Position numbers and translations under genes: made by a program. DNA of 64,000 bases from Apostichopus japonicus (Eukaryota > Echinodermata > Holothuroidea > Aspidochirotida > Stichopodidae). This document shows positions 1 through 64,000 of the stretch, piece by piece. The notes under the pieces are model-generated. The model saw only the letters and a program-made list of their open reading frames with translations, was not told where the DNA came from and searched no databases. Every line of letters starts with the position of its first letter. Position 1 is the stretch's first letter. The stretch spans positions 5,216,499 to 5,280,498 of the forward strand of contig NC_092565.1 in NCBI RefSeq assembly GCF_037975245.1, given 5' to 3'.

Positions 1-506
1 AGATTGCACGTAAAAACATTGTAATTTGTATATTCGATGGTGTTTTAAGAGAGTAGCTATTACTCGACGTGTACTCGCAAAGACGTTTTTGAGTGAAGTA
101 AATTACTACTTGCAATTAAATGCAATAATTACAAGGGCGTCCGAAGCTATTTTTGATTGGTACGGCGGTTCAGAGTGTGGCCAACTATCAAAATTATCGG
201 GGGACGTTTGGTAGGTCAAACTATACGCTACGCGCCACCATGGTTGGCGCGTAGCGTAATGGAGAAAATTTTGAAAATATGCCTCACAGATTGCAGGAAA
301 TGGCACTTCCCGAGCTTGAAAACAAGACCCCTGCCATGCCAGAGTAGTCACATTTAGCCTACTTGCCGTCATCATTATTGAAATTTATTGAAACATATAC
401 CTCCAATTTTTTTTTCTCCACTTTTTAGTCCTACTTTATTTTTTTTGCGTCGTGAATATTGGTCCGGCGTTCGCCGGACCTGCCCGTACCGGCTCCGACG
501 CCCCTG
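1..506. mobile_element. Right part of an hAT-type short element cut by the window edge
   Basis: A right terminus reading CGGCTCCGACGCCCCTG (reverse complement CAGGGGCGTCGGAGCCG) ends at 506. It is preceded by an internal palindrome GGTCCGGCG/CGCCGGACC at 461-480. Bases around 233-320 (GCGCCACCATGGTTGGCGCG, then TGGCACTTCCCGAG) resemble the interior of the bounded element at 50571-51120. The left end is not visible. Confidence 0.45.
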
Positions 507-928
507 AATAAAATAAATGTCATAAAAAAAACAGAAAGCATTTCTAAAGGTCAACAAATGGGTAATTCCAAAACCATGTGCAGTTGCCAACAAATTTCTA
601 TGACCTAGCACTGTCATCATGTCATGAATGCATGTACCCTATACAGTACAGGTGAAATGCTAATATTGTGTTTTTGTTCGTTTAATAATTGATTGCGTTT
701 AAACATAAAGCCATGTTCCACGCCTTGCATGTACTCGTAGTGTAAACGCAAATGTTGATGAGTGTAGCGTTTAGCTTATTACCCTCTTATTTAAAACACT
801 AATATTCGATGAGGCATGATACAGACAATCAATTATTATATTTAATTATTACACCTATATAGTATACGTGTGCATCGGACAGATCGACAAGAATGCATTG
901 AAAAATGGGCAGATGCACGTTTCGGAGC

Positions 929-1027
929 CTTGGTAAATATTGGGGGGGCTTATCATGCATTTGCCCCCTCAACTTTTTCATTGGGGGGGCTGAGCCCCCC
1001 CAAGCCCCCCCGGTTCCGCTGCCACTG
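929..1027. mobile_element. Fragment of hAT-like element with G/C tracts
   Basis: Alternating runs of G and C end in CGGTTCCGCTGCCACTG, the same terminal style as the bounded elements near 50.6-51.1 kb. No matching left end or target-site duplication was found, so this is probably a truncated copy, in the adducin intron just before the first exon seen. Confidence 0.4.
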
Positions 1028-1122
1028 CCTTCCTGCAAGTTGGTGACCAAAGCGAATCGTTAAAAGCAAAGATGTCATAGATTGTGGAGGATTTTGAAAT
1101 TTTTTACTTTAAATCGTGACAG

Positions 1123-1365
1123 GTCTCAACTATGAAGTGTGGCCTTTTGCCGATCAGTCAAGAAGCCTTGATTTGTGGCGAGGTCTCGTACTATGACTAC
1201 ACAGGGATCGTGGTCGAAGAGGAACAGAAAGATCAAATCATCAGGGCCCTCGGACCCAAAAACAAGATCCTATTCTTGCGTAACCATGGTATCGTCTGCT
1301 GTGGTGGGTCCATTGAGGAGGCGTACTTCCTAGCCCTCAACTGTGTAGCAGCATGCGAGATACAG
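1123..1365 (+). CDS. ADD1: Adducin exon: end of aldolase-like head domain
   Basis: 81 codons, phase 0 at both ends, beginning VSTMKCGLLPIS and ending ACEIQ just before GTAAAG. The class II aldolase-like fold of adducin has lost metal-dependent catalysis in known members and serves for oligomerisation. The ATG at 1132 is internal, not a start, because the conserved reading continues back to the acceptor AG at 1121-1122. Confidence 0.95.
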
Positions 1366-4300
1366 GTAAAGAATAAGCTGGACTTGGTCCAACGTGGTCA
1401 GATAGCTTGTAAAACTTAGCAGTGTGTGAGGACCGAATGTTCTCTGGGTTATGTTACAGCTTGTTCATTCTCCTCCGTTCCAGAATATTTTGGAGACCTG
1501 TGAAAGTTACATTTTTCATTTTTAAAGCTGTTTCTTAAGGAGCTGGGAATGGGGTGAGGTGGGGGGGGGGAGTTGGAGGGAAAGGGACAAGATTAGTCAA
1601 CTCCAAACACAAAGTAAATGGTATGGATTGAGTTAATCTTTGATATGGACCTCTTCACTGAGAATAGTCTTCTGAAATTTTCAGACTGTTTCAAAACAAT
1701 GTAATTAATTTGGAAGATTTAGGGTCTTGGGAATGAATGTTTCTCCTAGCCTACACGGAACTTGATTTTGCCATTAGCATAGTCTGCTCGTCTATCAATA
1801 TGTAGTCATTACACTCTCCTGAACTCTCCTCACCTCCAAGGATTCCGCTTCTGTGCAAACTTTTGTGTGCTTTCCCCCCGAGTCGAACTATGCTCTGAGT
1901 AACAGCAGAAAGCCACCTGCAATAGCAAAGCCTGCTCCATGAAAATGAAAAGAAAATAACAGCGGTTGAAAAAAGTACGTTTGGCTGGAATAATAGCCAG
2001 TCTTGATGCGACTTGCCGACTCCAAATCGGATTTATGGATTTGGATTAAGGCATAGTAGGGAGATGTTTGCTTTCTAACATGTATGTGCACTAATAATGT
2101 TGACATTCATCGATAAAGTTCCCATAATATTCTTTTTGATGTCTGACCCCAAGGGCAAGGTTACCCACCTGGAAGATGTGTTTCACTATTGACCTTGGAA
2201 TCCAGGGGTCTTTTGGCTACTGTAAATCCTTAGAAAGCTACCAGTTGAAATTGTGGGAAAAGAATTCTCTTAGAGATCTTTTATGAAGTCATAATTGAGT
2301 TTTCTATTTGTCTGTCTTGAAGGTTCAGCAACACAGCTTACTAGTGGGTTGGGATTACAAGTGGTGGGGGAAGGGGGGGGTGTTGATGGGCAGGAATGGG
2401 AGTACTTGGTCCTCTCTTCTCCCTGCAGCATCAAGAGTTGGTTGTCTGGGTTTTGTCAACCTATAATTTTATCAATCGGTGTGTGTGGTTTTTTTTTGTC
2501 GAGTCTGGGTAACAAACAATGGTCGGTACAAAGCGGATTATCTGCTTTCTAATAAAGTTAATCTGATGACACTAACATCATGAAAGGAAAGCTGGGATTG
2601 CTCCCGAGGGTCTTAGTAAGTTTGATGAGCTCAGCTTGCGCCCGCAGGCGTCCACAGGATTCCCTATAAAATCGTTTGGAGAAGACGCCTAAACACAAAC
2701 ATCCGTTTTCCCCGATAGTGTTACGATGCTTCTATTGTCCCTCACTGCAGTATTACATAATGCATATATGCCTATTTGCTATCATGGTGCCTTGCAGAAT
2801 CCAGGCATCGGTTATATCCACCATAGAGAAGTTGACATCTGTTTTGTCCCTTAAAGAGCAAATTATCAAATAGCCAAGTTTGGTCCAGTTTTGTTGACAG
2901 ACAAAAAAAATTTTGGATTGGGAACAAATGAAGTATTATTGCCCAGACAGACAGTTGCTCAAATATTTGCCTATTCAAGGAGAAGTGCATTTCTGTGTTT
3001 GTTCTGTAATGGCAGTATTGAGCTCTTTTGTCCCTTGCCAGAGAGATGGAAGACAAAATGCTTCCAGAGGTTCACTTGCTAAAGATTCTAAGGTTTCTTA
3101 AGAAGGTTGAAAGTCCAACTGGATTTAAGCCAGAAAGGACTCTTAAGTGGGTCTTGTATTTTTGAAGTTGAATGCCAAACGGATGGTTTCTTCGGCAACC
3201 ATGTATGATGTTATCTGAAATTGCTTGAGTTTCATTTCATTAGAGGGCATATATAAGAAGCTCCTTAGCAGTGTAAGGGACCAGCAGAGCAATGTCGCAA
3301 CAAGGAATGGCAAAGGAGGAATAAGAGAGGTTATTAAGGTCGCTCGTAAGACCCGCATTCGATAATTTAACAACACACTGCATTCAAACATTTTACCGTT
3401 CTGTTATTCATTATTCGTGACAGATACGTGCCGTAGCCGTTGGCCTGGATAATGTCATCCACCTACCGGATGAAGTCAGAGACAAGGTCCGTGAAGCGAC
3501 CGCCAAGGGCGCAGGTGGGGTCAGTGAGACAGGACATAAACTGAAGGTCGGTGAATTGGAGTTCGAAGCCATGATGAGACATTTGGACAATATGGTAAGA
3601 TTTCGAAATGCAATATTTCAACACACTCAGCCTGCAACCTCTGTGCAGCAGAGGAACTAGCCTTTTTTGCATTTAAAGATCCTGGCAGACATAGCAATAA
3701 TTTACTATGCTAGTTGACAACCGATGGCGTAGCTAGTTAGCGTATGAGCTTTTTGATCACATGCGTACCAAGCGAATGCGCTTTATTACGTGAGATGATT
3801 CAGTGAGTTGTGTGAAGTCAGTGTGGATAAGCAGGTAGCTTCGTTCAGTCAAAGTAAAAAGCTGTGACGTATCAGGGACGGTTGGATACACCATTCGATT
3901 TGATTTGTGTCATACTTTAAAACTCTAACAAATTGTTACAGCTTGATATTTTCATAGATTCAATACATATATATAGTATTGGCAAGCTCTTGACTTAAAA
4001 TCAGAATGGTTTCATATGCTATTGAACACAATCGATACTTTATCGGTTTTGGGGGAACTTCATGAAGCTCCCTACAAGTGATCTGTCGCACACCCCACCC
4101 ATTTTGAAAATATTTTCAAGATCACCTGCATGCCAAATTGTGCCGTATACCATAGAAATGGCATAGAAACGGAACGGAATGTTCCAATTAGTTCGGTGCT
4201 GTATGCAACCGAAGACAGCGAATGTGTGAGATTTTCAAAAGAGATACTTGTGGAAGACTTTATATGTAATCATTTCATGAGTAAAACCGCAAAGAAGACA

Positions 4301-7300
4301 AAGGTGGAGGAATGTTGTGCTGCTGATGGTGTTAGTAAGGGTGAGTGAGATCTGCACCCAGCTCAAAAATTTGATCGCAGGCACTTTTTAAATTTGTGAC
4401 AGGGTTACAGAACAGGCTACGTGTACCGCCAGCCGTTTGTGAGACACGAACTGAAGCCCAAGAGCGACGTCGCCTACCCAGCCGCCTCCACCAACTTCAC
4501 CTACATCTATGACAACGATTTTGAGAAGAGCAAATATGAGTCACCGATCAAGATGTTGAACAGGAGGCAGGCCGGCGAGAAGACGAAATGGCTGAACACG
4601 CCAAACACATACTCCAAGGTGGAGGTAGCCCAAGAGTATGCCGACTGGGGAGAGAAAGAGGAAGTGGAAGGGGAAGACGAAGGCTACAAGTCGAAGATAC
4701 ACGTGAGTAGTAGTGACATGTAATCGGTAGTAGGCTCATCATCCGTTTGACAGACCTCATCACCCGACAGAATCCTTAATTTTGGGCTACCTTGACAGTT
4801 CAAGACATCGAAGAGGCACTTGCCAAGGTGATGAGAATGTTTGGATTTGAGCACTTCAGAAGCAAAAAAATCTAAATCTAAAATGTCCTACAGATGGAAT
4901 TATCAGAAGTTAGTCATCCTTTGGTCGATTGCTATTTGTTTGCTATTTATTTGGCAATTTGATCTTTTTAGAGGGAGGACAGGGAATGAAAGGTGGGGTG
5001 GGGGGTGGGGGGAAGCTTGGTCGGAATGGGATTATGAGTTAATAACAAAGATCATAGTGAATAACGGGATGATCACCCATTCTTGACAATGTGGTTTTGT
5101 GTCATCCACAAGAGGGGATTTTATCTCACAACTCTTCTCTCGCGTTACATTTTTCACAGTGGGTAGGTGACAAGGACCACAAGAGTGGTGATTCGCTGGC
5201 TTTCTCAGATCCACAACAGTTTGCAAGACAGGGACAAGATCCTAAGGAGTACAAGAAGAAGGCTAAAACCGTACGTTGATGACGTCATACACTGTTTTTC
5301 TTAATTTTATTATCATTTATTATTATTTTTTTTATGACTTTCACCACTTTCTCCTAATTCCTCTCACTTCTTTCCCATTTTTCGCCTCTCCCCTTATTCG
5401 GTCTTCCGAGGAGTAAATGATGTATCCGGTATGATATAGAAAAAGTGATAAAAAAAAAGAAAGATAATGCAAAAGTGTATCAGTGGGTGTGGCCCTGGAT
5501 TCGTTGAAGTGGGACTCCCCACGTAGGGAGCATTCTCCCCATGTAGGGAGCATTCTCCACATGTAGGGAGCATTCTCCTTATGTAGGGAGCATTCTCCAC
5601 ATGTAGAGAGCATTCTCCCAAGAAAATGTTTGAAATTGTGCTTATTAGTACTTTTAATGTCAGGTTGAAGCGTAGTGGGTTTTTTTCCATTTCCATTCCA
5701 TCCCGCCCTCACCACCTCCCCACCCAGGATCATTTTACACGCAGCAGACCCTTAGCAAGCCTCAAAACTTTACTGTGAGAACTTTAGACACTTAAATTTT
5801 TCATTCTTAATTCCATCCTCTTTAGTATCACTATTCTATGTCCGCTAAGTGTTATGTTATGTGTCTTCTTAGTGCTATGTTGTGTGTTCTGTCATTTTGA
5901 CATCTTTGATAGATGTCCCAAAGGGTGTGTGCCGGTGAAGTTTCCGTAATCATATTAGCCAGAAATGAATAATTGATGAGGGTCACACCTGCATCCAACG
6001 TACCGAGGCATTATCTCTCACGCTACACGCTCCTTGCAGCTGGTGCCAGGACAGTGGTGGCAAAATGCATGAATGTTTAATGCCTCATCCTTAATGGCAG
6101 AGAGACTGTGAATAGAAAGTGTTATAATGTTACCAACGAGGATGTTGTCTACCCTTTGAATTTCAGGTTAGGCAAGAGCGTTTTGGGGATAAGACGCACC
6201 CTGGACCCATCTCTGAAGTTCTGGCAGGTATAACTTACGGAGATGCTCGCAGGACACAGGTGCGTTGAAATTTTCCTTGTCTCCGTCCCCCTTCACCTTC
6301 CATTCTTCTCCTCCCCCTCCCCCTGCCCCTCCTCTGCATTTATTTATAAAGTCTTAAAGGTACTAGAGCTTACATTTCTAAATTACTGCATCTCTCCTTT
6401 TAGGTTATGAATAGCAGAGCCACTCTCCTATTTCTGTTTATAGATTGTTTATGATATCCGTACCAGTATAAAGTTTACCTGCTACGTTCGGGAGTATGTC
6501 AGCTGATAAAGGTTTTTTGTTTCATCGACAAAGACCGAAATAAATTGGTGTAAGGTTACACAGCAGTTGTACTGGTATGCTCCTGTAGACAAGGCAGAAT
6601 AAAACGTCCGTGTTACCTGTTGGGTTCTAACACGCCTCATACCAGCACAGCAGTTTCGTGTAAGCTTTTACGCTGGTTCGAGAGTAAACCACCTGTATCA
6701 GCTCAACGACCCTCACATCAATAAAGTGTATTGTTTCACCCAGTGAGGAACATAGCAGAGAAAACCCTGGAAAAAATTAACTGAAAAAATGCAGCCAACT
6801 GAATATCCCAAAATTCTTGGAATGAACGTTATACTGTAAGCATTGATCAAGATCTAATAATTTGGTAAAGTTTGTTCAAGGTACCAGTTAACTTCAGAAT
6901 AGAAAGTCTTTTATTTTTTTTTAGTTTGTTTTTCTCCGTCTGTAGTTAGGATATAGCTTGGCTGGCCTATCCCCCAATCCCAACAAATTTTGTAATGTTA
7001 TTTGATTAAGCAATATCTTGACCACACCTACCAATGGGCTGCAAAAAAATCTAAAGTATCCTTACTTAGAAAACTTTTAAAAATCTCCATCGTTAATCCA
7101 AAACAAGTTCTAAGTAATAGAAAGAGAGAAAATAAAAGGAAGGGCGGGGCAGTTTTGTTTATCAATGTGTCTGGTGTGACAGTCATAAAGATACCATTCA
7201 TGTGTACTTATTTAAGTGTGGTGAAATTTACAAATGGTCTCGACATCCCTGCCATTAGGTTCTATGTAGGTAATATTAGTGAATGTACCTCAAGAAAGTA

Positions 7301-10300
7301 CATATGCTCCAGGAAAAAGAGAGAAATTAGCCACTCCCCCTCCCCCCCACACTCCACCCAGTAAAATGTGTGGGTAAATTGACACTGAAGCTAGTACTTG
7401 GACATGCCACTGGAGTTGCACTTCATTTTAAAATCAATAGGTTGATTAAACTTCCATTGATCAGATTGAATTAATTGATCAATCTCAACTTACTAAAGCC
7501 AGCTTTCTAGGAAACAAATGTCTTTCAGTTTTGACATGTTTTGATATTCTTCATTAATTATTACACAAAGAGATGTTGGTTTTAAGTGTAGAAATCATGT
7601 CACCTTTTATGTGAGTTTCCATAAATCAATGCTTTGCTTTACTTTTGTTGGTGAGCTCGGTTTGATCAGTGCTGTTCTTCCCAACCTCTACCCTCCCTCC
7701 GTCCTATCCCCATCCCCAAATTGCAGTTGTTTTCGGATTGGTTTGACTTAACTCACATGTTTGGAAAACTTGCCTGCAGCTTTTGTTTTCTTTTCAATTG
7801 AGTGTTTTGTTTTTAAATTATTTTTGAAGTGATATTGTTTCGTAAGCTTCACTCTCACCCTCATTTTGCATGAAAAAATGTTTTTATGGTAATGTGTGTC
7901 TCTTTGCTGAACATCAGAAAGAAAAAAAAAAAATACCAGACGATAATTTCATAATGAAACTTATAGTTTAGAGAATGAATACCCAGGAAATTCTCAAAGA
8001 GTATTATTTTTAGATTTGCAAAAGTTCTGATTCTGCCAGACTATGTTTTATTGTTCAGTTAAAGTAGCATTCATCTTGAAAAATCTCAATAAAAAACCAA
8101 ACCATGTTAACCATATCAAATACAAACATAATCGATGTTCAAATGATAGAAATTACACAAAGAGGAAGTTTTAACCTCCGACTATGGTCCATATTAGCTG
8201 TTAGCGTTAGTCTTTACCATGTTTTTACTGTTTCTAGCTTTAGTGTTTGGCTAACAAACAGTTACGAAAAACAAAAAATTGGGGGGAAAAGTGCTCCTTT
8301 AATCCAAATTGCCTGCTTGGAATATCGCTCCACTTTGAGTCAAATTACAGTAGTGCATGTCACAGTCGAACCCTGTCTTTCTTCGATCTCCTTAAACTAG
8401 ATCCCAAAAATTGCTTGACTTTCTCTCTCCAAACTGCCATGTTGTCTTGACCGAAAAATGGGGAAAGGAGAAATTTTTTTTTTTTTTAATTCAGCCATAT
8501 TTTTAGGCGTTTTTTTTGTTGCTGTTCAGCAAAGAAATGCTATGATGATGTTATTTTGCTATGACGTTGTCACAACGTGTCACAACGTGTCACAAGTCTG
8601 TATTTACTTTGTCGTTGATGTTGTTGCAAGTTTTGGTTTTCCTTCCCCACTCGGTCATCCAGGATGCACCATTGTCGGATTCTCGTGACGGTATGGAACC
8701 GGGCCAACAGGTATAAGAAATCAATTTAATAACAAAAGCAAAACAAAAGCGCATCTTGGGAGATCATCATTTTGTCACGGTGGATATATATTGCAGACTT
8801 GAGGTTTCCGTATTATCTATGAGGACATTATTAAATCAAAAATTAGTAGAAACTTAAGTTCTCTTTCACCCTGTTTACCTCAACCATTTTCATTTCACTT
8901 GGTGGTGGAGGGTGATGGGTGGTGGGCGGGGGGGGGTTAGATTCTACCCTGAATATTCAAAATCAAAATTCTTAAAACCACAGAAAGATCAAATGTATGT
9001 GACGATCATGAAGTCTTACTTACCTTGCATATAACAAATGGGACAGAGGTGATCAGGCTAATTAGCCATGTGATATTGCACCTCTTTGGGCGTGGGTAGG
9101 AGGGGGAGAAATACACCAAGGCTTTCGTACGGAATATTGCATAATATTGCGTTCACCTGGCGGTAATTGGAATTTAATGTAAAGTGTAGCAGGTGAAACA
9201 ATACTTCACAAAATTGATTGATCTTTTAGCTTTTAATTCAGTCTTCGTGTCTGAAATGCTCTCTCAACCGATTCTCCATTCAGTGATAAAAACGACATGT
9301 GGAGTCTACTTTAAGTCTCTGCTTGTTTGTTTGTTTCCGTCCTCTCGAAATATGAAAGTCTCAATGTCTGCCCCATCCATGTTTTGCCATGCCAAGCATC
9401 ATACATTTACCGGCTAATTGCACCCATTTCGACGGCGCTGAAGTAAAACTCATCAAAATGTTTTCAGGGAGCTATCCAGTATCCAGTAGCTACTTGACCA
9501 GATACAGGTTATTTGAACAATTAGTGAAATGCTACCAGCCACTCTACTGATTGCAGGTGTGACTACCAGTAGTAAATGTGCTTTGAATACCCTCAACTCT
9601 CTATTCATTGGCTTTTATGCTCTCTGGTTTTGGCCTATCAAAAAAAAAATGTATACCAAAGCTAAAAAGATGAAAAACACTACCCACATGCTGTAAAATG
9701 CTTTTCCTTGACACACTAACAGCAAAACAATGCTTAACAATGCTAGTGTGGTGCTCAGATGTTCAAACCGGTGATCAGACAATTTTAAATGCAGGATAAT
9801 TTCTTTTCTTGAGTCTTCAATATTTATAGAAAAACATGATACCAATCAGTTTTCAATCAGGTTTTCAACCAAATTTTGAAAAAGCAAAAAACAGACAAAT
9901 AAAATTTTCAACTACATCAAGATTGATGTCAAGTAAATGAAATTAAAACCAAAGAAAAAGAACAAGGAAATGCTTATCAGTTTTAAGGGCCAAAAGGTTA
10001 TCATTTTCCAATTAAGTTGCTTCTGATCTGAGCATTGAAAAATTGGATGTACTACTCCAAAAAAACAAACCAAGAAATGTGCATTGTCAATAAAATATTT
10101 CCTGCATTCAAGCACTTCATTAAAGCAGCCCAAATCTCAATACTTGAAGTGCTTTTGTTCATTTCTCTATTAAGGTTTCTTTTTTCTTTTTTTGGTTTTG
10201 GTTCTGTATTCTTCCTCCTTTTATGTATCTGCACATTAACTGCTTTGCTTGTGCCTGCTCACATTTCAAGTTTTCATGTATTCCTTTTTTCTTTTCTTTT

Positions 10301-12674
10301 GGCATGCTTGCACTCACATTGACTTTTTATTTTCAAACTTATTATTTTCAATATTTGTTATAATGTTATATAATATGAATACAAAATTAAAAACTTTTGA
10401 ATAATACAATTTTGTTTGGGTCAATTTCTGGTAATATTTCCCTTCACGTTGAAGTTTTCACTTGGGTTGGGATGGGATTGAGGATGGGAGATTGTTGGCC
10501 CTCAGAGAGGAATAAAATGAGGGACATGTCACGCCATATCAAGATTTGTGGTCAGTGTTGTTCTGCGTGTCCTGCTTAATGTACAATGCTCTCATCTTTC
10601 GGATGATTCGACCAATCAGCATTCACTCCAGGACCATGTTAAGTTGTCACATTTTGTGGCATTCTTTTCCTCTACTTCCTTGGACTCTTCAAAGCCGTTG
10701 ATATTAAATGAGACGAGCTTCTTTGAACTGTTGAGAGAAGAGTGAAAAAACAAACAAACCAGAAATTAAAAAGGAGACTATGAAACAAAGAGAAAGCAGT
10801 ACAGTTGCCTTTAGTCCAAATTGGTCATAATTATCGTAATGGGCGTTTGTGACGGTCAATGATTACTTCCTTCCTGGGGTTGAAAAAATCGTTAAAAGCT
10901 TTTGTCACTGGGTCCTGTCTTTCTTCCAACCCGTTGTTGACAAATTTACCTGTTTAGAGTTCCTCCTGTCAAGAGTTACGGGTCTTACTTTTTATTGCTC
11001 TTTGCTATCATCTCAGTGAAGCTTGAATATATATGCAAATGTAAAGTTGATATGAATTATTAAACTTATGCATTTATCCATATCATTATAATTATAATGA
11101 ACTTTCTGCATGAACATTATATCACAAAATAACACTATCACATTTCTGCTTTCCATCTTGAGAGAGGGATGTATATTTTACAGTCTTTCTGTAATATTTT
11201 ATGTCTTATGTTCATGCCATGATGGCCGCCTTTATATTTATAATTACAATTGGACAGAATTATGAATTATATTATATTAGACATGGAAGAAAATTAAACT
11301 GACAAATTTGCTTTGCTGATTCTTGTCTTGGTCAAAAAGAGGGACGAGAGAAACACAACAGAGGGTTGTATATATATGAATTAACAGCTCACACCTTGTC
11401 TGCCTTGATTTACCCACCTCAGCCAATCGACCCGAATGCTCAAGTCTACGCCAAGTCTAAAGGAATTATCCAGAGGGAGTACCAAGACGAGGCTGTACTG
11501 TACACGGCCTACGCTCCCAATCCATTCACGTCGATGTCAGAGAGAGAAATCCTTGATTACAAGAAAGAAATTGCGGACAAAACTGGTCAAGGTTTGTTCA
11601 TCTCACTTTACAAGTCCTGTTGTATAAATTGTTTTTTTTTTTATCTGTCCTTTTTTATTTTTTTTGGTGTGGTGGGTGGGGGGACCAGGGGATGGGCATA
11701 CTGGTCTGATATGAGGGCTCACTGACATGGCTTGGGTCTATGACTGTTCAGCCTTTGTCCTCCCTTCCCTTCCCCCTCACCCTCCCAAGAAAAGGAAATT
11801 GCCATGAAAGACAGATTTACACCCTACTTTAGATGTTATCAGTATAAGTCTGTCTATTTCGCTCTTCAAGGAGAGTGAGAGAAACCCATCTCCGTACGAT
11901 TCCTCCTCCACGTCACAGATGTGAATCTCCCCTCAGCAGTTCCAGTTTTGGCTTATATCATGCTACCCCCTCTCCATCCCACCACATTCAAATCCTGCTC
12001 CTACTCTCCCACTCCACTTCTGTTAAACTCCCCTACCGTCCCATTGCCCCTGCCCCACCACCCCTACCACCCCTACCTACACCATCACCCTAGCTTATAC
12101 CCTGCTCGTAGTCTGAAATAGAATGGTCTGTCGTCACACCTCTGGAGGGTGGTGTTGACCCACTCTCAGTCAATGGATTACATCATCATCATCAACTCTC
12201 ACTCATAGATCTACTTTTCTCTCCTCTTCTTCGCCACAGATGTGAAGGAGATTGAGCTGATCGTGCAAGCAGAGGAGACTGAAATTAAAGAAACCAAGGA
12301 GGAGAGTGAAGATGGAGAGAAGGTCAAAACGCAGAAAATTACAACCAAGACTGTGACCATTCACGGAGGTAATAGTCTGCCAGAGCGTACCACTTACGGC
12401 TGGTGCAGAGAGAGAGAGATGGAAGGTCGTTGTCATTCCTCCTATTCAAGACACGGCTAGATAATGTAGCTATGAATTGTGATCTTACAATTCATTTTAG
12501 TCCTGTTCCTGTATTCTCCAGCTTCCTCTCTCTCTTAACCCAGCACAACCCTCTTAAAACTTAAAATAAGTGGGCTATAGTATGTATGTGTGTGTGTGTA
12601 TGTATGTATGGTTGCGTGTACGTGTGTATGTATGTATGTATGTATGTATGTATGTATGTATGTATGTATGTATG

Positions 12675-12707
<33 letters not shown>

Positions 12708-13281
12708 TATGGTCTAAAGCCATGAATGACTGAACTATGGCCCACTAAATACATCACATGCATAAATAGGTTTGATACAGTCATGGCAGAAATTAATGAT
12801 TGTCTCGTCAATGTCTCTTTCTTTGATTTCATGATTTGACGAAGGAGTGAAACTCACCCAGATCTGCGTTATCACTAAGTTACTTTGACACTTTTGAACA
12901 ATCCTGTTCTAGTTTTGTGTTGACCGATAGCTAAGTGACCTTACTCAACGGTTAATGACCGATAGCTAAGTGACCATACCCCAATGGCTAAGTTCACCTC
13001 GTCCGGTTGTTTTGTACGATCGCAGTTTTTCCATCCTTTCTCTCTCTTCACAAACTCTTTCAGATGAACCGGGGACAGTAGAAACAACCACAGTCAGTAT
13101 CGTGAACGGCGAGAAGGAAGACGACGATGACAGGGCACCCTCCCCCACCCCAGAGGGCAGTCAGAGCGTGGAAGGATCCCCCTCGAAGGACTCGTCCCTC
13201 TCGCCGACCAAGAAGAAGAAGAAGTTCCGAACGCCATCATTCTTGTCAAAGAAGAAGAAGGACAAAAAGGCGGAGAGCTAG
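1123..13281 (+). CDS. ADD1: Adducin (alpha/beta/gamma family), 3' part of gene, eight exons
   Basis: Adducin is a membrane-skeleton protein that caps actin barbed ends and recruits spectrin to actin at the cell cortex. Exons seen: 1123-1365, 3424-3594, 4403-4702, 5160-5270, 6167-6259, 11423-11591, 12240-12368, 13064-13281. They join in frame to 477 residues plus TAG. Every junction has an AG acceptor and GT donor, and the phases agree (0,0,0,0,0,1,1). The first exon is the end of the aldolase-like head domain (MKCGLLPIS, RNHGIV, ACEIQ). Next come the neck (ELEFEAMMRHLDNMGYRTGY), the EKTKWLN segment, the tail motif APNPFTSMSEREILDYKKE, and a lysine-rich MARCKS-like end (KKKKKFRTPSFLSKKKK) with the PKC-target serine. 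Human alpha-adducin has about 737 residues, so roughly the first third lies upstream of the window. Invertebrates generally have one adducin equally related to ADD1-3, so the symbol is by family. The 5.2-kb fifth intron could hide alternative exons that I did not recognise. Confidence 0.95.
3424..3594 (+). CDS. ADD1: Adducin exon: neck region
   Basis: 57 codons, phase 0, from IRAVAVGLDNVIHLPDEVR to ELEFEAMMRHLDNM, with donor GTAAGA. It corresponds to the human segment ending in EQEFEALMRMLDNL. The start of the exon is more divergent, as is usual for the neck. Confidence 0.93.
4403..4702 (+). CDS. ADD1: Adducin exon: GYRTGY to EKTKWLN segment
   Basis: 100 codons, phase 0. It starts GYRTGYVYRQPF (human GYRTGYPYRYP) and contains EKTKWLN (human EKTRWLN), followed by an acidic stretch (EKEEVEGEDEGYKSK). 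Donor GTGAGT. Confidence 0.95.
5160..5270 (+). CDS. ADD1: Adducin exon: WVGDKD...NPKE-like segment
   Basis: 37 codons, phase 0, between a TTTTTCACAG acceptor and a GTACGT donor. WVGDKDHKSGD aligns with the human WTKEDGHRTS stretch, and QDPKEYKKKAKT with NPKEVQEMRNK. Open reading continues past the donor, but joining at ACC gives the conserved continuation VRQERF in the next exon. Confidence 0.88.
5515..5622. repeat. 20-bp minisatellite in adducin intron
   Basis: About five tandem copies of a 20-bp unit like CATGTAGGGAGCATTCTCCC, differing by one or two bases each. It yields incidental open frames on the - strand rich in GECSLH repeats, which are not genes. Confidence 0.85.
6167..6259 (+). 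CDS. ADD1: Adducin exon: VRQERFGDKT...GDARRTQ
   Basis: 31 codons, phase 0, acceptor TTTCAG and donor GTGCGT. GPISEVLAGITYGDARRTQ parallels human GPQSQVLCGVVMDRSLVQ. The exon is too short for most ORF callers. It was placed by junctions and by matching the human segment between NPKE and APNPF/GPNPF. Confidence 0.88.
6260..11422 (+). other. Large adducin intron
   Basis: 5.2 kb without recognisable coding sequence. It is AT-rich with scattered homopolymers and a short GTCACAAC direct repeat near 8570-8595. Several short open frames show no family resemblance and no flanking splice context consistent with adducin. Confidence 0.6.
11423..11591 (+). CDS. ADD1: Adducin exon: NPFT tail motif
   Basis: 56 codons plus one base (phase 1). 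KSKGIIQREYQDEAVLYTAY is followed by APNPFTSMSEREILDYKKEI, the counterpart of human GPNPFTTLTDRELEEYRREV. Acceptor CACCTCAG, donor GTTTGT. Confidence 0.94.
12240..12368 (+). CDS. ADD1: Adducin exon: acidic/lysine tail linker
   Basis: 43 codons split at both ends in phase 1, reading DVKEIELIVQAEETEIKETK and onward to TKTVTIHGG. It is low-complexity and charged, as expected of the unstructured adducin tail. No close match to a particular human exon is claimed. It is supported by a clean acceptor, a clean donor and phase agreement. Confidence 0.82.
12583..12704. repeat. TATG tetranucleotide microsatellite
   Basis: A nearly pure TATG/TGTA run, slightly interrupted at its left end (GTGTGTGTG, then GTTGCGTGTACG). 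It lies in the last-but-one adducin intron and gives a spurious antisense YIHT-repeat frame. Confidence 0.95.
13064..13281 (+). CDS. ADD1: Adducin terminal exon: MARCKS-like basic domain
   Basis: 72 codons ending AES followed by TAG at 13279-13281. An acidic SP/TP-rich stretch (DDDDRAPSPTPEGSQSVEGS) precedes SPTKKKKKFRTPSFLSKKKK. This basic cluster is the adducin calmodulin/PKC-regulated domain that drives capping and spectrin recruitment; the serine in TPSFL is the expected PKC site. Confidence 0.96.
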
Positions 13282-16200
13282 AGGAAGAATCGCTAGCTTT
13301 TCAAATGACGAGTCATATATCTTTTCATAAGTTTGTTTGTGTGGAAAGTTGGTTGTAAACGTTAGTAAGCAGTACTGTTAGAGTTCAACTGTCCGACGCT
13401 GTGAGAAGGAGAGGCGGCCAGCATATCTCCCAAGTACTGATCAGAATAATCCTCCCTCCCCTCTCGTTATTACCATTTTTTTGTCTTCTTTTTTTCTCTC
13501 TCTCTTTGCAAGTACTATGTTTGTAGACGCATTATAACAGCTACATGTAAGTCAAGTATATATGCCTACTCCGTGATGCGAGAAGCTTCTCTCGAGTGTC
13601 CACGGCGACGGGAAGCGAAGGCGGCAGAGATCAATGATATAAAAATGTCCCGATTTTTATTATTTTTCCCCCCCCCCCCCCGTTTTTGTTGGCTTCCATT
13701 TATATAAGTTTTTTTGGGTTGTTGTTAAATAGGGAAATAAACTCTAGACTGGATCAGCATTATGTTCCAGGGGAAAGTTTTCTCCCTCTCTTTATTTTTT
13801 TTCCCCCTTACTTTTCTCGTAAATTTTAGGCTAACAGGATCGCAGAGCATACACGGTCTATTTACTCCAGACGCATAATGTAACTTCTTTGTATAGTACA
13901 TAATATCATGTATTTGTCGCAACAGATTTTAAGCATTTCCTCGGTTAGTATTTTGTGTAGATATGTATGAGAATTGCGCACATAAAAGGCTCCTTTCTTC
14001 CTTCTTGCATGCCCGGGTTTCCGTAACCGGACCACGTGTCGGTTCGGTTGGTGTATTTCCCTGAAATGTTATTCTCATTTGTATTTTTTTTTTTTAACCT
14101 ATCTGAATGTTTACATTGTTGTTAATATCATGCATGTTGTGAAGAGAAAGTTTGTCTTTTGTTTCTGTTTCGAGGCCAGGTCACAGTGATAGAAATCATG
14201 ATAACTACAGGTCTTTGACATATACAAACTGCCTTCACAATCGAGAGAAAGCCACTCGTTCGTAATCTTATTACATTGGAGCACAAACGTCACTTTTTAT
14301 ACATATTTTTTAGTTTAGTTCTTGAACTTCAAAAATCCAGCCAAGATTTTTTAAACCACATTAGAACTGCTGTCGTGAAAGTAGACATTGAAAATCGCTT
14401 CGCTAAATATTTCTGTATATTCTCGTGGATCAAGGACTATCAGACTAGCGTCATGTTGTAACAAAACTCTCTTCACAGGAAGAGAGGCATGTTTAGAATT
14501 AATTCTCGACATGCCGCAGTGCAAAGTTCCAGTAACCAATGAAGCTAATATTTACTCGCGCGGCTCTGTTTATGTGCGGTTATCAGGAGTATACACATGG
14601 AAATAAGAATAGAAACAATCCCCTAGCTGATTTATCATTTGTAATTATTTTTTTTGCTTATTCTCTAAAATCACTAAAAATAAAATTGCACAAGCATTTT
14701 TTGCCAGGAGTCTTAGCCATATCCAATTTCTAGTACGCCATGTACGATCCATGGAGATAGGAAATGATCTGGAATTGCTTTAATTTGTTTTGCCAAAGAT
14801 GTTAAACATAGTAAACGAGCAGACACTGCTTTTCTCTTATGTCAATAAGAAACACTTTGAAACTTGCTCTCATATAAATGCATCGTGTTATGTACACTTT
14901 ACAGGCATGCTTCATTTTGTTTCCATATTTGAAGGATAGCTTTTTTTCCTTTTTTTTTTTTTTTCTTTTTTTTCCTATTGGCTTTGGATTCAGACCTTCT
15001 ACTTAAAACTTAGTTGTAGGAGTACCTTAGTAAGTGCAATTTTAATAGTATTGAAAACAAAAGAAAAATAACGTAATTATCGTAGAGGTCTTTTTTTGAT
15101 TTTCGCAGGTTTAACAAAAGAAAGAAAATGGGGCATATTTCAGTAACAGCATCTGGTCAACAGAGGCCGATCTGTACGGAATGTGGTTTGTTTAGTAGTG
15201 TAGTGTAGTGTAGCGTAGCATGAATAAAACAATTAACCTTGTTGAATGGATGAAGCATGAATGGGCTTTGTGAAACCTGGTATTTTGTAATAAAAGTAAA
15301 AAGGAAACAAACATTTCAAAGGGTACTTTGTTTTTCAAATATGACTGCATGTTGAAATTTTTTATTATTTTCCTTTGGATATGAGATGTAATCTTCATTT
15401 GTACAACAAAGCCAAGCTGAAAAACAATCTTGACTGTTTTTTTTTTCTTAATTCATAATAATTAAATGGCTAGACATGTAAAAAGTATGAATATATTCCT
15501 CATTCCTTGTGTTATTAGGTTACGTCTTGGATGCATGTATTCATGTTTAAAGTATTTCATTACGACTTGTATTCTTTAATTATTGACATTACTAAGATAG
15601 TTCTTCAATGTTGTTTCATCTATGTCATATATATAGAAATATTAAACTGTGTTCTGTTTTTTTTTTAAAGTTTGAACACAGAAAAAGCAGTGAAATACGG
15701 CCACCAGTTGTTAAAGTATGAAGTCTGTTAGCCCGCTGTTGACTTGTTATTTGTATCTAGTCTTGCTCTTGATTTATGGAAGGTGAAGCTATGATGATGA
15801 TGCAGAATAATATTTGCCTGTAAACTTCAAATGCATTTCACAAGTTTAAAAGGCCAGCATGGGGGGTGTGAACAAACCTGTAGTTATGCATGCTGTGATT
15901 TGATAATAAAGGAATAGCTATCTTCAGACCACGTGTAACCTGTGTACCTCTGGGCGGGTTTCAGTGACTGGGCTGTTCCATTATCCAATGGATAAATGGA
16001 ACAGTCGTACCAAGGGCCAAAAACTTGACATTTTGTCCACATGGTAAACATGTACAACTTAACAATAAGCAGAGGCCACTCCAGGAACAGGTGCTCATGG
16101 GATATATGGATATTGGTGTTATGGCTATGAATATTTATTAGCTGATGTTAGTTTAGTGCAGTGCTAATGAATATTCATGAATTTGTATTGACATATCAAA

Positions 16201-18330
16201 GTATTCAGATCAGCAGGAAGAGAGCAGCCAAGTAGAAAACAATTCATTCAACAATTTTCTTGGTATTTTGCCTATTTTGTTAGGTTACCGTGGTGATGTG
16301 GTTGCAGTGATTCATCAGCTGCAGTCATGGTGTGTATTTCAGGGTGGTGCCTTATTAAGAGATTTGTAAAAAATAGCAGAGGTTGAAGGGAAACATTACA
16401 AATAGAAAGCAGCAGTAGTTATAGACAAGTTTGGATCAACTGATGTTCATTACAGATGTACTGAAACTACAAGCACAGTGAATATTCATGTCATATATCA
16501 AAATTAGCATAAATTCCTATGCCTGATTTTCCATGTTGTCGTCATGTGAGCGTTCGTGTTTATGTGGAGGGTTTTGCAGTCACCATGGGAACCTATACCC
16601 CACTGATTGTATAGTTCATGCATGTAGTTTGCTTAACTAAAATTTTTGGAAAAAATAGATTCTTTGCACAGAAATTTAAAAAAAAGTATTGAAACAAAAA
16701 AATTGGGGAAGGTGAGGCGAGGTACACTGCAAGGCTGTAAAATGATACAAAGTTCATAAAAATTTTAAATTTAAATAAAAAGTTGAATGTATATCCTGTA
16801 TGGTAGTTAATTAGTGTTATGTAACCAAATTTGAATATTAATATAACGAAACCTAAAATGGTTATCGAAGAGTGAATGATGACGGTCAGAAACGCTGTAA
16901 AGAAATTGCCATGGTAGTAATCGTGACGTTGTATTTGTACGACAAGATCACCCAGGTCGATCTGAAGTGTTTTTTTTTCCTTTCCAGAAAAGAGGTTCTG
17001 TTTTGTGAAGTGGTTGGTTGGTTGGAAAAGTAGACTTTGGATTGACTCTTAATCCCAGGCAGGGGAGTGACAGGGTCTTCTCTTTTCCAATATTTATAGT
17101 TTTCGGACAAAAGGTACTGTTACCCTAGCCTTTCTAAACTCTGAGTTAATTTACAATAAAAAATGGGGGGAGAAGGGGGGGGGGATGTAAAAGAATCTTG
17201 ACACATTTTGTTCCAGTAGAAACCAAACAACAAAATAATGCATGGGGGGAATGATTATATATATACTGATTTTTTTTTCTTTTTAGTCATTTGCATATGT
17301 TTCCTTTTCTTTTCTGTAAATAAAGAATGAACACATGTCTTGTGTTGTTCATATTGTGGCTTGATCATTGCTTGTGGGATTGGAATGGCTTCTTTAGGTG
17401 CTTTAGTTTAATACGCATAGTCCTGTACCACAGATAACACCCACGCCATGTCATCGTTGTCAAAAGTAACCTCTACCGAGGTACAACATGGGAGGGGACA
17501 CTCCGACATCACGACGTCTCGTCACGTTTTTTGCAGAAGGGGTGAAGCGTTTCTATCACAGTACACGAAGCTCTGTACAATTTTCAATGCACGTTCAATA
17601 ATTGCAGGAACCACTGGTTTCTATTGTGTACTCATTGTCTCCATGGCAACTGCCTTTTTTTTGTATGCGATTCACACATGTGGTTCTTTGCACTTTTGCT
17701 TAATAAATGTTGCAATATCGTGTCCCAAAAGAAGTGGAAAAATAAACAGGCAGTCCTGAAATTCCTTTTCTTTTCGTATTTATTTCTTGCCTGTCTCTCT
17801 CTCATTTCTAGTGTGTAGAAGAAGAAAAAACAGAGAGCGATTTGAGAACTTGTCTGGTCCTTAAAAATGGACTGGAAGTTTACCTTGCTTAACATCCCCA
17901 CATATCGTATATATATCAGGATGTTATGAATAATCTGACAGACTAGTTTGCAAAAAAATATGTTTTGACAAGACAGGATATTGCAGTTGATATGAAAGCT
18001 AGTCGACATTTCTCAATAATCGTTTTGCCCTTTGGACGGCCTTGTAACTAAAACAATATGTCTCCTACATCTTTTAGGCCTATTGAAATATTCTGTAATG
18101 TGTTTTGTAATGCATAATACAACACGGCACACCCCACCCTTTTCTCCAACTTTCAGTAGAAAATTATGTCATGACTTAGATCCTTATAAACCCAAAATAT
18201 ATCAAGATGACAAGCTGAAGAATAGGACATTAAGGAATCTTGTTACTCTTTACCTTCTTTCACAGGAGTTTTTATCAGTTGGAGAAGCATTCCTAAAATC
18301 AGTCATTTGTGTTGAATTTGGGTAAAATTC
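13282..18330 (+). other. Adducin 3' UTR and downstream flank
   Basis: No supported coding sequence. AATAAA hexamers that could end the adducin transcript occur at 13736-13741 and again near 15903 and 17318. The stretch is AT-rich with homopolymer tracts (poly-C near 13670, poly-T near 14950) and a short GTGTA run near 15195. Where the UTR ends cannot be fixed from sequence alone. Confidence 0.6.
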
Positions 18331-18755
18331 ATTTAGGTCAATCCAGTACAAATTTCAAGTTACAAGATCAATGCAAATCTCGCCAGGAATTATGATATGA
18401 ACTCCAGAGATTTACAAATTACTTCTAAACAATCAGATAATATAACATCAAACTTTGCCTAACAAAATTGTCTGCATTTGTAATAAACTGCTTTGCTGAG
18501 TAGGAGCAGGCAATAACTTACTTCTAACCGCTTCGATACACAACACTGTAGCATTGAACCAGAAAGCGTGAAGAATTGACCCCTATTCCCTGGCCATATA
18601 CTTTGCTCAAAATTCCATTTAATTATCTAACGTAGAGCAAGTGAGTTAAATTTGTCCAAGAATTAAGTGAGAACCAGAGAGGATAGGAGACATCCATCTC
18701 TTATTAGCAGCACTCCCTTGTGGGCATCAACCAATTACTTAACTGATAAGGACCA

Positions 18756-19923
18756 TGGGCGCAGATCCTGGTAGGGACAGCGGGACGCTTCCCCGCCAAC
18801 TTTTTTTCAGTGGTGGGGACATGATATACCGTGTTCCCACCAATTTGTCTTGACCAAACGCTGCATTTTAAATTCCCCTGTATTGAACATTGGCGCAGTT
18901 TGATCCGGCATTGTGCAAATGATATGCTTTAAAAGACGAGAATTATGACTATTGACACTGTTAGGCGTGACTTCTTCGCTGAAGTATTAGCACATTCAAT
19001 CATGTGAAACATATTCTATACACGAGACTGGTAAATTGTCGTCAGCAAAACGGACTGAGTGCGAACAAAAACAAACGTTAACAATCACACTGTGTGTTGG
19101 CAATTTGAGCTAGCTTCACGTCATGCGGTGTTTCCAATTTTCAGTTGAATTACTTGAAGTTTTGGTCAATTTCGGGAAATATTTTGAGAAGATAAAATTT
19201 TGGAAGGAAAGTATTTCGATGTTTCTAATAATATGTCTCTGAAGTAAGAATAAACTGGGCCTTACAACCTGCTACACTATAGTACACTTTTCATCGTACT
19301 GTGAGAAGTATGAGCTTTCTAAGATTAATATACGAGCATGCAGTAGCAGTATTCATATAAGTCGATGTAAATTAAATCATCACTAGTTCTCATTTTATTA
19401 TATTTATCCACAGTTGTTAAATTTAGGACGGAAATCGCATTTGCGGCAGTCTGTTTCTATGAGAGGAACCCATACCCATCGTATACAAAAGGCTACTGTG
19501 TCCCAGGGGAGGTTTTAGCACCAACTTTGAAAGTGGAGTTCTATCAAATTGTAGGGCTGAAAAAGCCTTATAAATAAAATAACATTAGGGTTATTTCTCT
19601 CTCATTATTGTGTAGCACTGCCTATTACATTTAATATGTGATTGATTGCTAAGGTGTGTCGAGGAGGGTGGCGGTGGTAAGGGGAGGGAGTGGGTCCGGG
19701 GTTAGTGCGTGTTCATTTCCACAACAGTTGAAGATGTCATAACCCAACGGTGTTGGTACAATATAACCAATTTTCTTTACCGAATTGAGTAAACTAACAA
19801 ATGTTTTTTAAAAGATCTAAATTCATTTGATTGCCTTGTTGCTAAAGTAATGGTCAAGGCAACGTTTCCTGAATCTGCGTAGCTCGTTAAAGTCGCGGCG
19901 CGTTTGGGCTTGAAAACTACAAC
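18756..19923. other. Intergenic, mostly anonymous
   Basis: It starts with an hAT-terminus-like string CATGGGCGCAGATCCTGG at about 18757, followed by GGGAC/poly-T debris. The rest has no recognisable gene or repeat. Confidence 0.35.
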
Positions 19924-20030
19924 AGTCAAGGGCGTAGGAACCGGGGGGCTGGGGGGCGCCAGCCCCCCAGTGAAAAATATGGGAGCGAAATGATACTTCC
20001 GCCCCCCCCCCCCGCTCCGCAAGTCAGAAA
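19924..20030. mobile_element. Left end of an hAT-like element with G/C palindrome
   Basis: CAAGGGCGTAGGAACCGGGG is followed by GGCTGGGGGGCGCCAGCCCC, a self-complementary stretch, and then poly-C. It has the same terminal style as the elements bounded by 8-bp duplications elsewhere here. No right end was found, so the limits are uncertain; the repeat array that follows may have inserted into it or be part of it. Confidence 0.45.
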
Positions 20031-20225
20031 ACCCCTTTTTCATTTCCAAATGAGAAAAAAAAATTCATTTGGTGCACCAAATTGCATTTAAGGCCAGGTG
20101 AAAATGCAAAATTCTTTACAAAATGGAGTGGGAGTTGAAGTGTGCTATATTGCAACAAATTGCATCTGAGGCCACCTGGAAATGCAAAAAAATTCCCCCT
20201 CCCCCTCCCCCCCTCCCCCTCCCCT

Positions 20226-22765
20226 TTGGAATTAGGTGTTGTGTGGGGCGTAGGAGGCAAAAAACCTGATTTTGCCTGTTTTTGCCAAACCTGTTTTTGC
20301 CAAAATTTACCTAAAAATCGACCCAAAATCGATTTCACCCAAATGACGTAACCGAGAGTAACCGATGCTCAGGAGCCCAAATCTGCAACTCCCAGGTCCA
20401 TATCTGCTTCCGTTCGGGAGATACGTGGTCCCAAACGACCCCCGATAGAAATACGTGTTCTTTATAAGTGTATAAGTGACAAATTTGGAAAACTCCCTCT
20501 TTTCAGCCCCCTCTCTTGTCCTCTCTAACAACCCCCATCGACATTAAAATTAGACGTGGAGTAGAAGACACCCTTGTCTTTCTTATACACCAATTTCGTG
20601 TCATTATCTGACCGGGAAAGGCTTTTGTCGCTCTGTTTGCAACTTCAGAGGAACAATAGAAAAGCGAAAAACATTTCGGGACAACAAAAGGTTTAAGACC
20701 TTTGTTCGTCGTAAAAGTTTTTCGCTCTTCCTTTTTTTTGAAGTGAAAAAACTTGTTGTCGCAAAAGCCATAAATGTGTATCTTTTCTGGTAGCTCGCGA
20801 CACGCTGATTGCGAATCTGAAGTTTATTTTGGAATTGGGTGTTGTGTGGGGGCGTAGGAGGCAAAATAACCTGATTTTGCCTGTTTTTGCCAAACCTGAT
20901 TTTGCCAAAATTTACCCCAAATCGACCCAAAATCCATTTCGCCCAAATGACGTAACCGGGGGTAACCGATGCCCAGGAGCCCAAATCTGCAACTCCCAGG
21001 TCCATATCTGCTTCCGTTCGGGAGATACGTGGTCCCAAAGTACAAGATAGAAATACGTGTTCTTTATAAGTGTACAAATTGGAAAACCGTTTATTTTCAG
21101 CCTCCTCTCTTGTCCTCTCTGAAACACCCATCGACATTAAAATTAGACGTGGAGTAGAAGACACCCTTGTCTTTGTTATACACCAATTTTCGTGTAATTA
21201 TCTGACCGGGAAAGGCTTTTGTCTATATGATTTCTATTTTTGTTCATTAATCATAAATCAGTTTTTTTTGCCCCCCCCCCCCCCCCTGCACGCCCACACA
21301 CAGCACCCAATTCCAAAATAAACTTCAGATTCGTAATCAGCGTGTCGCGAACTACCAGAAAAGATACACATTTATCGCCTTTGTGACAAAAAGTTTTTTC
21401 ACCTTTAAAAACCGTAAGCAGTTTTTTCCAAAATTTATGCCAAAATTTGACCCATTTATTCATAAATGTCAAGATAAACTCAAGATGACAAACAAAGGTT
21501 TGATTTGACTGCTTTGAAATCACGTATCACTGGCAAGATGCGTCGAGCGCCCTTTTATTTCGCTCAGTTTGCAACTTTTCAGATGAACAATAGAAAACGG
21601 AAAAACTTTTAGGGGCAACAAAAGATTTTAATCCTTTGTTCGTCGTAAAAGTTTTTCGGTCTTACTTTTTCAAGTTTGAGGTGCAAAAACTTGTTGTCGC
21701 AAAATCGATAAATGTGTATCTTTTCTGGTAGTTCGCGACACGCTGATTACGAATCTGAAGTTTATTTTGGAATTGGGTACCAAAAAGAGGTACTTTTTTA
21801 ACTTTTCAGACAAAAAATCTATTTTTGGCGCAAATAAAAATTGTCAAAAATTGACCCCAAATCGATTAAGCCCAAAAGACGTAATAGGGAGTAATCGATG
21901 CTCAGGAACCCAAATCTGCAACTCCCAGGTCCATATCTGCTTCCGTTCGGGAGATACGTGGTCCCAAAGTACAAGATAGAAATACGTGTTCTTTATAAGT
22001 GCACAATTTGGAAAACCCCTCTTTTCAGCCCACTCTCTTGTCCTCTCTGAAACACCCATCGACATTAAAATTAGACGTGGAGTAGAAGACACCCTTGTCT
22101 TTGTCATACACCAATTTCGTGTCATTATCTGACCGGGAAAGGCCTTTTTCGCTCTGTTTGCAACTTCAGAGGAACAATAGAAAAGCGAAAAACTTTTCGG
22201 GACAACAAAAGGTTTAAGACCTTTGTTCGTCGTAAAAGTTTTTCGCTCTTCCTTTTTTTGAGGTGAAAAAACTTGTTGTCGCAAAAGCGATAAATGTGTA
22301 TCTTTTCTGGTAGTTCGCGACACGCTGATTACGAATCTGAAGTTTATTTTGGAATTGGGTGTTGTGTGGGGGCGTAGGAGGCAAAAAACCTGATTTTGCC
22401 TGTTTTTGCCAAACCTGTTTTTGCCAAAATTGACCCAAAATCGATATCACCCAAATGACGTAACCGGGGGTAACTGATGCTCAGGAGCCCAAATCTGCAA
22501 CTCCCAGGTCCATATCTGCTTCCGTTCGGGAGATACGTGGTCCCAAAGGACCCGATAGAAATACGTGTTCTTTATAAGTGCACAATTTGGAAAACTCCCT
22601 TTTTAGCCCCCTCCCTTGTCCTCTCTGAAACACCCATCGACAGTAAATTTAGACGTGGAGTAGAAGACACCCTTGTCTTTCTTATACATCAATTTCGTGT
22701 AATTATGTGACTGGGAAAAGCTTTTTGTCTATATGATTTCTATTTTTTTCATAAATCATGTTTTT
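20226..22765. repeat. Complex array of a ~600-bp repeat with one inverted segment
   Basis: Units begin with a TTTGGAATTGGGTGTTGTGT-like string at about 20226, 20829, 21767 and 22350. Each contains the same ordered blocks: TTTTGCCAAACCTG, CAAATCTGCAACTCCCAGGT, GGGAGATACGTGGTCCCAAA, GACGTGGAGTAGAAGACACC and GTTCGTCGTAAAAGTTTTTC. Around 21306-21380 the block AATTCCAAAATAAACTTCAG is present in reverse orientation relative to its copy at 21705-21778. Open frames in the array (for example 20604-21164 on the -) recur in each unit without a start or any protein family resemblance, so I do not call them genes. Confidence 0.85.
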
Positions 22766-22782
22766 TGCCTCCCCCTGCACTT

Positions 22783-23215
22783 CCATTCTGAGGTTGAAAT
22801 ATTAGAAACGAGCACAATTTCCTAACAGCTGCTGTGGTGCAGTGGTTAGTGCTCTGGACAGACAAACACACTGTCATGAGTTCGATCCCCATACAACATT
22901 TTGATCTTTTGCAATTCCCTTCATCCATTCTGAGGTTGAAATATTAGAAACGAGCATTATTTCTCAACAGTTGCTATGGTGCAGTGGTTAGTGCTCTGGA
23001 CTGAGAGAGACAGACAAACACACTGTCATGTGTTCAATCCCCAGACAACATTTTGATCTTTTGCCATTTCCTCCATCCATTGTGAAGTTGAAATATTAGA
23101 AATGAGCATTATTTTTCAACAGTTGCTGTGGTGCAGTGGTTAGTGCTCTGGACTGAGAGAGACATACAAACACACTGTCATGAGTTCAAGACCCAACCAG
23201 AGCCTTTTACTTTTC
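22783..23215 (+). repeat. Three tandem tRNA-derived SINE-like units
   Basis: Units start at 22783, 22925 and 23077 (about 142-152 bp), each opening CCATTCTGAGGTTGAAATAT or close to it. Each carries an A-box-like TGGTGCAGTGGTTAGTGC (first at 22835-22852) and a B-box position about 26-40 bp further. The B box is good in unit 1 (GAGTTCGATCCCC, 22878-22890), weaker in unit 2 (GTGTTCAATCCCC) and degenerate in unit 3. None is a functional tRNA gene, because the acceptor stem and cloverleaf do not close. Confidence 0.75.
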
Positions 23216-23269
23216 TGTTCCTTGGAGCAGGTGGAAGTATAAAGGTAAGAAACGAAGGTTATTTCATTG

Positions 23270-23535
23270 GGAACCAAAATGGTGTAATGGGTTGTTCCGT
23301 CTGCAATGATACTGAGCAGCTCGGTTCAAGCCCTGGGTGGGTGAGTGAGTGAATTCTGTAAAAGGAGCTCCCTCCCCCCAACAAGGTTCCCAAGCGGCAT
23401 GCGAGCTGTGCAGCCTCCCTCTATCTGACAAGGTTCCCAAGCGGTACCCGAGTTTGCTGCCAGCCCTCTCCCTGACAAGGTTCCCAAGTGGGTGAAGCGA
23501 GTTGGCCACTACCCCTCTCCCTGACAAGGTTCAGT
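23270..23535 (+). repeat. tRNA-like fragment followed by a short tandem repeat
   Basis: AAAATGGTGTAATGGGTTGT and GGTTCAAGCCCTGGG (near 23328) resemble A and B boxes of another tRNA-derived repeat. It is followed by about four copies of CTGACAAGGTTCCCAAG at 23375-23530, spaced 45-60 bp. Confidence 0.55.
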
Positions 23536-23539
23536 GGAG

Positions 23540-25657
23540 GAGAAAATATTTTATAAAACACCCAAGTCCCAACAACTGGATCTTTAAATATTTGAAATGC
23601 GGCTTACTGTAGCATCTCACCTTATGGTCTAGTGGTAGATATAAAGAAAAAGGCATCACAATGTTCCTGGTTCAATTTCAACTCATGCTCTTCTTTTTAT
23701 TCTTCCAGTGAAAGCACAAGTTAAAAAAAAACTAGCCGCCGATTTTTCACATCTTGTTTTGCAGCTTACAAGTAAAAGTATAACCACAATATGTCCACTT
23801 AGTGCCAACAAAATATTGCATCTATATCAAACCACCCAAAGAGGAGTTTTAGCATTCTCTAGACAGGGGGCAAAGAATAGTGATTCCTTGCCATATAACT
23901 TGCACAAAATCCCACTTGGCTATCTAACTGATGTAGAGTCTAGTGAGTCAACATTTGTTTAATACATTAAGTGATAACCATAAATGATCAGACATTCCAA
24001 ACTCCCTAGACCACAAAAAGTGTACTAACTCATTCTTTGGACATCAACCTATTCAGTCACTGATAACGTTTTTACAGTACATAAGTTTTATGGACAAAAA
24101 TGGTTTAAAATCCAGAAAGAACAGTCTTCCTTTTATGTGAAATATAGACCCATAGATGTTGAATATGTATGAGCAAATGGACATTACCTTTTACCTTTTT
24201 TTGAGTTAGCAAATCAGCTCTGCCACCAACCTACCCCTTCAATACACTAAAATATTTTTAATACCAAAGCCATCTAGTATATATATAGACTACACAGAAG
24301 AAAGCAACTTTTCAGACAGCCTGTTTACCCCTTTGAGACTCAACTAGTGACAACTGCCAGGGATCACTTGAGGTGTGTTTTAAGATCATCCAACACATGA
24401 TTATCACTTCTGAAGCAGATATCATTTACCTGATTGACTGTTAATGCATTGTTCAAGGTTACTTCAGACCTATCTGTAATTTGAGCCACTTCACAAACTA
24501 AAACTGAAGTTGACCAAATTATGTTCACCAAAAGGAAATGATTGCAATGGAGAACTCACAGTGGGGGCACCATCATACCAGGTGTGCTATTCATCCGACC
24601 TCAACTTTTGGAGTTATCAAGGTGGTCAGAATTTGACCCTAAGTGACCTTTGACCTCTTCAGAGAACATTCAGTTCTTGTACATTTCTGAGCATGAGGAT
24701 AATCGCAGTTTTGATTTTGAAGCTAAATATGTCAACAAGAATTTCAGGCTTTTGGCAGCTGATGACTCCAATTTACATTTGACCTCTTAACAGAACTGCT
24801 CAAAGTGTGATGCTTAGTGAGGGGGACCTACCAACTAACTATGACATTTTACTGATGCTACAGATGTTCACTAAACTGGACTATGAGGTTTTTGTATTTT
24901 GGCCGCTGATGACCTCAATTGACCTTTGACTCTGCTCAATAACTGGAGCAGCCAAAGAATACAGTGCTGTAAATTTACATCCTAATTTGCGTGAAATTCA
25001 TGCAAGATATGCTTGGTGAGTCACCCTGTTTACAAGTTGGAACATAACATATACATACATTTACCTGCAAACATACACGCCTAGATTCCTTTTTGCCTTT
25101 TGGCTAGGAATCAATCCAAGATCCCTGACAGAGGATACTTATAAATTCCTCTCTTCTGAATTTACAGACTCTTTATGCATTAGATTATCTTTTAGCATCA
25201 TCACTATCTTTTAGCATCATCACATGACCATTCTTACCAAAGAAACCTTTTATAATTTCCATCTGTAAATCTGAGAAAATTTTCAACACCATACCCTTGA
25301 GAAAAGCACTTTTGGAAACATGCAAAAGAGTAAAAAAAAACACCGGTATTTTTAGGTGCAGGGCAGAGAGGATCTTATGGTATTGCAGAAGTATTCAAGA
25401 CTACGCATGAAATATTAGATAGATTTCTTCAGAAAAAATTCTGCCAAAATGTTCCTTAAAATTTAGGAAAGTTTTTTTTCAAGTGTTTTAAGTACAGCTT
25501 TCATAACAGTATTCTCCATTTTATCTCTTGCTATTTCAAGGAAGAAAAACCGCATATCCTTAGTGCTTCAATATTTACACACATGGTCATACAAAAAAAA
25601 GTAGAAAAGCTTATATATATATATATATATCTTTTAAGAAGCTGCAACATCGGTGGC
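23540..25657. other. Intergenic / ABRAXAS1 3' flank
   Basis: No supported gene. There is a dispersed-repeat-like stretch rich in TGACCTTTGACCTC around 24640-24930, a TAGCATCATCAC direct duplication near 25190-25225 and a (TA)n run at 25612-25631. The 3' UTR of the minus-strand ABRAXAS1 must start at 25657 and run downward, but I see no convincing polyadenylation signal close by. Confidence 0.5.
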
Positions 25658-26109
25658 TCAGAAAGTTTGTGATCCTGAAAGTTCGAGACCGGCAGGACTA
25701 TCCGGTAACTGGATCGAATCACTTTCCGATCCTTCTTCAACTTTAGTCCTATTTCTAATCCCTTTGGAGGAAACTTCCATCGGCTTGTCTCTTTGGATTG
25801 ATGAAGCGTTCGGCACGTCGCTACCAGAATTGGAACGAACTTTTCTGTCGTCTTCTGCCTTCAGGAGGATATCGTCCGGTAGGCCTTTCCTGATCTGGTC
25901 CGAGTTAGACCGTACTTTACTCGGAGGTGAGATGGAGGCTTTCATGTCCATAATTAGACTAGAGAAGGGATCTGAATCGGCTACCGGGGCTTGGGATTCC
26001 AATTTATTGTCTCTGTCTGATGTTTCGTTGTCTTCCCGAGTCTCTTCTAAATTTAAGTCTTCTAGAGGTCTCTCAGGGAGCTGTTCCGTGGTGGACACCA
26101 CAGGTGGTT
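25658..26109 (-). CDS. ABRAXAS1: ABRAXAS1 terminal exon (disordered tail, SQTF end)
   Basis: 452 nt coding the last 149 residues. The tail is acidic and serine-rich, with two KVRSNS copies in basic surroundings (SPPSKVRSNSDQIRKG and DDRKVRSNSGSD). It ends LELSGSQTF and TGA at 25660-25658. The final serine (residue 416) sits in S-x-T-F, and being followed by Q it also fits the ATM/ATR consensus. The long + frame over the same bases is a shadow. Confidence 0.9.
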
Positions 26110-29100
26110 CTGTCAAAAAAAGAGTATGAAAGAAAATTACTAGATAGGAATACACAAGCCATGTAGACGAAAGTACTCTGCATAAAGTGTAGATCATGCA
26201 TGTTAGATAAATTTGAAGATTCGAATGAGTCGACGATAGCCAATAATTTCAGGGGCCAACACGGATTGCTTTGGGTGATGGGGGGGGGGGGAAGAGAGAA
26301 ACACTTTCTTGGGTGAGGGGGTAAGAGCTATAGACAAATGTAAGAACATTTAATGATTTCCGTAACTAAATGTAATGCCTGAAATGTCTTCTTTTTTTTT
26401 CATTTATTACCCATCTACTAGTAAAATGTCTAGTATTGTAGTATCAACTACAGTAGTTACAGAAAATTATTATAAAATGTAAGGGAAAAATATGTAAAAC
26501 AAAAAGTAATATATTACAACATGAAGGCCAAAAGTATTTGAGTTGCTATAGATTTACAAGCTATATATCAATGGAAAGACATGAAGGAAAACTTCATAAA
26601 AAAATGACTTGAGGAACAAACCTCAGTTTAATTTGTTGTGAATTGTTAAAAAACACTGCTTTCGAGGCCAGGCTGGATTTTTTATGCCACTTTTTAATTT
26701 TTGAGGGAACGACCCTTTAACCTGCCGAGGTTCATCGGTCAAGAGTGATAAGACTATTTAATCTAATACTTTAACCATTTAGCTCAGTTCCTCAGATGCA
26801 ACACAAAATCACAAAAAGAGTTTTATACATGCCTCAAATGACATGTTTACATTGGTAGTACAAATTTGTTGAGTTTTGGACAGTTTTAATTTCATTCAAG
26901 GGGTGCAATGGTGTTGTTGTTTTAATATCAAGTTAAAGGAACATGCTTTGGTTGAGTGAGTTATTAGAATTTATACAAAGCAATGGGTTAACATTAAAAT
27001 TAAGGCCTAAGGCCCGTACTAGAAGAGTTGGCCTTTAAAGGACCATTCCAGAGGTTTAGCATATTTTAACAGTGAATAGCTTCAAACCTGGATCAGCAGT
27101 ATATAAACGGTAATCAATCTCAAATTATTCTTTTTCTGGTGGACTATGAAATTATTGCGTACAAAATTCAGCCTACATTTGTCATTTAGTTAGATACTGA
27201 AGAACTGAGGGATATGAAGTCATACTGTCGAATAAGCAAACATATATCTTACAATTTTTTAAATTCTCATTCTCATTTCATTATCTGACAATAACACGGA
27301 TGGAGAAACGTACTACCACTCAAACCTGCCCATAATCAGAAATCAAAGCCAGAATATTAAAGTGAAGGTGGAGCCGAGGCAATAAGTAAGTGTTTACTAT
27401 TTTAAATACATGTGCTGAAAGTTTAGTCATTTTGTTTACTATTATATTTATGATAACACTAGAGTTTCTGTTAAAGAAAAAAAAAAAAGCCAAATGTCTT
27501 TGCACTTGTGAAACAAGTCACTCGATTTAGAAGCAAGATTCTCTCGGGTGAACGGACGAACAGAGTTTGGAGTGGGTTTATTGGTACTGGATATGTATTT
27601 TGGTGGGGTTACAGACAAAATCTGAGAGATGGGGGAACTAGGTCCCCCCCCCCATCCCCTGGCTGCATCCAATACAGCAAAACGCTAGAGAAGAAGTTTA
27701 CATTTCAAAAGTAACTGGATGTCTCTTTACAATGTCCCCAAATATCCCATCATTACCCCCCCCCTCCCTCTCCCGTTGTCCCTGACCAGTTCTCTCCTAG
27801 TCTCTTTGCCCATAGGGTTTCCAGACGGACCTGACCCAGTCACTGGCCGACATTAATATTGCTACACCTTTTTTCAATATATTTCCCTCTGTATTTATTT
27901 ATATGTGTATCTCTGAGATCATAGGGAAAACTTATAACTACACAGAGAAAAGCATGATATGTCAAAATATATATGACACAATGCTGTACAAATTAAGGGG
28001 GAAAAAAAGCAGTTGCTGATATTAAAATTAATGGCAGGTAAAAAAATTGTTTCCAATACACTAGTAACTGCACAGCTACTTTCATGATGGGTACAAAGAG
28101 CAATTTGCTTTGCATGAATACTTATTCAGTTCTAGGAAAAGGGAACAAGCTTGATATGCTTACAATATTCACCAAATGTACTTTTCACCGAATCTGAGGA
28201 CAAAGGAAGGAGACTATATATTCTTTAACATTCAGAAAAAATTCCACTCTCCTCAACTCTGTTGTCTACTCCATCGTCTTTGGTACGACTGACTATTACT
28301 CAGTGATATTTCATCTTGGTTAGGGTGTCTTCTTTCCAGGAGTGTGGGGGGGGGGGGCATACATTGAACAATTGCACTCAATCAATATCGATATCAGTTT
28401 AGGTCTTCACTTGCAAACTACCATAAATCCCTTTTAAAAAGTTTATGCTTGACACTCCAGTTAAACACGCTTGGGTTTATTTAGCAGCGAAGTAAATCTT
28501 TGTACGCAAGACAGACTCATTAGTTAGTTCTGAAATTCATTCCAACTTTCTTTGCACTTGACCATATCTGTGATGTGCTCGCAAAACAATGGACCTACAA
28601 CCCATTGTCTTGGGCATACTGCTACCAATAATGTTATTGACAAACCAATAATTCTATACAATGCAAGCATCATATCCATCTTGTACTCTCAACGTACCAA
28701 ACCTAAATGGAAGAAACTTGAAAATGTACCTGGCACTTTCTCCTTCTGTACGGCTTTATGAGATTGAACAACCCGTTGACCTAGCATCTTGACCTCTGCT
28801 ACCAGTCTCTTCACCGAATCCTCTGATTTTACTACGCTGTCCTTCAACGTCTATAGCAGAAAGATGGATTAATAATCAATCACACAAAGAATGGATTAAT
28901 AATCAATCCTGCAAAGATGGATTAGTAATCAATCACGCAAAGATGGATTGATAATGGCCCTTGCTTACAGATTTCTCTTTTGTTTTACAACCCACGGGGG
29001 AAATGAATTCCAGCCCATCAAGATGGGGAATATTTTCACTTTCATTAAATGACGTGTTAACTTTTTGCCCATAAGGCCTGTTCATACCACCGTCTCTTAT

Positions 29101-32100
29101 GCTATTGTCGGAGCATTACAGGAGCAGATGCCACTAGACTCTCTTCGATGGGATGTGGGTAGGAGTTGAAATTAAAGCCCCACTGAATGAGCTGCAGCTT
29201 GCAGATTAAACACCAAATATTTCATCACCTAGAGCAGTGGGTAGTTTCACTTAGCAGTTTATTAAACACAAAAAGTTGTGTAAGCAATGGCACTTGAAAT
29301 TTTAACAGGTTATATGATGTTGCGTGTTACAGTGACAATGTAACGTTGCATCTAATGATATTAAACACCAACAATGTAAGGACAGCCCTTGAACAAAGCA
29401 GTTAAACTTACATTAAACTAATGAAACTATACTCAAATAGACAGTTGAGTGATCCATTAATTAATAGTTTTGCATTCTCACCTTCATTCTGTCATGGATT
29501 GCTTCGTTAGTCATCTTAATTCCTTGCATACCTTGAAGGTAGCCATCTTTATCAATCATATCTTTCCTGTCAAGAAAAACAGAAAATGAATGAAACTTGA
29601 CCAATAAACTCTCTTGTTATGGGATCTTAGCATCTATTACGATTAAAACATAAGACAAGATGGCAATCCATGGCACCTCATCTCTTCTATGATGGAATGG
29701 ATCTACAATGAACTTTGACCTCGACCCTGAACAACTACCTAAGTACTATTTAAAATTTGTTCCATTATTCTCTACATATCTTCTGGTTTAATGACTTTTT
29801 CCAACATACTGAGAAGCAAAAAATGGCTACAGTTTCTGGGTATTTGACCTTTCATCTATGACACCACCAATCACCAAAGATCAAGTTTACAGTACATGGT
29901 CAGGCACCTACCCACCAAGTTTGAACTTGATCTGACTTACAGTCTAGGAGAAGTTCACGACACACTTTTTTGCACGATTTAGACCAATTTCAACTTTTAA
30001 CGTCAATTGACCCTTTAACTACAAGCCTAAACAGCTAAATCTGTCTTATTTTAAACTTTGTCTCTTCATTCTCTACATATAATGTGGTCTAATGCCTTTG
30101 TCCAACATGTTGGCATGCAGAAAATGGCTAAGAAACCAAATTTTTAGATTTCTTGACCTTCGACCTCTTTGACGTCATCAATCACGCAGGCACCAGTTTA
30201 GATGGTCAGGCACCCACCCACCAAGCTTGAACTTGACAGGACTTAGGGTCCAGGTGGAGTTTGCAAAATACTTATTTTTGCTCACTCACTCACAAACAAA
30301 CCAGACCCACTCACCCATCCACCCACCCATGCACACACACACTCACTCACTCACTCACATTTCTGATGTGGGGTGAAGTACAATATCTCATCTCCCTATA
30401 CATTACATGTAGGGAGATGAGATCAAAACAAACTCAACACAGTCACAAACAGTTCTGCTTTACACGCTCAAGAAGTAGAGAGTGGCATAATAAAATTTGC
30501 ACTGTGCATTTTTCAGGACAGTCTACTGTTTACAGCGTAAAACACACATCATATCGTTACAAGCAACTTATTTTAGCTGCCCCACCCCTCCTCCACTCAC
30601 CCCCACCCCAAATCAATTTCTATTTACTTTCCCAATTATATCGCAACTTGAGACAGTTTTAAATGTCGTTTCCAAGACACATCGTCACATTTCAACCAGT
30701 TACATTTATGGTAAGTAAACATTCAATTCGGGATTATCCAACAACTTGTCTTATAAAAGTAAATTGCTTTTATCTTTTCCCAGTCAGTTTCTTATTTTTG
30801 ATTTGATTTTTTAAATTTTGACAAAGAATAAAAAAAACTTAGAGTATATGTTGCAAGCTGACAAACCCTTGGTTCAAATAAAACATGTTTAGAAAGTGAA
30901 ACTTACTTATGACTGGTTAATATGTCCCTGTAACTATCGCTACCGCTGGACTCCGTGTTCAGAGATGAGCCATGCTTGTACTCCGACTGAGCCGTATCTC
31001 CTAAATTTTCTATAGCGACCTTTTGTGGGGAGAATAAACTGCAGCGGAAGATGAAAGGAGAACCAACAATGTAGACAGACAGACACAATATACGTAAGAA
31101 TCTGTACGTCAGTAATAGTAGGCCGATGGCTAAATGCCTCTTGCTGTGATGAGCTTAAAATCATTCGTCACTGCTAGCAACAAGTGCGGTACGCCCTTTA
31201 ACCCCCTTAATGCCTTAGGTGCCCTCTTGTTCATGAAACAACTTTATCATCAATCCAAGTCAGGGCTCTAAGACTGTCCAAAACTCCATTGATATTTGCG
31301 CCAAGAGCCAGTAAATATTGAGCAGCTGCGGGAAATGTTCAGTTTTACAAAAACCACTTATAGAAGCGTTGCTCTTAAAATGTTGTTATTTCTAAATGCA
31401 TGCTATCTCTCACTTTATAAAACCATGCCCGTTGGTGCCTTTTCACAAGTGTATGTAAATAGCCTTGTTTTGCTACTAAAAGCTACAAAATTGCTGTAGT
31501 GCCCCTGCCATCTCAATGGAAATTAAAAGCAATTTCTAATTCTCTCCCTCAAATAGTTGCTGTGCCCCTCTGGATTCAGTACATCAATAAACTGGGTAAG
31601 GTCAAAACTGTAATTGGTGATTCAAGGCACCATACTGCATTAACTAAAAGCTTTCAATATATAAATATCTCTACAGCCTACTGTACTCTGTTGGTCTCTG
31701 TCACAGCTTATTGTTGATCCATTTAATACTGATACTGTTAATATAATAAACTACTTATTATCGACTTTTGATTTCCAAAATATTCTATTTGGGAAATTCT
31801 TGTGTGTTATTACTCCACCGTAATGTTCAACTACGATAGTAGCAGTGCGGTCTAACAGTTGAATATTAAATGGATTCCAGAGGGGTGAGAAAGGTAGGGA
31901 TTTGGGACTGGTACAGTGACAGGAGTAAGAATTGGAGAGTACAATTACAGCCCATCATATATGGAGGGACTAAGCCTACCTGTGGAAAGAAATATAATGT
32001 TTGATCGGACGAAGGGCAGATTTATCCTCTAAACTTGACAACTTAAGGAAAAGGGCACTAGAAAATTAGAAAGAGCTATTTGCATTAGAAAATACAGGAA

Positions 32101-35100
32101 TGTCTATGAAAACTTCCAAAATTCTGGAAGGATACAAAAGCTCCTAACACCCTACTTCTCTTGCACCTTGCATCATGTCCCGCACCCCCCGCCCCCCCTC
32201 CGCCATTTCACTGCCAATCAGCATCGACGCATGCAATAAAATGCTGCTATTTCTGCTACGTACAGTAGTCGGATAGATTTATAACATTGACACTGCTTTA
32301 CTCACCCATTGTTATAAGTATAAAAGTTATAGTAGTAAGTAATGGTGGTATGGTTCATGTTACTGCCTTCTCCAAAGATACCAAAGAGAAAATTCTGGTA
32401 GTGGGTCCCTAATAGATCCCTCAGATGATGGTGGATCGCATTCTCTCGCAGCGACGGCTCCGGCATACTGCCCGACCTGCATCGGAACCACCCCACCACG
32501 TTCTGTAAAGCATTGAAAACAATTTAAAAAGATAAGCAGGATCACCAGTACCAGTCAAGTATTCGAAATACTTTGTGATATATATCACTTCAATCAACAA
32601 AGCTGTTAGCACACAAACTTGTCCTCTGTTGCACACCTTTACTGATTTTGCTCGAAAACTTTATATTCTATTCTTTCCGTGGTGCTTATTTCGCTGTCAT
32701 TAAGATTAAATAACTGCTATTCATTCATATCACTCTGATTCAAAGTTACGTGACGGTGAAAATATATGGAGATTGATTGCATTTATACTTTTAGGCCAAA
32801 CCATTTTCTTAGTTTTTCTTATTTTGTAAAAGAAGCAAATTTCCTTGAAGTCTTTCTTTTTCTTCACAAATCTATAGCGAAATCATTACATTTTCTTATA
32901 TTTTAAAGTAGCGGATTTTCTTGAGGTTTTTTTCTGCTTTTGTTTTTCTAAAACAAATCTACAGTTGACATCATTACAAGACACTAAGAAATAGTTTGAG
33001 CTTAAATGCATACTTGTTGCATGTGAAGACATATCTCCATGGAAACCCAACTGCTAACTGAAGTAGTTTGCACTTGAAAAACGTGAGGCAATAAGTACTA
33101 ATATATCTGCATGTAATGTTTTCAAAGTAAAACCATAAATTTTTACTACTTTACTACTTGGCAGATAAAATACACAACAAGTCATTAATAAACAACAAAG
33201 ATGTGTTCAGACAGATGGGATGCCATGCCAAATTTTCCAAAATTGGTCGCTTAGCAACGACTGGGTTTGTCCTTATTGTTTATTTAAGCTAGTTTATTTC
33301 AAGTGTGTCATTCAGTAAAACGTACTGGTAGATACTGTACCAGTTAGATATTGGATTTATCACAACACAAATTTAATTACCTCAAAAAATATGAGTGTGT
33401 GTGTGTGTATTAGAATGAAACTATTTGTTCAAGTCTAGTCGTATGCAAATAAACACAATTCCTTGCAAGGTTCACTTATAAGGGTCTAGTTCAATTAGTG
33501 CAAGAGTTGCCAGTACGATACCACAAAAACACATTTTCATTGGACAGATGTTGAAAAATGAGAATAGAAACGGAGAAAACAAAGAAATTGTCTTTCAGCT
33601 TTTCCCAATGTTGAATCTTGTCATACTTGTTTAGCGTAGTAACTTCTACCACACAAAAATCAAGGTGCTTTTTTGTTTCATTGTTGTGATAAGTTCTAAT
33701 TTATTTTGGGGGGAGGGGGGAATGACAAAGTGAGCTATTATGCAAATGCAAAAATATGATTAAACATTGGATGTTTTGTCCCACTTAATAAAATAATGTG
33801 GTTTAATACAAACAAAGAAACATCATATATATTTCTGACATGACATTCTTAATATCCGCTCTTAAAGGGACAGTGTGCATTGCTGCAAGCTCTGTATGAA
33901 TGTGTGTGATGTGATATTTTTATATAGAGCCACATGTTGCAGATAAACAACCACTGCTATACATCTTGCTGAATACTCTAAATATTTGAAAGGCCAGTAG
34001 AGAAAAAGAAAGAAGCTGGGTAAACCTTTTCGACTTACATCACAATTACTTTTGAGGAGAGCTGCAAGTTTCTCTCTGTCGACTTGACCGAGGCGATTGT
34101 AAAAACTGCAAAATACAAAGAGCAAATAGAGAACTGTTATTCGTCAGTGTTTGCACGTCTGCCTCTACATGTGAGTGGTTGAACTGTGTCAAAAGGAAGC
34201 CAGTACATTCAGTGATGGCACCAGTCAAGGCAATCTTGGGGGGTGGGGCAAGACATACTTTGTGGGGCGGGCAAACACACTGATGTGGGGGAGGGATCTA
34301 AGTGGAGGGGTTTCTTGCTATCATTTGCCAATTCTTTCACATTAATGCAGTGCATTGGAACCTATTTCTACTACAAACAATCGATTAGCCTTTGTTCTAA
34401 ATATTTTGGATATGTAGCAGATCTGATTGAGGGAATATAGGGGGGGGGGGGGGAGTAGGAGGGGGATGAAGGGGAAATCTGGGGGGGGAGGATGACCCCT
34501 CAAGCCTCTGAGTACATTATTATCTAGCTAAAAGAGATTTAAACTCACCTAAAAGGCTTGGGACAAATCGTGTGAGATATGACATCTGAAAGAGAGAGAA
34601 ATGAAAGGTAAAAACTTACAACAACAACAAAACAGATGGGCATTGTATGTTCCTCCATTGAATACTGACAAGAATGAACATGAAAATCCTAGCTTTACCA
34701 GCACTCCCACTATGCTCAACAGAGCTTTGTAATTGGCATGTGATGCAACTAACTACAGTATATATGGCAGACTTGAAATAAGGGCATGAGTTCAAGTAGA
34801 ATTCTCCTTGGGTAGGAGAAAATGGCTCTATGTGCAAGCACAGGCAGCCAGGCTAAGAATCCCAGGGACAACCAGACAAAAAGTCCTTAAACAATTGTCA
34901 TGACATATCTATACCTAATCTTGCATTAGCATCTGTGCTAGATTTCCACAAGACTACTGTACTCCAGTACCAGCACAAATCCATAATGCTGAGTACGAGT
35001 GCAGACAACTTACAGTAGAAGGAAGAATACATGCAACAACCATGGACTCAATGAAAGTCTGGAACACAGCACTTTAAACACATCATATCATGAGAATCAT

Positions 35101-36360
35101 CACATCAGGAGAATCATCACATCATATCACGAGAATCATCACATCATATCACAAGAATCATCACATCATATCAAGAGAATTATCACATCATATCACAAGA
35201 ATCATCACATCATATCAGGAGAATCATCACATCATATCACAAGAATCATCACATCATATCAAGAGAATCATCACATCATATCACGAGAATCATCACATCA
35301 TATCACAAGAATCATCACATCATATCAGGAGAATCATCACATCATATCACAAGAATTATCACATATATCAAGAGAATCATCACATGAATATCACAAGAAT
35401 CATCACATGATATCAAGAGAATCATCACATCATATCACCAGAATCACCACATCATATCACCAGAATCATCACATCATATCACGAGAATCATCACATCATA
35501 TCACAAGATCATCACATTTTTGGTACTCACTGACTGTTGTCTCTCTGGTGGTTGTATTGATTTGAGAATCACTTATATTTGTCACCTCTTGCATGGAAAC
35601 TTCTCCAATCAGGAACCCTTCCTGTAATGAGGAGAATAAAGACATTTCTAATATTATATACTGTTTAACAACAATTTAACAATACTGTATCACATGTACA
35701 GTACAGCCTTCACAATCATTACATTCATTTTTGAAATTTTGAAAGTGTGCAAACAGTACCATGGGTTTTAGCCAGGAAGAGGATGTGAGGGAGGGTATAC
35801 AGGGGTTGGGGGGATGTCCCACCTCCCCTATATGATGGCATTCTTGTTAGCTTTTCAAGCAGAGGAATGCTTTGTGATTTGTCGCTTCTTTTGAAAGATT
35901 ATTGTGATTTCTCTTATGTTTGAAAAATGGAATTGTGTGTTGTATGTAAGTACATGCATTCTAGTTACTTTTCTATATTTTTCTGCAGCCTGGCCTGTTC
36001 GCTGGCTAGAGCCTTGGTTTAAACTAGCCTCTAGGTCTACAGTACCTATACTGGTAAGTTAAATGGATCAGTCAAATCTACTTTCCTTTTAAGAAATGTC
36101 AACCAGGACATAACCTGGGCAAGAAACATTATTTCACGAAACCAATCATTTCAGCCCTTTTCATCGGACATGTTGTCATGATGACAACCATAAAAACGTA
36201 TATTTCGCATGATCACATCTGTGAAGTAACTCTTCACCAGTTGTACAAATGAATATTGGAATATGAAGATGAAAATACTTGCCTTGTCCCCTTGCTGTCG
36301 TACGTTATCAAAGATTAGAGAGCTCCACACACTTCCACTGACTCGGACATTGAGGGTCAT
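25658..36360 (-). CDS. ABRAXAS1: BRCA1-A complex subunit Abraxas 1, complete nine-exon gene
   Basis: Abraxas 1 is the scaffold of the nuclear BRCA1-A complex, holding the BRCC36 deubiquitinase and binding BRCA1 BRCT repeats at DNA breaks. Exons in coding order: 36360-36283, 35621-35531, 34585-34549, 34105-34039, 32502-32306, 31038-30907, 29566-29482, 28850-28730, 26109-25658. They sum to 1260 nt: 419 residues plus TGA (human: 409). Residues 1-170 are the MPN-minus domain (EGFLIGEV, SDSQI, FYNRLGQVD, VVGWFRCR, HLRDLLG); the JAMM metal motif is absent, as in the family. Residues about 195-270 form a coiled coil (IKMTNEAIHDRMKTLKDSVV). The acidic C-terminal tail ends SGSQTF, matching the pSxxF BRCT-binding motif (human SPTF). 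ABRAXAS2 lacks that ending, hence the paralogue choice. The ATG at 36358-36360 was chosen because MTLNVRVSG aligns with the family N terminus; the upstream in-frame GTG is not needed. The first intron uses a GC donor. Confidence 0.93.
28730..28850 (-). CDS. ABRAXAS1: ABRAXAS1 exon 8 (coiled coil)
   Basis: 121 nt, TLKDSVVKSEDSVKRLVAEV then KMLGQRVVQSHKAVQKEKVP. Heptad-like hydrophobics parallel human [21 protein letters not shown]. Acceptor CTATAG, donor GTACAT. Confidence 0.92.
28860..28950. repeat. ~31-bp repeat, three copies, at ABRAXAS1 exon 8 border
   Basis: Three copies of AAGATGGATTAATAATCAAT followed by CACGCA-like bases, immediately upstream (in coding sense) of the exon 8 acceptor. 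Confidence 0.8.
29482..29566 (-). CDS. ABRAXAS1: ABRAXAS1 exon 7 (start of coiled coil)
   Basis: 85 nt, KDMIDKDGYLQGMQGIKMTN then EAIHDRMK; human reads [23 protein letters not shown]. It begins the helical segment that pairs with BRCC36. Confidence 0.92.
29690..30260. repeat. Two diverged ~290-bp direct repeats
   Basis: 29690-29965 and 29990-30260 share the blocks TTCATTCTCTACATAT, AATGGCTA, TGGTCAGGCACC and CACCAAG.TTGAACTTGA in the same order. They lie in an ABRAXAS1 intron and resemble a dispersed repeat; they also share TGACCTTTGACC-type wording with 24640-24930. A CACT/ACTC run follows at 30280-30358. Confidence 0.65.
30907..31038 (-). CDS. ABRAXAS1: ABRAXAS1 exon 6 (end of MPN domain)
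   Basis: 132 nt, LFSPQKVAIENLGDTAQSEY onward to DILTSHK; human reads [20 protein letters not shown]. Acceptor CTGCAG, donor GTAAGT. Confidence 0.92.
32306..32502 (-). CDS. ABRAXAS1: ABRAXAS1 exon 5 (VVGWFRCR)
   Basis: 197 nt, phase 0 to 2, NVVGWFRCRSGSMPEPSLRE and onward to YTYNNG. Human reads [20 protein letters not shown]. This is the most conserved part of the MPN-minus fold. Donor GTGAGT. Confidence 0.95.
34039..34105 (-). CDS. ABRAXAS1: ABRAXAS1 exon 4 (SFYNRLGQVD)
   Basis: 67 nt, phase 2 to 0, SFYNRLGQVDREKLAALLKS then NCD; the human counterpart is [20 protein letters not shown]. Acceptor TTTGCAG, donor GTAAGT. Confidence 0.93.
34549..34585 (-). CDS. ABRAXAS1: ABRAXAS1 exon 3 (37-nt microexon)
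   Basis: 37 nt in phase 1 to 2, reading VISHTICPKPF, corresponding to human IDIQKYIPCYQLF. Acceptor TCTTTCAG, donor GTGAGT. It was placed by phase and position in the MPN domain. Confidence 0.85.
35080..35516. repeat. 22-bp minisatellite in ABRAXAS1 intron 2
   Basis: About 19 copies of a unit like AATCATCACATCATATCACG plus AG, with A/G and small indel variants, ending about 13 bp from the exon 2 donor at 35529-35530. Since 22 is not a multiple of 3, all three frames are read cyclically, giving a 188-residue NHHIIS/RESSHH frame that is not a gene. Confidence 0.95.
35531..35621 (-). CDS. ABRAXAS1: ABRAXAS1 exon 2 (EGFLIGEV)
   Basis: 91 nt, phase 0 to 1, EGFLIGEVSMQEVTNISDSQ and onward; the human counterpart is EGFLLGEV...ITDSQM. 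Its donor GTGAGT lies only about 15 bp from the end of a 22-bp minisatellite. Confidence 0.93.
36283..36360 (-). CDS. ABRAXAS1: ABRAXAS1 exon 1 (start codon, GC donor)
   Basis: 26 codons, MTLNVRVSGSVWSSLIFDNV then RQQGDK. The donor reads AAG|GCAAGT, the standard GC-AG variant. A GT donor would not let the frame continue into the conserved EGFLIGEV of exon 2. Confidence 0.85.
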
Positions 36361-37009
36361 GTTTGCAGGATTCAAGAAATTCAGCAGGTTCGGAAGTATC
36401 CTAATTTCTAATTCCACTAGGCTAGTTCTTGCTGCAGTGTCAGCACTTGATTCTTGTTTGCAAAGGACTTGTTTTTAATATGACATGGACTGAACTACAA
36501 TTTAGTACAATGTATGAGTATCCTGCCAGTACAACCATCATATTCATACTACAGAATATGGTCGCAGTGAGTAATGTTATGCCAAAGTCACGCTATGTTG
36601 TTTAACTTTAATGGAAGGGCTTGTGAACACCAGCTATGCAAACATAACTTAACGTAAAAATGCTAGAATGTTACATTGCTCTGACTTGTCAGAGTCATGA
36701 AATGGATCAAGTTCAATAATGTTACTTAATGTTAGGCCTTGCGTTAGGACCGCAGCTGACCACGTATGATCTATTGAAATTACTAATGGATAGGCTAGCA
36801 TGAAGTTAGGCGTACACTGAGCAAATTAACGTTAGGTTCCATGGCCGTGAGTAGCAGTAAGAGACAAAGTAAAGAGATGAAAATGAAATTTGCCCAATAT
36901 AATGAATGCCTGCATATTTTAGAGTATATTCGCAACCGGTGGAATTCGAATCTCAGAATAGGGCTCCAAATTTGCGAAGTTGGTGACCATCCGGAACAGG
37001 GCACACTGT

Positions 37010-37195
37010 ACCGGTGTGAAGTTAGATACTTATTCCCCGTTCCTCGTTCGACATTCGCGAATGAGTAACTGCTACCGATTCAGTTACGTATTCGACAATG
37101 GTATCGACGTAACACCTCTGGCAAGACAAAAGCTTTCTTACAAGATGTTCAACATATGGTCGTGGAAAGAGGTTTATCTATGGCCCATGGGTCAT
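37010..37195 (+). repeat. Foldback outer terminal domain, left
   Basis: Non-tandem terminal segment with landmarks CCCCGTTCCTCGTTCGA, CGACGTAACACCTCTGGCAA and CAACATATGGTCGTGGAAAG. The same landmarks appear in the same order on the opposite strand at 46816-46630, with a few substitutions and short indels. Confidence 0.92.
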
Positions 37196-40100
37196 ATGAA
37201 CTCTAATAACTATGTAGAAGGGTACCATAATGCATCTTGCCCGGTCCAAATAGTTTTTGACCAACTAAAATGACCAGTACTTCATCAGCTCTTAAATTAA
37301 TGTAAAAAAATTACTTTACGCCCTAATCAAGACTAGCACGCCTTGGACCACCTTACCAAATGGGTCATATGAATTCTTAACACATTGTAGAAGGATACCA
37401 TAATGCGTCTTGCCCGGTCCAAAGAGTGCTTGACCAATTAAAATGACCATTAAATCAACATTTTTTTAAAATAAATGTAACGGGAACTGAAATAAAAACA
37501 TTTGGGCCCTAATCAAATCCAGCACGCCTTGGACCGCCCAACCAATGGGTCATGGGAAGTCTGAGGACCTTGTAGAAGGGTAACATAATGCGTCTTGCCC
37601 GGTCCAAAGAGTGCTTGACCAATTTAAATGACCATTAAATCATTACTTCTTCTATGAGTGTAACGGGACCACGAAAAAGCTTTGGGCCCTAATCCATGCA
37701 GCACGCCTTGGACCACCTAACCAATGGGTAACATTAACTCTAAGGACATTGTAGAAGAGTACCATAATGCGTCTTGCCCGGTCCAAAGCGTGCTTGACCA
37801 ATTAAACTGACCATGAAATCATTACTTCATCATCGAGTGTAACGGGACCACGAAAAAGCTTTGGGCCCTAATCCATGCAGCACGCTTTGGACCACCAAAC
37901 CGATGGGTAACATGTACTCTAAGGACATTGTAGAAGAGTACCGTAATGCGTCTTGCCCGGTCCAAAGAGTGCTTGACCAATTTAAATGACCACTAAATCA
38001 TTACTTCTTTAATGAGTGTAATTGGACCATGAAAAAGCTTTGGGCCCTTATCCATGCAGCACGCTTTGGACCACCTAACCAATGGGTAACATGTACTCTA
38101 AGGACTTTGTAAAAGAGTACCATAATGCGTCTTGTCCGGTCCAAAGCGTGCTTGACCAATTAAACTGACCATTAAATCATTACTTCATCATCGAGTGTAA
38201 CGGGACCACGAAAAAGCTTTGGGCCCTAATCCATGCAGCACGCTTTGGACCACCAAACCGATGGTTAACATGAACTCTAAGGACATTGTAGAAGAGTACC
38301 ATAATGCGTCTTGCCCGGTCCAAAGCGTGCTTGACCAATTAAACTGACCATTAAATCATTACTTCATCATCGAGTGTAACGGGACCACGAAAAAGCTTTG
38401 GGCCCTAATCCATGCAGCACGCTTTGGACCACCAAACCGATGGTTAACATGAACTCTAAGGACATTGTAGAAGAGTACCATAATGCGTCTTGCCCGGTCC
38501 AAAGCGTGCTTGACCAATTTAAATGACCACTAAATCATTACTTCTTTAATGAGTGAAACGGGACCACGAAAAGCTTTGGGCCCTAATCCATGCAGCACGC
38601 TTTGGACCACCTAACCAATGGGTAATATAAACTCTAAGGACATTGTAGAAGAGTACCATAATGCGTCTTGCCCGGTCCAAAGAGTGCTTGACCAATTTAA
38701 ATGACCACTAAATCATTACTTCTTCAATGAGTGTAATTGGACCATGAAAAAGCTTTGGGCCCTAATCCATGCAGCACGCCTTGGACCACCTAACCAATGG
38801 GTAACATGTACTCTAAGGACATTGTAAAAGAGTACCATAATGCGTCTTGCCCGGTCCAAAGAGTGCTTGACCAATTTAAATGACCACTAAATCATTACTT
38901 CTTTAATGAGTGTAATTTGACCATGAAAAAGCTTTGGGCCCTAATCCATGCAGCACGCTTTGGACCACCTAACCAATGGGTAACATGTACTCTAAGGACA
39001 TTGTAAAAGAGTACCATAATGCGTCTTGCCCGGTCCAAAGCGTGCTTGACCATTTTAAATGACCACTAAATCATTACTTCTTTAATGAGTGTAATTGGAC
39101 CATGAAAAAGCTTTGGGCCCTAATCCATGCAGCACGCTTTGGACCACCTAACCAATCAGTAACATGTACTCTAAGGACATTGTAGAAGATTACCATAATG
39201 CGTCTTGCCCGGTCCAAAGCGTGCTTGACCAATTAAACTGACCATTAAATCATTACTTCATCATCGAGTGTAACGGGACCACGAAAAAGCTTTGGGCCTT
39301 TATCCATGCAGCACGCCTTGGACCACCTAACCAATGGGTAACATGTACTCTAAGGACATTGTAGAAGAGTACCGTAATGCGTCTTGCCCGGTCCAAAGAG
39401 TGCTTGACCAATTTAAATGACCACTAAATCATTACTTCTTTAATGAGTGTAATTGGACCATGAAAAAGCTTTGGGCCCTTATCCATGCAGCACGCTTTGG
39501 ACCACCTAACCAATGGGTAACATGTACTCTAAGGACTTTGTAAAAGAGTACCATAATGCGTCTTGCCCGGTCCAAAGCGTGCTTGACCAATTAAACTGAC
39601 CATTAAATCATTACTTCATCATCGAGTGTAACGGGACCACGAAAAAGCTTTGGGCCCTAATCCATGCAGCACGCTTTGGACCACCAAACCGATGGTTAAC
39701 ATGAACTCTAAGGACATTGTAGAAGAGTACCATAATGCGTCTTGCCCGGTCCAAAGCGTGCTTGACCAATTAAACTGACCATTAAATCATTACTTCATCA
39801 TCGAGTGTAACGGGACCACGAAAAAGCTTTGGGCCCTAATCCATGCAGCACGCTTTGGACCACCAAACCGATGGTTAACATGAACTCTAAGGACATTGTA
39901 GAAGAGTACCATAATGCGTCTTGCCCGGTCCAAAGCGTGCTTGACCAATTTAAATGACCACTAAATCATTACTTCTTTAATGAGTGAAACGGGACCACGA
40001 AAAGCTTTGGGCCCTAATCCATGCAGCACGCTTTGGACCACCTAACCAATGGGTAATATAAACTCTAAGGACATTGTAGAAGAGTACCATAATGCGTCTT

Positions 40101-40700
40101 GCCCGGTCCAAAGAGTGCTTGACCAATTTAAATGACCACTAAATCATTACTTCTTCAATGAGTGTAATTGGACCATGAAAAAGCTTTGGGCCCTAATCCA
40201 TGCAGCACGCTTTGGACCACCTAACCAATGGGTAACATGTACTCTAAGGACATTGTAAAAGAGTACCATAATGCGTCTTGCCCGGTCCAAAGAGTGCTTG
40301 ACCAATTTAAATGACCACTAAATCATTACTTCTTTAATGAGTGTAATTTGACCATGAAAAAGCTTTGGGCCCTAATCCATGCAGCACGCTTTGGACCACC
40401 TAACCAATGGGTAACATGTACTCTAAGGACATTGTAAAAGAGTACCATAATGCGTCTTGCCCGGTCCAAAGCGTGCTTGACCAATTTAAATGACCACTAA
40501 ATCATTGCTTCTTTAATGAGTGAAAAGGGACCACGAAAAAGCTTTGGGCCCTAATCCAGACCAGAACGCCTTGGACCACCTAACCGATGGGTCATATGAT
40601 TTTTTAAGACAGTGTAGAAGAGTACCATAATACGTCTTGCCAGGTCCAAAGTGTGCTTGACCAATTTAAATGACCACTACATCATCACTTCTTAAATGAG
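37195..40700 (+). repeat. Foldback left arm: ~20 tandem units of ~180 bp
   Basis: The landmark CTTGCCCGGTCCAAAG recurs about every 180 bp from about 37237 to 40649. Each typical unit holds a 13-bp inverted pair CACGCTTTGGACC/GGTCCAAAGCGTG enclosing a 7-bp pair GTACTCT/AGAGTAC. The outermost and innermost units are the most diverged. A block of several units is repeated at an offset of 1431 bp (8 units). Confidence 0.93.
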
Positions 40701-42000
40701 TGTCCATCTCATATGTTATGTATCGTGCGTTTAGTGTCAACCGTTAGCATTACAAATTGCACTTGGGACCCTCAAGGAATGAAAAAGAGAGAACTCGTTT
40801 CAAGTGCATTCCAATTAATGGCAGAATGTCTATATACATGGCCAAATTCTGTCGGAAAGTTTTTACAATTTAAAAAAGCCTCTTAATGACTTCCGAATTC
40901 ATCGATATGTTAGCATATAACACTTTAACTTACTCAAATCACTTACGAAATTTCAGCCTAATCAAAAGGGAAAAATTGCAATGTGGCAGATATTTGAACA
41001 CGATGGCATAAAGCGACAGCATCTTTCTATGGCTGTAGCAAGGCCGTAGCAAGGCTGTAGCAGGCTTGTAGCAGGCTTGCACTGTCATGATAGCCCAATG
41101 AAGCTTATGAAGCTTACAGCCGGAGAAACAATCAAAGAAATAAACCATCCCCTATATATATAGGCCTACCAAGTACCATGGTCCATGAATTAATGGTACA
41201 TGCAGTAACGTTCAAACATTGAACAATATCACTTTAACTCTCCTAACGTGGGTCAGAGACATTCGTAGTAGGAAAGATATTCCGATATTTCATTCATTTG
41301 GGAATACAAATGCAAAAAAGCAGTTAAACTGTCAACATGCTGCAGATTATTTCAGTTATCTATCAATTTTAATGGTTCGACGCAAGGGAGCAATCACGCT
41401 ATGATAAATATGAACTCTCAGCCTTTTAAAGGTATTCCATGGACGTTAAATGACGGTAGGCAGTCAGCTCGTACATCGGTATCAATTAGTTCGAGCCTAA
41501 TGTTCAAGCGCTCTTTTACGAGAGAAAACTTCTAGGAAACATCCTGAATGAATCATTCAATTACAATCAGAACGCATGGTCCTTTATTCCGCTCCTTCAA
41601 ATTTATCTCATGAAGTATTGAGTAATAGTGTATGGAACATCTTTGCACATAGATTGGTAAAAGTGTATCAATTCTACCAGATTAAAGTAATTTGGCATGA
41701 AAATTTTTCTTCTGCAAGTACATTTCAATCCAATCAGAGAATAAATGGGGAGTGGTGGGGGGGGGGGGGGTGGATATTAAGCATGTAATATTTCTCTTGA
41801 CTTCTATACTTCCATAATTGACTCAGCATATAGCCTAATTGATATTTACCGAAGAATTAATACATTAAATACAATTGTAAGTGATTAGAAAGTGTATTTT
41901 TGACTTAAATTAACAAACGCGAAATTGACCTTAAATCTAGCACTTTTGCTAATGGATTGAATGTGTTTTGTGTATTGTGTAAACTTTGTATAGCTAGATA
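40700..42000. other. Foldback central domain, left part
   Basis: Single-copy-looking AT-rich DNA with a small GCTGTAGCAAGGC direct repeat near 41030-41080. No coding sequence is recognisable. Confidence 0.5.
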
Positions 42001-43311
42001 CAGGGACGTAGCTAATGCATGATGATTGGGGGTTTAGTGGCTGAAATTCCAACTGGATGGGTTTTGGAGCCAGAAAATTCCGACTGCTGCCTTGTACCCC
42101 CCCCCCCCCCCCGCACTATACTCGTCAACGATACGGTCAGTGTCAGTCAGACACCCTATCTTTCGCGACTGCACTTTTGTTCCAAACTTTTCTCGGTACA
42201 TTTGTACCACTGGCCCTCACTTTACAAACTTATCAATCACTCTGGTTAAGCGAGTAAGCAACTGAGTACAAGTTATCTGCTTGATAAGCTACATAGACTA
42301 CTGACTAAAAAAGCTATGTTAATGTAACAAAGGGGAAACTTTTTTTCGAAAATTATATTCGACGACATAGTGAATTACCCAAAAATACAGTGCTTTTTCC
42401 TAGCGGGCTTAATATTATTTTCTTGGGGGTGGGGGTGGGGCTATTTATCACTCACATGAATAAAAAAAAAACATTGTTCACTTCATTCCAACTGAGCATT
42501 TGGAATGATGTGAACAATTAAACATTTTGCAGAAAAATGTTGAGTTGACGTTATACGATAAGTTGTCAATTAAACATTTTGCAGAAATTTTTTCAATTGC
42601 TCAATTGGAATGAAGTAAACAATTGAACATTTTGCCAAAAATGTCCAATTGACGAGATAAGATAAGTTGTCAATTAAACATTTCTCAGAAAAGTTTTTCA
42701 ATTGTTCTTATGGAATGAAGTAAACAAATGAACATTTTGCAGCAAAAAATGACTAATTGACGAGATTTGATTAGTTTTCAATTAAACATTTTTCACAAAA
42801 TTGTTCAATTACTCATTTAAAGCAAGTAAGCAATGCAACATTTTTCTGTTTTTTGATAACATTTTATCTTGTTATCTAAACAATTTACAGAAAAATTTCA
42901 CCTTATGGAGCAAAGTTTTTCTTATGTTGATGGCATTTTTAAGCTTCCGTAGATTAGCATTGAGCGTTTTAATAGTATATGTTGTGCAGAAGTTCTATTA
43001 GGCATTTTTTTTTAGAGTATTCAAAATCATACGAAGTTTTGTATGGTGGAGTATAAAGATCGCGACATACAATTTCTCATTGTGACAAGGAAATCGTAGC
43101 AAATATGACTGATTCAAGGTCAATTTTGACCGAAAATTTTAGGTCACTACAAGAATATTTGAAAATTCGAGTGCGCCAGTCGGAAAAATTCGAGTGCGAC
43201 AGTCGGAAATTCCGACTGTCGCACAAAAATTTTCCAACTTTCGTCAGTTTTACCAAGATTGGGGGGGGGGGGGGGATGAGACACCCCACACCCCCACTAG
43301 CGACGTCCTTG
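42001..43311. mobile_element. Nested hAT-like non-autonomous element
   Basis: The left end CAGGGACGTAGCTAATG and the right end CACTAGCGACGTCCTTG (reverse complement CAAGGACGTCGCTAGTG) form imperfect terminal inverted repeats in the hAT style. An 8-bp flank GCTAGATA (41993-42000) pairs with GCTAGATT (43312-43319), one mismatch, matching hAT target duplications. The interior has a poly-C tract near 42097, a poly-G tract near 43261, and three ~120-bp tandem units at 42470-42830 with CAATTAAACATTTTGCAGAA. No transposase frame is present. Confidence 0.8.
42470..42835. repeat. ~120-bp tandem repeat inside the nested element
   Basis: About three units carry TGAACATTTTGC, AATTGACGAGAT and TGGAATGAAGTAAACAA in the same order, with substitutions. 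Confidence 0.75.
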
Positions 43312-43319
43312 GCTAGATT

Positions 43320-44150
43320 ATGGACGTTATAATTAATAATTAGGTAGAACTGAATGAAAGGAAATCAACTAAAAAGTCACACTAACTCTGGTCTATGTTT
43401 AGTTGGAATAAACCCAGTGAGACTTTTTATGGTGGATTTGCCTTCTACACTCCAATAGAAACTTTCTATTGAAAAATCGCTAAGAGAAAGAACAAGCACA
43501 TGCATGGGAACACGATAAAATCAAAATGCATAGATTGGCACTATAGGGTAACTTGGATGGTTCATTACCAACTATGGCTAATGGAGATCATAAATAAATC
43601 AGAAAGGGATTTCGGCATAAAATATATGTCTGGGTAGACCTATTTCACTTGAAGACTATTTTGCTAAATAAACTATTAAAGTCAGTTTATCTCCGCTTGA
43701 CCCGAGATGACTGATTGTCTGTTTATAGCTCCATGGTCAGCTCTACAATGTAGCAGTGGAATCTTTCAGAATCTACGATGGGGGTTAAAGCGTTCAAAAC
43801 CACTTTCAAGAAGAGAGGCAAGAACACTTCTTTGTTCTTTGAATCTGTAAATATGTGAAGGGTTGACGGGTGAAATGAATGAAAGAAATAAAATTTAGTT
43901 CTATAAACGAATAATTAAAACAAAAACGTTTTCAGTTCGTTGCCAGTCTACAGAAATCACTTCATTCTGAAAATGTTGTTGCGCTAAGGGCCCTCCCTCC
44001 CCCCCCCCCAAAAAAGAAGAAGAGAGTGCGCGTGTGTTTCTCCGGAATGGGAAGGAAACTTTGTATGCTGATGATTGTAAAGCACCAATAAGCATTAAAC
44101 TTGCGAGCCAAAGGTGTTGCTTTTGTTTTGTATCACCACACTGGTACAGA
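43320..44150. other. Foldback central domain, right part, with a possible retroelement remnant
   Basis: At 43753-43858 (+) the frame reads QWNLSESTMGVKAFKTTFKK then RGKNTSLFF to a TGA. This loosely resembles the LWNSLPxSIRxxxSxxxFKxxLKTxLF end of non-LTR reverse transcriptase frames, followed by a short A-rich tail. The match is weak, there are no upstream reverse transcriptase motifs, and it could be chance. Confidence 0.3.
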
Positions 44151-46640
44151 CGTAGAGTTGAAATTCAAAAAAGAAGATATTGATGAATCTACTGGATAAT
44201 GATTGTGCATTAGTCGTTTGTATTGGTCAAATACTCTTTGGACCGGGTAAGACGCATTATGGAACTCTTCAACAATGTCCTTAGAATTCATAAGACCAAT
44301 TGGTTGGGTGGTCCGAGGCGTGCTGGTCTTCACAAGGGCCTAAACATATTTGCAGGTCCATTAACATTCATTAACGAAGTAATGATTTAGTGGTCATTTA
44401 AATTGGTCAAGCACTCTTTGGACCGGGCAAGACGCATCATGGTACCGTTCTACAATGTTCTTGGACTTCCTGTGACCTATTGGTTAGGTGGTCCAAGGCG
44501 TGCTGGTCTTGATTGGGGCCCAAAGCTTTTTCGTGGTCCCTTTACACTCATTGAAGAAGTAATGATTTAAAGGTCAGTTTAATTGGTCAAGCACGCTTTG
44601 GACCGGGCAAGACGCATTATGGTACTATTCTACAATGTCTTTAGAGTACATTTTACCGATTGGTTAGGTGGTCCAAAGCGTGCTGCATGGATGAGGGCCC
44701 AAAGCTTTTTCGTGGTCCCGTTACACTCGATGATGTAGTAATGATTTAGTGGTCATTTAAATTGGTCAAGCACTCTTTGGACCGGGCAAGACGCATTATG
44801 GTACTCTTCTACAATGTCCTTAGAGTACATGTTACCGATTGGTTAGGTGGTCCAAACCGTGCTGCATGGATTAGGGCCCAAAGTTTTTTCGCGGTCCCTT
44901 TGCACGCATTTAATAAGTAATGATTTAAAGGTCAGTTTAATTGGTCAAGCACGCTTTGGACCGGGCAAGACGCATTATGGTACTATTCTACAATGTCTTT
45001 AGAGTACATTTTACCCATTGGTTAGGTGGTCCAAAGCGTGCTGCATGGATTAGGGCCCAAAGTTTTTTCGTGGTCCCGTTACACTCGATGATGTAGTAAT
45101 GATTTAGTGGTCATTTAAATTGGTCAAGCACGCTTTGGACCGGGCAAGACGCATTATGGTACTCTTCTACAATGTCCTTAGAGTACATGTTACCCATTGG
45201 TTAGGTGGTCCAAAGCGTGCTGCATGGATTAGGGCCCAAAGCTTTTTCATGGTCCAATTACACTCATTAAAGAAGTAATGATTTAGTGGTCATTTAAATT
45301 GGTCAAGCACTCTCTGGACCGGGCAAGACGCATTATGGTACTCTTTTACATTGTCCTTAGAGTACATGCTACCCATTGGTTAGGTGGTCCAAAGCGTGCT
45401 GCATGGATGAGGGCCCAAAGCTTTTTCGTGGTCCCGTTACACTCGATGATGTAGTAATGATTTAGTGGTCATTTAAATTGGTCAAGCACGCTTTGGACCG
45501 GGCAAGACGCATTATGGTACTCTTCTACAATGTCCTTAGAGTACATGTTACCCATTGGTTAGGTGGTCCAAGGCGTGCTGCATGAATTAGGGCTCAAAGC
45601 TTTTTCATGGTCCCGTTACACTCGATGATGAAGTAATGATTTAATGGTCAGTTTAATTGGTCAAGCACGCTTTGGACCGGGCAAGACGCATTATGGTACT
45701 CTTTTACAATGTCCTTAGAGTACATGTTACCGATTGGTTAGGTGGTCCAAAGCGTGCTGCATGGATTAGGGCCCAAAGCTTTTTCATGGTCCAATTACAC
45801 TCATTGAAGAAGTAATGATTTAGTGGTCATTTAAATTGGTCAAGCACTCTTTGGACCGGGCAAGACGCATTATGGTACTCTTCTACAATGTCCTTAGAGT
45901 TTATATTACCCATTGGTTAGGTGGTCCAAGGCGTGCTGCATGGATTAGGGCCCAAAGCTTTTTCATGGTCCCGTTACACTCATTGATGAAGTAGTAATTT
46001 AGTGGTCATTTTAATTGGTCAAGCACTCTTTGGACCGGGCAAGACGCATTATGGTACTCTTCTACAATGTCCTTAGAGTTAATGTTACCCATTGGTTAGG
46101 TGGTCCAAGGCGTGCTGCATGGATTAGGGCCCAAAGCTTTTTCGTGGTCCCGTTACACTCATTAAAGAAGTAATGATTTAGTGGTCATTTATATTGGTCA
46201 AGCACGCTTTGGACCGAGCAAGACGCATTATGTTACCCTTCTACAAGGTCCTTAGACTTCCTATGACCCATTGGTTAGGCGGTCCAAGACGTGCTGGTTT
46301 TGATTAGGGCCCAAATGTTTTTATTTCAGTTCCCGTTACATTTATTTACAAAAATGTTGATTTAATGGTAATTTTAATTGGTCAAACACTCTTTGGACCG
46401 GGCAAGACGCATTATGGTATCCTTCTACAATGTGTTAAGAATTCATATGACCCATTGGTAAGGTGGTCCAAGGCGTGCTAGTCTTGATTAGGGCCTAAAG
46501 TGATTTTTTCTGGTCCAGTTACATTAATTTAAGAACTGATGAAGTACTGGTCATTTTAGTTGGTCAAGAACTATTTGGACCGGGCAAGATGCATTATGGT
46601 ACCCTTCCACATAGTCGTTACAGTTCATATGACCCATGGG
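44150..46640 (-). repeat. Foldback right arm: ~14 tandem units, inverted
   Basis: The landmark GGACCGGGCAAGACGC recurs about every 180 bp from about 44240 to 46578, the reverse complement of the left-arm unit. As on the left, units nearest the outer end and the centre are most diverged (for example GGACCGAGCAAG near 46215). Confidence 0.93.
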
Positions 46641-46816
46641 CCATTGATAAAACCTCTTTCCACGACCATATGTTGAACATCTTGTAAGAAGCTTTTGTCT
46701 TGCCAGAGGTGTTACGTCGATATCATTGTCGAATACGTAGCTGAATAGCTAGCTCAGTTACTCATACGCGAATATCGAACGAGGAACGGGGAATAAGTAT
46801 CTAACTTCACACCGGT
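46630..46816 (-). repeat. Foldback outer terminal domain, right
   Basis: Reverse complement of the left outer domain, ending at ACCGGT (46811-46816), then the duplicated target GCACACTGT. The terminal hexamer ACCGGT is itself palindromic. Confidence 0.92.
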
Positions 46817-47109
46817 GCACACTGTTTTCATACTGTTGATAAGTAACCAATTTCCAAAGTGTAATCATAGCCATAAACATAGCTAGTGCAGTTCTAATCG
46901 TCTCGCTGTCAGGTCCCTTTCGGCACCTTTCACATCTCGGTAAGGATGAATATTTATGGTGGAGAGAATTGGGGGAATGAAGAGAGGATGTCGTAAGGGT
47001 CAAACTCTGTTCATGTTCCCCTAATGCAGACGAACTCTAAAATGAAATAAATACAATCCACCTAAAATCGGTATCAACCGTCGAATAAATTTACTTCAGT
47101 CAATGAACA

Positions 47110-47260
47110 CCAGTGGCGTACTCTGGTAATTTTGTTATGGTGTGCATTTGAGCAGAATTCATATGATATAGCCGGGAATTCAAGTGATATACCGGGGGGG
47201 GGGGGGGGAGGGGCGGGTATCGGCATCATGTATGTGGGAAATATGGCTACCGCTATTAAC
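47110..47260. mobile_element. Possible one-ended hAT-like fragment
   Basis: CAGTGGCGTACTCTGG at about 47110 resembles an hAT terminus, followed by GTGATATACC and a 16-base G run. No partner end was found. Confidence 0.35.
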
Positions 47261-47375
47261 TATACTTAAGAAAGGACGAATACATATAGCTCGCATATTA
47301 GTCCCTGGTTAACATTGATGGAAGAGTATAGGACGTAGTACATGTAGCTAGCTAATGGGCATCCGGCCCTTAGGG

Positions 47376-47847
47376 TAAGGTGACCATATTTCCCTGACTG
47401 GAATCAGGGACATTTATTGCGTGACTGATATGGGGGAGGGGTATAAGGGGAGGTGGTGTCCCCCTCCCCTTTGAAAATTTTCAAGTGCCTAAGGTGCTTA
47501 GATGTAAAATGGGGATACTTAGAAGCACTTTTTAAATCAATTTTATTTCCAAAAATGTAGCTTTTTCTTAGCCTGAATTTACTTACTTTACAAAAGAGTG
47601 CTAGGCTAGATAGATCTAGCATATTCCACTTTACACTGGCCCACCTGAAATAATGGTTAGTTCCGTTTTGCGACTGCACACTTGACTAAATTTTGTTTTT
47701 ACAATATTTTTACTAATAATGTGGGATATTTTCGAAATTCCTGAACATTTGACGAATTGGGGACATTTTCGGAGACACTTGTTCATCGGGGACAGCACAC
47801 TGTATTCGGGGACTGTCCCCGAAAATCGGGGACGTCTGGTCACCTTA
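47376..47847. mobile_element. 472-bp hAT-type MITE
   Basis: Terminal inverted repeats TAAGGTGACCA (left) and TGGTCACCTTA (right) are flanked by a perfect 8-bp duplication CCTTAGGG at 47368-47375 and 47848-47855. Just inside each end is a small palindrome: TCCCTGACTGGAATCAGGGA on the left and GTCCCCGAAAATCGGGGAC on the right. Both could form hairpins. There is no coding capacity. The 8-bp duplication fits the hAT superfamily. Confidence 0.9.
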
Positions 47848-47972
47848 CCTTAGGGAACTTTGGGTTCGGTAAAGTAGGTAGGGGTGGGGGTTAGATGCTA
47901 AATGCTGTTACTATTTCCATCATATATCATTTGAATTACATATCATTTGAACTACATATATGCAAAGGCGTA

Positions 47973-48460
47973 CATGCTTCAGCAGTTAGAGTGCATGTCC
48001 ACCGCGCGGCCTCACAATCCTTAGGTTCCCGGATCAAAATTCCGCCAGGAGCCAGATTCTGTTGACCTATTCAAAAATCGCTGCGGTGCAGTGGTGATGT
48101 GCGGAGTCTTCCTTGGATTTGGTATTTCTAGTGTGTGGACTTGGGAATTAAAGGGGTTTGTTTCTGTTCTTCACTTGGTTTCGAAACAACTTTGTTCGTC
48201 ATGGTTGCACTGCAGTGATATCGAATGGGGTGCCTTTGCCAACCTCAGTATTTGAGAAAGTGGTCAGATGGTGGGTTATACACTCTCGTCCGTCTGACGG
48301 GGACGTTAAATGGCGGCCCCGGGAGCAGGAATTGGAGCGATCGAATTCACACCCTGCCTCGTTATCCTCTTCACACTTCTCGAGAGAGAAGGCTTCAAAT
48401 TTGCCGGTACGTGTTCCGATCCGATCTAACACGTACGGGAAGGGTCTCAAATAAGCTACT
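47973..48460 (+). repeat. tRNA-derived SINE-like region
   Basis: TTCAGCAGTTAGAGTGC (A-box-like, near 47980) and a GGATCAAAATTCC (B-box-like, near 48031) open the region. About 250 bp on is GACGGGGACGTTAAATGGCG, a type of block often seen in the conserved middle of marine invertebrate SINEs (from memory, not searched). Both strands carry 80-98-codon frames here with no family resemblance. Confidence 0.5.
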
Positions 48461-48469
48461 GTAAGGCCT

Positions 48470-49290
48470 CCTGCAGGATCATGATCCTTGGGTCTCTAAA
48501 CTAAATTAACTTAACTAACATTTCTGTCGTAGAACGTAATACAAGTACCTATTTTCTTTAATGTGTTACTAAATGCAAGCCTTTTGCAAGAAAGTCTCAT
48601 GACACGGACGGGGCCATCATCATCATCTCCTTCATCAGCCCCCCCCCCCCCCGGGTACCAAAGAGATGTGGCTGTGCATAATTAACCGTCCCGCCTTTCC
48701 TTCAGAATATTCAGGCCTTTATTTGACTATCATAATTATCTAAGAATACCTCTCATTCCTAAGTTAAAAGTAACGTGGCAAACCGATTCAAACAATATAG
48801 AACTGACTTCACCAAAACTGAAATGTCTGCGATGCTCTCCGGTGCGGTATAAATCCTTGATCCGCCTCTCTGAAGAACACTGCATGAAAAGGTGAAGAGG
48901 TAAGATTATGATTTATAAGCCTGGTCATATACCTGCAGAATATTCATCTTGGAAGGGTTAATCATTACAAAACTTACAAGTTTCTCGATCATCTTCATTA
49001 AACAAAGCCGCAGAACGACGTGTTGTGTACTTTGACCCCAGAGTTACCGGCACAGATACTACACATTGGCCCTAACCACCACGTGTCTTCTTAGGATTAG
49101 ATACACGTTACCCTCTGAGCATCAACAGGTGGAGGGGTTCCCATTATGACAAAAAACATCACTTTAATTACCCAGTATGTACCACCAAACTAAGAAACTT
49201 CATTTCATTGCTGCATTCTCCAACTGCAGACCTCAGCACGTGGTTCATTTAACTTCGATTTATTTTATCACTTCAAACCTACTAAAAATC
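48470..49290. other. Upstream region of the protease gene
   Basis: It contains a C tract near 48640 and an hAT-terminus-like CAGAGAGGCGGATCAAGG on the minus strand near 48855-48872. No promoter element is clear enough to call. Confidence 0.4.
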
Positions 49291-49404
49291 ATGGTATTTC
49301 GGTGTCTTCTCGTCATATTAGCTGTTTGTAAAGTCTCAGCGGACCGAGCTCCTTATTATTCATATGACATGTCGATAGATGGACAATTTATAATAGGCAT
49401 TGAG
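49291..49404 (+). CDS. S8 protease exon 1 (signal peptide)
   Basis: 38 codons; MVFRCLLVILAVCKVSA is a typical signal sequence. The more upstream in-frame ATG at 49177 would put about 38 residues before the signal and was not chosen. Donor GTAAGT. Confidence 0.9.
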
Positions 49405-52400
49405 GTAAGTCGATAAATTTACACAACCATATATACAGAATATTTAATATTTATGTTTGTTACTTTGAGTTTTCAACAACCAAAAAAGATAAACTGAACG
49501 AAAACCTATACTGTAGGCCTATTGAAAAATATCATGAATAAAAATAAAACGTAAACATCAACATTAACATCTTTCACGAATAAATTTTGGCCAAAATGCA
49601 AAAAAAAAAGCAAAACGAAATAGGAGAAACTGGGAGCAATAAATGAGAATCCATTACAGAAAGTAAACATTTGAATGAATATTTAACTAAGCAAAACATG
49701 ATAAAATGAAGCACATGTGACTCGATGATGTCGTATTTAGACTTGATCAAGCGGAGAGAAGGCATTAAAATATGGTGCGTGAGTTTAATTACGCCGTATT
49801 TTAATTGAACAGCCAGATGAGGATCCATACGAACTCAAGAAGCGTTTACTAGACGAGTTAGGTAGCCACAACATCGGCATCGATCATATACTCGAAGCAG
49901 GACCGAGAGTTATTCTGGCTAAATTTGATCCTAAATTTGCCGATCAGGTTTGTCACGTTACTTTTATTTTGCTTTTCGTGTATTGAAGCGTAGCAGATTA
50001 TGTTTACTTACATCTCAGGACGATGGTATACCGTGTATCATTTAAATATTGTTGTTTGCACAAATACGACACATTGGCATAATGAGAGAGGAGGGAGGGA
50101 GGGTGTCTGTCCCGTGTTCATATCTTCACATCACATATCTTACAATATAAATGTCGAGGTTTAATATTCTTGTCAACGCATGCATCCATTCACGTGACTG
50201 CGTATTTCATAATACATACTTTTATGCCACGGAAGATAACAGGCGTGTTAGTACGGTTATTTAAAGTCTCTGTAGTTGAGTATATCATGATTCTACTCTC
50301 AATTGGCTATCGTAGGTTTGTGATATGTCAGGGGTAGCCTACCTCGAAGCTGATGGACCAATGGTAATGCAGGGAAGTAAGCCTCCTGCCACAGGGCCCG
50401 AATTACCGGAATGGAATCTTGATAGGGTTAATCAACGTGATCTTCCTTTAGATGGCAATGCTGATTATGCAGGTGAGATGTAGGCAAGGAAAGATCATAT
50501 GCACTTTATGTTGGATACATGTACGTAATACATCAGAGTGATCATAAACCATAGGGGCCTACTTGTTATCCAAGGGCGGCGGAAGCACTGGGGGGGGGGG
50601 GGGCACCGACATCAAAGGGCACTTTTCAGAAATTCGATTGGACTGAATTCGATTGCATACTAGCACTGCAATATCCAATGTGCAAACTGGGAAACAAGGA
50701 ACAAGTTTTCTTTTGAGAAAAAATGAGGTGAAATCATGCTAGTTGCTAATGTAGGAATCTTCCGAATTAGAGTGTATTTCTTGTTAATATCTGAACAAAT
50801 TTTTTCCATTCGAAATAGCTTTGAGTTTGACCCACAGAAATTCACTAAAAGTCACGGACGTAGCCAGGATTTGCAAAGTTTTATGCACGACTATCTGAGC
50901 GGAGCGCCACCATCGGTTGGCGCAGAGCGTACAAGAAAATTTTTGGTTTTACAAACCCCTCTGATGGCCGGAAATGGCCCTTCCCGAGTGTTTATATTGG
51001 TTCCCTGGCCTCTTGCTAACTTGAGACACCTCAATTTTTATGTAGAAAAAGGGCACATTTTTAACCTGAGGAAAAGTGGGGGGGGGGGGGGCACGTGCCC
51101 CCCCGGTTCCGCCGCCCTTGTTGTTATCAGAAATCTGCCGGCAGTGGGTCTATGTTGCAGGTGACTTGCAGGCAAGACGAATCCATATCATTTTATGTTT
51201 GATGTATAATTAGTTTATATCAGACACCACACGTACTTGCCATCAGAAATATACCGGTCGCTAAGGAAGTGTATGTGCAGGTGACCGCGCAGGCAAGGCA
51301 ACTACATAGGCTCTATCATTTTAGGTACGATGCATAATTCGCATATCAATCCCGGCACTTGTTTATCAGAATTTGGCAGGTATATAGTAGCTCTGTATGT
51401 CAGTCAGATACATGCAGCTATAACGTGGACTTTGTTTTCATATTACTATATGAACCTCCTCACTAAAGCTCTCAATTGGGATGTGGGCAGTCCGTCACGT
51501 GTTGTAACACATACAAAAGTCGCACGGATGCATGTTTATATTGTAATATCCCTTTTGGCGTAAAAACGTATTGGTCTCATCTATTTGCATGAAACAGAAT
51601 AATATAAGAGTAGACCTTTTCACCGAAAGTAACGAAAGACAACATTGGTTCTTTGATCCCCATAGCACCACATAGGTAACCAACGATAGCGCCACCACCT
51701 GTCATAAGCTGCACTACTGAAGTAAGTTAAAACATAGTAGTTAGGCGATGACCAGATTACGGTGAATAAAAAAGAAACATTTCATAAAAACCAGAGGTCA
51801 TCTTCATAGTTGCATAACAAACACACAAATAACCTCATTATTACGAGAATAACTTCTAACATCATGCACCATGGTAGGCGCTATCAATAGACACTGAATT
51901 CATTGTCATGAATATTCATAATGTCTGACGTCACTGAAAATACTGGAAGTCTATTTAATAACATGAATAACACCCACACTAAGGCGAGGAGGCCGATGGG
52001 AAAGGGTGTTTCATTTCTCATTTAATCTATGCATGAATATTTCGATGACGTCATAAACTCAAATGACCACGTACAACTTAAACTTTTTCCTCTTTTTTTT
52101 GTTTTTACAATAATTGAAGGAGATGGAGGGAATGGCACACATGTGTACCTGTTGGACAGCGGTCTCTTTAAAGGTCACGTGGCCTTTGAGGGTAAAGAAA
52201 AACTGAGTTTCGATGCGCGGTCTGAAAAGGTAACTTTTTGGTAGGGGGTGGGGGAGGAGAGGGGGAGGGGAAGGGAGGGAGAAAACGTAAGTGAGTTATA
52301 ATTTTTATCTATTACTTTATTGGCCATCCTAATGCATGTTTAATTAATTTATGCCTTGTCAACATATTCTATATTTTGATATATTTTGATGGGTACAACA

Positions 52401-55400
52401 TGAACGTAATTTAGTTTAAGGAATTAGTATAGTATTTCAAATGGTTACAGTGGTGTGCGCAAGGTAACGGGGGGGGGGGGGGAGAGAAAGGGGGACGTGG
52501 CGTCGTCGATCGGGAGAAAATGCGTCAGTTATTTTTTTGCACTGATATGGGTGTACCCCCCCCCCCCCCACACACACACACCCATCGCTTCCCCTATTTT
52601 CAACTCACTCACAGTACTGATTAGCACAATCTTGCAATTAGAGCTAAGCTGTAGTCCCTAAATATGTCTCAGGATACATCGATTTTTACAGGAAGGGAAC
52701 CCTACATGCATGGGAGCCGGCTTAAATTCAACAAACCCAGGGCCGCACCCCTCCTTTATAACTCCTTGATACGCCTCTGGCCCTTCTATAAAGGTCCATT
52801 CACCTTCTTAAATCAGTCGGGTGTAAATGTTGCGAAATTTGGTCCCGCCTTTAAAATCCTGCATAATTTACTGAGGCTATATATAAAGTTGAGAGTCTTT
52901 ATTGTTTTTTCATCAGGGCAATGATTGCAATGGTCACGGTACTCACGCCGGTGCAATTATCGTAAGTAAGAGGTACGGGATCGCCCACAATGCAACGATT
53001 CACGGTGTCAGGGTAGTCGGTTGCAGGGGCCACACGACAATTTCGCTCGCCTGTAGAGGTACGCAAGTCGGGATAAGTACAGTAACATATATGGTACATT
53101 TCTGCAAGACGGTGTTCAATTCAGTATCCTGGCTGCGTGCATGTTTATTCCCCCCAAAAAACGAATAAAACAAGTGGTAGTATAAATCGCGATCTTTAAT
53201 CGTGAAATCATAAATACAGTAAAATGGGGCCAGCACCACTTATACAGGTTAATGTAAATGAACATATACTTGTGTGTATACAAAAGAAATCCATGCGTGC
53301 TCCGCCGGACGGGGGGGGGGGGATTATATGTGGCGGGATATTGGTAGAGTGTGTTATGCCTAGGTCAATGCTTACAACGATTTTCGTCCCAAGGTCCTTG
53401 ACAATACACGCCTAGCTAATTTCCCCTTCCTGTTACCATGGGGTAACTATACTTCCTTTTTTATAGGGGATCAAATGCTTTACTAGACTGGGCAGGCAGA
53501 ACCTACTGTCTATAAAGAAAAAAAAATCATTATATAAAAATATAAAAAATAATAATTCTGGCAATTTCCTCCTTGGGAGGCAGGGGGAGACACATATTTG
53601 GAAGCCCCCATCGTTACACCAATGCCTGTTACCCTTCTCCCAAAGATCTCATTAGAATGGCAGATTTGGCGTTGCCACTAATCCTCTCAACTTTCAACTT
53701 AATTAAAGCATACTAACCATGATCCTTGTGTCCACTTTAAATTACCCATCACAATCTTCATTCATGCGCCGACGCCTTCAACAGGTATAAACTACGTAGC
53801 TAGGAAGCGCCGTTTGCCTTGCGTAATGCAAATCGGATCGATCACAGAAGAAGGGATATCACCTAGTCTGGATGAAGGCGTTCGTGTCATCTCGAAACTA
53901 GGATGTGTCGTCGTGGTACCAGCGGGCAACAACGGCAACGATGCCTGTTTGCAATCTCCATCCAGATCAGAGGAGGTAATTTCAAGTCTATACCGTACTT
54001 TAAATCATGTGTTTCAATTTCATAATTTCCAAGTTTACGATCACAAAACGACTGAACCCTGCATATCAAAGAATCAAAAGGATACCTTTTCTTTTTAAAG
54101 AAAAGTCATCCGAGAGAAAGTTAAGAACCCGGGCACGAAAACCAGACAACTTCATCCCCTTTCAACCACAATCCCTTTTAATTCACCAAGGTTCTATTAT
54201 ACGTAGGTTGTTGTACTGTACTAGTATGCGGTGTAAGGCACAGCCGCCTGCGTAGTATGGCATGCAGTCCAATATGCTTTAAGACTGCAGTGTGGAATGC
54301 CCACATATCCATTTGAAAGGGAAATATTTAGATCATTGCAAGCCATTCAACCAGCTAGTATTAATCAAATGAGTCCGAATCATTGTCACCGTAGCCCGGT
54401 TATATTTAACAAGTCAAAATGACGTTTTGTTTCACAATGAAAATACTATATCCATTAGTGAAAAATTACCGTCTGAAAATATTGTTAGGACTATTCGGTT
54501 TATAGGAAGGACGAAGTATTAGTTAAACCAAAAGCTGAATTGATGAGGTATTCACAGAGAAACCATAAAATTATCTCACCGATAATAGAGGGAAATTTGC
54601 CAAAGCAAGCCTTTGGCACCCAGTTCAGTAGGTTCATAACTGTTAAAATTGTAAGCTTTTGTCCAGGCTGTTTCTTCTTCTTCTGTGAGTGCGTGTATTT
54701 TTTTTGGGGGGGGGGGGGGGGGGTGACCTACAAACCCGGAGACTAAACAATTGAATCGCTTTAGTACCCGTCCTGTTAAACTCAATCCTTTTATAGTACT
54801 TCCTTCCTAACATTCAATTATATCCTATTTCATCTCAAACAAATCATTTTGTATGTCTTCTGCAATCAATAATTTTCAGGTGATTACTGTTGGGGCGTTG
54901 GCACACTGGGATTACATCCACCAGAATTCAAATTGGGGAAAGTGCGTAGATATCTTTGCTCCAGGACAAAACGTCAGGAGTGCGTGGTACATCTCGACTG
55001 TTGATAACGACACCCTTTCGGGAACGTCGATGTCAGCCAGTCACGTGACAGGTACAGTGCTTCCTTTAATAATACCGCATTTAACACACAGAGGTGTATC
55101 CAGCTCAATTCTAGATCCATCATACAGTTTTAACTGTGGGAGGTCAACAAGAACCAATGAACCAATGATTTCTTTCATCCCATCCCATCCCATCCCATGC
55201 AATCCACAACACTCCTCCCCCTTATGGCAAGCCGTTTTAAGATTTAACTCCCAATTCTTCTTAAGTGCAATTACAGTCTACTTATGTCGAATTCACTTCA
55301 ACTTAAGTGAAATAGAACTCGACTTGAGTAAAATGTATTCCACTTAAGTGAAATAGCATTTCACTTAAGTAGAATACAAATGTTCTATTTCAGTATAATA

Positions 55401-56196
55401 TAATATCACTTCAGTAGAATATAATTCCACTTAAGCTTAATTTAAGTCTACTTAAGTGAAATGGCACTTTACTTAAATACATGGACTATTCTAATTAAGT
55501 TAAATTGAATTTGACTTAAGTTAAATTGAATTTGACTTAAGTGAAACATAATTCCAATTAATTAAAATTGAATTGTACTTATATGAAATGGTATTTTACT
55601 TGAGTAAAATATATGGCCTATTTTACTTACGTGAAATACAATTCCACGTAAGTAGATTTGAAAAGTGAAATTGGTCCCTATTTAACTTAAGTATAAACAA
55701 TTCTACTTAAGTAAAATTCAATTATACTTCAGTGAAATACAATTCACTAAAGTGGAAATGAATTTCACTTAAGAAGAATGCATTTCACTTAAGTAACATT
55801 CGGGAGTAAATGTTAAAACAGCTTGCCATTCTGTCGTTCTGTACTGTACAGATCTAAAAAGAACTTCAATCCTACATATATTTGATTGGGTCCTTCTAGC
55901 TGTGGTTTTGGGGATGACTCTTGTTAGCAACCATTAATCTGGTTTGTATGATATTATTATTATCGTATTATCATTATTGTTATTATTGTTATTATTCTTA
56001 TCGTTCTACTACAGGAGCTGCTCTCTTGAAGCTATCGAGTGGAATAAAGCCAGAAAAGGTTAAAGCTAGACTGATCAAAGAAGCTACCAAGGGCCGGATG
56101 CACGGGGTAATGAATGGCTCTCCTAGTCGAATTTTGTACATCAAGCCACCGCAAGTCAAACCACCGAGAACGCCAAAGCCAAGGACGGAGCTATGA
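49291..56196 (+). CDS. Secreted subtilisin-like (S8, proteinase K-type) serine protease, complete
   Basis: Exons 49291-49404, 49813-49947, 50316-50472, 52120-52229, 52917-53058, 53785-53975, 54880-55051 and 56015-56196 join in frame to 1203 nt (400 residues plus TGA). A signal peptide (residues 1 to about 17) is followed by an inhibitor I9-type prodomain (about 30-105, FIIGIEPDEDPYELKKRLLD, RVILAKFD) and the catalytic domain. The triad is Asp148 (LLDSG), His179 (NGHGTHAG) and Ser333 (SGTSMSASH), with oxyanion Asn268 (PAGNNGND). All are present, so the enzyme looks active. Order and spacing match proteinase K, and there is no P-domain or transmembrane segment. Oddities: the usual SLSLGG substrate-binding strand reads MQIGS, and the usual GTSMATPH reads GTSMSASH, losing the conserved proline. 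The C terminus is a proline/lysine tail (KPPQVKPPRTPKPRTEL). PCSK9-like identity is less likely because its C-terminal Cys/His domain is missing. Confidence 0.93.
49813..49947 (+). CDS. S8 protease exon 2 (prodomain)
   Basis: 45 codons, phase 0, PDEDPYELKKRLLDELGSHN then a GPRVILAKFDPKFADQ strand typical of the I9 propeptide that folds and inhibits the zymogen. Confidence 0.9.
50316..50472 (+). CDS. S8 protease exon 3 (prodomain end, start of catalytic domain)
   Basis: 157 nt, phase 0 to 1. VAYLEADGPM closes the prodomain (compare VxYIExD), and WNLDRVNQRDLPLDG opens the mature enzyme, like proteinase K WGLARIS. Autoprocessing should fall between them. Confidence 0.92.
50571..51120. mobile_element. 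550-bp hAT-type MITE in S8 protease intron 3
   Basis: Ends CAAGGGCGGCGGAA and TTCCGCCGCCCTTG are exact inverted repeats, flanked by a perfect 8-bp duplication TTGTTATC at 50563-50570 and 51121-51128. Next to the termini are G runs (50591-50603) and a GGGGGGGGCACGTGCCCCCC palindrome (51080-51104). A second terminus-like string CACGGACGTAGCCAGG at about 50855 suggests a composite of two related elements. The incidental + frame across it is not a gene. Confidence 0.88.
51128..51400 (+). repeat. Diverged copies of the exon 3 / intron 3 border
   Basis: GCAGGTGACTTGCAGGCAAG (near 51158) and GCAGGTGACCGCGCAGGCAA (near 51278) repeat the real boundary GCAGGTGAGATGTAGGCAAG (50470). Each is followed by similar text (ATCATTTTATGTTTGATG / ATCATTTTAGGTACGATG / ATGCACTTTATGTTGGAT). 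Hence about two tandem ~110-bp copies of the donor region lie downstream. Confidence 0.65.
52120..52229 (+). CDS. S8 protease exon 4 (catalytic Asp)
   Basis: 110 nt, DGGNGTHVYLLDSGLFKGHV and onward; Asp148 lies in LLDSG. Acceptor TTGAAG, donor GTAACT. Confidence 0.92.
52448..52610. mobile_element. hAT-like fragment with G and C runs
   Basis: CAGTGGTGTGCGCAAGG opens a stretch with a 13-base G run, a C run near 52557 and a CA repeat. A possible partner terminus CAGAGGCGTATCAAGG lies on the minus strand at about 52763-52781, but the flanking 8-mers do not match. Confidence 0.4.
52917..53058 (+). CDS. S8 protease exon 5 (catalytic His)
   Basis: 142 nt, GNDCNGHGTHAGAIIVSKRY then GIAHNATIHGVRVVGCRGHT; His179 lies in NGHGTHAG. 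Acceptor TTTTCATCAG, donor GTACGC. Confidence 0.94.
53785..53975 (+). CDS. S8 protease exon 6 (oxyanion Asn)
   Basis: 191 nt, from INYVARKRRLPCVMQIGS to VVVVPAGNNGNDACLQSPSR. Asn268 is the oxyanion-hole residue. The MQIGS strand replaces the common SLSLGG. Confidence 0.92.
54880..55051 (+). CDS. S8 protease exon 7 (catalytic Ser)
   Basis: 172 nt, VITVGALAHWDYIHQNSNWG to DNDTLSGTSMSASHVT. Ser333 is the nucleophile. CVDIFAPGQNVRSAW matches the family VDIFAPG strand. Confidence 0.95.
55240..55800. repeat. Clustered ACTTAAGT palindromes in S8 protease intron 7
   Basis: About eleven copies of CACTTAAGTGAAAT-type strings or near variants, irregularly spaced over 560 bp and alternating with TAGAAT/TTAAAT spacers. 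Every core is its own reverse complement. It reads as a decayed short tandem repeat. Confidence 0.75.
56015..56196 (+). CDS. S8 protease exon 8 (C terminus)
   Basis: 182 nt, AALLKLSSGIKPEKVKARLI onward to a KPPQVKPPRTPKPRTEL tail and TGA at 56194-56196. Acceptor TTCTACTACAG. Confidence 0.93.
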
Positions 56197-59100
56197 ATCA
56201 GCGAGCGAGACTTTCGTTAAATATAAAGTCTTTGAGGAAGATATATGATGCAGGGGCATACTGAAATGAAACATTCTCTGCTTCATAAAATACAAGTGCC
56301 CTTTTTGGTTAATGAAAAGTACCCTTTTCCCATTTAAGCAAACTAAAAACAGTGCCCGTTTGTTGTCTTTTGCAATTATGAAAGTGACTTTTGATCTTTG
56401 AAAATATTTTATTGAATATATGTGTGGGGAGGGAGTGGGAAAGGTTTGCGGAGGGGAGATATGAGGGTACTTTATACTCAAGGGTACTCAAACGATATTG
56501 TAATCATGTATCTACATATGGTTTAGAACGAGGGTTGTCAACGGTTGTGAGAATATGTGTATAGGGTGGGAGTGGGGTGGGATGGTTGCATGACAGGCAA
56601 GAGAAGCACCATCATCGATATGCCATTTACTACAATTCTGAAACCGACGCTTAGATTTGCTGGAATTTTCTAAAGGCCAACGAAGAAGTCATTGTAAGCA
56701 AGTTAAAGGATTAAGAGTAATTCAACAGGAAATTGTTGACACATTTTATAAGATCATGCAACTCCATCATGGTCCTGAATGACAAAGATACCGTACTGAG
56801 GAAGGGAACAAGACTACCCAGAGCACCAACCGCCCACCTATCCCGCCCCCCCCCCCACCCCACACGCATTCAATCCTGTCTGTTGGCGTGATAAACTTGC
56901 TAGATTATCACGGCACATCTTAAAGTGTCTTCATACTACTGTTGTGCGATATTAAGTTGATGGAAAATACAGCTCCGCAAACTGATAAACTAATTACAGG
57001 CCTTGGTCACTTTGTTCCTTCGGCTGTCGGAAAAGCGAATAAAATAGGCACAATTATCAATTGGGACTGAGTGAAGTAAAGTCAGGTACACCTTTGGGCC
57101 AGGTACATTAAGTTTTTTTAAAATATGCGTATCGAAAGAATCGGTTAACATCTTAAGCGAAACTGTTGTTACGTCTTCTAAGTATTATCGACATCAATAT
57201 GTATGGTGACGTCATAATCTTAATAAAACAAACTAAGACAAACAAAGGAAAAGTTATGATATGACTGGCATTTGTTCTCATTTACCTCTAGGAAAGAAGC
57301 TTATAGCGATTAATTGATATTAGTTTAGAAACATTTCAACACACACAAATATGAACTTGATTGGTCAACAGTACCATAGCATACATCACCATTGTTTTAG
57401 TTGATTGCGGGAGGGGGGGGGGGTGGGTGGGGTGGGGGGAGGTGAGGGGATGAAGGTGGTCCCAAGCAAGTTCGGGAATTCACACTTAATGTCAGTTGGA
57501 TATCTAATTAATTTGTACCATTTCTGGGATTTGGAATACAGTAGACCAAATTGTGATGTAAAACCATCATTAATGATAAACTTTTGATTAAAAAGAACTC
57601 CACTGGTAGTCATGGCTGTAATATTAGTTTATCAAGATAGCACAGGTTTAAAAGCTTGCAAATGGGACCAATTTTGGAAGATATGTGGGTGGTTTTCATG
57701 TAGAACTGGGGGCACAACATTTGAATCTCTGAACTAATTAACAAACAAGAAATATGTTCAAAACAGAATGGATTAGGTAATACTATATTCTAAGAGTCTT
57801 TATTAGTTATTGTTCTAACAAATATGTACAACTCATATATTTAAACTGTTGCAATCTCCATAATTTTATCATAATAATATCAATAATAATAATAATAATT
57901 ACAGTTTTGATGAGAATAATTCACATATCGGTCTCCCAAGTATATGATAATAACCTACAATTATTGTTAATTAGGTTTACAGTTTTGTTCAAGGCCAAGG
58001 CCCTCTCACACGACTTTACAACTTAACCCTGGTCATTGGTAACTTGTCACACCTACACACCAAAGTGTGCACAATTCAATCAATCTCTCCTGGGGCACCA
58101 CAGTGCACCACATCCAGGGGTACTTCCCATAGGGTGCAGCCACAAACCGGCGCACGCAACTATATTTACAAGTTACCTCGCAAGTCCCCATTTATACACC
58201 TGGGTGAAGAGAGGCAATGGAGATAAAGTGTCTTGCCCAAGGACACAACGCAATGATCTGGCCAGGACTCCAATCTGTAATCCTTAGATCACAGGTCCAC
58301 TGCCTTAACCACTTGACCACAATGCCCTCTCCTACACCCTCCCTCACCTACAAGAGTAATACGACAAGAAAAATGTCAGTATATTGTTGAGAAGTTATCC
58401 ACTGTGCAGTATCAAGAAAAGAGCAAAATAGAAAAAAGAAGTATCTAAGATAACTCTGGTGATGAAAAAGAGAAAAGAAGATTATTCCTGATTGGCTGTT
58501 ATCTTCATCTAATAAGTTGACCAATAAAAACTGTAAATAGTGACATTTAATTTCATTTGTGACACAGATCATGATTTGATTTCAGATAGTACGACTAGTA
58601 CAGCCTCTCTGGAAACAAACACACTCAGAAAATGTCGGCAGCAGCAAAGTAAACTGCATTTTGGGTGTAGAAGAACAAAAATTAAATTACAGTAGCTTTT
58701 ATGTCACACCTTCAAAGATGTATGTAATACCCTATTCCCACGCCTGCCCTGCTTCACACTCACACCTCAACACGCCCCCCCAACAAACCCACCCCACATA
58801 TATATTATATATGTCTTAGTGTCCAATGTTGTTGTGTTAGCCTGATAAATACCATAGACTTTTAATATGCAATATTCCTCTTTTTTTTAATGCAGCTTCC
58901 AAAAATCAAAATTTGTAGAAATGATATAATTTTTCTCTTGAAAGAAATCTGTCGCATGATGAAAAATTAACATAAATGAAAGGATTTATCTACCCAATCG
59001 TGACATTAACGATGGCATTTTGTGCATCTGATTGGCTTCAGAGTGACTAAAAGCAGAACCTACAATTGATATTAAATATCTTTACATAACTGTGGCCATT

Positions 59101-60562
59101 TAGTAACATTCCAAATAAAAAAATCCAAAAATTTATACTTAGTTACATAATCAAAAGGAACCAATTATAATAAGGGAAAGTTTGTGAATACTCAACAAAT
59201 ATGAAGAATATGAAAAGTAAAAAAAAATCAAACAACAAAAAATATATCTAGTGATTAATTGAACGTGTGGATTCTTAGAATCCTGGATTGCAACAGTCCA
59301 CTAAAAGACTACATTTACCTTTCCCTATCTTCTGAAAAACAAATAAACAAAGTAAACAAATATAATGTTGGCTGAACTATTCAAGTTTAGGCTCAAATTT
59401 CTGAGCTTAAATTTACACAACTGGTTTGATAATTCTGGCAAAGATTACACTCTATTATTGTCCTATGTTGTGTGGGCTAAGATAAAATAGAAAGGCATCT
59501 TAAAAAAAAAAAACCCACCCTGCAAGCATTTTATAACAATACTGAAATAGGTGTAACAATTTCAAGGCTAAAGTAGGGGACAGTTATCTCGAAGTAAAAC
59601 TGCAAAGAAAAATATGTCTCATGTTATACTTTCTGAGCAGCTGCGCCATCACTTGTGAAGAACTTTATGAAGTGATCTAAACATGGGATTAACGAGTTTT
59701 TATCCCCCTACTTTGCCTCTTTGGAAAGAGCTCCTTGAAATGTCACTTATTTTGCCCACTAAAATAGAAGAAACAAATTCGGTTTTGAGCGGCAGGTACC
59801 GAGGGAGTGGACAGGGACAGGGAGAAGAGATGCGACTCCACTTAAAATGGACTTTTATGAAATTGAACGAAGGGATGTGAGAACTTGAAATTATATTTCA
59901 CATGTATTTACCCGAGCGAGCCAAATATGTCGGAAAATATCTATAATAACTAAACATGGCCAATATATGAATTAATGACTCTTTTATGGACAAAAAGGAA
60001 TGTGGAATTGACAAACTTGAGCAATTTTATCCAACTTCACAAAACCAATTTGTGTGAGAAAATTACAGTTCTTTCCCCTTTCCCCCCTCCCTCCCCCCCC
60101 TCCCTCAAATAGCTGGCCATTTACTTATTGCTAGCTTGCCGTCTCGGACTTAAACCGCGAGAGATTCTTCCGAAAGGAAATAAATAAACCGTCCAAAAAC
60201 TTCGCTAAAGGAGAAAATTACATACGTGGATAAATGAACAATGCTTTATTGTCTACCACAGAAGGCAAAATGGAGGTAAATAAACAATTCTAGGATCAGA
60301 ATTTACCTGTTAGTTAGTATTCTAAAAAAGTACATGGAGAAGCAATCTATTATGCAAAAATACTCTAATACCTCACCAAATCTATCAGAAATAAGTCAAG
60401 CTCTCCCAGATCGGATTGCTTTTCTGTTTTACTTTTCGAAAGTATTGCATAACATTCAAACGTGACAAACACCGAGTGAACCAAGTAAACTTGGCCGACC
60501 GGGTAACCTTTTTGCTTTCCGACATTCACTCATAGTTTAATATATCGATGCTCTTCGCAGGA
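56197..60562. other. Convergent intergenic region: S8 protease 3' flank and HTT 3' UTR
   Basis: No supported gene. It holds a G-rich tract at 57405-57450, a C tract near 56846, the antisense SINE at 58085-58333 and AT-rich DNA. Minus-strand AATAAA (plus TTTATT) at 60245-60250 is one of several possible HTT polyadenylation signals. Confidence 0.55.
58085..58333 (-). repeat. tRNA-derived SINE, minus strand
   Basis: On the minus strand GGCATTGTGGTCAAGTGGTT AAGGCAGTGG (A-box-like; plus 58301-58327) is followed by GATTGGAGTCCTGGCC in the B-box position and then CCTTGGGCAAGACACTTTAT, a common tail motif of tRNA-derived SINEs in marine animals. About 250 bp. Confidence 0.75.
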
Positions 60563-60658
60563 TCACAGCTGGTTCAATAACGCACTGTACGCAATTTCAG
60601 ATGCACAGACTGTCTGGAACGTGGACACGAAAGCTCGGCGAGCTGAACTCTCCGTGAT
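60563..60658 (-). CDS. HTT: HTT terminal exon
   Basis: 96 nt; [20 protein letters not shown] then [11 protein letters not shown] and TGA. Human has [20 protein letters not shown] here, and the final residues diverge and are shorter. It is too short for an ORF list, and was placed by the TTTTTTCAG acceptor and phase. Confidence 0.87.
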   Translation of the reverse strand: MTESSARRAFVSTFQTVCASEIAYSALLNQL

Positions 60659-63600
60659 CTGAAAAAAATCGAAGCAGTCCATTTTGTTAAAGAGAAAGAA
60701 AAAAGAAGCAAAAAAAAAAAAGTACACCTTTAAAGAATTTATTTATTAAATGATATATTGATTTTAAGAATAAAGGGCATCTTAGAAACATTTAAATTTT
60801 GAGCATATTTTTAATGATGTCATATCTCCTTGAAATTTTTTTCTTTGAAGTGGGCGATACAAGAGCATTCGGAAGTCTCTACTCCCCATCCAGATACATT
60901 TATCAAACAATCTTTTACAAATTCTGTGGACGTAAACGAAAATTATTTCTCTTCGGATATTACCTTAACAATTGAACATGAAACCCTTTGACATAGCTCA
61001 TGCTAATGTCATTTGTCTATTTATATTATCAAACTGGCTTTTAATACTTACTTGTAACAATTTTAATATGGATGTGGCTAATCAATTACATGATGTATGG
61101 ACAGAATTAGTATTACAATAAAAGAGTCTGCCAAACATGTAGGGACACGAGAGGAGGGTTAGCTGCAGGGAGTGGAGTGGGGGGTGGGGGGTATAGGGTT
61201 TAGAAGATGCATTGCAGGAGGGAGAAGGTGTGGTACTAACCTGACCGTGGTAGAAATCTTTGGCAAATAAAACAAACAGCTCCCTGTCCAGGGTGTCCAG
61301 CTTACCCATACGACTCAGTACTAACGGAAGTCTGAAATACTCGGTCAAGGAGAAAACAAATGTTACCATGGAAAGTAAGTAAATGACAATCAAAGAGTGC
61401 ATATGTCTTATTTGTTTCATATCAAAGCCTCATGAAAATATAACATAGTAACAATGGAACTAAAAGAATGTCAAAAGTTGCAAGTGATTTTCATAGACCC
61501 TGAGAGCATGTTGTTTTACTGTTTACACAGTTGGATATATGAGCGACTCAATCGGCTGTTCATAATGACAAAAGCATTCCATGTTTTCAGCAAAATGAAC
61601 TTGTTTGTTGTAAAGGCAAACAGTGGTCATAGTGTAAGGAGATTAGATCTTCATGTAATTCACAAGATGGTGGACCAAGAAAAGCTTTTGATATTCTAAA
61701 TTTTCAAATTGAAAAATGCTTCATCTCACTTTCCACTGTATTTCCCATCATGCAGTTCACTCCCAGCATGCAATTCACCATGTTACTATGCAGGAACTAT
61801 TCCTGATTCAATTGGCCTCATGGCACTTGAACACAATGATTGACTGTCATAGCTGTCAATATTCCTTTACCAGCAGGATTCACAGGTACAATGTTCTGTA
61901 CTGTACTGTTTTGGTTTTGACAAGAAGAAGATATTTTCAAGATTTTAAACCATCTGTTGTGACATTAATTATGGCATTGCTTTCAGGTAGTTTCGCTTCA
62001 TATGCGAGTGGCTACAACGAGCAAAACAAAGCAGTCCCTGATCAAATTTGAATTTCAAACAAAAGGATACAGATTCTGAACCCACTGATTGGTGGAAGCA
62101 CACATGAAGAAAACGGAGAGGCTCCATATCGCCATGGCAACGGGTGTACGCTGGGTGAAATTTGACAACGAGAGTAGGACCCAATCCTGGACGAGTTCTG
62201 ACTGGCCTTGACGATGGAGACCCGCAAATACCTAAAATGATACAAATTTTAGATGAAACATTAATATTTATGAAGAAAAGAATGCAAAAATGTTATAACT
62301 GATTTATTCTAGACAGAAAAAAAATTAATTGGAATATCGAAAAGTCATTCATATGTAGGTGAACAAATTATCACCTCCCTGAGCACTTTAGAGAGGCCAA
62401 CAGTATCACTGTTAACTGTGCTAAAACTTATATTTGAAGATTTTTGAAGATATTTTATGACTTTTGTGGCAACACTGACATAACACCTCAAGAAGAAAAG
62501 AATCCTTGTGGGTCTACAAATAACTTGAAACTAATCTGAAAACAGAGGTTTTACATATATATATTATAACCCTTGAACATCCAACTTATTTTTGTCCTGT
62601 CTGGCCCCCCAAAGAAATTGAAATTGACCACTGGTGCATAACATCTCTCTAAAATGAGTTAAATGCCAATTTTTTTTTTCCACTTTCCTCAATCTAGCTA
62701 AGTTACAAATAGTACCTTGGTGTAAAACTAAAAAAAGAAGATGGAGGGGGAGGGGGAAGGGGGCGAAATTAAGCTATCGTTACAAAAATTGTCTGCTTGA
62801 AAATCATGAGTATTTTCGTATTTACCCTGTAGACGATTGTGGCCATCAGCTGTGGATGGGGTTGCTGGTTAGAGAGAAACTCCCCGATGACTTTATTCAT
62901 CACATCCTGAGGAGAGAAGAAATCTTCTAGGAAGGTTGGCAGGACCTCGGCGACCAGACTAGCTTCTGTCGGATAACCTTTCCTTATTCTGATTAAAGAT
63001 AAAAAGGGTGAAAAATCACATTTGTGGAATTTTGTCCAGTAATCAGCTATTAAATATGAAGGTCTTGAAGTCACGGTGTCCGAGACGAAGGATCTTTGAC
63101 TGGTTATTTTGCCCGCAACTTCACCCGCTTCATCCAAAAAATTTAATAGTTATGATAATATATATTAAATGTGGCGGTATCCAATAACTTCTACTTTGAA
63201 AAGTCAAACCAGCATTGAGACAGTTTAAAAAGCTCTCATAGTGAAGAATTGTTTCATAAATTTTAGAATCACTAATTTCTTCACACAAATTGTGCACAGA
63301 AAAAAATAATGCTATAAATACCGCAGTCTAAATACCAAAGTGAGAGCCCCCCAAATTATAACACTGATATTTTCTGTTTTACTTTTTTGACAAATGACAA
63401 AGTACTGTACCATATACTTATGGGTATGTATGTGGGTAGAGAACGGTGGAGGGTTAGAATATGATTTTCAGAATATGATTAAAAAAAAAAAATTGTTTTT
63501 CACTAAAAAAAAGAAGAAAAGAAGTAAGACGCTACATCTCACCTGTCAAACAGTATTGACTGTCTCTCGAGGGCTTGGACAAACTCCTCTGGATCGCTGG

Positions 63601-63731
63601 AATCGACATCATCGTCCGGTTGGTCTCCAGCGGGGAAGGTTCTCCTGGATAACTCCTCCCTCGTGTACGAGCTGGTCAGCAACAGCCCTAACGCTGGAAG
63701 AGCGTGGACTGGTGATGATGGTAGACACAAC
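60563..63731 (-). CDS. HTT: Huntingtin, last five exons (C-terminal HEAT domain)
   Basis: Huntingtin is a very large HEAT-repeat scaffold that acts in vesicle transport, autophagy and spindle orientation, in complex with HAP40. Exons in coding order: 63731-63543, 62988-62826, 62231-62071, 61331-61241, 60658-60563. They join in consistent phase to about 231 residues and TGA. The sequence follows the human C terminus closely: [114 protein letters not shown]. Only the last stretch ([14 protein letters not shown]) is loosely conserved. The remaining ~2,900 residues, including the N terminus where the vertebrate polyglutamine lies, are beyond the window. The gene runs convergent with the S8 protease. 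Confidence 0.96.
61241..61331 (-). CDS. HTT: HTT exon ([12 protein letters not shown] ... DFYHGQ)
   Basis: 91 nt; [20 protein letters not shown] then [10 protein letters not shown], compared with human [20 protein letters not shown] and LVATDFYRHQ. Donor GTTAGT. Confidence 0.95.
62071..62231 (-). CDS. HTT: HTT exon ([10 protein letters not shown] ... STNQWVQN)
   Basis: 161 nt; [20 protein letters not shown] matches human [20 protein letters not shown]. The donor is CT|GTATCC, weak but the only choice that gives phase 2 and the human-like length [14 protein letters not shown]. Acceptor TTTTAG. Confidence 0.93.
62826..62988 (-). CDS. HTT: HTT exon ([10 protein letters not shown] ... MATIVYR)
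   Basis: 163 nt, very strongly conserved: [20 protein letters not shown] compared with human [20 protein letters not shown]. Acceptor AATCAG, donor GTAAAT. Confidence 0.98.
63543..63731 (-). CDS. HTT: HTT exon ([10 protein letters not shown] ... SILFDR)
   Basis: 189 nt; [20 protein letters not shown] then an acidic linker ([11 protein letters not shown]) and [12 protein letters not shown]. Human reads HRAMAALGLMLTCMY...AMERVSVLFDR. Acceptor CTCTCAG, donor GTGAGA. Confidence 0.93.
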
Positions 63732-63749
63732 CTGAGAGAGGTAAAAATA

Positions 63750-63875
63750 AAAATAAATAAATAAATAAAAAATTAATAAATAAATAAATAAATTAATAAA
63801 TAAATACATACATACACAAATAAATAAATTAATTAATTAATTAATAAATAAATAATTCAATAAATAAATAAATGG
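63750..63875. repeat. AAAT tetranucleotide microsatellite in HTT intron
   Basis: A run of AAAT/TAAT tetramers with few interruptions, lying just 5' (coding sense) of the exon acceptor at 63732-63733. Confidence 0.92.
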
Positions 63876-64000
63876 AAGTCAGTAATATCACAGCAGTTAA
63901 GAATGTTATAATCAATCATCGATAATCAGGCAGTTATTTTTACGATGCTTAAGCATCCACGAATGTGGGAGAAGCCCGCGAGGGCTCATGGTTTACAACT

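Follow-up and report, generated by a model that had tools for sequence, protein, structure and literature searches.

Within the window, the 64,000-nucleotide stretch of Apostichopus japonicus DNA analysed here, an inverted-arm element occupies positions 37010–46816 and is placed between two copies of the 9-bp sequence GCACACTGT, the left one at 37001–37009 and the right one at 46817–46825. Host exons flank this foldback region on either side, one with an Aldolase_II/adducin domain (PF00596) at 1120–1419 and one of the subtilase type (PF00082) at 54811–55347; at positions 20000–22500, segments are repeated locally, short frames resembling one another occur on both strands, and the 15-mer CCTGTTTTTGCCAAA recurs.

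The two copies of GCACACTGT directly abut the inverted ends, both of which start with ACCGGTGTGAAG; by simple arithmetic, a 9-bp match would arise by chance at about 1 in 262,000 per site. The element begins with a left outer domain (37010–37187, plus strand), the terminal inverted repeat proper, which starts with the palindrome ACCGGT, and continues with a left arm array of 20 units of ~179 bp (37187–40703, plus strand) and a central loop of ~3.5 kb that has no long open frame (40704–44221, plus strand). Nested within the loop is a hAT-like nonautonomous element of the form CAGGGACG...CGTCCTTG (42001–43311, plus strand). There follow a right arm array (44222–46637, minus strand), whose 14 units of ~179 bp run opposite to those of the left arm, and a right outer domain (46639–46816, minus strand) that is ~93% identical to the left one. 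Array limits and the period of 179 bp were taken from Tandem Repeats Finder, and the unit numbers were obtained by anchor counting. The two ends are identical at 42 of 42 terminal base pairs and 92.9% identical over the outer 180 bp, and the inverted arms pair along stretches of as much as 1,446 bp at 94% identity. With the arms and centre as blastn queries, the remaining window gave no match at E ≤ 1e-3. The initial annotation had described a complete element with a perfect 9-bp duplication at 37001–46825 and inverted arms built of ~180-bp tandem units; the former was borne out to the base and the latter with a period of 179 bp and 20 + 14 units. Its account of a foldback structure thus stood, but it had overlooked the hAT-like element nested in the 3.5-kb centre.

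Copies of the element across the genome

The genome searched comprises 671,581,487 bp on 35 contigs. The exact 30-bp terminus occurs in it 120 times (63 forward, 57 reverse), as opposed to 0 occurrences of the reversed-pattern control, and 66 of the 100 listed termini (of 120) form 33 inward-facing pairs with a spacing of 3.1–16.8 kb. A 300-bp query from the left end gave 522 candidate places, the best 40 of which were scored and proved 95–100% identical. We read 18 copies, namely the window copy and 17 further places; 13 were complete within the stretch read and display the structure of the foldback class, i.e., long inverted arms with tandem repeats around a unique middle. The other five (L018, L019, L022, L025 and L027) were kept out of the duplication count, being one-armed or having an end that was lost or lay beyond the stretch read. 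All 13 complete copies (12 plus that of the window) are flanked by perfect 9-bp duplications, no two of which are alike. The 9-bp target site duplication expected of the foldback class was hence present in 13 of the 14 copies tested, the exception being a terminus pair on C17 that is discussed below. In an alignment of 22 ends from 11 copies, the terminal 26 bp are invariant, and changes are few out to ~60 bp. The target duplications seemed to favour certain bases at their ends, an impression that was dropped as strand-arbitrary. According to the initial annotation, further copies with different 9-bp duplications would speak for a foldback-type transposon, and absence of the terminal 190 bp from the rest of the genome would speak against it; 13 copies with mutually different duplications and many further copies of the terminal 190 bp were found.

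Arms made purely of tandem repeats are prone to mis-assembly, and the structure could in principle be an inverted satellite array or an assembly artefact instead of a transposon. We regard this as highly improbable and have rejected it, for each of the 13 copies has its own perfect duplication at a place unlinked to the others, and the presence of the arms at many such loci makes a single-locus assembly artefact unlikely. Also, among about 150 of 547 unit matches listed, no free array was seen: by inspection, clusters of units always hold a listed terminus or loop as well. Moreover, the published assembly of this species, which matches the one used here, is described in its report as built from PacBio HiFi reads (671.60 Mb in 34 scaffolds; PMC10344927). 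A scan of viral contigs with a 20-bp piece of the unit gave no match.

Two places deserve separate mention. The foldback ends at C8:39674549 and C8:39675155 stand back to back at a spacing of 0.6 kb and enclose a third, partial outer domain, an arrangement that reflects either two side-by-side insertions or a rearrangement. The longest listed terminus pair, C15:5692748–5709563, spans 16.8 kb and contains a match to the family loop near its left end.

Fourteen loops were aligned; 13 of them show a pairwise divergence of 0.17–2.06%, and that of L015 differs by ~12%. As 13 loops are so little apart, a recent amplification of the family from closely related sources is probable. In line with the annotation's statement that a transposase is missing, the loop of the window copy has no frame above 95 aa, and none of the 10 loop frames scanned against Pfam (of 24 frames of ≥50 aa) scored over the cut-off; the loop appears to be noncoding passenger DNA. 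The hAT-like element at 42001–43311 is flanked by GCTAGATA and GCTAGATT, which match at 7 of 8 positions. In the L015 loop, the site corresponding to this insertion point is uninterrupted, and a related hAT-like element resides elsewhere in that loop within a perfect 8-bp duplication (GCCGCATG), representing an independent insertion. The nested element of the window is an older resident of the foldback loop. Among the 40 candidates scored (of 2166) for this element, the matches at C9:28789199 and C9:28861776 stop exactly at its borders (query positions 2–1312), as expected of free copies, which these two apparently are.

Composition and turnover of the arms

Unit numbers per arm vary widely among the 13 copies, left arms having 6–29 and right arms 2–23 units. 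L017 and L020 have loops only 0.17% apart, left arms of 29 versus 12 units and right arms of 17 versus 23 units; different unit numbers on near-identical loops indicate that arm length changes far faster than the loop. A comparison of units across 12 copies (24 arms, one of them slightly cut) revealed that the outermost units are position-specific: first units from different arms are 92.3% alike, whereas their similarity to interior units is 75.2%. The innermost units are likewise kept on each side (left 90.6%, right 91.5%), with a similarity of 71.4% between left and right. Interior units turn over between copies, such that the edges of the arms are conserved and the middle is variable. Traces of such changes are visible in individual arrays. 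In the left arm of the window copy, a block of 6 units is repeated 8 units away, units 5–10 and 13–18 being near-identical, and the right arms of the window copy and L016 differ by roughly a single inserted and a single changed unit.

The simplest mechanism for this turnover would be unequal exchange or slippage with fixed edges, by which the unit block probably changes. Copying from arm to arm is a further process that we infer for at least one copy, C20:17691042, where the outer domains are 100% identical and the arms are strongly homogenised, with 35.6% near-identical left–right unit pairs versus 5.5% with other copies. Arm-to-arm homogenisation as a family-wide phenomenon was considered and dropped, the permutation test over 11 copies (L015 and L024 left out) having given p = 0.14.

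Candidate transposase and probable mode of transposition

The initial annotation had further predicted that an autonomous partner should exist in this genome. A candidate was encountered inside the terminus pair C17:9340120–9353625, which spans 13.5 kb and has units inward of each end; the 3.4 kb of its centre that were read, in three parts, do not match the standard loop. Within this pair lies a 456-aa open frame on the minus strand (C17:9347425–9348792). A protein search with this frame retrieved 19 relatives at E ≤ 0.001, among them a Triplophysa dalaica protein that is named in its source '120.7 kDa protein in NOF-FB transposable element' (32% identity over 453 aligned positions) and an Astyanax protein (P0005) with PHD (PF00628) and Ulp1 (PF02902) domains. 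The sequence blocks LYLDATG, TDFSW, CAAH and ENWF are common to the frame and to the 7 of 19 relatives aligned, where these are covered, with single changes in some; going by sequence, we read the blocks as a putative DDE-type catalytic core of the hAT/MULE kind. The frame itself gave nothing over the cut-off against Pfam, no PF10551 match at E ≤ 1, and no relative among PDB sequences at E ≤ 1.

Only two close NOF-like places were found genome-wide, the C17 frame and C16:5229853–5231199, which is 94% identical to it. The C16 copy lies 8.0 kb from the terminus C16:5221871 and beside a family loop (C16:5223766–5225819). The other 31 NOF-like matches (≤52%, some of them pieces of one place) all lie 10 kb or more from the 110 terminus places considered, i.e., 100 of the 120 exact 30-bp termini plus 10 from the 300-bp left-end search, whose 10-kb surroundings cover ~0.33% of the genome. 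One weaker NOF-like match is on C22, where no terminus is found among the 100 of 120 listed. Since it was a look inside a terminus pair that led to the C17 frame, only the C16 locus counts as independent evidence for the association. The frames inside the C17 pair and near the C16 terminus are good candidates for the predicted partner, but the C17 pair is without a matching target duplication (GTAAGTACA versus ATGAATAGT), so its ends could stem from two insertions or from a rearranged copy. In addition, comparison with relatives indicates an apparent frame change near residue 449 of the C17 frame, and one in-frame stop interrupts the C16 copy; neither copy therefore looks intact as assembled. 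Elsewhere on C17, at around 16–25 Mb, transposase matches of several kinds are frequent (MULE, Merlin, P-type, some NOF-like), perhaps marking a repeat-rich region.

We interpret the family as a nonautonomous Foldback-type DNA transposon that is moved in trans by a transposase most probably of the NOF (FB-NOF/Rehavkus) kind, and assign this reading a probability of roughly 0.7. According to this model, the enzyme supplied in trans would bind the conserved outer ends, cut the element out and insert it at 9-bp staggered cuts, the latter step being suggested by the 13 different perfect duplications; spread would have been by cut-and-paste and recent. The arms combine a conserved outer domain and position-specific edge units with a central block of 179-bp units that is rapidly expanded, contracted and reshuffled. 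The 179-bp units may serve as extra transposase-binding sites, as has been proposed for Galileo and Tetris (PMC4079207). One may tentatively go further and picture a recent, NOF/Rehavkus-driven echinoderm foldback system whose arms keep an adjustable, rapidly evolving count of transposase-binding units, with selection at transposition fixing the outer end and the edge units while unit number runs free; we consider this picture possible yet rather doubtful.

Other transposases have to be weighed against the NOF-like candidate. For the MULE superfamily, 9-bp duplications are given as typical (PMC3169594, PMC6446971), and a canonical Mutator-like transposase (PF10551), e.g., of the Phantom/FLYWCH type and with a different internal sequence, might move the foldback family, in which case the NOF-like gene would be unrelated to it. 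Such genes are present: the genome contains 38 PF10551 matches, including one 503-aa frame with a MULE domain and FLYWCH below the cut-off, and two MULE places are located ~12 kb from a terminus. However, terminus and units were absent from all 30 MULE loci (of 38) that were read with 1.5-kb flanks, and the 33 terminus pairs (from 100 listed of 120 termini) enclose none of the 38 matches, leaving a canonical MULE as an unlikely driver. An inverted-repeat search at five MULE loci detected no pair that would flank the gene in the manner of terminal repeats. A PF03108 search was without match, as was its control, and is thus uninformative. As an aside, L042 and L045 (C9:36353144 and C9:36441554) belong to a different MULE family with minisatellite arrays of 30- to 332-bp periods beside the transposase, and L039, a relative of this MULE family, combines ALS2CR8 and MULE domains.

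P/Galileo elements produce 7–8-bp duplications, whereas every duplicated copy of the present family has 9-bp duplications, not 7 or 8. This bears on the idea of a foldback-shaped element from another superfamily (P/Galileo, Merlin or hAT), which draws on reports that the foldback shape arose independently in several superfamilies, Galileo being P-type (PMC4079207, PMC3169594). Potential sources of such transposases exist in the genome, as we found 45 P-like (PF21787) and 11 Merlin-like matches and at least 150 hAT matches (150 of 633 candidates scored). Nevertheless, judging by their coordinates, none of the P-type (PF21787), Merlin (PF12762) or 150 scored hAT (PF05699) matches lies inside the 33 listed terminus pairs, and we view a driver of this sort as quite improbable, more so than a canonical MULE.

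Foldback elements are often orphans, found apart from the transposase that moves them. The system described here opens the questions of what mobilises foldbacks outside flies, and whether the tandem units of the arms act as binding sites, with mobility depending on how many there are. The coexistence of near-identical clean copies, an arm-length series and a NOF-like transposase near the same ends makes both directly testable. Inverted arms of this kind can also give rise to rearrangements and make assembly harder, a point of relevance to Apostichopus japonicus as an aquaculture species.

Relation to known foldback systems

Drosophila FB elements have long inverted arms of tandem units and 9-bp duplications, and their copies are mostly noncoding; a NOF-type transposase is carried by the rare larger form, FB-NOF. 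The sea cucumber family is similar to FB in arms, duplications and mostly noncoding copies, and a candidate NOF homologue was found here. It differs from FB in its 179-bp units and in arms of up to 29 units (~5.2 kb), and the likeness is one of architecture. Also in contrast to FB-NOF, the NOF-like frame seen between termini is in the C17 pair, which lacks a matching duplication. On the whole, membership of the sea cucumber family in FB-NOF is probable. The TU elements of sea urchins have 8-bp duplications and short units; they represent another case of tandem-unit inverted arms in an echinoderm, again an architectural likeness only, and they differ from the present family with its 9-bp duplications.

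Rehavkus elements are MULE-related, with 9-bp duplications, a minisatellite before the 3' terminal repeat and a transposase group with a PHD finger, and in the account consulted they are described from arthropods and annelids only (PMC6446971). The family studied here shares with Rehavkus the 9-bp duplication and the minisatellite adjoining the terminal repeat, and the Astyanax homologue of the candidate gene carries PHD plus Ulp1. Unlike in Rehavkus, both arms are arrays, and the part of the C17 gene that was read contains no PHD finger.

Nearest in layout is Tetris of Drosophila virilis, reported as a flanking domain, an array of ~220-bp units that change in copy number and a noncoding middle, with 8–10-bp duplications (PMC4079207). 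Flanking domain, unit arrays of changing number and noncoding middle all recur in the sea cucumber family. For Tetris, the same report counts 3 complete copies, each with few units, finds no partner and describes the seeding of free satellite arrays (PMC4079207); here, we find 13 complete copies, longer arrays and a candidate partner, and no free array among about 150 of 547 unit matches listed. Tm1 and Muta1, in turn, are portrayed as foldback-type Phantom MULEs having composite ends with 12–14-bp tandem units, 8–9-bp duplications and many nonautonomous copies, with a palindromic terminal motif in the case of Muta1 (PMC3169594, PMC5225508). Composite tandem-repeat ends, numerous nonautonomous copies and, as in Muta1, a palindromic terminal motif are found here as well, but the units are 179 bp in size, and a MULE/FLYWCH transposase was not found inside the listed terminus pairs.

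Our search of the literature on Apostichopus japonicus and sea cucumbers yielded no report of a foldback family. The sea cucumber family is unusual for its long arms, its many clean copies and the series of arm lengths on near-identical loops.
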